From contig JAJZTQ010000011.1 of NCBI GenBank assembly GCA_021848825.1, positions 1 through 64,000 on the forward strand: a DNA stretch of 64,000 nt. The letters are read 5' to 3'. The notes beneath the pieces are model-generated. The model ran no database searches and was not told where the DNA came from. It saw only the letters and a list, made by a program, of their open reading frames with translations. This document shows, piece by piece, positions 1 through 64,000 of this stretch. Positions within the stretch are counted from its first letter, which is position 1. Each line of letters opens with the position of its first letter. The DNA is from Pseudomonadota bacterium (GTDB taxonomy: Bacteria; Pseudomonadota; Gammaproteobacteria; Burkholderiales; JABEVD01). Position numbers and translations under genes: made by a program.

Positions 1-1137
1 TAACAGTGAATCACACCTTTCCTGCGTTAATTCTAGATAGCGGCGCGATATGTCAATTCCTACAGACTTACGTCCAAGATTGCTCGCTGCAACAAGGGTT
101 GTCCCCGTCCCACAGAATGGATCAAGAGCAATCCCTCCCTCGGGGCATGTGGCGAGCAATGGAATGCGGCAGAGGTCGATTGGATAGGGTGCGAAGTGAG
201 CTTCCCTGCGCTGGGTATCTTCCGGGATAATGTCCCATACATCAAAAGGCTTGCTCCCCTTGGGATGGTATTTGAGAAAATAGAATCCTTTGTCCCTAAG
301 CTCCTTGGCTCGTCCTGATACCTTTTCGCTATCCGAATGTGTCGTTCTCTGTTGACCACGGATAACCATGCGAAAGTCAGATACGAGCCCAGCAGAGACA
401 TCCGCCAGCATCTTCTCTAGAGCCAAAAACGCGGCCTTCTTCTCGGAATCATCAAGGGCGGTCGATAGCTCGATCTGCCGCCTGTACCGGACGCCAGAAA
501 CACCTGTCGCGGATACAACGGCCCCATTTACAACTCTGGCCTCACGAGGCTTAGATCGGATCGCGTCGGCATCGTAGTAGTAGCCCTTGGCTTGCTTCAC
601 GAAGTGAAAGACGTTCTCGTGCACATTGCCGAGGCGATCTTTGCTGTTATCCATCCCGCCCTTGAGCTTGTTCCACACAACACTGTTACGAAGAATCCAG
701 CCTTGATTGTCGATCAACTCGAAAGCTACCCGCCAAGGAATTCCGACTAATCCCTTGTCGCTGTAGGTATCCCCGAGATTCAACCAAAAGGAGCCAGTCG
801 ATTTGAGTACCCTTCTCAGCTCCAAGAAGATCGCAGCCAAGTTTTTCACGAAGTCTCGGCAATCATCCTCTAGCCCGATTCCTCCACTCTCGTACTCCCT
901 CTTCCCCCAATAGGGCGGAGATGTCATAGCAAAGTCGATTGATTCAGAGGGCATCGCGCGCAACACCTTCAATGCATCGCCAGCCAAGAGAAGTGGCGTG
1001 GTTGTGTTGCGCTCGACGTAGTCCGAGAAAGCCTCGCCGTATTTGCTGGCAACAATGTCAAGGTCGCCACCGCGAGCGGCCATCCGACGACTCGGTGAAT
1101 CGGTCAATGCGAATGTAGCGGCCACGTCAACCGTCAT
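1..1137 (-). CDS. Site-specific DNA methyltransferase (N4-cytosine/N6-adenine type), 3' end off the window
   Basis: Not on the ORF track because it runs off the edge. Reverse-strand reading from ATG at 1137 gives MTVDVAATFALTD..., catalytic motif TSPPYWG and AdoMet motif ALDPFCGTGTTLVAASNLGRKSVGID; frame open to position 1. Confidence 0.88.
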   Translation of the reverse strand, partial: MTVDVAATFALTDSPSRRMAARGGDLDIVASKYGEAFSDYVERNTTTPLLLAGDALKVLRAMPSESIDFAMTSPPYWGKREYESGGIGLEDDCRDFVKNLAAIFLELRRVLKSTGSFWLNLGDTYSDKGLVGIPWRVAFELIDNQGWILRNSVVWNKLKGGMDNSKDRLGNVHENVFHFVKQAKGYYYDADAIRSKPREARVVNGAVVSATGVSGVRYRRQIELSTALDDSEKKAAFLALEKMLADVSAGLVSDFRMVIRGQQRTTHSDSEKVSGRAKELRDKGFYFLKYHPKGSKPFDVWDIIPEDTQRREAHFAPYPIDLCRIPLLATCPEGGIALDPFCGTGTTLVAASNLGRKSVGIDISRRYLELTQERCDSLL

Positions 1138-1300
1138 TGGCAAGTTCCCGCTCAATCAAACAAAGGCCGGATTGTTGATGCATTTCGTCTCAACATTCAT
1201 AGGCGCGGCGTGATAACGCCGATGTGTTTGTAAAGTGTTGTACGTGAGGCGATCTCGCAAAACGAAATCAATCCGGTTTCAAGGCTCATGAGGTCTTCTC

Positions 1301-1426
1301 CTATCGGCGAGTAACCAGAGATTCGGTTGTATCGTAAAGTAGACACCAGACGGCAATTGCCGGAGCAAAAAATATGCGCGGCGTTTCCTTGGCACCCTTG
1401 ATGAATCCTTCGATAAAATCACTCAT
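1301..1426 (-). CDS. Tiny predicted protein (41 aa) with a hydrophobic segment: MSDFIEGFIKGAKETPRIFFAPAIAVWCLLYDTTESLVTRR
   Basis: Manual reading; overlaps the end of the preceding tiny ORF; hydrophobic segment. Confidence 0.45.
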   Translation of the reverse strand: MSDFIEGFIKGAKETPRIFFAPAIAVWCLLYDTTESLVTRR

Positions 1427-1427
1427 A

Positions 1428-1550
1428 TCAGACGCCCTCATCTTGATGTTTCTTTCGATGGTCTTCTGCGCGATGGCTTGATGCATACCAGGACAACCCG
1501 ACAAGGAATGCCGTCGCCAAAATCAAAACGACTTGGGATTCAATCGCCAT
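1428..1550 (-). CDS. Tiny single-TM protein (40 aa) with HRAEDHRKKHQD tail, paralogous to 11746-11877
   Basis: Manual reading: MAIESQVVLILATAFLVGLSWYASSHRAEDHRKKHQDEGV; GGAGG Shine-Dalgarno upstream; shared tail with a second tiny ORF in the window. Confidence 0.6.
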   Translation of the reverse strand: MAIESQVVLILATAFLVGLSWYASSHRAEDHRKKHQDEGV

Positions 1551-1573
1551 TTTCGTTTCCCTCCTTCACTCAA

Positions 1574-1705
1574 TCAGGCTTGTGGCCGATCAGCATCTTC
1601 GTCTTTGCTGCGAATCCATAGAGCAAATCCGACAAACGCAATTGCACCGAGCGATAGTTCGACACACATCAGGATCAGTCCAGTAGCGAGCGTCATATCA
1701 GGCAT
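1574..1705 (-). CDS. Tiny single-TM protein (43 aa)
   Basis: Manual reading: MPDMTLATGLILMCVELSLGAIAFVGFALWIRSKDEDADRPQA; overlaps upstream tiny ORF; similar GFxxW...D....PQ pattern to it. Confidence 0.55.
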   Translation of the reverse strand: MPDMTLATGLILMCVELSLGAIAFVGFALWIRSKDEDADRPQA

Positions 1706-1835
1706 GCCTCACGTCTTGTTGCGGTTTATTTCTAGCCCCATCGCGTTTCTGTAACCAAATCAGAAAGCCAGCAATACTGGCACCTCCATAGGCGATAATG
1801 GCCACCGACAGTATCATTCCGAGTGCAAGGCTCAT
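1698..1835 (-). CDS. Tiny single-TM protein (45 aa)
   Basis: Manual reading: MSLALGMILSVAIIAYGGASIAGFLIWLQKRDGARNKPQQDVRHA; strong SD (aggaggataagtcATG). Confidence 0.6.
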   Translation of the reverse strand: MSLALGMILSVAIIAYGGASIAGFLIWLQKRDGARNKPQQDVRHA

Positions 1836-1901
1836 GACTTATCCTCCTCATGACTAACCGATTCTAGCTTGATGGCCGCTTGTTGTAAAAGACAGGTAAG
1901 C

Positions 1902-2186
1902 TCAGTTGCGACATTTTGGCTGCATGTCTGCCAAACCCTTTCCCGGTTTGAAGCGCGGAACGAATTTCCCCGGCACGTCCACAGAATTCCCGTTGGCCGG
2001 GTTGCGACCTTTTCGTGGATTTCGGAAAGTCACCCCAAAAACTCCGAACCCCCGAATTTCGACGCGCCTTTGCTCAGAGATGGTGTTGGCAATGGCATCA
2101 AGAATGCCGTTCACGGCTAGACTTGCATCTCCCAGGCTAATTTCCTGCCGGTCGGCAATAATCTGGATTAGTTCGGATTTGGTCAT
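1902..2186 (-). CDS. ihfB: Integration host factor beta-like DNA-binding protein
   Basis: MTKSELIQIIADRQEISLGDA...VEIRGFGVFGVTFRNPRKGRNPANGNSVDVPGKFVPRFKPGKGL: HU/IHF family signature; start trimmed from ORF track to ATG at 2186. Confidence 0.85.
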   Translation of the reverse strand: MTKSELIQIIADRQEISLGDASLAVNGILDAIANTISEQRRVEIRGFGVFGVTFRNPRKGRNPANGNSVDVPGKFVPRFKPGKGLADMQPKCRN

Positions 2187-2821
2187 GGGAATTGATGATA
2201 ATCGAATATATTGTTTTCTGCACCTGTAGGGTTCAGGCGATCCTGCACTTTCCAGTATTCCGTGAAACCTCAACCACCAAATCAGGACGGAACTGACTGT
2301 TTTCCATACTCCCACTCTGCATCATGTAGCTCCTGGGATTGCAGATTACCCGCGTCACTTTGGGATGCTTATAGCCGATGGAGGCCACAACAATCAAAGC
2401 AGCCAGAAACGGGCGAGAAACGCCATAGAATCGATTTTAAGGCTCCACCCCACCGAACCATACCCAGATCAGCAAATCACCCCAGAACAGCACAAAACGC
2501 GCCGAACCATTCCGAAACCCCGCCGACGCATCACCATCAAAGAAGTGATCTACTCGACAAAATCAGGTAAACATGGAATGAAGGAGAATTGGTTACTTCG
2601 CCCCGTACCTTTCCAGGTGCCTTGCCATTGAGTCAGCCGCACACCGTTTACATCAGATAGCAATAACACGCCCCTAGTATGCCTAGACGGAGGCAGGTCA
2701 ACCTCGCTGACCGGTATGTGCTCACGCCCGCAGGGCCGTACTGCCCTAATCCAGTTTATTGGGAACAACAAAGTCTACAATAACCCCGGAGAAACGTGGT
2801 TGATATACTATATCTTGTGCT

Positions 2822-2850
2822 TTGACAATAACTCAGAATACATATATAGT
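2822..2850 (+). promoter_or_regulatory. Sigma70-like promoter: TTGACA - 17 bp - TATAGT
   Basis: Direct reading: TTGACA 2822-2827, 17-bp spacer, TATAGT 2845-2850, upstream of the MBL/E1 operon. Confidence 0.65.
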
Positions 2851-2903
2851 TTTATCACTCTCGGTGGCAGAGTGCTAATAGCCTGCCATCAATCCCAATC
2901 GAA

Positions 2904-4070
2904 ATGGGAGGTGCTGTGGCAGATATCCATCACGCAATTTTCTATCCGGTCGGTAACGGAGACACGACCCAAATCGTCCTAGCGAAAGGACGTCGCGTTC
3001 TGTTCGACTTCTGCAACCGCGACAAATCTGAAGACGCCCACACGCCGGAAATCGACCTCAAGGCTCGGCTGAAGGAAGACCTGAAGGCCGCCAACCGCGA
3101 CTACTTCGATGTCGTCGCATTCACGCACGCCGACCTCGATCACATCCAAGGCAGCACCGAGTTCTTCGAGTTGCAGCACGCGAAGAAGTACCAAGGCGAC
3201 GGGCGGATCAAGATTCGAGAGTTGTGGGTGCCGGCGGCGATGCTGCTTGAAGAAGCGGACAACGATCATCAGACCGAGGAATACGTTCTGCTTCGCCAAG
3301 AGGCGCGGCACCGTCTGCTGGAGGGCAAGGACATCCTCGTCTTCTCGAAGCCGCAGGCATTGGTCGATTGGCTGGAGCCGCTGCTGAAAGCCCGCGGCGA
3401 ATCGGCATCCGCGCGCGATCACCTCTTTATCGACGCCGGCACGATCGTGCCCGGCTTCACGCAGGCGAAAGATGGCGTCGAGTTCTTCTGCCACTCTCCT
3501 TTCATCAAGCACTGCGACGGCGGCGACATCATCCGCAACAGCGCCGCCTTGGTGTTCAACGTGCGGTTCAATGCCGACGGCGCCACCTACGACTATCTAG
3601 AGATCGGCGACGCGGAATACGGTGATCTGGAAGACATCGTTAGCACGACGCGCTACCACAAGAACGAGGATCGCCTGGCGTGGGACCTGTTCAACATCCC
3701 GCATCATTGCAGCTATCGCGCATTAAACGAGGACAAGGGCAAGGACGAAACGGTCCCCGCGCCGCTGGTGAAGGACCTGCTGCTGATGGGAAAATCCGAT
3801 GCCTACATCGTCAGTTGCAGCAAGCCGATCCCGGATGTCAAGGATTCGTATGAGCAGGTCCAACCCCCGCACATCCAAGCCCGCAAGGCGTATGAGCGCT
3901 ACTTGAAGGAAGTCGGCGGGCGCAAGTTCCTGGTCACGATGGAGGAGCCGAACGCCAACAAGCCCGAGCCGATCGTCTTCGAGATCGGCAGCGCCGGCGT
4001 GACCTGGAAGCGTTCGGCAACCATCGGCGCGCCGGCCATTTTGGCATCGAGGCCCCCGCGAGCTGGCTGA
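2904..4070 (+). CDS. MBL-fold (ComEC-like) hydrolase, divergent HxDxDH motif
   Basis: DVVAFTHADLDHIQG, EIGDAEYGDLED, FNIPHHCSY motifs typical of MBL-fold proteins; GTG at 2916 with upstream GGGAGG is an alternative start. Confidence 0.75.
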   Translation: MGGAVADIHHAIFYPVGNGDTTQIVLAKGRRVLFDFCNRDKSEDAHTPEIDLKARLKEDLKAANRDYFDVVAFTHADLDHIQGSTEFFELQHAKKYQGDGRIKIRELWVPAAMLLEEADNDHQTEEYVLLRQEARHRLLEGKDILVFSKPQALVDWLEPLLKARGESASARDHLFIDAGTIVPGFTQAKDGVEFFCHSPFIKHCDGGDIIRNSAALVFNVRFNADGATYDYLEIGDAEYGDLEDIVSTTRYHKNEDRLAWDLFNIPHHCSYRALNEDKGKDETVPAPLVKDLLLMGKSDAYIVSCSKPIPDVKDSYEQVQPPHIQARKAYERYLKEVGGRKFLVTMEEPNANKPEPIVFEIGSAGVTWKRSATIGAPAILASRPPRAG

Positions 4071-6316
4071 TGACCGATGCGTACCACGAACTGGCAAATG
4101 TCACAGAGGTCGGAAGCGCCGACGCACTGACCATTCCGCGTGCGCGCGCGCTGCTCGATGCCGTCCAGCGGCAACGCGACTATTCGTTAATCCAGCTTCT
4201 GCGGCATCCCGCAGACGGCGCGGCGACGCTCGAATGCTTGATCGTCGAAGTTGAGTGCGATGGCATCCCTCCGAAGAATCCAGTCGGCATCTGCTACCGG
4301 GAACGCTTGGCGCTGTGCGTCCCCAACGACCCCAAGCGGCTAATCGAAGTCCTGGCGCTGCGTCAGGATTTTCCGATTCTGATGCACCAGAATCAGGGTG
4401 TACACGGTGCGCCGGCCAGTCTGTGCCTGTACTTCGATCCGCCTGCTGCGGTGCTGCGCACCTGGACACCTGCGGCGTTCCTGCGCCGCATCCAGTGGTG
4501 GCTGGAAATGAGTGCTCGTGACGAGTTGCACCCGGCTGACCAGCCGGTTGAGCACCTGTTCTTCGCCAGCAAGTACGAACTGGTCCTGCCGTGGAATCTG
4601 GCCGAATTGCGCAAGAACCCGGCGTTACGCTTCATGGTGCTGCGGCAGGAAGAACGCCCCGATCAAGGGTTCACTTGCTTTCTGCAACCGATCTCGAAAG
4701 GTGCGCCGCAGGCAAAGACCTTTGCCCATATCGAGTTGACGCTGCCGCCCATCGTGCATGGCTTCGTTGAGCGTGATCCCGCTACCCTCGGGCAGTTGGC
4801 AGACCTGCTGACACAGCGCAATGTGGATCTCATCACGCCGCTGCGAGCAAAGCTACAAGACAGCGTTGGCGAATCCGGTGCTGCCGCTTCGGCCGATGAC
4901 AAGGCCACGGTCATCTTGCTTCACATTCCGATCAAACGGAGCGCCGACGCGGAACCCGACGGCATCACGCACCGGGCGTTCCTCGTGCCGATCGGCGCAC
5001 TTGAACTCGGCGTCGCCACCGGCGCACTGCTGATACACCAAGGGCGTTACTTCAAGGACGTGATGAACCAGCAGCCCTCGACGGCGTGGCAAAACCAGCC
5101 CGTCTTGCCGATGGACGTACTGGTGCAGAACGATGCGGCGGCCGCGAGACGCCAGTCGGGCATCTTTGACGAAGGTCCGAAGGCCGTCCTGATCGGAGCC
5201 GGATCGCTCGGCAGCGCATTGCTCAACCTGTGGGGACGCAGCGGTTGGGGGCGCTGGACGGTCATCGACAAGGATCACATCAAACCCCACAACCTCTCAA
5301 GGCACGCCGCCTACATACAACACATCGGCGAGACGAAAGCGACGGTCGTCGCCGGACTGCACGCTGGTGCGACGGAAGGCGCGACCGAAGTAGTGCCTAT
5401 CGTCGCCGATGCCACCGACCTTGCGCTGGAGTCAGTCGCGCACGCGCTCGCCGCCGCGAGTCTTGTGGTCGATGCCTCGACAACTCTCGAATATCCGCGT
5501 GCGGCAAGTGGGGTCGATACGCTGCCGCGCCATTGCTCGGCATTCATCACACCCGACGGCAACGCGGCAGTGCTGCTTGTGGAGGATGCCGAACGCGCGC
5601 ACCGCCTGCGCACGCTCGAAGCCCAGTATTACCGCGCCCTGATTCAAGAGGACTGGGGCAGAACTCACCTCAGCGGTCACGCCAACACGTTCTGGAGCGG
5701 CGCGAGTTGCCGCGACATCTCGGCGGTTCTGCCGTACTCGCGCATCCTGGGCCAAGCGAGCACGCTGGCCGAACAGGTTCAGGCCGCGACGACCAATAAG
5801 GACGCCCTTATACGCACGTGGCAACGAGACCCGGCGAGCGGCGCCATCACAGTGCATGATGTCCCCGTTCTGCCAGAGAGGCGCATCCCGCTCGACGACC
5901 TTGACGTGTTCATCGACGATGGCGTCGAACAACAACTACGGGAGCTGCGCCGCCAGGCTTTCCCAAACGAGACCGGCGGCGTGCTGCTCGGCTACTACGA
6001 CTTCAACATCAAAGCCGTGGTGATCGTCGCCGGACTGCCGGCTCCGCCCGACAGCAAAGCCAGTCGAGATTCCTTCGAGCGCGGTATCACTGGCTTGGCC
6101 GAAGCGGCGAAGGATGCCAGCTTGCGCACGGCCGGCATGGTCAGCTACATCGGCGAATGGCACAGCCACCCACCCGGCCACTCCGCCTCGCCCAGTGGGC
6201 ATGATCTGATGCAACTCATTCAGTTGGCGCTTGGGATGTCCGACGACGGCCTGCCGGCCGTCCAGCTCATCGTCGGCGAGCACGATCTTCAAGTCCTTCA
6301 GGGCGAGGTGAAGTGA
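4070..6316 (+). CDS. E2-E1(ThiF)-JAB/JAMM multidomain ubiquitin-like conjugation protein
   Basis: E2-like N-terminal region (HQNQGVHGAPASLCLYFDP...WTPAAFLRRIQWWLE), ThiF Rossmann motif VLIGAGSLGSALLNLWGRSGWGRWTVIDKDHIKPHNLSRH, C-terminal JAB signature NETGGVLLGYYD...GEWHSHPPGHSASPSGHD; TGATG coupling to the upstream gene. Confidence 0.85.
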   Translation: MTDAYHELANVTEVGSADALTIPRARALLDAVQRQRDYSLIQLLRHPADGAATLECLIVEVECDGIPPKNPVGICYRERLALCVPNDPKRLIEVLALRQDFPILMHQNQGVHGAPASLCLYFDPPAAVLRTWTPAAFLRRIQWWLEMSARDELHPADQPVEHLFFASKYELVLPWNLAELRKNPALRFMVLRQEERPDQGFTCFLQPISKGAPQAKTFAHIELTLPPIVHGFVERDPATLGQLADLLTQRNVDLITPLRAKLQDSVGESGAAASADDKATVILLHIPIKRSADAEPDGITHRAFLVPIGALELGVATGALLIHQGRYFKDVMNQQPSTAWQNQPVLPMDVLVQNDAAAARRQSGIFDEGPKAVLIGAGSLGSALLNLWGRSGWGRWTVIDKDHIKPHNLSRHAAYIQHIGETKATVVAGLHAGATEGATEVVPIVADATDLALESVAHALAAASLVVDASTTLEYPRAASGVDTLPRHCSAFITPDGNAAVLLVEDAERAHRLRTLEAQYYRALIQEDWGRTHLSGHANTFWSGASCRDISAVLPYSRILGQASTLAEQVQAATTNKDALIRTWQRDPASGAITVHDVPVLPERRIPLDDLDVFIDDGVEQQLRELRRQAFPNETGGVLLGYYDFNIKAVVIVAGLPAPPDSKASRDSFERGITGLAEAAKDASLRTAGMVSYIGEWHSHPPGHSASPSGHDLMQLIQLALGMSDDGLPAVQLIVGEHDLQVLQGEVK

Positions 6317-6317
6317 C

Positions 6318-7196
6318 GTGTCCGGACAGATGATTCTGAAAATATGGGATGTGCAGCATGGCGCATGTGCCATGCTCACGCACCTCTCGGTCCAGGGAAT
6401 CGAAGGCCGGCTCGCGATGATCGACTCCGGTCACAATCAAGAAACGGGCTGGAAACCGAGCACCTACATCCGGCACTACTTGAAGCGGAGCGTGCTGGAC
6501 TACCTGTTCGTCACCAATGCAGACCTCGATCACATCAGCGATCTGAACAATCTGTGGCGCGAGGGAATCGCGGTCTCCACCTTCATTCGCAACCGCAGCG
6601 TGTCGCCCGAAGTGATGAAAATAATCAAGGAGGTCGGTGGCGAGTTGACCGACGACATCCAGCGATACTTGGACCTTCACGCCAACTACGTCTATCCGGT
6701 CGATACTCCATTCGATCAGAACATGGGCGGCATCACGGTAAAGACATTCTGGAACTCGACGCCACGCTTCTACGACACGAACAATCTAAGCCTGGTTGCA
6801 TTCTTCAAGTTCGGAACCTTCAAGATTCTGTTCCCTGGCGATCTTGAGGAGGACGGCTGGCTCGCGCTGCTGGAGCAACCGGACTTTCGTGCTGAGTTGG
6901 CCGGGACGACCGTGCTCGTGGCCTCTCATCACGGACGCGAAAACGGCTATTGTGAGGCGCTATTCAACTACATCCATCCTCTCGCCATCGTGATGTCCGA
7001 TAAGGCGATCGTCCACGACACGCAACGCATGACGCAGACGTATCGCCAGCGCGTGGTCGATCATTGGCCGAACGGCGTTTCGGTCAAGACGACAGGCAAG
7101 CAGCGGCATGTACTGACGACGCGGCGCGATGGGTGGATTCAATTCGTCGTCGATGAATTTGGTAACTTCGACATCTACACCGAGAACAACGGATGA
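6318..7196 (+). CDS. Second MBL-fold protein, further degenerate NxDxDH motif
   Basis: YLFVTNADLDHISDLNN, ILFPGDLEEDGW, VLVASHHGRENG; GTG start 1 nt after upstream stop. Confidence 0.72.
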   Translation: MSGQMILKIWDVQHGACAMLTHLSVQGIEGRLAMIDSGHNQETGWKPSTYIRHYLKRSVLDYLFVTNADLDHISDLNNLWREGIAVSTFIRNRSVSPEVMKIIKEVGGELTDDIQRYLDLHANYVYPVDTPFDQNMGGITVKTFWNSTPRFYDTNNLSLVAFFKFGTFKILFPGDLEEDGWLALLEQPDFRAELAGTTVLVASHHGRENGYCEALFNYIHPLAIVMSDKAIVHDTQRMTQTYRQRVVDHWPNGVSVKTTGKQRHVLTTRRDGWIQFVVDEFGNFDIYTENNG

Positions 7197-7873
7197 GAGA
7201 CCCCAAAGACTACAGCAGCAAGACGTTGAAGGGTCGCAACCTTGCATGGCTCGTAGCGACGCTCGTTCTCGATGTCCTGATCCTCCTGGTACTCGCCTTT
7301 CATACGGCGATCCAAGACTTGACGCCGACCTCCATCGCGGCCGTCCGAACCAGCCTCTCGGTCCTGCTGCCGATTCCGGTCTTGATCCTGTCGTCACTGA
7401 TCTCGGCCGACCACAAGGCTATCTTGGTTTTCTGGCGCCTCAAGTTCCCGCTTCCCGGATCGCGCGCGTTCTCCGTGTACGCGCCAGCGGATCACCGCAT
7501 CGACTTGGCGAAATTGAAGAAGAACGTTGGAGCGTTTCCCGCAGAGCCGCACGAACAGAACGCCAAGTGGTACGTCCTGTACAAGCAGGTCGATTCGGAC
7601 CCCTCGGTCGCAGACAGCCACAAGAACTATCTGCTATTCCGCGACATCGCGGCAATGTCGCTATTGCTGGTGCCTGTGCTGCCCATTGCCATGTACCTCA
7701 TAGGCATTGATGCGACACGCATTCTGATATCGGCGGCAGTGTTCCTTTGCCAGTATCTGATTACCGCATTCAGCGCACGGACGACAGGCATACGCTTCGT
7801 GCAGAACGTGCTGGCCGTGCACGCCAGCCGGAAAGTGACTGCCTCACGGCCAACAGGGACGGCAAAGGCGTAG
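7193..7873 (+). CDS. Predicted multi-TM protein (about four TM segments), candidate membrane effector
   Basis: ATGA overlap with upstream gene; two pairs of hydrophobic segments (LVATLVLDVLILLVLAF, SLSVLLPIPVLILSSLI; AMSLLLVPVLPIAMYLIGI, ILISAAVFLCQYLITAF). Confidence 0.65.
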   Translation: MRDPKDYSSKTLKGRNLAWLVATLVLDVLILLVLAFHTAIQDLTPTSIAAVRTSLSVLLPIPVLILSSLISADHKAILVFWRLKFPLPGSRAFSVYAPADHRIDLAKLKKNVGAFPAEPHEQNAKWYVLYKQVDSDPSVADSHKNYLLFRDIAAMSLLLVPVLPIAMYLIGIDATRILISAAVFLCQYLITAFSARTTGIRFVQNVLAVHASRKVTASRPTGTAKA

Positions 7874-7968
7874 CCCGCACCAGACTCGCCCTTCTATGCC
7901 GCAACAAGTTGTCGAATTAGGTACTGACTGCTCCTGGCCAACCGCGGGCATAATGTTCAGGGCGAAAG

Positions 7969-8001
7969 AAAACTCCGCTGCAATTTACTCAGCGGGGTTT
8001 A
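7969..8001. terminator. Hairpin with flanking A/T runs downstream of the MBL/E1/JAB operon
   Basis: AACTCCGCTG caatttact CAGCGGGGTTTATT stem-loop. Confidence 0.55.
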
Positions 8002-8125
8002 TTCTAGTTCGTTTTGTACATCAACTACCACATATCGCTACTTCACTTGATAATCCACACACCCTTCGCCAACGGCTAGAACCTCAGGTGCGGGCGAATG
8101 ACTGTGATGGCAGAGCCGCCCATCG

Positions 8126-8602
8126 TCAAGCTACCGCCCGACGCTTGCTCTCTGCCTGCATCGCAAAGCCAACCGACAACAGCGCCCTTGTCAGGTGATA
8201 TGCCTCCTGTCGAATCCCGACCAGGCGATTCTCCGTTTCCTCGACTATCTCCTTCTCCCACTCATGTGCGTACTTGTGCAGCTTGCTGATCGTATAGCCA
8301 AACGACCTGGCAGGTTTCGTGATCGCCTCCTTCTTGTCGAAGAATTTTCCATCCTTCCCCTTCCCTACCCATGCTACCGCATACCATTCAGACCGTACCG
8401 AATTCCCATCCTTGATGCTTCTCAACCTGAGCCTGTTCCGGTTCTGCACACCTGGCCTCTCCCCTTCCATGCGTAGCACCGCCGCCCAGTATCGTTCTGC
8501 TATACTCTCAACCTCATGGTGCAATTCTTCCATGCGCCTTTCCAGGGCTTCCTTGATTTCGGGATTTGTTGTCACCGCCCACATTCCTCCGTAAAGATTC
8601 AC
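8126..8602 (-). CDS. MobI-like conjugative transfer (relaxosome accessory) protein
   Basis: Sequence pattern RSEWYAVAWVGK...ITKPARSFGYTISKLHKYAHEWEKEIVEETE resembles MobI(A/C)-type proteins of SXT/IncC elements; context with F-type Tra genes. Confidence 0.45.
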   Translation of the reverse strand: MNLYGGMWAVTTNPEIKEALERRMEELHHEVESIAERYWAAVLRMEGERPGVQNRNRLRLRSIKDGNSVRSEWYAVAWVGKGKDGKFFDKKEAITKPARSFGYTISKLHKYAHEWEKEIVEETENRLVGIRQEAYHLTRALLSVGFAMQAESKRRAVA

Positions 8603-8689
8603 AGCTCAATTGGTAGCCTGTCCAGGGTAGCCAATCCCAACACTCTTACTCCGTTGCAATCTGCCAGCAAATCACAACTATCATTCCAG

Positions 8690-8893
8690 AATGATCGTTG
8701 AGTAACACTAGCATTTTTCCCCGTTATCGTGTTGGTATTCCATGAATTTCATCACGATCAGCACGAGTTCAATACCCAAATAATTATCGTTGAGTAATAC
8801 TAGCATCTTTCCCCGTTATCGTGTCGATACATGGTATCATCGCAATGATAGTTGAGTAATGCCATTATTTTTCCCCGTTATCGTGTTGGTATT
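8690..8893. repeat. Three imperfect ~50-bp direct repeats (8690-8739, 8782-8831, 8844-8893)
   Basis: Shared core GTTGAGTAA....TTTCCCCGTTATCGTGTyGrTA; R1 and R3 are flanked by short inverted repeats (atcattccagaatgat; tatcatcgcaatgata). Confidence 0.85.
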
Positions 8894-8984
8894 TCCAAAA
8901 TTATATCGGCTTGGAAAAAAGCATCCTGGCACCGCATGAATAAAGTGCCAGGAAAATCGGCCTGATTCCCCAGTGGGAGGGATT

Positions 8985-9200
8985 ATGTTGGTGAAATTCG
9001 AGACCAGGAAACGCGGCTATATTTTGCAGCTTGAGCACGATCTGCTCGGCGATCTTGTGTTGACCCGTTACTGGTACGGACTGCAAAACAACCGGCATGG
9101 CTCCTGCATGCAAGTGTTCCTCAACGAGGAAGATGCGCACCGTCAGTTCGAAAAGGTTGTGCGTATGAGACTGAGAAATGGGTATGAAATCTCTGAATGA
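8985..9200 (+). CDS. Small WGR-domain-like protein
   Basis: MLVKFETRKRGYILQLEHDLLGDLVLTRYWYGLQNNRHGSCMQVFLNEEDAHRQFEKVVRMRLRNGYEISE matches the WGR domain pattern. Confidence 0.6.
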   Translation: MLVKFETRKRGYILQLEHDLLGDLVLTRYWYGLQNNRHGSCMQVFLNEEDAHRQFEKVVRMRLRNGYEISE

Positions 9201-9202
9201 CC

Positions 9203-10180
9203 TCAATGCGCCCCCTCTTTACGGCCCCGGTAATATTGGGCGATATCGCGCTTGAAAAGACCCCACAGCATCGCCATCGCGCCACCGGCGATAAGCGCGT
9301 TTTCGTCCTCTATCGCTGGGCTGATTGCAACCACCGCCTTGTAGTGCTTCACCAAATTCTTCACCATGAGCATGCCAACTTCGTCATCGATACCTTCAAT
9401 CGTGAAATTTGAAGCGCCCGTTACGGCGGAATCCAGCTTCTGCACAACCCTGTTGCGTCCAACCAGGATCGGCTCAAATACGGCCTTGATGTCGGCGAAG
9501 GTCGCGCCATAGAACTCGTACTTCGCCGGCATGTTTACCTTTAGAGCGAGTATTTCACAGCCCATCCGGCGAAATTCATTGTATCCCCCCATCGCCTTGG
9601 TGAGCAAAAACACCGCGTCACGGTCGAAATTACTTTCCCGTGCGATATAGACGCCGATCCGGTTGCTCGACTTGACCTTTATCTTGCCATCGCGTCGCTT
9701 GATGAAGCAAATGTACCCATCCCGCCATCCCTGGTTGGATGATACGGCAGCAAGCGCCCCCGCCGCCCCGCCCTCGTAAAGCCAAACATTATCAAGCACC
9801 TGGCCATTTGTCAGCAGGTATGCAGCCGACGACTGCTGTGACCGGCGCTCACAGTCCAGAAAATACTTGCGAACCGCTCGCCCCTTCTCATTCCTCTCCA
9901 CCATGGCAAGCTCTTTTGCCATGTCGAGAGTGATGCAGTATTCAACGGAACGACGGTCTCCTCCGCGCCCCTCGGTTTGATTCCCCCGTTTGGGGGAGCG
10001 CAGTTCGAAGTCCTTTCCTTCCTCGAATCCGTATGCCTTGATCCGATTCTTGATCCAGTCGGTAAAGTCCTTCCCAACCTCCAGCACGGAATGCAGCTCA
10101 CGCGCATCCACCACCAGCATTGACACACCCGCGATCTTTCCTTCCATCACTGGAACGAGTTGTTTATCAGCTTCGCTCAT
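9203..10180 (-). CDS. AntA-domain antirepressor-like protein with extra C-terminal region
   Basis: VVDARELHSVLEVGKDFTDWIKNRIKAYGFEEGKDF...YCITLDMAKELAMVERNEKGRAVRKYFLDCER is the AntA/AntB antirepressor signature; start chosen at MSEADKQ preceded by AAGGAGG. Confidence 0.75.
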   Translation of the reverse strand: MSEADKQLVPVMEGKIAGVSMLVVDARELHSVLEVGKDFTDWIKNRIKAYGFEEGKDFELRSPKRGNQTEGRGGDRRSVEYCITLDMAKELAMVERNEKGRAVRKYFLDCERRSQQSSAAYLLTNGQVLDNVWLYEGGAAGALAAVSSNQGWRDGYICFIKRRDGKIKVKSSNRIGVYIARESNFDRDAVFLLTKAMGGYNEFRRMGCEILALKVNMPAKYEFYGATFADIKAVFEPILVGRNRVVQKLDSAVTGASNFTIEGIDDEVGMLMVKNLVKHYKAVVAISPAIEDENALIAGGAMAMLWGLFKRDIAQYYRGRKEGAH

Positions 10181-10225
10181 GTTGAATCCTCCTTGTTTGT
10201 TCAAGATTGCAAGCGACAAATTGGC

Positions 10226-10284
10226 AAAAAAATGGGCACCAATTCCCTTGCGGGAAATGATGCCCCCCTCGTATGGGTTGAAAT
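10226..10284 (-). promoter_or_regulatory. Structured leader-like element, copy 3 (upstream of AntA gene)
   Basis: Minus strand CCCATACGAGGGGGGCATCATTTCCCGCAAGGGAATTGGTGCCCATTTTTTT; GGGCATC/GGTGCCC pairing followed by a U-tract. Confidence 0.6.
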
Positions 10285-10298
10285 TACTTCACTTTCAC

Positions 10299-11591
10299 TT
10301 ACTCGTCATCGAAGCCATCCCATTTCGCCAGATCGATTTCCTCGATGTCACCGAACGGTTGATAGCCAGGATACTCGCCATGCTCGCGGCACCATTGAAG
10401 AAGCTCCAATGCTGCGCGATACTTCTTTCGGCCCGTCTCGATCATTGCTGCGCTTGCCTTGTACACCGCGGCCTCGTGAGGTCCGTTTTTCTCGCTGGGC
10501 AGGAAGTAGAAAGGCAGAGTCAAACCCGTCAGTTCCTTTACAGCATCAGTGTAGAAAGCTGCTTGCAGATCGTAGCTGTACTTCCCGATTGATCTGGCAA
10601 ACCCGGTAATACTGGCATCCAGTGTGGATTTGACATCCAGAATGCCGGTCAAGGTTTTACCATCGTCCATCAGAAAATCCAGCCTGCACTTGCAACGAAT
10701 CCCAGTTACCGGATCGTCCCAGTATGCAGTCAGTTCCGGCTTTCCCTTTTGAAGCAACTTTCGCGCTCCTTTATGGGATAGGGCTTTTTGCCGCATTTTG
10801 ATGATGGCCTGCATATGCTCGTCCGTGAGGATGATCTTTTCGCCGTAAACCGCCTCGAAAACATCATCCCTGAAGCGAAACTCGGAATTTGCATCAGCAG
10901 CCTTGATCGCCGCCTTCAGCTCGTCCTTTGTCAGCGCCTCGACACGAATGCCCAAGGTAATTGCCGCTGCCTTGTAATCGTCAAGCGATTGCAGGGCTCC
11001 TGCAAGTTTCTCCTGGGTCATTGCGGCAAGTTCAGCCTGCACATCTTCTTTGAAGCGAAACTCGGAATTTGCATCAGCAGCTTTGATCGCCGCCTTCAGC
11101 TCGTCCTTTTTGAGTTTGGCATCAACCCCCAAGCGTGCCGCCGCTGCCTTGTAGTCATCCATCGACTGCAAGGTATTTTCGAAGGCACCAAGGGAATACC
11201 GCGCCATTTCAGCCTGAACATCGTCCTTGAAGCGAAACTCGGAATTTGCATCAGCGGCCTTGATCGCCGCCTTCAGCTCGTCCTTGCCAGGCACGCCGTA
11301 AGCGACACCCAACTTGTCCGCCGCTGCCTTGTAATCGTCAAACGATTGCAGGGTTCCAGCGAACACTTCTTCCTTGACGACATCATAGGTGGTCTCGAAC
11401 AGCCACGGCTCAAGGATAGCGGCATGAACCGCTGTCCCGAACTGCATAGCCTGTGTGGGTTCGATCTTCTCGTTGATGTATTCCGCGAAATGAGCAGGCG
11501 ACCGGAGCATACGCACCAAGGCTGAATGCCCTACCGCCGTCTTGTCCGCGTGATATTCGTCGGCTGAAATATTGATGAATTTGTCATGCAT
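10299..11591 (-). CDS. RecE/exonuclease VIII-like PD-(D/E)XK nuclease with three internal ~60-aa repeats
   Basis: ISADEYHADKTAVGHSALVRMLRSPAHFAEY...MQFGTAVHAAILEP...CRLDFLMDDGKTLTGILDVKST...YDLQAAFYTDAV; start trimmed to MHDKF at 11591. Confidence 0.75.
   Translation of the reverse strand: MHDKFINISADEYHADKTAVGHSALVRMLRSPAHFAEYINEKIEPTQAMQFGTAVHAAILEPWLFETTYDVVKEEVFAGTLQSFDDYKAAADKLGVAYGVPGKDELKAAIKAADANSEFRFKDDVQAEMARYSLGAFENTLQSMDDYKAAAARLGVDAKLKKDELKAAIKAADANSEFRFKEDVQAELAAMTQEKLAGALQSLDDYKAAAITLGIRVEALTKDELKAAIKAADANSEFRFRDDVFEAVYGEKIILTDEHMQAIIKMRQKALSHKGARKLLQKGKPELTAYWDDPVTGIRCKCRLDFLMDDGKTLTGILDVKSTLDASITGFARSIGKYSYDLQAAFYTDAVKELTGLTLPFYFLPSEKNGPHEAAVYKASAAMIETGRKKYRAALELLQWCREHGEYPGYQPFGDIEEIDLAKWDGFDDE
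10871..11400 (-). repeat. Three in-frame repeats of 177-180 bp inside the RecE-like gene
   Basis: tgaagcgaaactcggaatttgcatcagc recurs at 10871, 11051 and 11228; protein repeat LQSxDDYKAAAxxLG...KDELKAAIKAADANSEFRFxDDV. Confidence 0.88.
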
Positions 11592-11616
11592 GATGTATCT
11601 CCTTTTCGATGAAACG

Positions 11617-11670
11617 TAAAAAAAAGGGACACCATGCCCCTTGCGGGAAGTGATGTCCCGCAAGGGTTGA
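11617..11670 (-). promoter_or_regulatory. Structured leader-like element, copy 1 (upstream of RecE-like gene)
   Basis: Minus strand CCCTTGCGGGACATCACTTCCCGCAAGGGGCATGGTGTCCCTTTTTTTT; two mutually exclusive pairings. Confidence 0.65.
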
Positions 11671-11745
11671 ACTACGAAATACTGGGATCGATTGAAGATC
11701 AACCGATCTGGATGATGCCGGTTTCCCGGCGATGGTTAAACGCAA

Positions 11746-11877
11746 TCAGGCGTGATTTACGTCATCCTGATGTTTCTTGCCATGACGATCTTCAGCACGA
11801 TGATGCTTTGCGTAGATCGAGATCAACAGCAAAATGAAGGTTGCCAGACCAAAGGCTACCAGCGAATCAGTTGCCAT
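11746..11877 (-). CDS. Tiny single-TM protein (43 aa) with HRAED...KKHQD tail
   Basis: MATDSLVAFGLATFILLLISIYAKHHRAEDRHGKKHQDDVNHA, paralogous to the 1428-1550 ORF; SD GGAAGG. Confidence 0.62.
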   Translation of the reverse strand: MATDSLVAFGLATFILLLISIYAKHHRAEDRHGKKHQDDVNHA

Positions 11878-11941
11878 TGCCGCTACCTTCCTTTCGCAGA
11901 TAGATACCAGTAACAATACACAATATGAGCATAATGAGCAT
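11867..11941 (-). CDS. Tiny hydrophobic peptide (24 aa)
   Basis: MLIMLILCIVTGIYLRKEGSGNGN with strong SD (AAAAAGGAGGCACCTTGTTATG). Confidence 0.4.
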   Translation of the reverse strand: MLIMLILCIVTGIYLRKEGSGNGN

Positions 11942-11968
11942 AACAAGGTGCCTCCTTTTTGAAACAAG

Positions 11969-12020
11969 AAAAAGGGACACCATGGCCCTTGCGGGAAATA
12001 GCGTCCCGCTTGGGTGAATA
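11969..12020 (-). promoter_or_regulatory. Structured leader-like element, copy 2 (upstream of tiny membrane ORFs)
   Basis: Minus strand CCCAAGCGGGACGCTATTTCCCGCAAGGGCCATGGTGTCCCTTTTTC. Confidence 0.62.
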
Positions 12021-12343
12021 TCAACTACATTCGATCAGCCTGACGACTGAAGTGGTCCTGGGCGACTTGTCCCAGGTCTGCTTGTTTTAGAAGGCCATCT
12101 ACCTTCGTCAACACTGCAATAAGCAAGTGAATTGATAGCAATAGGCTAAATCTGATCCCTATGTTTGTCAACAAGCAAAGAAGAACCAAAATTTACCGCC
12201 CCGGATGCCCCGGTAATGCTCCAGGAACAATTGCGACTTTTTGGCTGCATACCAAGCTTGGCTTGTCATACGCTTTACAGGCTTATCCTGACGATGAGCT
12301 TTCGGAGTGCCTATTCATTGATTACATTACTTTTACAGTATAT

Positions 12344-12382
12344 TGATACTATTTTTACGTAATTGTGATACTATTAATACGT
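12344..12382. repeat. Two 17-bp direct repeats TGATACTATTWWTACGT upstream of parA
   Basis: 12344-12360 TGATACTATTTTTACGT and 12366-12382 TGATACTATTAATACGT, 22 bp start to start. Confidence 0.8.
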
Positions 12383-12403
12383 CAATCATGCATTGGAGCG
12401 ATT

Positions 12404-13036
12404 ATGATAGTGTCATGCCTGAATACCAAAGGTGGCGTTGGCAAAACGACAGCATCACTTAATCTCGCTGTTTCTCGCGCTCTCGAAGGCCGCTCCGTGC
12501 TTGCCGTCGATGGAGACCGACAAGGTTCACTGATCACGGCCTTGGCAAACAGGGAATGGGAGCCCGCCATTGCTGCCGCTCATTACCCTGACGGTCAGAT
12601 ACTTCGCCAACAAGTCACAATGGCGAAAGGTCGATACGATGACATCATCATCGATGCTGGTGGAAGGGATAACACGGCACTCCGGGCTGCGCTGATGCTT
12701 GCCGATCTAGTTCTGATCCCGTTTCTCCCGCGCTCGTTCGACGTATGGGCACTGGAAGACATGGCACGACTGCTCGAAGAGGCCAGGGCAACCCGAGATA
12801 TCCGTGCATTGGCATTTCTATCCATGGCTGACAGCCGTGGGAATGACAATGCAGAAGCGGCAGAATCCATACCAGAAGGAATCGAGTACCTGGGCACATC
12901 CATCGGTAGACGGAAGGCGATTGCCGATGCGGCAGGAAGAGGTAAAGGGATTCTGGAAGAGCCTAATCGAGACCTAAAGGCTTCTGATGAGATAAGGCGG
13001 TTTGTTGCGTCAATATACCGTTATGATAATCTCTAA
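12404..13036 (+). CDS. parA: ParA-family partition ATPase
   Basis: MIVSCLNTKGGVGKTTASLNLAVSRALEGRSVLAVDGDRQGS, Walker A deviant motif; start trimmed to ATG 12404. Confidence 0.88.
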   Translation: MIVSCLNTKGGVGKTTASLNLAVSRALEGRSVLAVDGDRQGSLITALANREWEPAIAAAHYPDGQILRQQVTMAKGRYDDIIIDAGGRDNTALRAALMLADLVLIPFLPRSFDVWALEDMARLLEEARATRDIRALAFLSMADSRGNDNAEAAESIPEGIEYLGTSIGRRKAIADAAGRGKGILEEPNRDLKASDEIRRFVASIYRYDNL

Positions 13037-13066
13037 AATCAGTAAACTTTACGGAATAACTACATC

Positions 13067-13303
13067 ATGGCTATTACCCCCCCAAAGAAACCTGCAACGG
13101 CTGATGAATTCATTGCCGGAGCGCCCGATGGCAAATCTGCTGAACCATCCAAGCAGATCAAAACGGCGGGGAGGAAAGCCATCATAACGCTCTCCATCGA
13201 TCACGCCCTGCTTGCCAAAGTCGATGCCTGGGCAAAAGCGCGAGGCATGAGCAGGGCTGCCGCGATCAGTTTTGCCGTCAGCAATTTGTTTCTGAGTGAA
13301 TGA
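13067..13303 (+). CDS. Small RHH-like DNA-binding protein, probable ParA partner
   Basis: ITLSIDHALLAKVDAWAKARGMSRAAAISFAVSNLFLSE; immediately downstream of parA. Confidence 0.55.
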   Translation: MAITPPKKPATADEFIAGAPDGKSAEPSKQIKTAGRKAIITLSIDHALLAKVDAWAKARGMSRAAAISFAVSNLFLSE

Positions 13304-13343
13304 TTGTTCCAGAAGTACTACGTCCACTACCGAGGAGAAAAAC

Positions 13344-13535
13344 ATGAGTCAAGACCTGATCGACATCATCGACCGTGAAGAGCGCGTTTTCAAATCCTTC
13401 CAGGCGGCCATCGAACTGATGGAAGGTAGCCCGTCTCAGGAAGTCCGCGAAGCGCAAACGCTTCTCGCATTGCTGGTCGATGAATATCAACCTTGTCGAG
13501 CCGCCATGCGGCAACAAGTCGAGGCCCGGTCATGA
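13344..13535 (+). CDS. Small conserved protein paralogous to 22674-22874
   Basis: LIDIIDREERVFKSFQAAIELMEGSPSQEVREAQTLLALLVDEYQPCR aligns with the second small ORF. Confidence 0.6.
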   Translation: MSQDLIDIIDREERVFKSFQAAIELMEGSPSQEVREAQTLLALLVDEYQPCRAAMRQQVEARS

Positions 13536-14404
13536 ACATGCCCTTTAAAAAGGGCCACACGGCGCTCGTATTGGCCGGATTCGGAATCCAGGCACATGCC
13601 CAAATCCAAAACACCATCATAAGCGACAGCTACCGTTTGCAGTCAGCAGATATACAGAACTTCTCCAAGGAAACACCCTGTTATCTTAGAGGCATCGAAA
13701 AACTCAATGACGCTTTTGGGAAGAAGGTCTTGCAGCTATTCAAAGACGAAGGGTTCAAAATCACGGACGATAAAAACGCCGAATGCGAAATAAATGTCGG
13801 CGGATGGATAAATTCTGACTCCGGTGGCAAATCGTTCTATTCGGATGAGCCTGACAAATGGGCGGAAAAAGAGGTCAATCCAAATCCGAAGGTTGCGGCG
13901 GCGATCAATGAAGCCCAAAATAAAGCTACTGCGGCCCGTCAGGGCGAGCCCATCGGCGGAAACGGTATAAACCTGCTCACACAAGCTGGTGGGCTATTTG
14001 GCGGTAACGGGGCTGCAATTGCGGGTGGAGCTGGTGTCGTGATCAATCTTCTCAGCATTTTCAACGGCGGCAACTCAAGTCCAAGTGGGGTGGCCGAAGT
14101 CAACGGGACAATGAGGTTTGGCCGGTACTTCCCAACAACGCAAGTGAGCGCCGAGATTTATACGGCTTCGAACGTTCCAGAAAAGCCGGAGGATTTGTTC
14201 TATGCCGGATACAAGGCTGTTATCGAGGATATGAAACTATGCATCTACAAATACCATGTGAAAAATAATCTGCCGTTTGATATGCCGGTTTCTGCCGATA
14301 TGGCGGCAAAAGGGAAGGAATGGGCACCCCATCCCCCAGCGGCGGTTTCGGCATCGCCTGGCACGAGCTCTTTTGTCGCTGCAAAACCTGATGCTACTCA
14401 GTGA
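13532..14404 (+). CDS. Exported hypothetical protein
   Basis: Signal-peptide-like N-terminus (MPFKKGHTALVLAGFGIQAHAQ); ATGA overlap with upstream ORF. Confidence 0.6.
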   Translation: MNMPFKKGHTALVLAGFGIQAHAQIQNTIISDSYRLQSADIQNFSKETPCYLRGIEKLNDAFGKKVLQLFKDEGFKITDDKNAECEINVGGWINSDSGGKSFYSDEPDKWAEKEVNPNPKVAAAINEAQNKATAARQGEPIGGNGINLLTQAGGLFGGNGAAIAGGAGVVINLLSIFNGGNSSPSGVAEVNGTMRFGRYFPTTQVSAEIYTASNVPEKPEDLFYAGYKAVIEDMKLCIYKYHVKNNLPFDMPVSADMAAKGKEWAPHPPAAVSASPGTSSFVAAKPDATQ

Positions 14405-14419
14405 GGAGTGAATAGGGTC

Positions 14420-14707
14420 ATGAAAGACATTATTTCAGTGAATAGACAATTTTTCATTCTCGCAAGAGAGCGGGCGAGAAACAAGCCAGCAGACGTGTCT
14501 TTCGATGTTGTGACAGGCTTAAGCGCATCGGCTTTGAACAGGATCGCTCAACTCGATATGGAAGAAATCGAGGTATTGGCTCAATCCGAAATAGGGCTTT
14601 TAACCCTCAGAATCTCCGAAAAGCAGATTGACACTATCTTGTCTGACATGCGTGAGAAGAAACGCACTGCCTACCTTGTCGCATCCTCACAATTGCAAAA
14701 ATCATAA
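14420..14707 (+). CDS. FlhD-like transcriptional regulator
   Basis: ISVNRQFFILARERARNKPADVSFDVVTGLSASALNRIAQLDMEEIEVLAQSEIGLLTLRIS resembles the FlhD INLSYLLLAQRL...A.LT..Q...LAE pattern. Confidence 0.6.
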   Translation: MKDIISVNRQFFILARERARNKPADVSFDVVTGLSASALNRIAQLDMEEIEVLAQSEIGLLTLRISEKQIDTILSDMREKKRTAYLVASSQLQKS

Positions 14708-14718
14708 CTGGTGACAAA

Positions 14719-15174
14719 ATGACGATGATACTGATACTGATGGCCATAAGCTTTATCGTGATTCAATCGATCAATGAAAGCCCCCGCAAGAAGCAGCATA
14801 TTGCATTATGGTTATCGTACTGCTGCACGATTCTGGGCATCACCTTGATCACCAATGCCAGAGTCGGGCTCCTTCTCTCGGTATTGACCTTCCTGATCGC
14901 CCAGCTATTCCCGCAAATCCGGGCCGCTCGTAGACGAGTAATCGCCAAAATCTTATACCCAACAGGTAGGCATTCAGTCAGAAGAAAGCGAATTCAGAGA
15001 TGGCCCCATTTCTTACATTCTATAGATACACCTAGTACGAATTCCAATATTGAGTTCGATTCTTCCTGCATGAATTCGAATTTTGGTCATGATTTCGCCC
15101 AGGGATATGGAACAGGCGTCTCTGACGGCTCGCTCGGTTCAACAATGGGGGCTGGTGCCAGTCACAAGTGGTAA
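14719..15174 (+). CDS. Hypothetical membrane protein
   Basis: Two N-terminal hydrophobic segments; complete ORF following the FlhD-like gene. Confidence 0.5.
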   Translation: MTMILILMAISFIVIQSINESPRKKQHIALWLSYCCTILGITLITNARVGLLLSVLTFLIAQLFPQIRAARRRVIAKILYPTGRHSVRRKRIQRWPHFLHSIDTPSTNSNIEFDSSCMNSNFGHDFAQGYGTGVSDGSLGSTMGAGASHKW

Positions 15175-15190
15175 TTGGCTTGCCGTTCGC

Positions 15191-18100
15191 CTAATTGCTT
15201 GGCGGCGGCAGGTCTCCATCATCTTTCGCTTCCACATCCCCATGCACTTGCTGTTCGCTTGGCGGCACGTATGCCTGGCCGCTTCCAAGCAAGTTTCCGA
15301 GATTTGATTTCCCAAGCGAGCTTGCCAGCTCGTCACTGACACCACTCTGTGAGCCCTCCATGTGCGATCCTGCCGGGACGGGTTGCGCTGGCATGGCAGC
15401 CTGCACTGGCGCTTCTGGCTCTGGTTGCTTCACGGCTTCCGGCGATCCTGCCGGGACGGGCTGCGAGGGCATGGCCGCCTGCACTGGCGCTTCGGGCTCG
15501 GGTTGCTTCACGGCTTCCGGCGATCCTGCCGGGGCGGGCTGCGAGGGCATGGCAGCCTGCACTGGCGCTTCGGGCTCGGGTTGCTTCACGGCTTCCGGCG
15601 ATCCTGCCGGGGCGGGCTGCGAGGGCATGGCAGCCTGCACTGGCGCTTCTGGCTCGGCGGTTTTGCCTGAGCCATCCAAAGTGTCAGTAATCAGTTTGTC
15701 GGCTTCCGAAGTCCCGACACCCACCAAGACTTGCTTGCTAAAATCCGTTTTGGCAACATTATCTGCCGTCACTTCAGCGGCTTTCTCTGCTGTGGGTTCG
15801 GCTTCTTTCACAGCAAAACGCCCTACAGCTCCAACCTCAGCCATACCGTCGCCTACAGCGAGCAAATCGATGCCTGTTTCTATCAATGCCTGCGTGTCGC
15901 TTCCCTTAAACCGTTCTGCCGCCTTCTGTTCGAAATAAGCACCACTCTCTATACCCAATTTATTTTCGGCTTCTTCGGCTAAATGATTGGTTGCATCCGG
16001 TATAACGGATGAAGCTGCATTGTGGAATGTTCTCATCACTGTGCCCGGATTATTCAGTTCTCCCAAAACGGTTCCAGAGACAGTATCCGCTGGCATACCG
16101 CCAGGCATAACCGGGTCTGTCGATGGTTTGGTGCTCGTCGTTGGCTTTGTGGCACTTGAAGTCTGATTCAGCATCCCGCCCACAGAACCAGCTATCGGAT
16201 TGGCCACATGCTGGCCAGGCGTAACCCCTGCGTCTGTTTGATCGGCCTGCACAGCGCCCTGATTACCGGCATTTGCTCCGAAAACAGCCGCTTTCCCATT
16301 TGCTGCCAGGGAATTCTTGTCGAAATCGGCCTTGATCCCCTTTTCTGTCTGCATTTGGCCGTTCACAAGCGCCTGTACATCTGCATCCATCAACTTCTCG
16401 GAAAACGCTCTCACAGTGTTCTGCATGTCCGGGTCGCCCTGGCGCATCAGCTTATCTATGTCCTGGGCGGCCATGTTGTGATAGGTATGCCCGCCGAAGG
16501 TCAGACCACCCGGTTCGCGGCTTGCCGCAATGATGCTGTTTACCACTTGCGTTGTCCGGTCATTGGTCAGGCTATTCTGGTCAGACCTGACCAATTCCGC
16601 CTTGTTCGCCAGTTCTTCCGACCGGCGCAGCTCGTTCGAGGCCGAGTTCTGGTATGTTTGAGCCTTCGCAAATCCGGCGCTGATGTCATGCGCCCCGCGA
16701 GCACCGCTGCTGTTCTTGTCGCTAAACTGGAGACCCCTGATTGCGTTGAGCGCATTGCTGGTCTGTTGAGTCAGGCTATGCTGGGTTGCATAATCGCTCG
16801 CTTCCTGCGCCACATGATCGGCTTCAGTCTTACTCATGCCTTGTGCCCTCAGTTCCGCGCTGATTATTGGCGTGGCCAACCCAGCCGATGCCATTGCGGT
16901 AACGGTCGTCGCCTGAGATTGGGTGAGCCCGTTGGCAGTCGTTAGTTTATGGGTCATCGTTTGCATCGCCTGGTTAGCGTTGCTGATGGTTCCCATCCTT
17001 TGCAGGTTGTCTCCACTGATCAGATCGGAGTCATGGCCATGCTGCTGAATGAAGCTGCTGATGTCGTTCCAATTCGATGCCCACTGGGTTCCGGCCTGCT
17101 GCCCGGATGAAACGGCACTGGAAAATGCCGTCTTCGATTCCGTTGCCAGTTTCGCTGCATAGGCGGAACCACTTTCCGCCTTGAAGTTCATGCTGTCGCT
17201 GGCAACGCCCTTGTCATAGGTGCGTGTCCCATTAGCAGCGATGTTTGTGATCGATCCATTGTCGTTGACATGCTGTTGAAGCCCTGCGCCAGCCGTGACA
17301 TGAGGGGCGGCATTCACCTGCCCGTTCTGGAAGTTTCCCTCGGCCATCTGGGTGGCCAGCTTCTCGACGGAATGGGGCGGGCTGGCCAGGCTGCCAATGG
17401 CCTGAAGCCCTATCTCCCCACCTTTCACGATTCCCCAGGCAATGGGCGGAATCGCCACCACCAGCATGCCCGCAATGGCCTGGTCGGACACGCTGCTCGA
17501 CGTAATCCACTGCTGATACTGCAACGCCATCGCGTTGCCCTGCGTGGCATTTCCCCAATATGCCGCATGGACGTTCATCATATAGTTGACCACGGCATAG
17601 AGCGGCGGCCAGAGCTGAATCCACACCAGGCTCTTCACGTATCCTGCGAGGACGGCAAGCGCCTTGTGCCCGGCAACCACGATGAAGATGAGGATGATCG
17701 GGAAAATCGCATACTGGATCAGCTCAATGGCATTCCTGACTTTCGGCATGGAGCTTTGGGCAATGTTCGCCATGGCGATATAGCTGGAATTGGTTTGCCG
17801 GAAGCCTTCCGATTGGGTCAGGCATTCAGTGGCCAGCGCTGTATTCGAGGTTTGCGCAAGCATGTTGCAGTGCGCGTCGATGATGGCATTTGACACCATC
17901 CCCTGCTGCACGGCGGCATTGGCTGATGTTGCAATACCATAGAAATAGCTTGCCGAATCGACGATGGTGTTGCTCATGGAATTCACTGCAAGAGCTTGCG
18001 AGGTCGTCTGAGATAATTCCGATACCGCAAGCTGCTGAAGCGTGGCGGGCACTTCAGATGTCGTCAGCCTTGTGTTCAGATCGTTGTACGCTGCCGGGCA

Positions 18101-18730
18101 ATTTACAGTCCCAACCGTGGAGAGCGTCACATAGAGGCCAGGATTGGTGTTTCCCAGCAAGCTCCATATATTGCTCGATGAATTGATCTGATCTTGCGTG
18201 AGGGTGCCGTTCAGGATGTCCGGGACCAGGCATTGCGAATAATAGTTGTTGAAATCGTTCTGCCAGGCAACGGTTGCAGGTTTGAGGTAATCGAGTTCCT
18301 TCTGAACACGTTGGCCGAACATCATGCCGTTCGCCTCGAAGTTCAAGTCGCTTGGCAAGGCATAGACCGTTTCATAGGCTGACGTGAGCCAATAACCAAT
18401 TGTGCTGACACTGGAAGCGATGGCCGCGAGCCCGATGGGGACATTGGAAATGACGGCAGGCGGATTCGTTCCTGTCTTATCGACAAGTTGCACTGTGGCC
18501 TTTGGCGCGAGCAGGAATCCGTTGAAGAGTGCCGCCATAAGCGTCCACTGCCAAAATTCGTCCATTCTGCCCCGACCGGACAGCACTGCCATGGCGAGAG
18601 CCATCATGGCAACCAAGGCAAGAAACCTGATTGCTCCGCCGTAATCAGCGCTCCCAACCAAAGCGGCGATGGCGTTGAAGACGCCTGTGAGTTCGGTGAT
18701 GTTCCAGTAGCTGTAGATGGTGTAGATCAC
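15191..18730 (-). CDS. traG: Conjugal transfer mating-pair stabilisation protein TraG-like
   Basis: N-terminal TraG pattern MIYTIYSYWNITELTGVFNAIAALVGSADYGGAIRFLALVAMMALA; length 1179 aa; adjacent traH. Confidence 0.88.
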   Translation of the reverse strand: MIYTIYSYWNITELTGVFNAIAALVGSADYGGAIRFLALVAMMALAMAVLSGRGRMDEFWQWTLMAALFNGFLLAPKATVQLVDKTGTNPPAVISNVPIGLAAIASSVSTIGYWLTSAYETVYALPSDLNFEANGMMFGQRVQKELDYLKPATVAWQNDFNNYYSQCLVPDILNGTLTQDQINSSSNIWSLLGNTNPGLYVTLSTVGTVNCPAAYNDLNTRLTTSEVPATLQQLAVSELSQTTSQALAVNSMSNTIVDSASYFYGIATSANAAVQQGMVSNAIIDAHCNMLAQTSNTALATECLTQSEGFRQTNSSYIAMANIAQSSMPKVRNAIELIQYAIFPIILIFIVVAGHKALAVLAGYVKSLVWIQLWPPLYAVVNYMMNVHAAYWGNATQGNAMALQYQQWITSSSVSDQAIAGMLVVAIPPIAWGIVKGGEIGLQAIGSLASPPHSVEKLATQMAEGNFQNGQVNAAPHVTAGAGLQQHVNDNGSITNIAANGTRTYDKGVASDSMNFKAESGSAYAAKLATESKTAFSSAVSSGQQAGTQWASNWNDISSFIQQHGHDSDLISGDNLQRMGTISNANQAMQTMTHKLTTANGLTQSQATTVTAMASAGLATPIISAELRAQGMSKTEADHVAQEASDYATQHSLTQQTSNALNAIRGLQFSDKNSSGARGAHDISAGFAKAQTYQNSASNELRRSEELANKAELVRSDQNSLTNDRTTQVVNSIIAASREPGGLTFGGHTYHNMAAQDIDKLMRQGDPDMQNTVRAFSEKLMDADVQALVNGQMQTEKGIKADFDKNSLAANGKAAVFGANAGNQGAVQADQTDAGVTPGQHVANPIAGSVGGMLNQTSSATKPTTSTKPSTDPVMPGGMPADTVSGTVLGELNNPGTVMRTFHNAASSVIPDATNHLAEEAENKLGIESGAYFEQKAAERFKGSDTQALIETGIDLLAVGDGMAEVGAVGRFAVKEAEPTAEKAAEVTADNVAKTDFSKQVLVGVGTSEADKLITDTLDGSGKTAEPEAPVQAAMPSQPAPAGSPEAVKQPEPEAPVQAAMPSQPAPAGSPEAVKQPEPEAPVQAAMPSQPVPAGSPEAVKQPEPEAPVQAAMPAQPVPAGSHMEGSQSGVSDELASSLGKSNLGNLLGSGQAYVPPSEQQVHGDVEAKDDGDLPPPSN
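15364..15655 (-). repeat. Four exact-period 78-bp repeats at the TraG C-terminus
   Basis: gcgatcctgccgg starts at 15364, 15442, 15520, 15598; encodes EAPVQAAMPxQPxPAGSPEAVKQPEP x4. Confidence 0.92.
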
Positions 18731-18741
18731 ATTACCCCCTG

Positions 18742-20154
18742 CTATCGGCTGAATTTCATGACGGAGCTTTGAATTGATGGCGATAATGCACCCATCATTT
18801 CATCGTTGATCTTCTTCATGTTTTGCTGAAGAGTGATGGTCGATGCAATCCTGGTGTATTCGGCCTGATACTTGATGGTGGCGAGCTGCAACTGTTTATC
18901 GATTTGCGCGGTCAGGAGTTTGTTGGCATCAATTACATCCGTTGCGTGGGCTGTCGTGGAATTTGTCGCAAGCACGGCCTGGATGTTTTGCAGAACGGAA
19001 ATCATCCACTTGTAGGCGAGATCAATGGCGATCACCTGTGAATAGTCAGCCGCGAGCGCCGGATTATTGTTCATCGCGGCAATCCTGGCCAGCTTGTACA
19101 GCGGAATCGTCGTATTCGTGAACAGCGTCATGTCGCTGGTGCTGAAGTTCTGGGCTGCCCGATTCTGAATATTGATCATCCCTGCCGTGATCGTCTTGCT
19201 GACCTCATAGGAAAGCGAATCGGCATTTTTCGCTTGTGCCGTAGGATTCATGCAACCAGGCGATGGATCGCATTGCAGCACCATCAGCGATGTCGTTGTC
19301 TGAACGGACGGATCGCCAATAAAATCGTCGAGTGACAAATTGGTCGGCGGCACATAGGACCATTGTGCATCATGACCCGGATTCGATGCATCCCCGGCAG
19401 GGCGAATGATTATGGCTCCCGTCAGTCCCATCATGAGAGGATACAAATCGGTTGGAACGTTCGACTTTTGCAGAGCGGCATAGACGATGTTCCCCGGATT
19501 CAATTCGGCGCTCAGATTCGGATCGGCGGCAGAGGCCGCTTTCCTGGCCTGAATCTTCGCCTGTTCAGATTGATTCCATTGGTTCAGCGCATCGGCTGCA
19601 TCCTGGAAAAGATTTGTAGAAGCCGCTGTTCCCTGGGCTGTGGCCTGTTCCTTGTTGTCGGTGATCGCCGAGCCAACCGCGTTGACGATGCCCTCGGCGG
19701 CATGACATGAAGTGGTATTCAGGCTGTTTATCTTCGCAGCCGCATCTTGAAGATATTGCAGCAGATCGGCCATTTCGCCCGATGCCGACTTGATGGCCAG
19801 CATGAAAGCATAGTTGACGGCGTTGTTTCCAATGTTTCGGAAAAGAGCGGTCAACTGAGAGGAATTGATGAAAGAGAACGACCCGGCAAACGCATCAATG
19901 CCGCCGCAACCTGCCGTAATGCTGGGCGGGGCAAATGCGGCAATCTGATAATTTTGATTCGGCGTGCGGACGAACAAATTGCCCCCCGTGTAGGTGGTCG
20001 AAGTCTGGCCGTTCACCACCTGAGCCCCGGTAACATTGCTGTATCCGCCCATGCTGTTGAACCAAGACTGCATTTCAGACTGCACGTCAGCGGTGGCGAT
20101 AGAGCTTGCAAAAAGACCGGCGATGAGAGTTGCGGTAAGCGTTTTCTTGAACAT
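18742..20154 (-). CDS. traH: Conjugal transfer protein TraH
   Basis: 470 aa, signal peptide, QSWFNSMGGYSNVTGAQVVNGQTSTTYTGGNLFVRTPNQNYQIAAFAPPSITAGCGGIDAFAGSFSFI: TraH signature. Confidence 0.92.
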   Translation of the reverse strand: MFKKTLTATLIAGLFASSIATADVQSEMQSWFNSMGGYSNVTGAQVVNGQTSTTYTGGNLFVRTPNQNYQIAAFAPPSITAGCGGIDAFAGSFSFINSSQLTALFRNIGNNAVNYAFMLAIKSASGEMADLLQYLQDAAAKINSLNTTSCHAAEGIVNAVGSAITDNKEQATAQGTAASTNLFQDAADALNQWNQSEQAKIQARKAASAADPNLSAELNPGNIVYAALQKSNVPTDLYPLMMGLTGAIIIRPAGDASNPGHDAQWSYVPPTNLSLDDFIGDPSVQTTTSLMVLQCDPSPGCMNPTAQAKNADSLSYEVSKTITAGMINIQNRAAQNFSTSDMTLFTNTTIPLYKLARIAAMNNNPALAADYSQVIAIDLAYKWMISVLQNIQAVLATNSTTAHATDVIDANKLLTAQIDKQLQLATIKYQAEYTRIASTITLQQNMKKINDEMMGALSPSIQSSVMKFSR

Positions 20155-20172
20155 GATTTTTCCTTTTCAGAT

Positions 20173-20592
20173 TTACATGCCTTGTTTAAGCATCGGCACA
20201 ATCTTGCCAATGTCCATCCCTTCAAGCGGTGGCTCGCCGTTCTTGCAGTAGTTGATCCCGATGTTCATGGCAAAAGTAATCGGCTTTACTTTTATGTCGA
20301 GGACATTTGCCTGTTCAAATCGAAGATTAAGTCGGCTGCAACCAGGCTGATTGAATTGCCTGATGGTGGTCACGGTTGCGATCACAGGTGCGGTAGACCT
20401 GGTAGTTGCCCTGAATTTCCCTGCAATGGGGCCGATCATTTCGCCCTGGATCGTCGCGCCCGGATTATCGAGCGCCTGAAGCAGCAATGGCTTCACGCTG
20501 GCGTACTGATCAAGGTTAGATGCAAGGGATATGCTGCTAGCCATAAGCAGCCCTATTCCAAGCACGATCATTGTTAACGGTGATTTGTTCAT
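20173..20592 (-). CDS. Small exported protein in the tra cluster
   Basis: Signal peptide, complete ORF between traH and traN. Confidence 0.6.
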   Translation of the reverse strand: MNKSPLTMIVLGIGLLMASSISLASNLDQYASVKPLLLQALDNPGATIQGEMIGPIAGKFRATTRSTAPVIATVTTIRQFNQPGCSRLNLRFEQANVLDIKVKPITFAMNIGINYCKNGEPPLEGMDIGKIVPMLKQGM

Positions 20593-20621
20593 GTCGCTGT
20601 CCTTTCAAATGATTCGAAAAA

Positions 20622-22409
20622 TCACTGGTGCCCCAGGTTGTAGTAGTTCTGGATTTTTTGCTGGATCACGCCGGTCGCGTTCTGGGTGATTCCGGCCTGG
20701 TTCGGCCCCGTGACTGAGGCCATGATTTGCGCGGTGAACTGTGACAAATCGATCTTGGAGAAATCGATTTGCTGGAACTGCGCCGTGGTCAGGCCGGAGC
20801 AATCCGGCGACTGGGCGCTGCCATACCCCTTGCCGATCTGCGCCCTTCCCTGCTCTTCGATGATCTTGGCCAGGAGGCTGTTGTAGCAGCAATAGGAATT
20901 GGTGTTCTCGATGCAGATCGAACCGACAAGCAGGTTCAAGCTTTGCGAGCAATACGTCCCGACATAGGTGCAGAGGTTTTGTCCCTGCTTCAACCCAAGC
21001 ATCTGTTCGTCATTGTTACAGCTCGTCAAATCCTGAATGACGGCGATCACAACCACGGCGGCGAAAGCGTAGGGGTTGAAAGATACTGTAAAATTTGCCC
21101 CCAGCGTCCCTGGAGCACCCAAAGCGGTGCTCATAGTTGCTGAGTTGTACGCACTAGTGAGTGACGAAAATAAACTCGGAGCAATCGTGGTTGTCGTCGT
21201 AGTGCTCACTGCCCCAACCGCAAAACCCGTATAGGAAATTGAAACCCCATACAATCCAAGCGATGGCGTGAAGCTGCTTAGGGTATTTCCAGCAGCCCCC
21301 GTCAGCGCCTTGAAACCGTTCTGGAGCATTTGCGGTGAATTGTTGTAAAGCGAGTCATATGTGTACCTGCTCCCAGCTGACAACGCTTCACCGCCAACAT
21401 TTAGTGCCAGCCCCAGGACCGCATTGTTGCTGTAACCCGATCCCCCGCCATTCGTCTTGCAACAATTGGCGAGCCCGAACAAGCGAATTCGGCAGCTATC
21501 GGCCTCCCCTGAGAAAATCACCCCGTTCTGGTTGTAGACACCACCCTGCCGACCGGCTTCCATGAGGGCTGTTGCCGTGGCAAAGGCGGTATCGTTCGGG
21601 TGGCCCGTGTTGAAGCAGTTTCCGCCCTGACAAAATGATGTTCCACTGCAATCGGCTGTCGTGGTCGTCGTCGCTGGCGAAGTCATGCAGTTATAGGTTT
21701 GCTGGTTTACCGCGCATGATCCATTCGGCAGGGTGTTGACGCAGTTCGATGACTGAGGCGAGCAATTCGGATTTGAGGAATACTGGCCGCAATCGCTTGT
21801 GGTGGTTCCGTCAGTGCAGGCATAGGTGGTTGTCTGCTGGTAGCAGCCATCGGGAGCTGCGGCAGTCGGGCTGATCCCTGGCGGCAGTGGCGGCGATGGC
21901 GTTGTGGACGTGCAAGTTGACGATGCAATTGAACAATTCGAACTCGTCGCAGATGGGCAGGTAGACGTGTCATAGCCTGTCGAGACAAGCGTATAGGTAT
22001 CGGCGAGCTGCACGGTATTCGTCGGAGCAGTTGGCATGGACGAGCTATTGCACTGATAAGACTGCGTGTACTGCATGCAGCCGGTGCCGAAAGTGACATC
22101 CATCTGCGAGCAAACGGAACTGGTTTGCCAGCATGCAGGAGCGGCATTGATGAGCGGTTGACAGTAGTTCACCGCGTTAGGTTTGATGCAGTTGTAGGTA
22201 TCCTGGTATTTCCAACAAGTTGCTGAGGTTGGAATGGCTCCTGCGGGTAACGGCACGCCTGCAAGACAAACCTGATATCCTGAAATCGTTTTACATGGCG
22301 TCGAGTCCACGCAAGTTGTGCCGGTTTTCTGGCACGTGGCCGCATCAGCGGCTACGCACCACAGAAGCCCCAGTGCCACGAGTGCGGCGAGAAAGCGAAT
22401 CATGGCCAT
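20622..22409 (-). CDS. traN: Conjugal transfer mating-pair stabilisation protein TraN-like (Cys-rich)
   Basis: Cys-rich exported protein with TraN C-terminal pattern CCKTNGGGSGYSN...CNNDEQMLGLKQGQNLCTYVGTYCSQ...CYNSLLAKIIEEQGRAQIGKGYGSAQSPDCSGLTTAQFQQIDFSKIDLSQF. Confidence 0.88.
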   Translation of the reverse strand: MAMIRFLAALVALGLLWCVAADAATCQKTGTTCVDSTPCKTISGYQVCLAGVPLPAGAIPTSATCWKYQDTYNCIKPNAVNYCQPLINAAPACWQTSSVCSQMDVTFGTGCMQYTQSYQCNSSSMPTAPTNTVQLADTYTLVSTGYDTSTCPSATSSNCSIASSTCTSTTPSPPLPPGISPTAAAPDGCYQQTTTYACTDGTTTSDCGQYSSNPNCSPQSSNCVNTLPNGSCAVNQQTYNCMTSPATTTTTADCSGTSFCQGGNCFNTGHPNDTAFATATALMEAGRQGGVYNQNGVIFSGEADSCRIRLFGLANCCKTNGGGSGYSNNAVLGLALNVGGEALSAGSRYTYDSLYNNSPQMLQNGFKALTGAAGNTLSSFTPSLGLYGVSISYTGFAVGAVSTTTTTTIAPSLFSSLTSAYNSATMSTALGAPGTLGANFTVSFNPYAFAAVVVIAVIQDLTSCNNDEQMLGLKQGQNLCTYVGTYCSQSLNLLVGSICIENTNSYCCYNSLLAKIIEEQGRAQIGKGYGSAQSPDCSGLTTAQFQQIDFSKIDLSQFTAQIMASVTGPNQAGITQNATGVIQQKIQNYYNLGHQ

Positions 22410-22624
22410 AGTCCCATCACGATGGCTTCGACGATGACGCAAATCGTCATGGTGCCTATCCCTCGCCACATCCATAAATTGAATGCCTCATCGAATCGGC
22501 GAGATACACCTTCCGGGTCGGCCTCCCATTCCGCATTTGCGCGGTCCAAATAGTCATGAAATCGCCGGATTTCCGCTGCAATGGCCGACCCGACTGCCCA
22601 GGCTGATTGTTTGAGTTTTTTCAT
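22400..22624 (-). CDS. Small membrane protein overlapping traN start
   Basis: 74 aa, C-terminal TM segment, overlaps traN by 10 nt. Confidence 0.5.
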   Translation of the reverse strand: MKKLKQSAWAVGSAIAAEIRRFHDYLDRANAEWEADPEGVSRRFDEAFNLWMWRGIGTMTICVIVEAIVMGLWP

Positions 22625-22673
22625 GGTTTTTCCTCTCAGTTTTCAAATGGACAAGATGCTTGTTGGCAAACGA

Positions 22674-22874
22674 TCAATGAACCTTTCTCGAAAGCTCGAT
22701 CAAAATATCGATACGACACATGACCAACTCATCAAATAGCAAATCCAAAAGTTCGGCCACCATACGTAATTCAGGGGATGCGCTGGTTCGCATCCGGGTG
22801 ATGGCACTGCTTAACTGTCTGAAGAGTCGATCTTCGCGGTCGAGGGTATCAAGTGGGTCAAGCGCCATGATCAT
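22674..22874 (-). CDS. Small conserved protein paralogous to 13344-13535
   Basis: PLDTLDREDRLFRQLSSAITRMRTSASPELRMVAELLDLLFDELVMCR. Confidence 0.6.
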   Translation of the reverse strand: MIMALDPLDTLDREDRLFRQLSSAITRMRTSASPELRMVAELLDLLFDELVMCRIDILIELSRKVH

Positions 22875-22979
22875 TCATCCTTGGTCGGCAAAAAGAACAT
22901 TTATCCACTAGGGCATCGCCTCCAACTATCGGGAAAGATAGAGGGAAAAACCTAACGGCATAACCTATCGGTTTAGGGG

Positions 22980-23150
22980 GGGGCCAAAATAACGAATCCC
23001 GGTGGACCGATTTAACGTAATTTCGAGGCGTGCGGTGGCCCGATTTAACGAAATACGGGGGTCGGAAATAACGTGGATAACTTCCGCCGCCCACAGCCTT
23101 GTTCACATTCTTGATAGGTGAATGCATAGGGGGTCCGATTTATCGATCAT
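22980..23150. repeat. Iteron-like repeats (GGNCCGATTTAACGNAAT variants)
   Basis: AACG cores at 22991, 23014, 23047, 23070 and a variant ATCG at 23142; three intervals 23/33/23 bp; adjacent to repA stop. Confidence 0.65.
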
Positions 23151-24021
23151 TTTTGTGTGGAATTGGGGGTGGTGACGGCATCAGCAGCAAACCGCCTGTG
23201 ATCTGCCTCACTTTTGCTCGCGGATAGACTGCTAGCACGTCACTTAAGGCATGCCGGAATTTTTTTTGAAAATCTTTGCCTGGTTCTTTGCCTTTGTATT
23301 CCTGACCGAACTGCTCTCGTAAAGCTTTCCAGTGCACTGTTACTGGCCGCCCCTCGATGCGATAAAGCCTATGCGAAAGCCACGTATAGACATCGAGGGC
23401 TAGAGACGAGCCGCGAAGCGCCATCAATGCTCGGTTATCCAGCGGGACACTATAATGTTCGAGCTCCGAGAAGTAGTGCTCGGACAGCACCAGGTGCCCT
23501 GGCCATAACGCTCGCTGACTCGATTCCCGATTCGTCACCCATGCGTCGAATTGTTGGATAGGCGTATCACTGAAGGTGCGCCCCTTGAAGCCCAGTTGTA
23601 GACGACATGCAGCAAGTGCATGCATTTGACGGCGGAGGGTAACATAGCGCGCTCCCTGATGGTCCATGCCCAATTTCCTTAAAAAATCAGCGGCACTGTC
23701 TCCAATCGGAATTTCTCGCGTGCCCTTCTGCTTCGCATAAGTAGACAGCCAAGCCATGGCTAACCGAGGCATTGCCCCGTAGGGGATGGGTTGCGGGACC
23801 GGCCCACGCCCCTCATCTATACTTCCTGCCTGCACGCTGATCCATGCCTCGCCGGAGGTCCTTATGAATCGATCGCCGTCAAATCGTGATCGCGGTAACC
23901 CGACCTGGCATAGAACCGAATGCGTAAAAGCGATATTGTCACTTCCCGCAGACTCAGCAGAAATCTGATATCCGGCTTCGATGAGCTTGTTATTTTTTCT
24001 CGGTGTCACGATTTCCATCAC
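23140..24021 (-). CDS. repA: RepA-like plasmid replication initiator
   Basis: SAESAGSDNIAFTHSVLCQVGLPRSRF...PYGAMPRLAMAWLSTYAKQKGTREIPIGDSAADFLRKLG...SSLALDVYTWLSHRLYRI matches plasmid RepA_C family. Confidence 0.85.
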   Translation of the reverse strand: MMEIVTPRKNNKLIEAGYQISAESAGSDNIAFTHSVLCQVGLPRSRFDGDRFIRTSGEAWISVQAGSIDEGRGPVPQPIPYGAMPRLAMAWLSTYAKQKGTREIPIGDSAADFLRKLGMDHQGARYVTLRRQMHALAACRLQLGFKGRTFSDTPIQQFDAWVTNRESSQRALWPGHLVLSEHYFSELEHYSVPLDNRALMALRGSSLALDVYTWLSHRLYRIEGRPVTVHWKALREQFGQEYKGKEPGKDFQKKFRHALSDVLAVYPRAKVRQITGGLLLMPSPPPIPHKNDR

Positions 24022-24374
24022 GCCATCCCCTCAGCCTGGCGCTTGGCGATCTGCTCGGCCTTCGTCAAGCCGCCTCGCCGTCGAGGTATATTTTGGCGCT
24101 CCAACCGATTAATATGCTCTTGTTCTTCCAAGAAATTTGCCAATCTCTGGACATGAATTACCAGTTTTCCGCTGAGCTTGAAGAATCCAGCGTTTTTGAT
24201 TGGGTGGTTTTTTTTCTTGTCTGAAAGTTGATTGTGGATCGTCCCTGGCTCGCTCTTTAAGTGCTGCGCTGCTTGCGCCAACGTCAAATAGATATCTTGG
24301 TGCAGGTTGGCAAAAACGAGCGCGTCTGGCGAGAGGCCAAGGTCGCCTTCGAATTTCGGTTTTGTGAGATCCAT
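24018..24374 (-). CDS. AlpA/excisionase-like HTH small protein
   Basis: DIYLTLAQAAQHLKSEPGTIHNQLSDKKKNHPIKNAGFFKLSGKLVIHVQRLANFL: MerR/excisionase-like HTH; overlaps repA start by 4 bp. Confidence 0.5.
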   Translation of the reverse strand: MDLTKPKFEGDLGLSPDALVFANLHQDIYLTLAQAAQHLKSEPGTIHNQLSDKKKNHPIKNAGFFKLSGKLVIHVQRLANFLEEQEHINRLERQNIPRRRGGLTKAEQIAKRQAEGMA

Positions 24375-24459
24375 GTCGCTCTCCTCGAGGGCAGAAGGGC
24401 GACCGAATATTGCTCGCGGCCATCCTTCTCCCGCGAATCGTCAAAATACAAATTGTTAT

Positions 24460-24939
24460 TTAACTTTTCGGGGGGAATACAGCCAGGGTGCGAGGAAAGG
24501 AAGGAGCGAACGTGAGAGCGCGAAGGGCCGCGCCGAGGTGGTTGATGAGTTTATTTTTTTTTGCCGAACTGCGGGGCAAAAATAATTTTGGAAATTTCGG
24601 GAGTAGGATTTCGACTGGCAGTGGTGGGGGCGAAGCTAGAAGTTCATCTACAACATTTTCAGCTGCAATCGAATCAATATCCTTTTTGATTTTTTTGCGC
24701 GCAGCCACCCGGACGGCTTTCTCCACAAATATAGCCGAGAGCCATGCCGCAAGAATCGAACCGAAAAAAATCTCGAAGGGCAGCGGATTGCCGAAAACCG
24801 CAAAAACCATCATAAGCACACCCAAACCAACAATTCCAAACCGCATTTCCAATTTTTGCGCTTTCAGGAAATGTCGTCCGCTCCACGCCCAATCCTGGGT
24901 GGCGGAAAGTCTTTCGAGTGTTTTACGATTAAAGCGCAT
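24460..24939 (-). CDS. Hypothetical membrane protein
   Basis: Complete 159-aa ORF with two central hydrophobic segments. Confidence 0.45.
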   Translation of the reverse strand: MRFNRKTLERLSATQDWAWSGRHFLKAQKLEMRFGIVGLGVLMMVFAVFGNPLPFEIFFGSILAAWLSAIFVEKAVRVAARKKIKKDIDSIAAENVVDELLASPPPLPVEILLPKFPKLFLPRSSAKKNKLINHLGAALRALTFAPSFPRTLAVFPPKS

Positions 24940-25113
24940 TCTACAAATTTTAGTGCGTTGATGAAAAATGTCAATAAATTATTATTTATTATCATTGAAC
25001 TATCATTCTTTATCATTCTGCATCATCTAGTATTGTCCGCGACGCCGCTCTCGCTTTTTGATGCTAAGGTTTAAGGTGTTCAATCACCATCGTGCGTTAC
25101 TTCTAAACAAGTG

Positions 25114-26151
25114 CTAACCCAGCATCTTCGCCAAATCTTCAACCTTGGGATGATAATAGCGTTTCAGCATCTGCAAATCCTTGTGACCGGTGATTCTGGC
25201 GAGCATTAGGACATTCGGGATTTTCATGGCTAGACGGCTGGTCGCTTCGTGCCGAAGATCGTGGAAATGCAGATCGCCCAGAAAACCTTTTCTCGGCTTA
25301 TTCTCTGCTTCCTTGCAGTCATCCTCGTACTTCTTCAAAGCTCTGGCAATAGTGCGCGACCAGGACTGCTTGACAGCATTTGTGGACATTGGAAACACCC
25401 TGCCGCCGATTGATCGGGGCATTTCCTTGAGGATGGAAACCGCCTTGGTGGACAGTGGCACGGTTCGGGAATCACCGTTCTTTGTCTTGGGAAGATGGGC
25501 AGAAGGCGCGGAAAGATCGATATTATCCCAAGTCAGGGTGCAAAGCTCACCTTGTCGCATAGCAGTTTCAAGGGCGAATTCGATCATGGGACGAAGCCAC
25601 GGGGTCTGGCAAGCGCCAGTGGCTTCGAACAAGTATTTTTCCTCAAGCGGTTCAATGCGGCGCTCCCTGGCGTTATCCAGTCGAGGACGGGATACCAGCT
25701 TTACAGGGTTATCGTGCAGGTTGATCCCCCATTCACGTCTTGCTTGGTCGAGCACTTGCTGAAACAGCCCGAGCTCCCTATGGACGGTTGCTGCCGCGAC
25801 TTTCTTTAGTCGCGAATCACGGTATGCCGCAAAGTCGCTGGAGGTGAGGCTGGCTGCGGTTTTCTTGGCGATGTCCCTCACGGCCATGGCCTTCAACCGA
25901 ATCGATTCGGATTCGTACCCCCTGTGGGTAGGCGTTACTTCCTGGATGTATCGATCTATGAGTTCTTTGAGCGTTGTCTTCTCCGCTGCTGCTCTGGAAA
26001 CAAAGACTCCTCTGCCGATCTCGGATTCAAGCGTTGCCGCCCAGAGCTCTGCATCAGCTTTATTCTCAAACGTCTTTGTTTGGTCAGGGTAGCCCTTTCT
26101 CCGAACCCTGGCCCGCCATTGGTAATCCCCCCTTTTTTCGATCTGCGCCAT
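25114..26151 (-). CDS. int: Tyrosine recombinase/integrase
   Basis: ETAMRQGELCTLTWDNID, LHFHDLRHEATSRLA, LARITGHKDLQMLKRYYHP: catalytic R...HxxR...H...Y; N-terminal Arm-type DNA-binding region. Confidence 0.95.
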   Translation of the reverse strand: MAQIEKRGDYQWRARVRRKGYPDQTKTFENKADAELWAATLESEIGRGVFVSRAAAEKTTLKELIDRYIQEVTPTHRGYESESIRLKAMAVRDIAKKTAASLTSSDFAAYRDSRLKKVAAATVHRELGLFQQVLDQARREWGINLHDNPVKLVSRPRLDNARERRIEPLEEKYLFEATGACQTPWLRPMIEFALETAMRQGELCTLTWDNIDLSAPSAHLPKTKNGDSRTVPLSTKAVSILKEMPRSIGGRVFPMSTNAVKQSWSRTIARALKKYEDDCKEAENKPRKGFLGDLHFHDLRHEATSRLAMKIPNVLMLARITGHKDLQMLKRYYHPKVEDLAKMLG

Positions 26152-26247
26152 ACCGCCTCCAAGTATATTAGCGTTAGATTATTGGCCCAATAATGACCCA
26201 ATGAATGCTAATATAGCTATAATAACGCATAAATACTAGATAGATAA

Positions 26248-26298
<51 letters not shown>

Positions 26299-26524
26299 TC
26301 CATCATACAAGTGTCTTGTCGATCTGCTCATGAAACCGGTCGGATTGCCGTCGGCTGGGCAAGGCGTCACATTGGATCCCATCATCAACCGGTTTTTTCG
26401 TCATGCTCTCCCCGGGAAACCCGTCCGTCAGAGTTTGACAATCGGCCACCATGCAGAAACAATATGATTAATTGTTTTTAATATGCTGTGCCTGCGGCGC
26501 GCTTTCTTGATTCTGGAGGAATAA

Positions 26525-27658
26525 ATGTTCTTTGGCAGCAGTAAGAAAATCGATGAGTTGTCCGGTCGGGTCCGGGAGCTCGAAAACCAGATCGAATCGC
26601 GAGACAGGAAGATAGATGATCTGACAAGCCAGCTGAAATCGGCGCAGGAAAGGGAACAGGAACTGCGTTCCGAAGTCGAACGACTCAGCGGGCTGATACA
26701 GCAGCTGCAGGCTTTCGGCCAATCCCTGTCCGATGTTCAGGCAAGCCTGATGACTTTGGCCAACGACATGCGCACGGAAAAGGACCATGCGATCGATGCC
26801 CAGGGCGTATCTTTGACCACTCGCAGCGCAATCGAGAGCATCGCGGCAAACCTTTCGGAGCTTGCCGACGGTTCCCGGAATGCAGCCTCCAAGGTAGGCG
26901 AACTCGACGGACGCGCCCAGGAAATCAGCAGGATTGTGCAGCTGATCAAGGAAATAGCGGACCAGACCAATCTGCTCGCGCTGAATGCGGCCATCGAAGC
27001 GGCCCGTGCAGGCGAACAGGGTCGCGGATTCGCGGTTGTTGCCGACGAGGTCAGAAAGCTTGCAGAGCGCACAGCCAATGCAACCGAGGAAATCTCGGCG
27101 CTGGTGGGAAAAATACGTGACGATAGTTCATCCAGCTACGATCAGATCAAGTTGTTGGCTGAGCATTCCGGTGAATTCAGCCATGACGGACAAAAAGCGG
27201 CTGAAACCATGCGCGAACTCCTCAATCTCTCCGAGGGAATGGAAAAAGCGATTGCGGCATCGGCGCTGAGAGGATTCTGCGAACTGGCGAAAGTGGATCA
27301 CCTGATTTACAAGTTCCGGATCTACAAGGTGCTGTTTGGTCTGTCGGACGAAACGGAAGACAAATTCGCCAGCCACACTTCCTGTCGTCTCGGAAAGTGG
27401 TATTACGAAGGGGAAGGACGCGACTGCTTTTCGCAACTGCCGGGATATCGGGATATCGAGGCGCCCCATATGGAGGTTCATCAGGCAGGTCTGGATGCGC
27501 TTCGCGCCCACTTCGAAAAAAATACGGCCAGGGTGCTCGACGGCATGAAGCTCATGGAAAGCGCCAGCCTTCGCGTGCTTGAAGGACTGGAAAAAATGGC
27601 AAGAAGCGGCGAAGAAAACAGCAGCCTGTTGTGCAGCAGCGCGACGCAGCCTGACTGA
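26525..27658 (+). CDS. Soluble methyl-accepting chemotaxis-type protein with C-terminal CZB-like domain
   Basis: [38 protein letters not shown] signalling hairpin; C-terminal [18 protein letters not shown]...[12 protein letters not shown]...[12 protein letters not shown] zinc-binding pattern; no TM segment. Confidence 0.88.
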
Positions 27659-27666
27659 AAGACGGC

Positions 27667-28098
27667 TCAATCGTCGAAGGCATGGAGCATCATGACGATC
27701 ACCGTGATCAGGACGGCGAATGTGCCCAAAGTGATGCGAAGCGCCCGCTGCTGTCCCGGCGTATCCGGCAATTCCTCATTCGTTCCCGCATAAGCCAGGA
27801 TCATATCTGCAGAAAGCGTGATGAATCGGTCGTCGTCCAGCAGGATTTCACGGGTGGCACCCAGAGGATCGGGCTTGAATCGCACGACCACGGAACAGCC
27901 CGAAGTCTCACGCTTCAGGGCAAGCCCGAGATTCGAGATGTCTTTGCAGCCCTGCTCCGTCAGAAACAGCTTGTGCGGACTCATGCCCAGAAACCGATGC
28001 TGTTGAAATATGACGAGCATGCAAACAAGCGCGACGAGCAGGCCGGCAAGGGCCATTCTCAGTTTCTTCGGCGTAATCGCGTCTTCGTCCAGCTGCAT
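27667..28098 (-). CDS. Hypothetical membrane protein
   Basis: 143 aa with N- and C-terminal hydrophobic segments. Confidence 0.6.
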   Translation of the reverse strand: MQLDEDAITPKKLRMALAGLLVALVCMLVIFQQHRFLGMSPHKLFLTEQGCKDISNLGLALKRETSGCSVVVRFKPDPLGATREILLDDDRFITLSADMILAYAGTNEELPDTPGQQRALRITLGTFAVLITVIVMMLHAFDD

Positions 28099-28142
28099 GG
28101 ATTTTCCCCTTTCATCGCTGCCTTAAGAATAGAAACACAAAA

Positions 28143-28172
28143 GAAAAAAGGCCCCCGGGATACCGGAGGCCT
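28143..28172 (-). terminator. Rho-independent terminator after purA
   Basis: Minus strand GGCCTCCGG tatc CCGGGGGCC TTTTTT. Confidence 0.8.
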
Positions 28173-28194
28173 TGAAGCGCGAACATATTGAAAT

Positions 28195-30644
<2,450 letters not shown>

Positions 30645-30686
30645 TTCAATCGAATGGAAAGCCCAGGAAAAACAGTTTTCAACATG

Positions 30687-31559
30687 CTAGGGCTTGCTTC
30701 CCGAATGCCTGAAATACTTGAAGAACTCGGAATCGGGTGAAAGCAGCAGCGTGCTGTTTTTCCCGTCAAAGCCCTTCCTGTAGGCTTCGAGGCTCCGATA
30801 GAAGGCATAGAATTCAGGATTCTTCGAAAAAGCCTGGGCATAGATGGCAGTCGCCGAGGCATCGCCCTGCCCCTTGATGGTCTGGGCCTGCTTGTAGGCA
30901 TTGGCGACGATCACTTCACGCTGCCTGTCGGCATCCGCCCTGATCTGCTCCGATTCCGCAGCACCTGTCGACCTCAGTTCGTTCGCCACGCGCTTCCTTT
31001 CCGCCTCCATCCGCTTGTAGACGGAATCGCTGACCTGCTGGGGAAGATCGACCCGTTTCAGCCGGACATCGATGACCTGGACGCCGATTTTCCGGGAATC
31101 GAGGTCGGATTTGCGCCTCATCATATCCGTGATCATGTCGCGCTGCTTCGAAATGACGTCATGAACCGTCAGGTTGCCGATCTGGTCCCTGAGGCTGGAA
31201 TTGATCGTCTGGGAAAGCCTGATCTGCGCCCTCGCTTCGTCCCCGCCGGTGCTGATGTAGTACTGTTTCGGATCGACGATGCGCCACTTGACGAAGGAAT
31301 CGACGAGCACGTTTTTCTTCTCCGAAGTGATGTAGCGCTCGGGCTCAGGCGACTCGAAAGTCTGGATCCTGTTGTCGAAATAGCGCACATTCTGGATGAG
31401 CGGAATCTTCCAGTAGAGACCCGGCGATGTCTTGACCGAGACGATCTCCCCGAGCTGCAGCACGATTGCGCTCTGCCTCTGGTCGACAATATAGAGGCTC
31501 GAGCTCAGCAGGGCGATCGCCACGATCGCGGCGACGATGTAACCTGTCAGATTCTTCAA
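30687..31559 (-). CDS. hflC: HflC protease modulator
   Basis: SPFH/prohibitin-type, IVDQRQSAIVLQLGEIV, coupled to hflK. Confidence 0.95.
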   Translation of the reverse strand: MKNLTGYIVAAIVAIALLSSSLYIVDQRQSAIVLQLGEIVSVKTSPGLYWKIPLIQNVRYFDNRIQTFESPEPERYITSEKKNVLVDSFVKWRIVDPKQYYISTGGDEARAQIRLSQTINSSLRDQIGNLTVHDVISKQRDMITDMMRRKSDLDSRKIGVQVIDVRLKRVDLPQQVSDSVYKRMEAERKRVANELRSTGAAESEQIRADADRQREVIVANAYKQAQTIKGQGDASATAIYAQAFSKNPEFYAFYRSLEAYRKGFDGKNSTLLLSPDSEFFKYFRHSGSKP

Positions 31560-32725
31560 GGCCTGTCCTCCCTTTCCCGACTCCTGAACGCATCTCTCGA
31601 TCTTGCCGCATCGCTTTCAGGCTGGGCCGCCTTGGCCGCTGCATCTTCCTGCGGCTGGGGCGAAGAAGTCGTCGCGCTCTTCTGCATCAGCTTGTCGAGC
31701 GGAAGATAAAGCAGGTTGCCGCTCTTTTGCTGGTCGATCAGCACCTTGTTGGTATTGCCGAGAATATCCTGCATCGTCTCGAGATAGAGCCTCTCCCTTG
31801 TCACTTCAGGCGCCTTGCTGTACTGCGCAAGGATTTGCTGGAAGCGGCTCGCATCCCCTTCGGCGTTGGAAATGACGCGCTGCTTGTATCCTTCCGCACT
31901 CTGGACGAGGCGGGCGGCATCCCCCGCCGCACGGGGCACGACGTCGTTGGCATAGGCCTGCCCTTCGTTCTTCATCCTGGCCCTGTCCTGATTGGCCTTC
32001 ACCGCGTCGTCGAATGCAGCCTGAACCTGCTCCGGCGGCTGGGCATTCTGCATCGTGACCTTGCTGATCTCGATGCCTGTCTTGTAGAGATCGAGGATCT
32101 TCTGCATCAGCACGGCAGCCTGGTCTGCAACCTGTTCCCGCCCCTCGTACAGAACGAAATTCATCTGGCTCTTTCCGACCACCTCGCGGATCGCCGCCTC
32201 GGCGATCTGCCTCACTGCATCCTCGGGAGAGCGATTGTTAAAAAGAAAGGCTTCGGGGTTCTTGACGATGTACTGGACCGCGAACTGCACGTCGACGATG
32301 TTCTCGTCGTCGGTCAGCATCAGGGACTCCTGAAGGATCTTGCTCTTGATGTTATTCCTGTAGCCGATTTCAACTGTCCTGACCGTCGAGACATCGACGA
32401 TCTCGGCACTTTCTATGGGATAGGGAAGGTGCCAGTGGGGTCCGGGCATGGTCGTTTCGACGTATTTCCCGAAGCGCAAGACGATGCCCCTGTCGCTCGC
32501 ATTGACGATATAGAAGCCGCTGGCGAGCCATACGACGAAAGCGATGGCGATGAAGAGCCAGATTCCCCCGCCGAGACTGAAACCCGGTTTCTGCCCGGCA
32601 GGAGTCCCGCCTTTCTTGCCGGAAAAAAGCGACTCGAGCTTCTGGCTGAAATTCCGCCATAGCTCATCCAGATCAGGCGGACCTGATTTGCCGCCCCCTC
32701 CCCACTGTGGATCGTTTAATCCCAT
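31556..32725 (-). CDS. hflK: HflK protease modulator
   Basis: MGLNDPQWGGGGKSGPPDLDELWRNFSQKL...; SPFH domain. Confidence 0.95.
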   Translation of the reverse strand: MGLNDPQWGGGGKSGPPDLDELWRNFSQKLESLFSGKKGGTPAGQKPGFSLGGGIWLFIAIAFVVWLASGFYIVNASDRGIVLRFGKYVETTMPGPHWHLPYPIESAEIVDVSTVRTVEIGYRNNIKSKILQESLMLTDDENIVDVQFAVQYIVKNPEAFLFNNRSPEDAVRQIAEAAIREVVGKSQMNFVLYEGREQVADQAAVLMQKILDLYKTGIEISKVTMQNAQPPEQVQAAFDDAVKANQDRARMKNEGQAYANDVVPRAAGDAARLVQSAEGYKQRVISNAEGDASRFQQILAQYSKAPEVTRERLYLETMQDILGNTNKVLIDQQKSGNLLYLPLDKLMQKSATTSSPQPQEDAAAKAAQPESDAARSRDAFRSREREDRP

Positions 32726-32736
32726 TTTTAAACCTG

Positions 32737-33855
32737 TCAAAATGATGCTGCCAGCCCGACCTCGACGGGCTTGTCCCGGTCGAGGAATTCGCCAAGGCAT
32801 TCCCTCACCAGATCCAGACCCTGTCCCGTTGCTGCACTCAGACGAATTCCGGAAATTCTACCATACTCGTCGCGATCCAACCCCGGCGACAGTCCATTTA
32901 TGTCTATTTTGTTATAGATCAGCACCTGCGGAACGTTATCCGCGCCGATTTCAGCGAGGACACGATTGACTTCGGCGATCTGCTCTTCCCTGGCCGGATT
33001 GCTGGTATCCACGACATGGAACAGCAGATCGGCACGGACGGTCTCTTCGAGGGTGGCGCAGAAGGATTCGACCAGCGTGTGAGGAAGCTGTCTGATGAAG
33101 CCGACCGTGTCGGAGAGCACAACCTGCCCGTGACCGGGAACGAACATTCGGCGCGAAGTGGTATCCAGCGTGGCGAAAAGCTGGTTTGCAGCATAACTGT
33201 CGGCATGCGTCAGCGCATTGAAGAGCGTCGATTTTCCGGCATTGGTATAGCCCACGATGGATACCGAAGTGACGTGCCCTCTCGCCCTGGAGCGTCTCTG
33301 AACCTCGCGCTGGCGTCTGAGCTTCTTCAGCCGCTCCTTCAGCAGCTTGACTCTTTTCCCGATCAGCCTTCTGTCCGTCTCGAGCTGGGTTTCTCCAGGC
33401 CCCCTGAGTCCTATGCCGCCCTTCTGTCTTTCCAGGTGGGTCCATCCCCTGATCAGCCGCGTCGAAAGATGCTCGAGCTGGGCGAGTTCGACCTGGAGCT
33501 TTCCCTCGAAGCTCTTCGCTCGCTGGGCAAAGATGTCGAGGATGAGGCTCGTCCTGTCGATGACCCTGCACTTCAGCCTGTTTTCGAGATTTCTCTGCTG
33601 CGCCGCCGAAAGTTCGTGATTGAATATGACGATCCCGGCGCGGGTTTCGGCCAGCATGGCCGCGACTTCATCGAGCTTGCCGCTGCCGACATAAGTTGCG
33701 GAATCGGGCGATACCCTTTTTCCGGTCACGCAGCCAAGCGCGTTGACTTTCGCGCTGGATGCGAGCTCTTTCAATTCTTCCAGACTCTCGGAAAAACCGG
33801 GCTCGCCGAAATCCACCGCGACGAGCACGGCCTCGTTACCCGAATTTTCTATCAT
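32737..33855 (-). CDS. hflX: GTPase HflX
   Basis: [38 protein letters not shown]. Confidence 0.96.
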
Positions 33856-34091
33856 CCAGCTGAATTGGATTCGAACGGGATGGAAACCGGACGGGATGGC
33901 ACGACAGTGGATATCGCATGCTTGTAGACCATTTGCGTGACCGTATTCTTGAGCAGGATCACATACTGGTCGAAAGACTCGATCAGGCCCTGCAGCTTGA
34001 TGCCGTTGACCAGATAGATCGAGACAGACACATGTTCCTTACGCAAGGTATTCAGAAATGGGTCTTGTAACAGTTGCCCTTTTGCGCTCAT
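33852..34091 (-). CDS. hfq: RNA chaperone Hfq
   Basis: [67 protein letters not shown]. Confidence 0.98.
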
Positions 34092-34209
34092 AAACTTCTC
34101 CAAATTTTATTATTGCCGTTCCACATTTTAGACCAGTGCATCCATTTGTGTATAAGACATTTTGAAAATACTTCAAGAATTTTGACATGCCGGCAGAAAA
34201 TAGGTTCGC

Positions 34210-35607
34210 CTATCCGTATCTTTTTCTGCCCATGATGCGCTTTCTGTGAGCCGCCCGCTTTTCGCTTTCGGTCTGCGGAGCAGGCCTTTTCCCGGCAAAA
34301 GGATTCTTCCCTCCCTTGAATTCGACGCGCAGCGGCGCCCCCTTGAGATCGAAGGCATCCCTGAATGTCTTTTCGAGATAACGCTTGTAGCTTTCCGGAA
34401 CCTGGTCCAAGGACGTGCCATGGATGATGATGAGCGGGGGATTCATTCCCCCCTGATGCGCATAGCGAAGCTTGGGTCTCAGCATGCCTGACCTGGGCGG
34501 CGCCTGCTTTTCCACTGCGGCGATCAGGAGCCTGGTGAGCTTCGGCGTGGAAAGCTTGGCCATCGCCGCTGAATAGGCCTCGTCCACCGACCTCATGAAC
34601 GGGTCGAGGCCGGTTTTCTGCAGGGCCGAAATGTAATGGATGGCAGCAAAACCGGCGAAATTGAGCTTCCTGGAAATGTCCCGCTTGACTGCTTCTCTTG
34701 CAGAACCTGAAAGACCGTCCCACTTGTTGACAGCGATGACGAGCGATCTTCCGGCTTCCAGCACGAAGCCTGCGATATGCGCATCCTGATCCGATATTTC
34801 GGCGCTCGCATCGAGCACCAGCACGACCACATTGGCTTCCTCGACCGCCTGCAGCGTCTTGATCACCGAAAACTTTTCGACCGCCTCGAAAACCTTTCCC
34901 TTTCGCCTCAGTCCTGCGGTGTCGATCAGCGTATAGGCCTTGCCGCCTCGCTCGAACTCGACATGGATGCTGTCCCTGGTGGTCCCTGGCTGATCGAAGG
35001 CGATGACGCGCTCCTCCCCGAGAAGCGCATTGACGAGCGTCGATTTCCCCGCATTCGGCCTGCCGACGAAAGCGATCTTGGGCCCCTCATTGAGCTCGAA
35101 ATCGGATTCTTCGGAAGGGAAAGGCGCCAGCACGATCTCGACGAGATCCCGAACGTTGTCGCCATGCGCCGATGAAATGGGCAGCGGCTCGCCCAGTCCG
35201 AGCTCGTGAAACTCCGCCGAAACCACATGGCGCATCATGCCTTCGGTCTTGTTCACGACAAGATGGACAGGGCGCCCCGATTTCCTCAGTTGCTCCCCTA
35301 TGATCCTGTCCTGCGCAGTCAATCCCTCCCTGCCATCGACCATGAAGAGGATGGCATCGGCCTCGTCTATCGCCTGGAGGGTCTGCCTCGCCATCTCGTG
35401 GAGGATGCCTTCCTTGGCGACAGGCTCGAAACCGCCGGTATCGACGACAAGGAAGGGTTTCTCCCCTATCCTGCCGTGGCCGTAATGCCTATCGCGCGTG
35501 AGCCCGGGAAAATCGGCGACGATCGCGTCCCTGCTTTTCGTGAGCCTGTTGAAAAGAGTGGACTTTCCGACATTGGGTCTGCCCACGATGACCAGTGTGG
35601 GTTTCAT
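34210..35607 (-). CDS. der: Ribosome biogenesis GTPase Der
   Basis: Two GTPase domains: [16 protein letters not shown] and [17 protein letters not shown]. Confidence 0.98.
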
Positions 35608-36740
35608 CAGGGCACGGCCATGGCATAAAGCTCACCCTTCCTGGTCTGAACCAGGAACATGTCGCTGTTGAGATAGACCGGGTGGGAAAGGATGGGGCTG
35701 CCGTCCGTCTTGATCCTGGCAACGATCTGGCCATCGCTCCTCCTCAGGAAATGCACCACGCCTCCGGCATCGCCGACGACGACATAGCTTCCCTGGATGT
35801 AGGGCCGGGTAATCCGCCTGCCCTCTAGATCGGACTGCTTCCAGACCGTCGCGCCGCTCGTGCTGTCGAGGCTCAGCACGTCATCCTGATCGTCGCTCAA
35901 GAAGAAGTTGCGCTGACTCACGATCATCCCGGCATAGCTGGAAATGTTCTTGGACCAGATCAGGTCGCCCTTGCTAAAATCGAAGCAGGCCAGCCTCCCC
36001 TGGAATGCGGCGGCGCATACCTGAAGTTCGTCAACCACGGGAAGACTGGTGACATCCGCTATCCTTTCAAGCTCCGTCGTGCCATGCGGCTGGGCCACGG
36101 CCGACTCCCAGTTGACCCCGCCTGTCTTCAGATCAAGCGATACCATCTTGCCGCCGGCAAATCCGGCAAATACGGTTCCCTGAAAAACGACGACACCTGC
36201 ATAACTCCTGACGGAAAGGGCAGGCGTGGTGTACTGGTAAACCCATAGCTGCTTTCCATCCTTTTCATCGAGACCGAAGACTCTGCCGTCTCCAGTTCGC
36301 ACTACCGTAACCCCATCTGCAATCCTCGGCATGCTCAGCAGCTCGCCCTTTACATGATGCTGCCAGAGCGGCTTGCCCGACTCGTCGTAGGCCAGCACAT
36401 CGCCGTTTTCCGCGCAGACGACGATGATGTTGTCGCCGATTCCCACGCCCGCAGAAAGCGCATGCTGGGTATCGATCTTCCAGACCCGCTCGCCCCTCAG
36501 GCTTTCCAGTTTGGACAGCGTGCCATCGTGAGAAGCCGCGAAGACGGAACCATGATCCACGGCAGGAAGCAGCATCGCATCGTCTGCGGAGCCGACGTCG
36601 GCGTGCCAGAGCACCAGCGGCTTGAATGCTTCATGGATGTCATGGAGCTCGGAAAGCGATGCCTTCTTGCCGAAAACGCTCTCGAACGTGGAGCAGGCCG
36701 AAAGCGACGCGAATAGCAGGATGAAGGCGATCTTCCTCAT
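35607..36740 (-). CDS. bamB: Outer membrane assembly lipoprotein BamB
   Basis: Lipoprotein signal, PQQ-like beta-propeller repeats, synteny. Confidence 0.93.
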
Positions 36741-37369
36741 TTCCCTCCTCCCGTCGAATCGAGCTTGATGCTGACAAGATCGCGGTAGGGGCTCGCCTTG
36801 TCGATCTTCACGAGCGCAAGAAGATAGGCGCTCCTTGCCTGATCCTTTTTCCCTTCCGCCAGGAAAATGTCTCCCTTCAGGTCGGAATAGAGGCCGTCGA
36901 ACGAATCGCCATGCTTTTCATCGAGTGCTGCAACCGCGTCGCCGTATTTCTTCTGATCGAAAAGCACCCTCGCGAGCCTCAATCTCGCCACATCCTTGAG
37001 TTCAGGCTCCTGGCTGTGGTCGAGCACCCATTGCAGCTGGATTCTGGCGTCATCCATCTCGCCGGAATCGAAGTCCCTGGCCGCAGCGTAGAGGGCAGCC
37101 CTTGCAGCATAGGGCGTCTTCCCGAAATTTTCCATGATGTTCGATGCCGCAAGCCTTATCTTCTTGACGTCCTTTTCATCCTTCATTTTCGTCAATTCGG
37201 CATAAAGCATGGATGCTTTTTCATCCTGCTTGTGCTCATAGCGCTGGTACCCCGCAAATGCGCCCCCGGCAATCGCGGCCACAAGCAGGGCCGCAGCCAG
37301 CTTGTTGCCATGGCGCCTCAGCCAGGCCTTGATGATTTCCAACTGCTGCTGTTCATCCAGATCGTACAT
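36737..37369 (-). CDS. YfgM-family TPR membrane protein
   Basis: MYDLDEQQQLEIIKAWLRRHGNKLAAALLVAAIAGGAFAGYQRYEHKQ; synteny hisS-yfgM-bamB. Confidence 0.88.
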   Translation of the reverse strand: MYDLDEQQQLEIIKAWLRRHGNKLAAALLVAAIAGGAFAGYQRYEHKQDEKASMLYAELTKMKDEKDVKKIRLAASNIMENFGKTPYAARAALYAAARDFDSGEMDDARIQLQWVLDHSQEPELKDVARLRLARVLFDQKKYGDAVAALDEKHGDSFDGLYSDLKGDIFLAEGKKDQARSAYLLALVKIDKASPYRDLVSIKLDSTGGGK

Positions 37370-37376
37370 TTTTTCC

Positions 37377-38645
37377 TCAATTTGATTGTGAGCGCAGCCA
37401 GGCCACTGCTTCTTCGGGATGCATTCTGAATTGCCCCAATTCTTCCCGCAAGGGCTTCACTGTCAACTGGCGAGATTGCGCCTCTTCATCGCCTATGATG
37501 GCAGAGAATCTTGCGCCGCTCGCGTCCGCCTTTTTCATCTGCGACTTGAAGCTTCCTCCGCCGCAATGGAGGATGACGGAAAAGCCGTTATCCCGCAAAT
37601 ACTCTGCAGCGATCACGGCGAATCCAGAAGCCACCTCTCCCTGATGAACGACGTAAATGTCCGTCCTCTTCGGAGAAATATCCTGATGATCTTCCTGGAT
37701 CAAAGCCAGGATCCGCTCGATGCCGATGGCGAAACCGCAGGCAGGGGTCGGCTTTCCCCCTATCTGCGAAACGAGACCGTCATATCTTCCGCCGGCACAA
37801 ACCGTTCCCTGGGCACCCAGCCTGTCCGTCACCCACTCGAAAACCGTCCTGTTGTAATAATCCAGCCCCCTGACGAGCCTCGGATTGATTTCATAGCCGA
37901 TGCCGAGCTGTTCCAGCACCGCCTTGAGGCCTTCGAAATGGGAGGCGGAATCCGGATCGAGATCATCATACAGCTTCGGCGCATTTTCCACGATCTCGCG
38001 CATCGATGGATTCTTGCTGTCGAGTATCCTCAAGGGATTGCTGTGAAGGCGCCTTTTCGCATCCTCGTCGAGGCTCTCCATGTGCTCCTCGAAATGCCTG
38101 ACGAGCTTTCCCCTGTGTCTCGCGCGGGAAGCCGCATCGCCCAGGGAATTGATTTCCAGCCTGACATCCCTGAGCCCGAGCTTCTTCCAAAGCCTTGCCG
38201 CCATGGCGATCTGTTCGGCATCGACATCAGGCCCCTCGAACCCCAAGGCCTCCACGCCGACCTGATGAAACTGCCGGTAGCGCCCCTTCTGCGGCCGCTC
38301 GTGCCTGAACATCGGGCCCGTGTAGGAAAGGCGCAAGGGCCCCGGATAGAGCAGATTGTGCTGCAATACCGCCCTCACGCAGGAAGCGGTCCCCTCCGGC
38401 CTCAGCGTCAGGCTCTCGCCGTTCAAGTGATCGACGAAGGTGTACATCTCCTTCTCGACAATGTCCGTCACTTCCCCTATGGAGCGCTTGAAAAGCGCAG
38501 TCTGCTCGACGATGGGAAGGCGAATCCTGCGATAGCCGTAGGCATCGAGCCAGTCATTTATCGTCTCTTCGAAATAATCCCACCAATGTCCTTCATCCGG
38601 GAGAATGTCGTTCATTCCCCTGATTGCCTGAATCTTATCGTTCAT
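37377..38645 (-). CDS. hisS: Histidyl-tRNA synthetase
   Basis: [26 protein letters not shown]...[24 protein letters not shown]. Confidence 0.97.
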
Positions 38646-39849
38646 TCCCGTACCGCGTTCTGACATAATCGTCTATGATCAACTGGAATTCCTGGGCGAT
38701 GCGCTCGCCCTTCAAAGTCACCGTCTTGACGCCGTCGACATAGACGGGCGCGACGGGATTCTCGCCTGATCCAGGCAGGCTGATCCCGATGTTGGCAAGC
38801 CTGCTTTCCCCGGGACCGTTCACCACGCAGCCCATCACCGCCACACTCATGTTTTCCACGCCCTGGTAGCGGCCCCGCCATTGCGGCATGCTGTCCCTCA
38901 GATAAGCCTGTATGTCGCGCGCCAGCTCCTGGAAAAAGACGCTGGTCGTCCTGCCGCATCCCGGGCAGGCCGTGACCATCGGGGTGAAGGAGCGGAATCC
39001 CATGGTCTGCAATATTTCCTGGGCAACGACGACTTCCTGCCTCCTCTCTCCGCCCGGCTCAGGGGTAAGCGAAATACGGATGGTATCCCCTATGCCAGAT
39101 TGAAGCAGCACGGCGAGCGCAGCAGTGGAGGCGACGATGCCTTTCGACCCCATTCCCGCTTCGGTGAGGCCGAGATGAAGCGGATAATCGCAGCGCTTGG
39201 CAAGATCAGCATAAACCTTGATCAGGTCCTGCACCCCGCTCACCTTGCAGGAAAGGATGATCCTGTCAGGCGGCAGGCCGAGTTCGACAGCGCGCTCCGC
39301 GCTCGTGAGCGCAGAGGCGATGAGCGCTTCCCGCTGAAGCGCTTCCGCTTCCAGCGGTTCTGCAAGCCTGCCGTTTTCGTCCATCATTCTGGCAAGGAGA
39401 TCCGGGTCCAGACTTCCCCAGTTGACGCCTATCCTGACCGGCTTTTCATAACGGCAGGCCATTTCGATCATGGTCGCGAACTGCTCATCCTTTTTTCTTC
39501 CGGCACCGACATTGCCGGGATTGATGCGGTATTTGTCCAAGGCTTTGGCGCAATCCGGGTATTGGGAAAGCAGCTTGTGTCCGTTGAAATGGAAATCTCC
39601 GACCAGCGGCACATTGCATCCCTTGCCGTCGAGCAGATCCCTTATTCTCGCAACCTGGCTCGCCGCCTCCATGGTGTTCACGGTGATGCGGACGATTTCG
39701 GATCCGGCTGCGGCGAGCTCGGCAATCTGATTGGCCGTGGATATTGCATCGGCCGTATCGGTATTCGTCATCGACTGGACGACAATCGGCGCGTCTCCTC
39801 CGACTGCGACATGCCCTACCCACACTTTCCTGCAGTTTCTTCTCGCCAT
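38635..39849 (-). CDS. ispG: 4-hydroxy-3-methylbut-2-enyl diphosphate synthase
   Basis: [19 protein letters not shown]...[37 protein letters not shown]. Confidence 0.97.
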
Positions 39850-39852
39850 GAT

Positions 39853-40647
39853 CTATTTCAGCGTGACATGCGCCACTTCGGCCTTGACGTAAGGGGAAAG
39901 ATCGACAGGCTTGCCTTCATACCGCAGCACGACATGCCTGGCATTGCCTATCGTCATGGAAAATGGCGCCTGCCCGGAAATCGATTGAGTCGACCCCGCA
40001 GGGCTCAACTTCGAAAAAATCAGCTTCCCGCTTCCATCCTTGACCTCGACCCAGGAAGGGGCGTCGAAAGAAAGCACGATCGGAGCGGATATCGAAGCAG
40101 ACGGCGCGGAAAGCGGCAGCGGTGCGGAAAGCGGCAGCGGCGCCGAAGCGGCAGGTGAAGATTCGGGCGCAGCAGCAGGAAGCGGCGCTGAAACGGGCAT
40201 GGGCTCAACAGCTGCCGGCTTCGCCTCGGGTTTCACGGCAGGCGCCTTGACGGGCTTGACAGCAGGTTCCCGATGATTTTCCCTGTACATCTCGAACATC
40301 AGGATGAAAAATGCCGCCAGCACGAAAAGGATCGCGTAGTGAAAACCCGTCTTCTTTTTCCCGGAAGGAAAAGGGATGCCCTCGTCCTCGATAGGCGTGA
40401 TCGATTCCTTGGGCGTGCCGATGTTCTCGAGCAGGCCTGCCGGATCGATCTGAAGCAACTTTGCGTAATTCCTGATGAACCCCCTGACGAAAACGATCCC
40501 CGGAAGCGCATCGTAATCGTCAGCCTCGAGCGCCTCCAACTGGCTTCTCGTCAGCCTCATCTTGCTTGCCACTTCTTCCGTGCTGAGCCCCCTCCTTTCG
40601 CGTTCCAGACGCAGGATGAGGCCGGGGCTTTTCCTTTCATCCGTCAT
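39853..40647 (-). CDS. RodZ-like HTH/TM protein
   Basis: LRLERERRGLSTEEVASKMRLTRSQLEALEADDYDALPGIVFVRGFIRNYAKLL plus TM and Pro-rich linker. Confidence 0.85.
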   Translation of the reverse strand: MTDERKSPGLILRLERERRGLSTEEVASKMRLTRSQLEALEADDYDALPGIVFVRGFIRNYAKLLQIDPAGLLENIGTPKESITPIEDEGIPFPSGKKKTGFHYAILFVLAAFFILMFEMYRENHREPAVKPVKAPAVKPEAKPAAVEPMPVSAPLPAAAPESSPAASAPLPLSAPLPLSAPSASISAPIVLSFDAPSWVEVKDGSGKLIFSKLSPAGSTQSISGQAPFSMTIGNARHVVLRYEGKPVDLSPYVKAEVAHVTLK

Positions 40648-41390
40648 TGGAATTTTCCGTCGTTGAGTTGCTGCGCTTCTCTCGACTCGGGAAAACGATG
40701 CTTCAACTGGGTTTCGTAATCCGATTCAAGATCCGATCCGCCGAGCGCATGTTCAATCCTGACGCCCAGCCAAAGGCTCTCGGCGGTGGGTTCGCCCATC
40801 AGCATGTACCTCGAAAGATAGCGGCGCGCCAGACCGTACTGTTTTTCTCCGAAATAGATTCTCGCCAAACCGAGATTGGCTTGCGGAATGCTGGGCTGGA
40901 TCTGAAGGGCATCGCGGTAGTATTTTTCGGCGTTCGATTGCTCTCCCATCTTTTCCGAGCAGATTCCCGCATTGAGGTAAGCCTTCTCGGGGGTCGAATA
41001 GAGGGGGTTCGCGACCGCGGTCAGGAAATGCCGGATGGACTGGACCTCGCGATGGGTCTGACAAAGGAACCAGCCGTAATTGTTGTTGATGTCGGAATCC
41101 TTGGGGCTCAGACTGTATGCATGTTCGAAATTCTGCCCGGCCTCATCGTCCTCCTTCAGCGTCATGTAGACCAGGCCGAGCACATTGTAAGCCTGGGCGT
41201 AGGTCGGATCGGCCTTCACCGCATCCTTCAGCTCCTGGATCGCCACCGCATACTGCCCCCTGCCATAGTAGCCTGCCCCGAGTTCGGTATGCACCGAGGC
41301 GCTGTTCCTAGCATCTTTTGCAGTATCGAGCTGGGCTGGCTGTGAAGCGCATCCCGCCAACAGCAGAAAAAGCACGATCAGTTTTCTCAT
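40644..41390 (-). CDS. pilW: PilW/PilF-type type IV pilus biogenesis TPR lipoprotein
   Basis: Lipobox [11 protein letters not shown] repeats, synteny rlmN-pilW-rodZ-ispG. Confidence 0.88.
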
Positions 41391-42460
41391 GCCGCTTCCC
41401 TGCTCCTTTTCGTCCTGTCATGCACCTTGCCCGCGAGCTGGCCGCATGCCGCATCGATATCGTCCCCTCTCGTCCTCCTAGTCGTAACGATGAGGCCCGC
41501 ATCCGTCAAGACCGCCTTGAAAGCCGCAATGGCTTCGTTCTTCGAACGGCCGTAGCCGGAATCGGGAAAGGGATTGAAGGGAATGAGATTGAACTTGCAC
41601 GGCACCTCCTTCACCAGCTTCACGAGCTCCCTGGCATGAGCAATCGTGTCGTTCACCCCGTCGAGCATCACATACTCGAAAGTGATGAAATCCCTTGGCG
41701 CGTGCTCGACATAACGGTTGCATGCCGCCATCAGCTCCTTGAGCGGATATTTCCTGTTGAGGGGCACGAGCACATCGCGCAATGCGTCGTTGGGTGCATG
41801 GAGGGATACGGCAAGCGCCACCGGACAGCGCTCGGCCAGCCTGTCCATGGCCGGGATCACGCCGGACGTGCTGACGGTCACTCGCCTGCGCGAGAGACCA
41901 TATGCAGAATCGTCGAGCATCAGATTGAGCGCAGTCACCAGATTCTCGAAATTGAGCAGGGGTTCGCCCATGCCCATCATGACGACGTTGCTGATGATGC
42001 GCTCCCCGCCAGGCTCACGCCCGAGCGCCCGATTCGCCCACCAAAGCTGGCCGATGATTTCGGCAGCGGAAAGGTTGCGGTTGAATCCCTGCCTGCCCGT
42101 CGAACAGAAGCTGCATTCCAGCGCACATCCGACCTGACTCGATATGCAAAGGGTGCCCCGCCCTGATTCGGGAATGAACACGGTTTCCACCGCATTGCCC
42201 TCTCCCACGGACAGCAGCCATTTCCTTGTCCCGTCGGTTGCATCGAGTTCCCTGACGAGGCTGGGCACCCTGATCTCTGCCCTTTCCCTGAGCTTTTCCC
42301 GGAGGCTTTTGGCGAGATCGCTCATGTTCGAGAAATCATTTTCGCCGAAATGATGCATCCACCTCATCAGCTGCCTGGCGCGAAAAGGCTTCTCGCCGAT
42401 TTCCGAAAAAAATCCGGCGAGCTTGCCAGCATCGAGATCAAGCAGGTTTACCGTCATCAA
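41387..42460 (-). CDS. rlmN: 23S rRNA/tRNA adenine methyltransferase RlmN
   Basis: Radical [32 protein letters not shown]. Confidence 0.97.
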
Positions 42461-42882
42461 CGGGTATATACATCCAGTGCTGGAAAGAAATAGGCGATTT
42501 CAGTCGCAGCCGTGTCCGGACCATCCGATCCGTGAACCGCATTGGCATCGATGCTTTCCGCGAAATCAGCGCGTATCGTGCCTTTGTCGGCTTTCTTCGG
42601 GTCGGTTGCGCCCATCAGGTTGCGGTTCTGCGAAATGGCGTTCTCGCCTTCGAGCACCATAATCATGACCGGACCGGAAATCATGAATTTCACGAGATCG
42701 TTGAAGAAAGGGCGCTCACGATGCACGGCATAGAACCCTTCCGCTTCCTTCTGGGAAAGCAGCTTCATGCGCGCCGCCGCGATCCTGAGGCCATTGTCTT
42801 CGAAACGGGAAATGATCTTTCCGATGACATTCTTAGCCACGGCATCCGGCTTGATGATGGAAAGGGTGCGTTCGACAGCCAT
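42457..42882 (-). CDS. ndk: Nucleoside diphosphate kinase
   Basis: [24 protein letters not shown]...[20 protein letters not shown]. Confidence 0.98.
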
Positions 42883-42951
42883 GCGTTTCTCCAAATATAG
42901 TCAAGAAATCCGATATTTTATCAGGGATTGCGGGCAATGTCGCATTCAGGA

Positions 42952-44259
42952 TCAAATCGGTGCCCACCTTGGGAGAAGTCCCGGTTTTCCGGGCACAGCC
43001 CGATAATCCGGATCCGTCCCCAATCCGGGCACCCAGACAAGCCGGTCGCGGCAATAGAGAAGCGGAATTCTTTCCCTTTGCCAGGGCGGCACGCCTTTTT
43101 CCTGGAAAGCATGCTTGAGGCGCTTGGTCGGACGTTGCGCATGGAAACGGAAATGTTCCCCGCCGCACCTTCCCCTGACATTGACCTCGAAAAGCTTTTC
43201 CGGATCCAGCCCTTCCTCGCCTTTTTCGAAATGAAGGATGCCGCCGAGCTCGGGAATGGCCATCGATGATTCACCCGCCCAGCTCTTTCTGAAGTCGACT
43301 GAAACGGGAAGCGCCTTAACGACATGAACGAAGCCCCGGTAGCACCTGATCTCGCAGCCGTCATGCGCAACGCATGCGCTTTTCGAGGCAAGCTGCTTCA
43401 GCATTTCCGCAAGACGCCTGCTGGAAGGCATTCTCAGTCCTTTCAAGGCGAGATAATGCCGAAGCAGATTCCCTGCTCTCGAAGCGGAAAGCCGATCGAG
43501 AACCGAGAGATCGAGACAGCCCTCCCTTATCGCCCCGGATGCATCGATTTTTGCGAGTTCATCGAGAAGTCTCGCGCTTTCAGCAAAATGAAGCGCCGAT
43601 CGGGAGACCGTTTCCCTGAATGCCGGAAACCGCTTCTCGATCACCGGAAAGAGCATGTGACGGACATAATTCCTGTCGTAGGCGGGATCTGCATTGCTCT
43701 CGTCCTCTATCCATTCAAGCCTTTTTTCCAGCGCATAATTTTCTAATTCTTTCCTGGAGAGCGAAAGGAAAGGCCTAAGGAGAATCTTGTCCCCGAAAGG
43801 CATGCGCTCGCCCATTGCCGCAAGGCCGTCCGGCCCCGCCCCCCTGAAAAGCTGAAGCATGACGGTTTCGGCCTGGTCGTCCAGATGATGGGCGAGCGCG
43901 ATATGGTCGGCCTCAAGCCTTTCGAAAACCGCATATCTTGCCATGCGCGCAGCCGCCTCGATTCCCGAAGACAGATAGGGAAAAATGTCCACTTCCTCGA
44001 TCAGGATGGGAACATCGAGCATCCTGCACTGATTTTCGCAAAATCCGACCCAGCTTTCCGCGTTCCTGCTGAGTTTGTGATTGACATGCACGCAAGCAAG
44101 CGAGAAACCGATTGCCGATTCGAGATTCTTCAGGACATGAAGAAGAACGATGGAGTCCAGCCCGCCGCTCAGGCCGAGGAGGACGCGGCTTCCCTTTGCA
44201 AGGAGCCCCCGTGCGGCTACGACGGAATCAGGAGAGCGCGACTTCCTTGAATTTCCCAT
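42952..44259 (-). CDS. tilS: tRNA(Ile)-lysidine synthase
   Basis: [20 protein letters not shown]-loop, [19 protein letters not shown]. Confidence 0.95.
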
Positions 44260-45196
44260 AACCCATCAGGCGCTCGTATCTTTCCTTCAGCAAGATGTCG
44301 ATCGCCTTCGACTGCGCCTGGCTCAATGCATCCCTCAACGCGGACTTGAGCGTTTTCATCATCGCATCGTAGTCGCGATGCGCCCCGCCGAGCGGTTCGG
44401 GGATGATCTTGTCGACGAGCCCCAGCGTTTTGAGCCTCGTCGCCGTGATGCCGAGCGTTTCGGCCGCCTCGGCAGCCTTCTCGGCGCTTTTCCACAGGAT
44501 GGATGCGCAACCTTCAGGGGAAATCACGGAATAGGTCGAATACTGGAGCATCAGCAGCGCATCGCCTACGGCGATGGCCAGCGCGCCCCCCGATCCGCCT
44601 TCCCCTATCACCGTGCAGATCACGGGCACCTTGAGCTCCGCCATGACGTAAAGATTTCTCCCTATCGCCTCCGACTGGCCGCGCTCCTCTGCACCTATCC
44701 CCGGATAGGCGCCTGGCGTGTCGATGAAGGTGAAGATGGGAAGATTGAATTTTTCGGCAAGCTTCATCAGCCTCAGCGCCTTCCTGTAGCCTTCCGGGCG
44801 GGGCATGCCGAAATTGCGATAGATCTTTTCCTTGGTATCCCTTCCCTTCTGATGGCCGATCACCATGACCGATTGGCCGTTGAATCTCGCCACCCCGCCC
44901 ACGATCGCATGATCGTCGGCGAAAGCGCGGTCTCCGTGAAGCTCCTCGAAGTCAGTGAAGAGATGCTGGATGTAATCGAGGGCATAGGGTCGCTGTGGAT
45001 GCCTTGCGACCTGTGAAATCTGCCAGGCATTGAGCTTCGAGTAGATTTCCTTCGTCAGCCCGAGATTCTTTTTCTGAAGGCGGTCAATTTCCTCTGAAAT
45101 ATCGACTGCGGATTCGTCCTGAACAAAACGCAGCTCCTCTATCTTGGCTTCAAGTTCTGCAATCGGTTGTTCGAAGTCGAGGAAGGTGATTTTCAT
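44228..45196 (-). CDS. accA: Acetyl-CoA carboxylase carboxyltransferase subunit alpha
   Basis: [24 protein letters not shown]...[15 protein letters not shown]. Confidence 0.98.
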
Positions 45197-45256
45197 AAGC
45201 AAGGTTTGAATGAAATGGCGTAATCATACCCGATTTTCATGCCAATTTCTTATAAA

Positions 45257-45937
45257 TCAGGTCAACTTCCAGACACACGACCCCTTGCTCGCCTTGTCTA
45301 TTTCTTCAAGCTGCGCAGCATGGGCCGCGAGCTCGTCCGCATCCGCGCGATGAACGATGAGGCGCCGTTCGAACATGCCGATGTCGTCCGGAGCAGCGTC
45401 CTCGAGTTCCATTGCCAGGCTTTCCTGCCCTCTCGTCATGGCGAGATACACTTCGGCCAGCAATTCCGCATCGAGAAGCGCGCCATGCAGGGTTCTCTTG
45501 GCATTGTTGACGGCGTATCTTTCGCAAAGCGCATCGAGATTGTTGCGTTTGCCAGGATGGCGCTCCTTCGCCATCACCAGGGTATCGATGTAAGTGCAGT
45601 AGCTCGTCATGCCGGGCAGACTCATCAATCCCAGTTCGGCGTCCAGAAAGGAAAGATCGAACGGCGCATTGTGGATGACGAGTTCGGCACCTTCCACGAA
45701 ATCCAGGAATTCGGCGGCTATGTCCCTGAATTTCGGCTTGTCTTCAAGAAACGCAAGGCTCAATCCGTGGATTTCCTGGGCCTTTTCGTCGATCTCCCGC
45801 TCGGGATTGAGATAGCGGTGAAAACGCTTGCCCGTCAGCCTTCTGTTCTGCATTTCAACGGCTGCAAGCTCGATCACCCTGTGGCCGAGCTTCGGGTCGA
45901 GCCCGGTCGTTTCAGTATCGAGCACGATCTGTCTCAT
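45257..45937 (-). CDS. dnaQ: DNA polymerase III epsilon subunit
   Basis: [29 protein letters not shown] exonuclease motif; start trimmed. Confidence 0.96.
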
Positions 45938-46386
45938 TTCATCCCTTTCTCGATCACGCTCTGAACGCCCAGGTTTGCGAGTCTGTCCGCGGTCTCGTTG
46001 CCCTCGTGGCCGCTGTGTCCCTTGACCCACAGCCATTCTATCTCGTGCCTGGCGACGAGCTCGTCGAGCTCCCGCCAGAGATCGACATTCTTGACAAGCT
46101 GGTTGGCAGCCGTTTTCCATCCCCGCCGCTTCCAGTCGTGAATCCAGCTAGTGATGCCCTGCTGCACATATCTGGAATCGGTATGGACCCTTACCCTGGC
46201 CTGACGCTTCAAGGCTTCCAGCGCCCTGATCACCGCCATCAGTTCCATTCGATTGTTGGTGGTGTCCCTCTCTCCGCCGAAAAGCTCCTTGCGGTGTATT
46301 CCATGGCGAAGAAGCGCGCCCCATCCGCCTATGCCCGGGTTGCCCTTGCATGCGCCATCCGTAAATATTTCAACTTGTTCCGTCAT
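45934..46386 (-). CDS. rnhA: Ribonuclease HI
   Basis: [29 protein letters not shown]; start trimmed. Confidence 0.97.
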
Positions 46387-47083
46387 TCGTTTTCCTGCAC
46401 GGCGGTTTATTGTATTCCCTGACAGCGAGGGGGTTCGCAGCCAGCCCATTCCAGCTCGGCATGATGATCCGCATGCCCCTGACTCGCTTGATTGCAACAA
46501 GGCAGTATACCCCGCCCGATACCGGCCACCATCTATCCCCGGCCTTTTCCATGAAAGAAAAGCGGTTGAGCCATTTTTCCTGATCGAAAGGCGGGATGTA
46601 GCAGCAGAGCTTGCCTGCAGCCACCTCGAATCCAAGCAGCGCGAGCCAGTCCTTCAGCCGGGCAAGCGAAATGAAGTCGCCATGCCAGGGCGCGGAAGCG
46701 GAGCGCGATGCAAGGCGCCTCAAGCCCCAAAGACTGAAAGGATTGAATCCGCTCAGCATGATCCTGCCTTCCGGACGCATCACGCGACTCACTTCCCGCA
46801 ATATCTGGTGAGGATTGCCGCTGAATTCGAGAAGATGGGGCAGCACTGCAAGATCGATGCTGCAGGAATCGAAAGGCAGATTGAAGAAATCCAGCGCGAC
46901 ATCCACATCGCTTCGGAGCTTGAGCTGCATTCTGCTCGCTCTCAGGAAGTCGAGGCTTCCCAGCCCGAGCTGGAGGGCATGATAGCCAAAAACATCCCCC
47001 ACGCTCTGGTCGAACCATGCATATTCCCGCTCGAGGAGGTATTGCCCGGCGGGCGTTTCAAGCCAGTGTTCGAGTCCTGTCAT
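46370..47083 (-). CDS. SAM-dependent methyltransferase
   Basis: Class I methyltransferase core ([50 protein letters not shown]); synteny with rnhA-gloB. Confidence 0.85.
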
Positions 47084-47118
47084 AAGCTATAATTTCGATT
47101 TGAACCGGGATTCCCGTC

Positions 47119-47883
47119 ATGACAACGATCGAAGCCATTCCCGCATTCAGGGACAATTATATCTGGGTGGCGGGAAATAAGCAGTATGCCGCCGCAATCG
47201 ATCCGGGAGACGCTGCGCCTTTGCTCGACTATCTGGAGAGCAAAGGGCTCGCGCTCGTCGCGATCCTCAATACCCATCATCATGGCGACCATGTCGGCGG
47301 CAATCTTGAGCTGAAGAAGAAATTTTCCTGCCCGATTTACGGCCCCGCAGCCGAAATCATACCCGGAATGACCCATCCCGTATCAGGAGGCGATACCGTC
47401 TTCCTGCCTGAAATCGAGATGGCATGCGAAGTGATGGACATACCCGGTCACACATCGGGCCATATCGCTTTCCTCTCGAAAGACAGGCTGTTCTGCGGGG
47501 ACACGCTTTTCGGATGCGGTTGCGGCAGGGTTTTCGAGGGGACCATGAAAGAGATGCAGCATTCGCTCGAAAAGCTCGCCAGCCTTCCGGAAGAGACTCT
47601 CGTCTACTGCGCCCACGAATACACCCTTGCAAACATCGCCTTCGCGAGGGAAGTCGAACCTTGCAACGACATGCTTCGCGAGCGGGGGGAAAAGGCGCTC
47701 GAAATCAGGAAGCGCGGCATGCCCACGATTCCGTCTACCATAGGACTGGAAAAGATGACCAATCCCTTCCTGAGATGCGGCATCGAAGAGGTCGCAGAAA
47801 GCGCGTCACGGCATGAAGGCCGACCGCTCAGAGACAGGCTGGACGTCTTTTCCGCCCTGAGGATATGGAAAAACAGCTTCTAG
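47119..47883 (+). CDS. gloB: Hydroxyacylglutathione hydrolase (glyoxalase II)
   Basis: ILNTHHHGDHVGGN, IPGHTSGHIAF, FCGDTLFGCGCGRVFEGT. Confidence 0.96.
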   Translation: MTTIEAIPAFRDNYIWVAGNKQYAAAIDPGDAAPLLDYLESKGLALVAILNTHHHGDHVGGNLELKKKFSCPIYGPAAEIIPGMTHPVSGGDTVFLPEIEMACEVMDIPGHTSGHIAFLSKDRLFCGDTLFGCGCGRVFEGTMKEMQHSLEKLASLPEETLVYCAHEYTLANIAFAREVEPCNDMLRERGEKALEIRKRGMPTIPSTIGLEKMTNPFLRCGIEEVAESASRHEGRPLRDRLDVFSALRIWKNSF

Positions 47884-49305
47884 TCAGCCGCGACCGTAGA
47901 CATCGTCGAACCTGACGATGTCGTCTTCTCCCAGATATTCCCCGCTTTGCACCTCGATCATGACGAGATCGAGCACACCCGGATTGATCAGCCTGTGCGG
48001 CGTTCCTGCGGGAATGAAAGTGGATTCGTTCGTTCTGACAAGATGTTCCAGTTCCCCGTTGACGATTTTCGCTGTTCCCGAAACCACAACCCAGTGCTCG
48101 CTCCTGTGGTGATGCATCTGCAGCGAAAGGGCCGCCCCCGGCTTGACCTCTATCCGCTTGATTTTGAATCTTTCCCCTTCCTCGAGGACGGTATAGGTTC
48201 CCCATGGCCTGTGGACGGTCCTGTGCAGCTTGTAGGCGTCATGCTCGGCAAGTCTCAACCGCTGCACGACCTGCTTCACTTCCTGCGACCGGTTCTTGTC
48301 TGCAACGAGCAGCGCATCAGGCGTGTCGATGACGAGGAGGTTGTCCACCCCGACCGTCGCAACGAGACGGTCTTCGGATTGAATGTAGCAATTTCCCGAA
48401 TCCACCATCACGGCCGTGCCGACTATCCTGTTTCCGGCCTCGTCTTCCGGAACCAGTTCGCTCACGGCGCTCCAGGACCCGATGTCGTTCCAGTCGAATT
48501 CCCCTGCAACCACGGCAACCTTGCGTGATTTTTCCATGACGGCATAGTCTATGGAAATGTCGGGAATCGCGGAAAAACTCGCTTCATCCAGGGTGACCGG
48601 AAGCTCGTTTCGCCTGGATTTTTCCCAGCAAGAAAGGGCTGCCTCGAACACCTCCGGGGAGCAGCCCTTCAGCGCCTCGATCAATGTCCCCGCCTTGAAG
48701 CAGAACATGCCGGAATTCCAGAGGAAATTCCCTTTCTCGAGATATTCCGATGCGAGTTCGAGCGAGGGCTTCTCGAAAAAGCTGGATACTTCGCCCACCC
48801 CCTCCCCGAACGGATTGCCGTATTCTATATAGCCGTACCCCGTCTCGGGGTAGGTCGGGCGGATGCCGAAAGTGACGAGGTAATCCTGAAGGGCATACTC
48901 GCATGCAAGCGAGACTGCTTCGGAAAAAGCCTGCTGGTTCTCGATCAGGTGGTCCGCCGGCAGCACCAGCATCAGCGTATCTTCCCCGCGGTTTTCCATC
49001 AGGCTGAAGGCGGCCATGGCGATGGCGGGAGCGGTGTTCCTGCCGCAAGGCTCGAGCACATAATCGAAACCGAGCGCTTTTCCCTTCCTGGAAGAAGCAT
49101 ACTCGTCCCTCGTCGTGAAGAAATATTCCCTGTTGGTCACCGTGAGGATGTCCGAGACCCCTGGAATGCCCGCAGCCCTCGCAAGTGTTTTTTTGAGCAG
49201 GCTCTCCCCGCACGGGAGCTTCATGAAAGGCTTGGGAAAACTCTCCCTGGAAACAGGCCATAGCCTCGTGCCCGCCCCACCTGAAAGGATGACCGGTACC
49301 AGCAT
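47884..49305 (-). CDS. Mannose-1-phosphate guanylyltransferase/mannose-6-phosphate isomerase
   Basis: PVILSGGAGTRLWPVSRESFPKPF, cupin C-terminus RPWGTYTVLEEGERFKIKRIEVKPGAALSLQMHHHRSEHWVVVSGTA. Confidence 0.95.
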   Translation of the reverse strand: MLVPVILSGGAGTRLWPVSRESFPKPFMKLPCGESLLKKTLARAAGIPGVSDILTVTNREYFFTTRDEYASSRKGKALGFDYVLEPCGRNTAPAIAMAAFSLMENRGEDTLMLVLPADHLIENQQAFSEAVSLACEYALQDYLVTFGIRPTYPETGYGYIEYGNPFGEGVGEVSSFFEKPSLELASEYLEKGNFLWNSGMFCFKAGTLIEALKGCSPEVFEAALSCWEKSRRNELPVTLDEASFSAIPDISIDYAVMEKSRKVAVVAGEFDWNDIGSWSAVSELVPEDEAGNRIVGTAVMVDSGNCYIQSEDRLVATVGVDNLLVIDTPDALLVADKNRSQEVKQVVQRLRLAEHDAYKLHRTVHRPWGTYTVLEEGERFKIKRIEVKPGAALSLQMHHHRSEHWVVVSGTAKIVNGELEHLVRTNESTFIPAGTPHRLINPGVLDLVMIEVQSGEYLGEDDIVRFDDVYGRG

Positions 49306-49341
49306 GTTAATCTCTCTCCATTCGAAATGAATGCATGGATT

Positions 49342-50673
49342 TCACCTCCCCACGCCGTAATAATCGAAGCCGAGCTTCCTGACCTTCTCGGGCTCATAGA
49401 CATTTCGCCCGTCGAAAATCACTTTCTGCTTCATTACCTGCTCCATGAAAGAAAAATCGGGCGTCCTGAAAGCCTTCCATTCCGTCACGAGAAGAAGCGC
49501 ATCGACCGCCAGGAGCGCATCGTACTGATGATTGACGAGCTCGAGATTGCCCGAATCGAACCATTTCGCAGGCAGCTCCCGCTTTGCCACAGTCATCGCC
49601 ACAGGGTCATAAGCCTTGACTTTCGCCCCCTTCTCCATCAGATATTCGAGCAAAACGATGCTGGATGCTTCCCGCATGTCGTCCGTCCTGGGCTTGAAGG
49701 CAAGACCCCACAATGCGAAAGTGAGCCCTGAAAGATCTTCCCCGAAATGCAAGGCGATCTTTTTCGAAAGATAGCGTTTCTGCTCGGCATTCCTGTCCTC
49801 CACGGCATTCAATACCAGGGGATCGAGCCCGCAATCCTTCGCCATCTGGATGATCGCCTTGACGTCCTTCGGAAAGCAGGAGCCGCCGTAGCCGCATCCG
49901 GGATAGATGAAGGAATAGCCTATTCTGGCGTCAGACCCGATTCCCAGCCTCACCTTCTCCACATCCACGCCCATCCTGTCGCAGAGATTGGCTATTTCGT
50001 TCATGAAGGATATCTTCGTCGCAAGCATCGCATTGGCGGCATACTTCGTCATTTCCGCTTCCTTGATGCCCATCAGGCAAAGGCGTTCGTGGTTCCTGAC
50101 GAAAGGAAAATAGAGTTCCCTCATCACTTCCAGGGAACGCTCGGTGTCGCAGCCGACGACGATGCGGTCAGGCCTCGTGAAATCCTCGACGGCAGCCCCT
50201 TCCTTCAGGAATTCGGGGTTGCTCACCAGATCGAACGAAACGGAAACTCCCCTTTTTTCGAGTTCCGACTTGATGGCTGATCTCACCTTTTCGGCCGTGC
50301 CGACAGGAACAGTGGACTTGTCCACAATGACGCAGTAATCCTTGAGATTCTCCCCTATTTCCTTCGCCACCGCGAGCACATGCTTGAGATCGGCAGATCC
50401 GTCCTCGTCAGGCGGCGTGCCCACCGCAATGAAGCAGGCTGCCGCGCCTTCCAGCGATTCGGGCAGCGAGCTGGTGAATTTCAGCCTGCCTTCCCGGTAA
50501 TTGTTGACGACGATATCCTCGAGGCCGGGCTCGTAGATCGGAAGAATCCCGTTTTTCAGATTCTCGATCTTTTTCTCGTCTATATCCACGCAGGTTACGA
50601 TGTTCCCCATCTCGGCAAAACAGGCACCCGTGACCAGGCCGACATAGCCTGTCCCTACAACCGACAGTTTCAT
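49342..50673 (-). CDS. ugd: UDP-glucose 6-dehydrogenase
   Basis: MKLSVVGTGYVGLVTGACFAEMGN, FIYPGCGYGGSCFPKD. Confidence 0.96.
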   Translation of the reverse strand: MKLSVVGTGYVGLVTGACFAEMGNIVTCVDIDEKKIENLKNGILPIYEPGLEDIVVNNYREGRLKFTSSLPESLEGAAACFIAVGTPPDEDGSADLKHVLAVAKEIGENLKDYCVIVDKSTVPVGTAEKVRSAIKSELEKRGVSVSFDLVSNPEFLKEGAAVEDFTRPDRIVVGCDTERSLEVMRELYFPFVRNHERLCLMGIKEAEMTKYAANAMLATKISFMNEIANLCDRMGVDVEKVRLGIGSDARIGYSFIYPGCGYGGSCFPKDVKAIIQMAKDCGLDPLVLNAVEDRNAEQKRYLSKKIALHFGEDLSGLTFALWGLAFKPRTDDMREASSIVLLEYLMEKGAKVKAYDPVAMTVAKRELPAKWFDSGNLELVNHQYDALLAVDALLLVTEWKAFRTPDFSFMEQVMKQKVIFDGRNVYEPEKVRKLGFDYYGVGR

Positions 50674-50818
50674 TATTGAACTCCCTGATAGATATTAGCG
50701 GCCGATTTTAACCCGGAAAGGCATATTGATACCAAGTTCATCTTGTGAACGCATACAAGATTGTAATTCAATTGGAACGAAAAGCGTACCTGCATCAAAG
50801 CGCTCAAGAGAATCCTTT

Positions 50819-52414
50819 TCACGGGTCGCGAAACTGCACGCTCGCCAGCAACCGCCTGGTATATTCGTGATGGGGAGAGTGAACGATGCGTTCTGCAGGA
50901 CCGATCTCCAGAATTCGGCCCTCTTTCATCACGGCGATGCGGTGGGACATCGCCATGATCACTTCGAGGTCGTGACTGATCAGGAGATAGCTCATGTCAT
51001 GGGCAAGCTGAAGTTTCGAAAGAAGCAGCAGCACCTGTTTCTGCACGGAAGCATCGAGGGCACTGGTCGGCTCGTCGAGAACGAGCAGTTTCGGCTTGAG
51101 TATGACGGCTCTCGCAATGGCGATTCTCTGCCGCTGCCCGCCTGAAAACTCATGAGGATATCTGGTCAGCGCATCCGGCCCGATGCCGACTTCCTCCAAG
51201 GTCCGCACGATGAGATCCCGGCGCTCGGAGACGGGCATTCGAGGATGATGCAGGGCCATCCCTTCGCCGACAATTTCCTCTATGGTGAGCCTGGGAGAAA
51301 GGCTGGCGAACGGATCCTGGAAAACCACCTGCATCCTCGCGCGCAATGACCTCAGCTGAGCCCTTGAAGCCGTATTGAGAGAAATGCCCTCGAAACGGCA
51401 TTCGCCTCCCGCTACAGCCTGCAAGGCAAGCAATGCCATGGCAAGCGTCGATTTTCCCGAACCCGATTCCCCGACGATGCCGAGCGTTTCCCCGCGCTTC
51501 ACCGCAAGGCTGACATCTTCCAGGGCGGTGAATGTTTTTTTCCTGAACCATCCAGAGGCATAGGAAAATTCTACGCGCAGTCCATTTGCCTGCAGCAGAT
51601 CCTCGGAAGATTCGAATTCCGCCGGCAAGGGCTGAACGATGTTTCCCGGGCGGCTGTCCAGAAGGCGCCTGGTATAAGGATGTTCGGGATTCGTGAACAA
51701 TTGCCCCGTCTCCGCGATTTCCACGAGCTGCCCCATCTGCATCACGCCGACACGGTCGGCAAAATGGCGCACCAGATTGAGATCATGAGTGATGAGCAGG
51801 ATGGCCATGCCGAATTCGCGCTGCAGCTCGTCCAACAGATTCATGATCTGGGCGCGAATGGTGACGTCGAGCGCAGTGGTCGGCTCGTCGGCGATCAGGA
51901 GCTGCGGGCGACAGGCGAGCGCCATGGCGATCATGGCCCGCTGCCTCTGCCCGCCGGAGAGCTCGTGAGGAAAACTCGAATAGCGGCGCGAAGCCTCCGG
52001 TATGCCGGTTTTCTCGAGCAGGGAAATGGCGCGCGCTCGCGCAGCAGCCTCATCCATTCCTTCATGCAGCGCGAGCACTTCCCTGATCTGGTCGCCGATT
52101 TTCATGAGCGGATTCAAGGCGCTCATGGGTTCCTGGAAAATCATGGCGATATCCTTTCCCCTGATCCCCAGAATCTTCCGCTCGCTTGCCTTCAGGAGGT
52201 TTTCACCCTGGAAATTGATTTCCCCGCTTGTTTTCGCCGAAAGCAGGCGGAGAATGGAAAAGGCGGTGACGCTTTTGCCCGAACCCGATTCGCCCACAAG
52301 CGCGAACTTCTCCCCCTGATTGATGCTGAAAGAGACATCCTGAACGGCATGAAGCCTGTTTCCGTCATTTTCGAAGCTCACGCAGAGATTGCGCAATTGA
52401 AGCAGGGGGGTCAA
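50819..52414 (-). CDS. yejF: Peptide ABC transporter double ATPase YejF
   Basis: Two Walker A/ABC signatures ([40 protein letters not shown]). Confidence 0.93.
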
Positions 52415-53442
52415 TTTCGCACCCTTCTCGTGTCATAGGCATCGCGCAATCCCTCCCCGATGAATACCAGCAGCAGAAGGGTGACGAAAAGAACCGTGAA
52501 TGCAGTGACCCCTATCCACCAGGCGTCGAGATTGTCCTTGCCCTGGGCGAGCAGTTCGCCCAGGCTGGGCGTCGACGGCGGAACGCCGAGCCCGAGAAAA
52601 TCGAGGCTGGTGAGCGCGGTGATGGACACGCTCATCCTGAATGGCAGGAAGGTAATGACAGGGGTCAGGCTGTTCGGCAGAATATGCCGCCACATGATCA
52701 TCGCGCTCGGGAGACCCAGGGCGCGCGCCGAACGGACATAATCGAGCTGGCGATTCCTGAGGAATTCCGCGCGCACGTAATCGGCGAGCGACAGCCAGCC
52801 GAAAAGGGAAAGCAGCAACAGCAGCAGCCCGATGCTCGGCCGGAATATGGAAGCGAATATCAGCAGGAGATAGAGTTCCGGAAGGGATCCCCATATTTCC
52901 GAAAGCCTCTGGAAATAAAGATCGATTCTCCCGCCGAAATAGCCCTGTACGGCCCCGGCCAGAATCCCCAGGAATACGCCGATTGCAGTCAGCGCCATGC
53001 CGAAGAGCACCGATACGCGAAAACCGTAAAGGGCGCGAGCCAGAACATCCCGCCCCCTGTCGTCCGTTCCCAGCCAGTTTTCCGCGCTGGGAGGAGCGGG
53101 ATTGGGCAGCGTGGCGAAATAATTGATGGTGTCGTAGCTGTAGACATTCGGGGCATAGATCGCCCAGTTTCCCGGTTTGGAAAACCGATCCCTGATATAG
53201 GGATCGAGATAGTCGGTCGGAGTAGGAAAATCCCCGCCGAAAGCGGTTTCAGGATAATCGTGGAAAAGGGGAAAATAATAGGAACCCTGGTAATGAACGA
53301 TCAGGGGCCTGTCGTTCGAGAGCGCCTCGGCGAAAAGGCTCGTCAGGAACAGCGCGGAAAAGATCAGCAGGCTGAAATAACCCAGCCTGTTCTCTTTGAA
53401 TCGCAGCCAGCGCTGCCTGTTCGGAGAAAGCCGCCCCCTCAC
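52411..53442 (-). CDS. yejE: Peptide ABC transporter permease YejE
   Basis: Permease; WLGTDDRGRDVLARALYGFRVSVLFG; coupled to yejF. Confidence 0.92.
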   Translation of the reverse strand: MRGRLSPNRQRWLRFKENRLGYFSLLIFSALFLTSLFAEALSNDRPLIVHYQGSYYFPLFHDYPETAFGGDFPTPTDYLDPYIRDRFSKPGNWAIYAPNVYSYDTINYFATLPNPAPPSAENWLGTDDRGRDVLARALYGFRVSVLFGMALTAIGVFLGILAGAVQGYFGGRIDLYFQRLSEIWGSLPELYLLLIFASIFRPSIGLLLLLLSLFGWLSLADYVRAEFLRNRQLDYVRSARALGLPSAMIMWRHILPNSLTPVITFLPFRMSVSITALTSLDFLGLGVPPSTPSLGELLAQGKDNLDAWWIGVTAFTVLFVTLLLLVFIGEGLRDAYDTRRVRN

Positions 53443-54536
53443 CTCGACACCTCTTCGAATTTCACCCTGGGGTCGGCAAGCACATAGCTGATGTCGGTGA
53501 CGAGCTTCGCAGCCAAGCCGAGCAGCGTGTAAAGGTAGAGCGTGCCCATGACGACGGGGTAGTCACGCTGCATGATCGCCTGGTAGGAAAGCAGGCCCAG
53601 GCCATCGAGCGAAAAAATCGTCTCGATCAGCAGGCTCCCCGTGAAGAATGCCCCGATGAAGGCTGCAGGAAAGCCCGTCAGAAGCGGGAGAAGGGCATTC
53701 CTGAAGACATGCCGATAAAGCACCTTGCGCTCTGGCAGCCCCTTTGCATGCGCGGTCATCACATATTGCTTCCTGATTTCCTCGATGAAGCTGTTCTTCG
53801 TCAGCATGGTGATCACGGCGAAGCTGCCTACCACCTCTGCGAGCACAGGCAGGGTGATATGCCAAAGATAGTCGGTGATTTTTCCCCACAATGAAAGCTG
53901 AGCCCAGTTGTCGGAAACGAGCCCCCTCAACGGAAACCATTGCAGGAAACTTCCCCCTCCGAAAAGCACGAGCAGCACCACGCCCAGGACGAAGCTCGGG
54001 ATGGCATAGCCGCTCATGATCACGAGGCTTGTGAGCGTATCGAAACGCGAGCCGTTTCTGACCGCCTTGGCTATGCCGAGCGGAATCGATATCAGATAGG
54101 TGATGACGAGCGTCCAGAGTCCGATGGATATCGAAACCGGCAATTTCTCCTTGATCAGCGCCCATACCGATTCATGATGGAAAAAGCTCTTGCCCAGATT
54201 GAAGGTTGCGAATCCCTTCAGCATGATCCAGAAGCGCTCCGGCGCTGGCTTGTCGAACCCGTAAAGCGCCCTGATCTCCTTCATGCGCTGGGGACCGATG
54301 TCCTGGGCGCCTCGGTAGAGGCTCTGAGGTCCGCCGCCCGCTTCCTGAACCCCATGCCCTTTTCCGCGAAGCTCGCTCACCATCTGCTCGACGGGACCGC
54401 CGGGCACGAACTGGATGACCGTGAAAGTGAGAAGAAGCACGCCCAAGAGCGTGGGGATCATGAGGAGCAATCTCTTTGCGATGTAGCGGATCAATGCTTT
54501 TCTCCCTGCTTCATCCACCAGGTGGAAACCGACCAT
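53439..54536 (-). CDS. yejB: Peptide ABC transporter permease YejB
   Basis: IRYIAKRLLLMIPTLLGVLLLTFTVIQFVPGGPVEQMVSEL; true start may be internal. Confidence 0.92.
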   Translation of the reverse strand: MVGFHLVDEAGRKALIRYIAKRLLLMIPTLLGVLLLTFTVIQFVPGGPVEQMVSELRGKGHGVQEAGGGPQSLYRGAQDIGPQRMKEIRALYGFDKPAPERFWIMLKGFATFNLGKSFFHHESVWALIKEKLPVSISIGLWTLVITYLISIPLGIAKAVRNGSRFDTLTSLVIMSGYAIPSFVLGVVLLVLFGGGSFLQWFPLRGLVSDNWAQLSLWGKITDYLWHITLPVLAEVVGSFAVITMLTKNSFIEEIRKQYVMTAHAKGLPERKVLYRHVFRNALLPLLTGFPAAFIGAFFTGSLLIETIFSLDGLGLLSYQAIMQRDYPVVMGTLYLYTLLGLAAKLVTDISYVLADPRVKFEEVSR

Positions 54537-56365
54537 TCCTCTATGCTGTAATAAAGAGGCAGAACCTTCGGATAGGCCAGCGTATGCCGATATGAAACAC
54601 GGTATACGCTGCTGTAGAAATGGGGAACGATGTAATAGCCAAGGCGCAGGATGCGGTCCAGGACCCGAACGAGCGTCACGAGTTCTTCTCTGCTTTTCGC
54701 CTGACTGATGCGCGAAAGAAGCTCATCCACGACCGGATCCGAGACCCCCATGGCGTTGTCGGAGCCGGGCATGTTCCGGCTCTCAGAGCCGAAATAGCTG
54801 AAGAGTTCGCTTCCAGGTGTCTGGGAACCGGGCATCATTGCCCATACCATGTCGTAATCGAAATTTTCCGCCTTGCGCTGATACAATGCAGCGTCATAGA
54901 CCCTGTAGTTCATCTTGATCCCGAGCTTTTCCAGGTTGCGCGCGTAGGGGGCGGAGGCACGCTCCTGCATCTTGTCCTGAAGCATCATTTCGAACCGGAA
55001 TGGCTCTCCCTTCGCGTTTCTCAAGGCGCCGTCCCGGTATGTCCAGCCGGCTTCGGCCAGCAAGGTCTTGGCGCGCTTCAGGTTTTCGCGAAGAGAATGG
55101 GGCGGGGAAGTGGTGGGAGGCAAAGGGATCGAATCGAATGCTTCCTCAGGCACGAGTTTGCCGAAGCGTTTCTGCAACTGGTTCAGCACGTCGATTTCGG
55201 CTGCATCGGGCTTGCCCTTCGCCTCCATTTCCGTATTGGTGAAATAGCTCGGGCTGCGCTTGTAGAGGCCGAAGAAAAGCATCCTGTTCATCCACTCGAA
55301 ATCCATCGCCAATCCGAGCGCTTCCCTCACCCTTTTGTCCTGAAAAAGGGGACGCCTCGTATTCATGGCGAAGCCCTGCCAGCCTGCGCCATTCCGGTTG
55401 GGGAAGGTGGTCTTGATCAGCTCTCCATCGTCCCAGCGCTTGCCCTGATGGCTGCGCGCCCAGTTCTTCGAGGAATTTTCCTGAATGAGATCGATATCGC
55501 CCGCCTTGAGCGCCTCCATTCTTGCCAGGGTGTCCCTGTAGTAGCGATAGGTGATGCGCTCGAAGTTGAACATGCCTTTTCGGGTCGGATGATCGTTTCC
55601 CCAATAGGCGTGATTGCGGCGATAGGTGATGCGGCTTCCCGGATCATAGGACTCGATGACATAAGGGCCCGACGCGATCGGCGGATCGAGCGCGATCTGG
55701 TTGAAAGGTTTTCCGTTTCCCCATTTGTGCGAGAAAACGGGCAACTGACAGATGGCTGTCCTCAGCTCGCGGTTGTTTCTCCCGAATTCCACCCGCACGG
55801 TCATGGGGTCGACCACCACCATCCGCTTCACATCCATCCAATACTGGCGATAAACCGGCGCCGCGTTCCTGCTCATCAGCATATCGAAGGAATATTTCAC
55901 GTCCTCTGCAGTCACGGGATCACCGTTCGAGAATCTGGCCCTGGGATTCATCCTGAAAGTGATAGACATGCCGTCAGGGGCGGGTTCGATGTCTTCGGCG
56001 AGCAGTCCGTACATGGTATCGGGCTCATCCCAGGAAGGAACGGCCAAAGTCTCGAACACCAGATATTGCAGGCCGTCTGCAGCCAGCCCCTTGAGCGTGA
56101 AGGGATTGAATTTCTCGAAGTCCCCCATTCCTGACACGTAAAGCTCGCCCCCCTGGGGCGCATCGGGATTGACGTAATCGAAATGCTTGAAGCCGGCCTG
56201 GTATTTGAAATGATCGCCGTAAAGCGCGATCGCATAATCGGAGTAGGCAGTCCAAGGAAAAAAGAGTGAAGTGAGAAGGAGCAGCGTCCGGAAGATCTGC
56301 AGGCGTATCGATCGCCCCCCCTGCCGCAGGCGGAAGGAAGTACCGGAATGAAGGCATTTTTGCAT
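54491..56365 (-). CDS. yejA: Peptide ABC transporter substrate-binding protein YejA
   Basis: SBP family 5, HFDYVNPDAPQGGELYVSGMGDFEKFNPF. Confidence 0.92.
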   Translation of the reverse strand: MQKCLHSGTSFRLRQGGRSIRLQIFRTLLLLTSLFFPWTAYSDYAIALYGDHFKYQAGFKHFDYVNPDAPQGGELYVSGMGDFEKFNPFTLKGLAADGLQYLVFETLAVPSWDEPDTMYGLLAEDIEPAPDGMSITFRMNPRARFSNGDPVTAEDVKYSFDMLMSRNAAPVYRQYWMDVKRMVVVDPMTVRVEFGRNNRELRTAICQLPVFSHKWGNGKPFNQIALDPPIASGPYVIESYDPGSRITYRRNHAYWGNDHPTRKGMFNFERITYRYYRDTLARMEALKAGDIDLIQENSSKNWARSHQGKRWDDGELIKTTFPNRNGAGWQGFAMNTRRPLFQDKRVREALGLAMDFEWMNRMLFFGLYKRSPSYFTNTEMEAKGKPDAAEIDVLNQLQKRFGKLVPEEAFDSIPLPPTTSPPHSLRENLKRAKTLLAEAGWTYRDGALRNAKGEPFRFEMMLQDKMQERASAPYARNLEKLGIKMNYRVYDAALYQRKAENFDYDMVWAMMPGSQTPGSELFSYFGSESRNMPGSDNAMGVSDPVVDELLSRISQAKSREELVTLVRVLDRILRLGYYIVPHFYSSVYRVSYRHTLAYPKVLPLYYSIEEWSVSTWWMKQGEKH

Positions 56366-56442
56366 AGCCTACAGTTTATCCCATTCGATGGCCCTATCAC
56401 CACCCATGATATAATCGCCCATCCATCAACGAAGGAAAAAAC

Positions 56443-57222
56443 ATGGGATTTCTAGAAGGCAAGCGCATCCTGGTGACCGGTCTCCTGAGCAACCGTTCGA
56501 TCGCTTACGGCATCGCAAAGTCATGCAGGGAACAGGGCGCAGAACTCGCTTTCACCTACCAGAGCGAAAGGTTCCTCGAACGAACTCAGAAGCTCGCGGC
56601 CGAATTCGACAGCCAGACCGTGTTGCCATGCGATGTATCGAACGACCAGGAAATCTCGGCGCTTTTTACGGAACTCGGCAAGCATTGGCCTGCATTCGAC
56701 GGGCTTGTGCATTCCATCGCATTCGCGCCCAGGGAAGCACTTTCAGGCGACTTCCTGGAAGGCATGTCGAGAGAAGCTTTCAGGATCGCTCACGATATCA
56801 GCTCATACAGCTTCGCAGCCCTTGCCAAGGCAGCGCTTCCCCTGCTCAATGAAAACGGGGCGCTGCTCACCCTTTCCTATCTCGGCGCCGAGAAATCGGT
56901 TCCCAATTACAACCTGATGGGGCTTGCCAAGGCGAGCCTGGAGGCGAACGTCCGCTATCTCGCCCAGAGTCTCGGCAAAAAGGGCATTCGGGTCAATGCG
57001 GTTTCGGCCGGACCGATCAGGACGCTTGCAGCGAGCGGGATTGAAGGATTCGGAAAGATCCTGGATTTCGTCGAGAAGAATGCCCCGTTGAAGCGCAACG
57101 TGACCATAGAAGAAGTCGGCAATGCCTCCGCGTTCCTGCTCTCCGATCTCGCCTCCGGCATCACGGGTGAAATCACCTATGTCGATGCTGGATTCAACAC
57201 CACCCTGGGCGACATGGGCTGA
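56443..57222 (+). CDS. fabI: Enoyl-ACP reductase (NADH)
   Basis: [28 protein letters not shown]...[15 protein letters not shown]. Confidence 0.97.
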
Positions 57223-59106
57223 TCACTTCCCGGAAATGAGGCTGCGATTGACGTTTATCTTGGCCCTGCCCTTGAGTCCCATGAAGTAGTCGGAGAGCTC
57301 TTCTTCCGCAGCCGCGTTTTTCATCTGGGTCTTGACTGCCTGGAGCTCCGGCGCAGAAGGCTCTCCAGCGTCGATCAGCTTCGAGATCCTGACGATGGTA
57401 TAGCCTGTCGGTCCTTCGACGCCGGCATAGAAAGGAAGCTTGGCGACGTCGGCCGACAATACCGCCTTCAGGATGTCCGGGGAAAGCCCCTGCCTTTCAC
57501 GCCTGCTCACATCCACTTCAGGCTGCCACGAAAGGGATGTCTCCCGTCCGGCCTGAAGCTGGACAAGCGTCGATTTTCCCTGCTGCATGGCGGCATCGAG
57601 CGCCTTCTGCTGGACGACCTTCTTCCTGATCTCGTCCGCGACTTCGGCAAGGGGCTTCGTGAAAGCGGGCTTCATGTCGACGACATGGGCCGAGACAAGA
57701 ACATTGGGCGAGACTTCGATGGCCTCGGTATTCCTCTTCTTTTTCATGGAATCATCGGAAAAGACCGCCTTCAGGAGCTTCTTGCTGGAAGGGAATGAAG
57801 GATTGCTGCCCGATTCATCTATCCAGCCGCTCGTCTGAACCTGCAGACCGAATGCATCTGCTGCAGGCTTGAGGCTCGAACTCTGCTCATAGACCATGTT
57901 GCTGAAATTGTCGGCATTTTCGCTGTACTTCTTCCCGGCCTGCTGCTTTCTGATTTCCTGGACGATATCGTCTTTCGCTTCCGCGAAGGTACGCGTCGTT
58001 GCCGGCTTGATCCCATCGAGCCTGATGACGTGAAATCCGAATTCGGAATGCACAGGTTCGCTTATTTCTCCCGGCTTCATGGAAAAGACGGCGTCGTCGA
58101 ACGGCTTGACCATCGTGCCCTGCTTGAAGAACCCGAGATTTCCGCCGTTGGCTGCAGAACCCGGATCTCCTGAATATTTCTTTGCCAGTTCGGCGAACTT
58201 GCCAGGGGATTTTCTCAGCTCAGCGACAATCTTGTCCGCCTTGTCCTTTGCCTCATCGATCTGGGCTTTCGTCGCATCCTTGGCCAAAGGGATCAGGATA
58301 TGGCTCGCGCTCCGCTCTTCGGGAATGCTGAATTCCGATTTGTGCGCATCGTAATACTGTTTCGCCTCGTCAGCGCTCACTGCTATCCCGGACTGAAGCG
58401 TTTCCGGAGAAAACACCACATAATCCACTTTCACCTCTTCCGGAACCTTGAATTCGCCTGAATGATCCTTGTAATACTTCGCCACCTCGTCTTCGCTGAC
58501 CTGCTGCCCCTTGAGATACTGCTCTGGCGTGAAGGAGACCAGGTTCACGACGCGTTTCTGATCGATCATCTTCACGAACTGCATTGCCGATGCCTGTGCA
58601 ACGAAGCCGTCCTGCGCCACTGCCCCCAGCAGCTGCTCCCTTGCGATGTCCTCTCTCACTTCGGATTCGAATCGAACGGCCGTCAGTCCCTGACCTTGCA
58701 GCAGTTTCTGATACCGCTCCTCCGAAAAAGCGCCATCCTTCTGGAAGATGGTCATGGCCCTGATCGCAGAAATCAGCTGATCGTCGGTGACCGCTATGCC
58801 GACCTTCTCGGCATCGTTCGTGAACAACTTTCTCTGGATCAGCCGCTCGAGCACGGCAAGCTTGAACCCGGGGCTGTCCAGCATGGACTGATCCGCACGG
58901 CTGCCCAGCTGTTGTCTCAGGTCCTCCTGCTGCTGCCTCAGCACGAGATCGAATTCGCTCATCGCTATCTTCGCGCCATCCACGCTCGCCGCGTCGTTCG
59001 CGCCGCCGCTCCTGTAAGACTGAATTCCCCAGAACATGAATGTCAGAATGACAAGCCCGAGTATGATTTGAACTATTTTTCTGTTTCTGTCTACGAAATC
59101 GAACAT
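57223..59106 (-). CDS. ppiD: Peptidyl-prolyl isomerase PpiD
   Basis: SurA-like N-domain with TM, parvulin domain RSASHILIPLAKDATKAQIDEAKDKADKI. Confidence 0.94.
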   Translation of the reverse strand: MFDFVDRNRKIVQIILGLVILTFMFWGIQSYRSGGANDAASVDGAKIAMSEFDLVLRQQQEDLRQQLGSRADQSMLDSPGFKLAVLERLIQRKLFTNDAEKVGIAVTDDQLISAIRAMTIFQKDGAFSEERYQKLLQGQGLTAVRFESEVREDIAREQLLGAVAQDGFVAQASAMQFVKMIDQKRVVNLVSFTPEQYLKGQQVSEDEVAKYYKDHSGEFKVPEEVKVDYVVFSPETLQSGIAVSADEAKQYYDAHKSEFSIPEERSASHILIPLAKDATKAQIDEAKDKADKIVAELRKSPGKFAELAKKYSGDPGSAANGGNLGFFKQGTMVKPFDDAVFSMKPGEISEPVHSEFGFHVIRLDGIKPATTRTFAEAKDDIVQEIRKQQAGKKYSENADNFSNMVYEQSSSLKPAADAFGLQVQTSGWIDESGSNPSFPSSKKLLKAVFSDDSMKKKRNTEAIEVSPNVLVSAHVVDMKPAFTKPLAEVADEIRKKVVQQKALDAAMQQGKSTLVQLQAGRETSLSWQPEVDVSRRERQGLSPDILKAVLSADVAKLPFYAGVEGPTGYTIVRISKLIDAGEPSAPELQAVKTQMKNAAAEEELSDYFMGLKGRAKINVNRSLISGK

Positions 59107-59210
59107 GGGGTATCGCTTGTGATGGGATCATGAAAAAGGGCGAAACAGGTTTCGCCCTCCAGGCCGAGTGATTATACCTAAAAAATCCGTTATTGACAGA
59201 CCCAAGAATA

Positions 59211-59242
59211 AAGCCCGTCACCTGGGCAGGTGACGGGCTTTT
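59211..59242. terminator. Strong hairpin terminator
   Basis: AAGCCCGTCACCTG gg CAGGTGACGGGCTT TT. Confidence 0.8.
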
Positions 59243-59247
59243 CCTTA

Positions 59248-59271
59248 TGGCGGAGTGGACGGGACTCGAAC
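59248..59271 (-). repeat. Partial duplicate of tRNA-Asp 3' end (24 bp)
   Basis: TGGCGGAGTGGACGGGACTCGAAC, identical to 60485-60508 in the same orientation. Confidence 0.9.
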
Positions 59272-59307
59272 ACGGGGCGCCGGCCCGAGTGAAGCCGATG
59301 GAATCGA

Positions 59308-60057
59308 TCACGCCGAGCGTCGTCGCACTGCCATCACTCCAAAAAGCCCGATCCCGAACAGCGCCAGACCTGCAGGCTCAGGCACTACGGCACCCGGCCC
59401 TGCCGCGCCAGCATTGCCGGGAAGCACAGCCCACGAGTAGTAATAGCGATTACGGTTCTTGGCGAGCGTGCCCTGAGCGCCATTGAAGGTAGTGAATTCC
59501 CACGCGTACCCGGGATTGGAAGCGTCCTCCGTGCTGGACCAGTACAAGTCGTAAAAGACATTTGTGAACAGGCTGCTCGCTGGAATGACATGCCCTGCCG
59601 TTCCACCCAAAGCTGTATAAAACAACTCCCCCAGCATGCTGTTGGTGCAGTTATAACCGAAACAGCTCTGATCGTAGGTCGTTGGCAGTTCCCAGGTGTT
59701 GTGTCCCAGGTAATCGATGCTGTTGAGATAGCCCATGAAGGCCATCGCGCCCCACCAATCAGATGGACCTCCGCTTGAGTTGAAGTCACTTGCGCTCACA
59801 TTGTAATTGCCAGGGCCGGCATTATCAAAGGAATTGGGCGTATCGTGAATCGTAGGTACTGCAGCGATGATCTGGCTGATCAGATTCGCATTTCCCGCTT
59901 CCATTGTGCCAAGAAGGTTTGCGTCAGACGACCACGTCACGTTCGCCACGTTGTCATATACCAATCCCGGGCCCACGCTGATCAGGCTCGCCCGCGAAAC
60001 TTGCGCACCCAACAAACCCATCGCAAGCATCGCGCCTGCCAAAATCTTCCTCTTCAT
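59308..60057 (-). CDS. PEP-CTERM anchored exported protein
   Basis: Signal peptide, C-terminal VVPEPAGLALFGIGLFGVMAVRRRSA. Confidence 0.9.
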   Translation of the reverse strand: MKRKILAGAMLAMGLLGAQVSRASLISVGPGLVYDNVANVTWSSDANLLGTMEAGNANLISQIIAAVPTIHDTPNSFDNAGPGNYNVSASDFNSSGGPSDWWGAMAFMGYLNSIDYLGHNTWELPTTYDQSCFGYNCTNSMLGELFYTALGGTAGHVIPASSLFTNVFYDLYWSSTEDASNPGYAWEFTTFNGAQGTLAKNRNRYYYSWAVLPGNAGAAGPGAVVPEPAGLALFGIGLFGVMAVRRRSA

Positions 60058-60484
60058 GTTTTTTCTCCCAAATGGTGAATTGTAAATGCCATTAAAAAAC
60101 GATCAATTCCAAAAAATGCGGACCCAAGTGCCTTATCGGGGCGTTATAGACCGCTCGAACCTGTTAATCGCTATTAGTTTTCACGCATCACTCTACCGCG
60201 TCGCATAGCATGCAATTATCATGCCTCAAGCTTGTCGGTAACGACATAACATTGATTTACTGAGATGTTTTTGATCAGGATAGGCAGATAGCCGGATGGA
60301 CTGACAGGCAGGTGTAAAATATCTCGACAGATATCTTCTCGGGCTCGCAGGACAAAACTTCGTTTGCGAGGCGCGGCCCGCCTAGTGCTTTGGGGGACCG
60401 GATTCACGCCGAAGCGCCGGACAGAAAAGAAAAACGCCTTGGGAAGTCCGTACAGAACGGAATCACAAGGCGTCCTTCAACAGT

Positions 60485-60561
60485 TGGCGGAGTGGACGGG
60501 ACTCGAACCCGCGACCCCCGGCGTGACAGGCCGGTATTCTAACCGACTGAACTACCACTCC
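60485..60561 (-). tRNA. tRNA-Asp(GTC)
   Basis: Minus strand GGAGTGGTAGTTCAGTCGGTTAGAATACCGGCCTGTCACGCCGGGGGTCGCGGGTTCGAGTCCCGTCCACTCCGCCA. Confidence 0.97.
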
Positions 60562-60749
60562 ATAACCTTTGAAACAGGGTCTAGCTGCAACAGAAGCGGA
60601 ATTCTACAAGAGAATGCGTTTCGCCGCAACTGTAGCCTGCAACAATGCTGTTACAAACAAGCAAGAACTTTTTTCGAAAATCCCGGGTCCACTGGAGGGA
60701 ATACGAAAAACAAGCGCATCGCGATATCAACCGCTGAGAGGAGATTTTC

Positions 60750-60980
60750 ATGAGAATCACTGCCATCATGCTTTTCGGCATGTTCGCCGCCTCGTCCATC
60801 GACGCGTCCGCCCAGCCGCCAGCCTGGTTTATCGCCAAGCATCCCGAGGTGAAACAGATGGAGAAGAGACAGGAACAACTAGCCGCCAAGGAAAGCGCCA
60901 GGAAGAAGCTGGCTTCCCGGCACGGCAAATCGCACCACACGACGTCCAGTCAATCCGGAAAGGAAACGCAGGGCAGCTGA
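60750..60980 (+). CDS. Small exported hypothetical protein
   Basis: MRITAIMLFGMFAASSIDASAQ signal peptide, basic remainder, SD upstream. Confidence 0.6.
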   Translation: MRITAIMLFGMFAASSIDASAQPPAWFIAKHPEVKQMEKRQEQLAAKESARKKLASRHGKSHHTTSSQSGKETQGS

Positions 60981-60986
60981 AAAACA

Positions 60987-61010
60987 AAAACCCGCCATAG
61001 AGCGGGTTTG
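60987..61010 (+). terminator. Hairpin terminator
   Basis: AAAAACCCGC catagaGCGGGTTT. Confidence 0.7.
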
Positions 61011-61084
61011 GTGGGTGCTGAGGGGATCGAACCCCCGACATTCGCCTTGTAAGGGCGACGCTCTACCAGCTGAGCTAAGCACCC
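61009..61084 (-). tRNA. tRNA-Val(TAC)
   Basis: Minus strand GGGTGCTTAGCTCAGCTGGTAGAGCGTCGCCCTTACAAGGCGAATGTCGGGGGTTCGATCCCCTCAGCACCCACCA. Confidence 0.97.
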
Positions 61085-61122
61085 TGTCACGATTTTGCGA
61101 AGCATTGCTTCGCAAAATCGCG

Positions 61123-61395
61123 TCAGTTTACAGCATCCTTGAGGCCTTTTCCAGCACGGAATTTCGGCGCTTTTGCGGCACTGATCTTGATTTCCGCGCC
61201 GGTGCGGGGATTGCGTCCCGTACGGGCAGGACGATCGCCTACATAGAACGTCCCGAATCCGACCAGCGTAACCATGTCGCCTTTCTTCAATGCGCCCTTC
61301 ACTGCATCGACGACCGCATCCAGGGCACGCCCGGCAGCCGCTTTGGAAATATCTGCGGAGTCGGCAATTGCATCAATAAGCTCAGATTTGTTCAT
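61123..61395 (-). CDS. hupB: DNA-binding protein HU
   Basis: [32 protein letters not shown]...[14 protein letters not shown]. Confidence 0.97.
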
Positions 61396-61546
61396 GTAAT
61401 CCCCTTTACGTTCACTACACTATCGACAAACATCCCGCCTCGCCAAGCACAAACCTGAAAGGGTTGTTCATAGCATTGCAAGACGATTCTAATATGTTTT
61501 TTGCAGCCCTACAACAGGCAAAGCCAGTTTCCATGCGCTTTTCCCG

Positions 61547-63973
61547 TCAATGCTTGGTGACGACAGGCTGGGCTATCTCCTCGATCTTGGCCGGAATGGC
61601 CTCGACTTCCCCCTCCTCAGCCACCCCAGGAAGCGCAACAGGCTTGCTTTCTAGCGCAAAATCAATGACTTGATCTATCCATTTGACTGGATGAATGTCG
61701 AGCTTGCTCTTGATGTTGTCGGGGATCTCGGCCAGATCCTTGACGTTCTCTTCCGGAATCAGCACATGCTTGATTCCGCCGCGATGGGCTGCAAGAAGCT
61801 TCTCCTTGAGCCCGCCTATGGGAAGCACCTCGCCGCGCAGGGTGATCTCGCCCGTCATCGCCACATCCGCCCTGACCGGGATGCCGGTCAATATGGACAC
61901 GATGGCGGTGCAGATCGCAATCCCGGCGCTCGGACCATCCTTCGGCGTCGCCCCTTCCGGAAGATGGATATGGATATCCGTCTTCTGATAGAAGTCTTCC
62001 GCGATACCCAGAGACTTTGAACGGTTCCTCACGACAGAAAGCGCAGCCTGTATCGATTCCTGCATGACTTCGCCCAGGGTGCCGGTGGTGATGGTCTTGC
62101 CTTTCCCGGGCAGCATCACGCTTTCTATGGTCAGCAGATCGCCGCCGACTTCCGTCCAGGCAAGCCCGGTGACCTGCCCGACCTGGTTCTTCTTCTCGGC
62201 CATGCCGTAGCTGTACCTTCTCACCCCAAGAAACTTGTCGAGGTTTCTTGACGTGACGGTGATGGTTCGCTCGGTCTTCTTCAGAAGCAGCATCTTCACC
62301 ACCTTGCGGCAGATCTTCGCGATTTCCCGTTCGAGGCTCCTGACCCCTGCCTCCCTGGTGTAGTAGCGGACGATGTCGCGCACAGCGCTTTCGGATACCG
62401 AAAGCTCCGTTTCCTTCAGGCCATGGTGCTTCATCTGCTTCTTGATGAGGTAGCGCATGGAAATGTTGATCTTCTCGTCTTCCGTATAGCCCGAAAGCCT
62501 GATCACCTCCATCCTGTCAAGAAGCGGCGCAGGAATGTTGAGGGTGTTGGCAGTCGCGACGAACATCACATCCGAAAGGTCGTACTCAACCTCGACATAA
62601 TGATCGACGAAGGTGCTGTTCTGCTCGGGGTCGAGCACTTCCAGAAGGGCGGAGGAAGGGTCACCCCTGAAATCCGCCCCCATCTTGTCGACTTCGTCGA
62701 GCAGGAAAAGTGGATTCCTGACCCCCACCTTGCCCATGTTCTGCAATATCTTGCCCGGCATGGAGCCGATGTAGGTGCGCCTGTGGCCGCGTATTTCCGC
62801 CTCATCCCTGACGCCGCCCAAGGACATCCTGACGAACTTGCGGTTGGTCGCACGGGCGATGGACTGCCCCAGGGAAGTCTTGCCGACCCCGGGAGGGCCG
62901 ACGAGGCAGAGTATCGGCGCTTTGAGCTTGTCGACGCGCTGCTGGACGGCGAGGTATTCGAGTATGCGTTCCTTGACCTTTTCGAGGCCGTAATGGTCAT
63001 GCTCGAGTATATCTTCCGCAGCAGCGAGATCTCGGCTGATCTTGCTCTTCTTCTTCCATGGCAATTGAACCAGCGATTCGATGTAGTTCCTGACGACTGT
63101 CGCCTCTGCAGACATCGGCGACATCATGCGCAGCTTCTTCAGTTCCGATTCAGCCTTTGCGCGCGCCTCCTTCGGCATCTGCGCAGATTCTATCTTCTTT
63201 GCAAGCTCGTCGAGGTCAGCGCCTTCCTCTCCTTCACCGAGCTCCTTCTGGATCGCCTTCACTTGCTCGTTGAGATAGTATTCGCGCTGGCTTTTCTCCA
63301 TCTGGCGCTTGACCCGCCCGCGTATGCGCTTCTCCACCTGCAGGATGTCGAGTTCAGCTTCCAGCAGACCGAGCAGATGTTCGAGGCGCTTCTGCACGTC
63401 GAATATCTCGAGCACAGCCTGCTTCTGTTCCAGCTTCAACGGAAGATGGGCGACGACCGTATCGGCAAGCCTTCCCGATTCGTCGATGGAAGAAAGGGAA
63501 GTCAGCACTTCCGCAGGAATCTTCTTGTTGAGCTTCACATACTGGTCGAACTGCGCGAGCAGCGCGCGCCTCATCGCCTCTATTTCGTGATTCTCCGTCT
63601 CGTTCTCCGGAACGAGGGTAACGACCCCCTCGAAATGATTCTTCCTGTCGAGTATTTCGAGAATCTCGGCGCGATGAGAACCTTCGACGAGCACCTTGAC
63701 CGTCCCGTCCGGAAGCTTCAGCATCTGAAGGATATTGGCCACGTTGCCGATGCGATACATGTCTTCGGCTGAAGGTTCATCCTTGGCAGCGAATTTCTGG
63801 GCAACCAGGATGATGCTCTTTCCCGATTCCATCGCGGCATCGAGCGCCTGGATCGATTTGGCGCGCCCGACGAAAAGCGGAATGACCATGTGCGGAAAAA
63901 CCACGACATCGCGCAGCGGCAGAAGCGGCATGAGAAGTTGACTGGCTTTGTTCTCGACTAGATCGGACATCAT
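61547..63973 (-). CDS. lon: ATP-dependent protease Lon
   Basis: [60 protein letters not shown] Ser-Lys protease site. Confidence 0.98.
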
Positions 63974-64000
63974 GGCTCACCTTGAAAGTTGTATGGTGAT

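Follow-up and report, generated by a model that had tools for sequence, protein, structure and literature searches.

The window (the whole analysed stretch of DNA, 64,000 nucleotides) carries a mobI gene and also encodes TraN, TraH and TraG_N. For this reason, the leaders described here are placed in a conjugative element of the MobI / F-type T4SS kind. On the minus strand, an antA gene, a DUF3799/RecE-like gene and tiny ORFs each lie behind a copy of a structured leader and a Shine-Dalgarno sequence (SD) (Table 1). The three leader copies, numbered 1 to 3, are located at about 10225-10275, 11618-11668 and 11966-12016. Next to mobI, a block of four plus-strand genes (2904-7870) encodes an MBL-fold protein, an E2/E1(ThiF)-JAB fusion, a second MBL-fold protein, which is the PADLOC candidate PDC-M48B (2e-54), and a probable membrane protein; this block is likely a defence island of the E1-JAB type. 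Internal repeats were observed in two minus-strand genes of the window: about three near-identical ones (KDELKAAIKAADANSEFRFKDDV) before the nuclease domain of the DUF3799 gene (10840-11360) and tandem repeats PEAPVQAAMPSQPAPAGSPEAVKQ in the C-terminal part of the TraG-like protein (15370-15600). Comparison of the DNA of the region with plasmids and phages gave short antA matches only.

Table 1. Leader folds and neighbouring genes in the window
Feature	Position	Strand	Basis
mobI	8129..8602	-	Pfam PF19456, 5e-23
antA (AntA/AntB antirepressor domain), behind copy 1	9206..10180	-	Pfam PF08346, 1.3e-26
Copy 1: only B:E (GGGGCAUC..GGUGCCC) and inner hairpin	10234..10265	-	B:E probability 1.0
DUF3799 PD-(D/E)XK, RecE/exonuclease VIII-like gene, behind copy 2	10302..11591	-	Pfam, 4.5e-39
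Copy 2 hairpin II, E (GCAUGGUGUCCCUUUUUUUU) with AAAAGGAG..ACAUCAUGC	11588..11637	-	17 bp, -17.8 kcal/mol; family E:RBS covariation
Copy 2 alternative fold B:E, GGGACAUC / GGUGUCCC, inner CCC-GCAA-GGG, then U-tract	11626..11659	-	two-sided GC to AU changes; covariation
Copy 2 hairpin I (A:D and B:C), CCCUUGCGGGA.CAUCACU.UCCCGCAAGGG, 11 bp	11638..11666	-	MFE and centroid; family permutation z -9.2, -7.5
Tiny hydrophobic ORF(s), behind copy 3	11749..11940	-	ORF list; no Pfam match
Copy 3 hairpin II, GGUGUCCCUUUUU with AAAAAGGAGGCACC	11944..11984	-	15 bp, -18.4 kcal/mol
Copy 3 alternative fold B:E, GGGACGCU / GGUGUCCC, around CCC-GCAA-GGG	11974..12009	-	sequence; two-sided changes
Copy 3 hairpin I, CCC.AA.GCGGGA...UUUCCCGC.AA.GGG	11986..12014	-	predicted fold

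Using a 24-nt pattern with up to three mismatches, we found exactly these three copies in the window and no match in 100 shuffles. Pattern and covariance model searches gave no further good copy in the whole 2.74-Mb genome. A sequence-only reading of this DNA had already reported the three minus-strand copies, each followed by an SD and a gene, and both the positions and the Pfam assignments agree with it. The pairings it proposed are present as well (GGGACATC/GGTGTCCC in copy 2, GGGACGCT/GGTGTCCC in copy 3 and GGGCATC/GGTGCCC in copy 1). The perfect alternative pairing CCCTTGCGGGA : TCCCGCAAGGG, which it had assigned to copy 1, actually sits in the copy at 11617-11670, that is, in copy 2. It also overlooked that in copies 2 and 3 the 3' arm of the leader, GGTGTCCCTTTTT, is complementary to the downstream AAAAGGAG..CACC/ACATCAT. 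The MFE relative to shuffled sequences gave z scores of -6.8 for copy 2 and -4.2 for copy 3 (90 nt), and of -2.2 for copy 1 (108 nt).

The leader family consists of five alternating segments: A (CCCC), B (GGGGCACC), C (GCCCCGC), D (GGGGCAT) and E (GGTGCCCC, with TTTT). Hairpin I is formed by A:D outside B:C. Hairpin II is formed by the distal E (catGGTGyCyCC, often followed by U's) with the downstream SD/start region and has a median of 13 bp. E is complementary to B as well, and B:E with C:D inside is the "U-tailed hairpin" of the sequence-only reading. The threefold relationship of B, E and the ribosome-binding site (RBS) can be seen in L111:4152 (GGGGATATAT / GATATATCCCC / GGAGATATATCATG), in plasmid pRA1 at L184:17121 (GGGTACACC / AGGTGTACCC / GGAGTACACCTCATG) and in L201:7046 (GGGAACTA / GTAGTTCCTT / AAGGAACTAC). 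Most copies are predicted to favour a fold in which hairpins I and II exist together: this OFF fold lies below the ON fold in 92 of 110 copies, by a median of -6 kcal/mol, in folding energies that leave aside proteins and co-transcriptional effects. In copy 2, the predicted hairpin II buries the SD (11599-11602) and the AUG (11589-11591) of the DUF3799 gene, and in copy 3 the SD (11950-11954) of the tiny membrane ORF. Copies 2 and 3 are intact leaders with a predicted OFF fold. Conservation is almost wholly confined to the complementary segments, and there is no conserved aptamer-like domain. A GNRA tetraloop was considered as a conserved recognition element and ruled out, because the loop positions covary within hairpin I. 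Stop codons often lie upstream, 0-40 nt before segment A by measured distance. On the minus strand of one genome (G101, L094:14619 and the next 100 bases), two leader-like elements stand in tandem before one gene.

The family is widespread: many Proteobacteria carry it on conjugative plasmids and comparable mobile elements, with 5-21 copies per element. A pattern with three mismatches, run over 150 relatives, returned mostly noise and was useful only through one cluster, in G028, a genome from the same order (Sulfuricystis multivorans). One Sulfuricystis multivorans cluster lies on plasmid pSTJ2, in an element with MobI(A/C) and AcaB. A covariance model built from 14 copies (R1) found 21 copies in the Sulfuricystis multivorans genome and, over 400 genomes of the order, further clusters of 6-13 copies in seven genomes, each confined to one or a few neighbouring contig regions. 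A second model (R2) matched at E <= 0.001 in 21 of the 369 class genomes and in 11 of the 299 phylum genomes, two of these 11 lying outside the class; the E-values from either model are approximate. Gallionella, Candidatus Nitrotoga, Sideroxydans and Thiothrix are among the carriers. Chance probably accounts for many pattern matches in genome contigs (actinobacteria, Clostridia, archaea, Caballeronia); at the Caballeronia loci, the covariance model had no strong match. The IMG/VR match L006, apparently inside an unrelated phage coding region, was also taken as chance. The proteins encoded behind the leaders include RecE-like proteins, RecT, SSB, ArdC, RadC, helicases, ParB and many small unknown proteins. 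The DUF3799 family accounts for 9 of 98 of them, with the window protein counted in, and short membrane ORFs like that behind copy 3 also follow leaders in other elements. No Rfam 15 family matched the window at the gathering score, and at a loose E-value there was no match for the window region, the dense cluster loci or pRA1, in agreement with the sequence-only reading, which did not recognise the element as a named family.

Copies of the family stand almost always directly before a start codon. A strong SD and an ORF start no more than 60 nt downstream were found for 156 of 197 copies; random places reached 4.9%, and the other strand or the opposite flank 1%. In the covariation test, the complementarity of each segment to its own partner was compared with that to partners permuted within the same genome, and reversed partners served as a control for composition. 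Permutation within genomes removes between-genome relatedness, the test itself not being a phylogenetic model. Simple rules fixed the segment borders, and start codons were picked by SD score, which could favour RBS regions generally, but equally in own and permuted partners. For 127 unique copies in 30 groups, z was -9.2 for hairpin I, -6.2 for B:E and -8.0 for E:RBS, each with 0 of 1000 permutations as extreme; the reversed and wrong-segment controls lay between -2.5 and 0. An independent set of 71 copies from 20 loci, nearly all gammaproteobacterial and found with a model that contained no RBS, gave -7.5, -8.3 and -7.2, respectively. Covariation in wider homologues, which the sequence-only reading had named beforehand as a check, is present in both sets. 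It turned out that the family has a helix over the SD that is backed by covariation, with which the predicted folds of window copies 2 and 3 agree.

Since all three pairings (hairpin I, B:E and E:RBS) are better with own than with permuted partners in either set, we consider the intact leader to be a cis-acting translational attenuator with a built-in anti-attenuator, at a probability of about 0.8, on the basis of the observed architecture, covariation, position and predicted energies. The mechanism is decided by the 3' arm being an anti-RBS, with a predicted default fold that buries the SD and, in many cases, the start codon. After transcription, A:D and B:C would fold first, giving hairpin I. 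Segment E would emerge next and pair with the SD/start region as hairpin II, so that the gene would be transcribed and poorly translated. Alternatively, the RBS-like segment B could capture E (B:E, with C:D inside), which would free the RBS. Anything that unfolds hairpin I or stabilises B:E would then turn translation on. The sequence-only reading had proposed an attenuator or translational control RNA that forms either a hairpin or a U-tailed hairpin, which is correct in its main lines. Covariation supports both of its folds; the anti-RBS arm and the attenuator already reported upstream of bet in SXT/IncA-C elements were missing from it, the U-tract proves dispensable, and copy 1 lacks the RBS-sequestering part.

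It is possible, if rather unlikely, that the leader does not switch at all. Hairpin II alone would then set a low level of translation, and B:E would be a relic of the leader's birth by duplication of the RBS region. The preference for the OFF fold by a median of 6 kcal/mol is consistent with this, as is the resemblance of B to its own RBS (z 3.9), which could come partly from an ancestral duplication. However, loop I has no partner in the OFF fold, and inside single genomes it covaries with E from copy to copy (energy z -4.2, pairing-run z 4.7, with null results for the reversed controls). This speaks for B:E as a genuine alternative, as opposed to a by-product. Moreover, the covariation of B:E matches that of E:RBS in the independent set, and a relic is not expected to keep it.

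A transcription attenuator, in which B:E with the U-tract is an intrinsic terminator, hairpin I an antiterminator and the complementarity to the RBS secondary, appears improbable for the family. Indeed, B:E is GC-rich and covarying, a T run of at least four follows E in 136 of 198 copies, and copy 1 folds as a U-tailed hairpin. But a GC hairpin followed directly by a U-tract is not common to all members. In the 62 of 198 copies that have no run of four T's, the pairing of E with the RBS is as strong as in the others (-17.0 vs -16.0 kcal/mol). Termination leaves the covariation of E with the RBS unexplained, and with hairpin I as the antiterminator E would still bury the RBS. The lengths of the T run and the A run correlate overall and not clearly within genomes (p 0.1). 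Thus, the U-tract is not fully explained by pairing with the RBS, and a terminator role is possible in some copies.

The other two readings are very improbable. A fold acting in single-stranded DNA during transfer (a Frpo-like promoter or priming site) and not in mRNA would suit leaders that adjoin mobI in the window and precede ssb, recT, ardC and radC, genes typical of entry modules, but the leaders are in exact register with the SD and start codon, and hairpin II spans the RBS. A leading-region single-stranded promoter was set aside, as the pRA1 module lies at a great distance from mobI, and neither the F leading region nor R388 gave matches. As in FourU elements, where a U-run faces AAGGAG, the U-run of the leader faces AAGGAG, but for an RNA thermometer (FourU/ROSE-like) a hairpin II with a median of 13 bp and about -17 kcal/mol appears more stable than simple melting would allow, and the elaborate second fold would be needless.

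Copy 1 is the exception among the window copies with respect to translational attenuation. In place of a helix over the SD it has the B:E fold, directly followed by AUUUUUUU at 10226-10233. Its E showed no complementarity to the antA RBS (only -5.5 kcal/mol), the SD lying about 35 nt further on. Copy 1 may now be a terminator or a relic. Most simply, its downstream gene would have been exchanged and the leader left in one of these roles.

In the IncA plasmid pRA1, leaders stand before bet, exo, a DUF3150 gene, an AAA ATPase gene, yfbR and others. The bet leader (L222:26808-26852; bet starts at 26883) scored 31.7 bits (E 3.3e-6) with the covariance model, and its predicted fold has two hairpins. 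No convincing copy turned up in 1-50 kb of pRA1 or pAR060302, nor did R388 and the F leading region yield one. At L222:24144-24250 of pRA1, a full two-hairpin leader precedes a short unannotated ORF beginning MEIMELAIIVLCIPTGWAISRP. This ORF resembles the tiny membrane ORFs that follow window copy 3 and those of other elements, and possibly encodes an unannotated conserved small protein. The bet attenuator of SXT has reportedly been studied experimentally by Garriss et al. in 2013. A review describes a "strong translational attenuator" upstream of bet in SXT, present in IncA/C plasmids too, and bet and exo of SXT and IncA/C elements as strongly transcribed and translation-limited; according to the same review, the IncA/C attenuator has not yet been investigated (PMC4542580). 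Other available papers on the SetCD and AcaCD regulons do not mention the attenuator. The hairpin of the SXT/IncA-C bet attenuator is likely hairpin II.

We infer that hairpin II represses in the copies described here, that B:E is used in the cell and that the copies have a common trigger, for which the analysis yielded no candidate. The same leader stands before many genes of one module, so a common factor would switch the module together. Tentatively, the leaders might form a module-wide translational regulon, in which a factor of the element or the host, or the state of a new cell, shifts all copies from hairpins I and II to B:E at once. If so, recombination, single-stranded DNA-binding and anti-restriction genes transcribed under the element's activator in donors would be translated only when needed, for example on entry or DNA damage. 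Translation-limited bet and exo would become one case of a module-wide RNA device, for which the switching bases can be predicted. Of 5426 complete E. coli genomes, 106 (about 2%) have the region, almost always on plasmids. The leader may also serve as an RNA signature for spotting the module in poorly annotated mobile elements, and it gives a reason to seek a trans-acting regulator.

Among known systems, erm/cat translational attenuators also have alternating complementary segments, a default hairpin that buries the RBS and an alternative pairing that frees it; in its predicted folds the leader shares all three, but it is carried by many different genes. With translational riboswitches it shares the exchange of anti-SD and anti-anti-SD, but it has no conserved aptamer-like domain, and no metabolite is common to the genes behind it. 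As in intrinsic terminators and transcription attenuators, B:E takes the form of a GC hairpin with a U tail in about two thirds of copies; unlike in intrinsic terminators, E pairs and covaries with the RBS, and this is kept in copies that have no U-tract. The closest likeness is to the SXT/R391 and IncA/C bet attenuator, which acts in the same gene module with the type of effect proposed here (high transcription, hindered translation); by the covariance model, the pRA1 bet leader itself belongs to the family. In contrast to the reported attenuator of one gene, the family has many copies per element and a covarying alternative fold, and it occurs in Beta- and Gammaproteobacteria as well as in two genomes from outside that GTDB class. 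Devices of this class are known; what appears to be new is the extent, the alternative fold and the three-way covariation.
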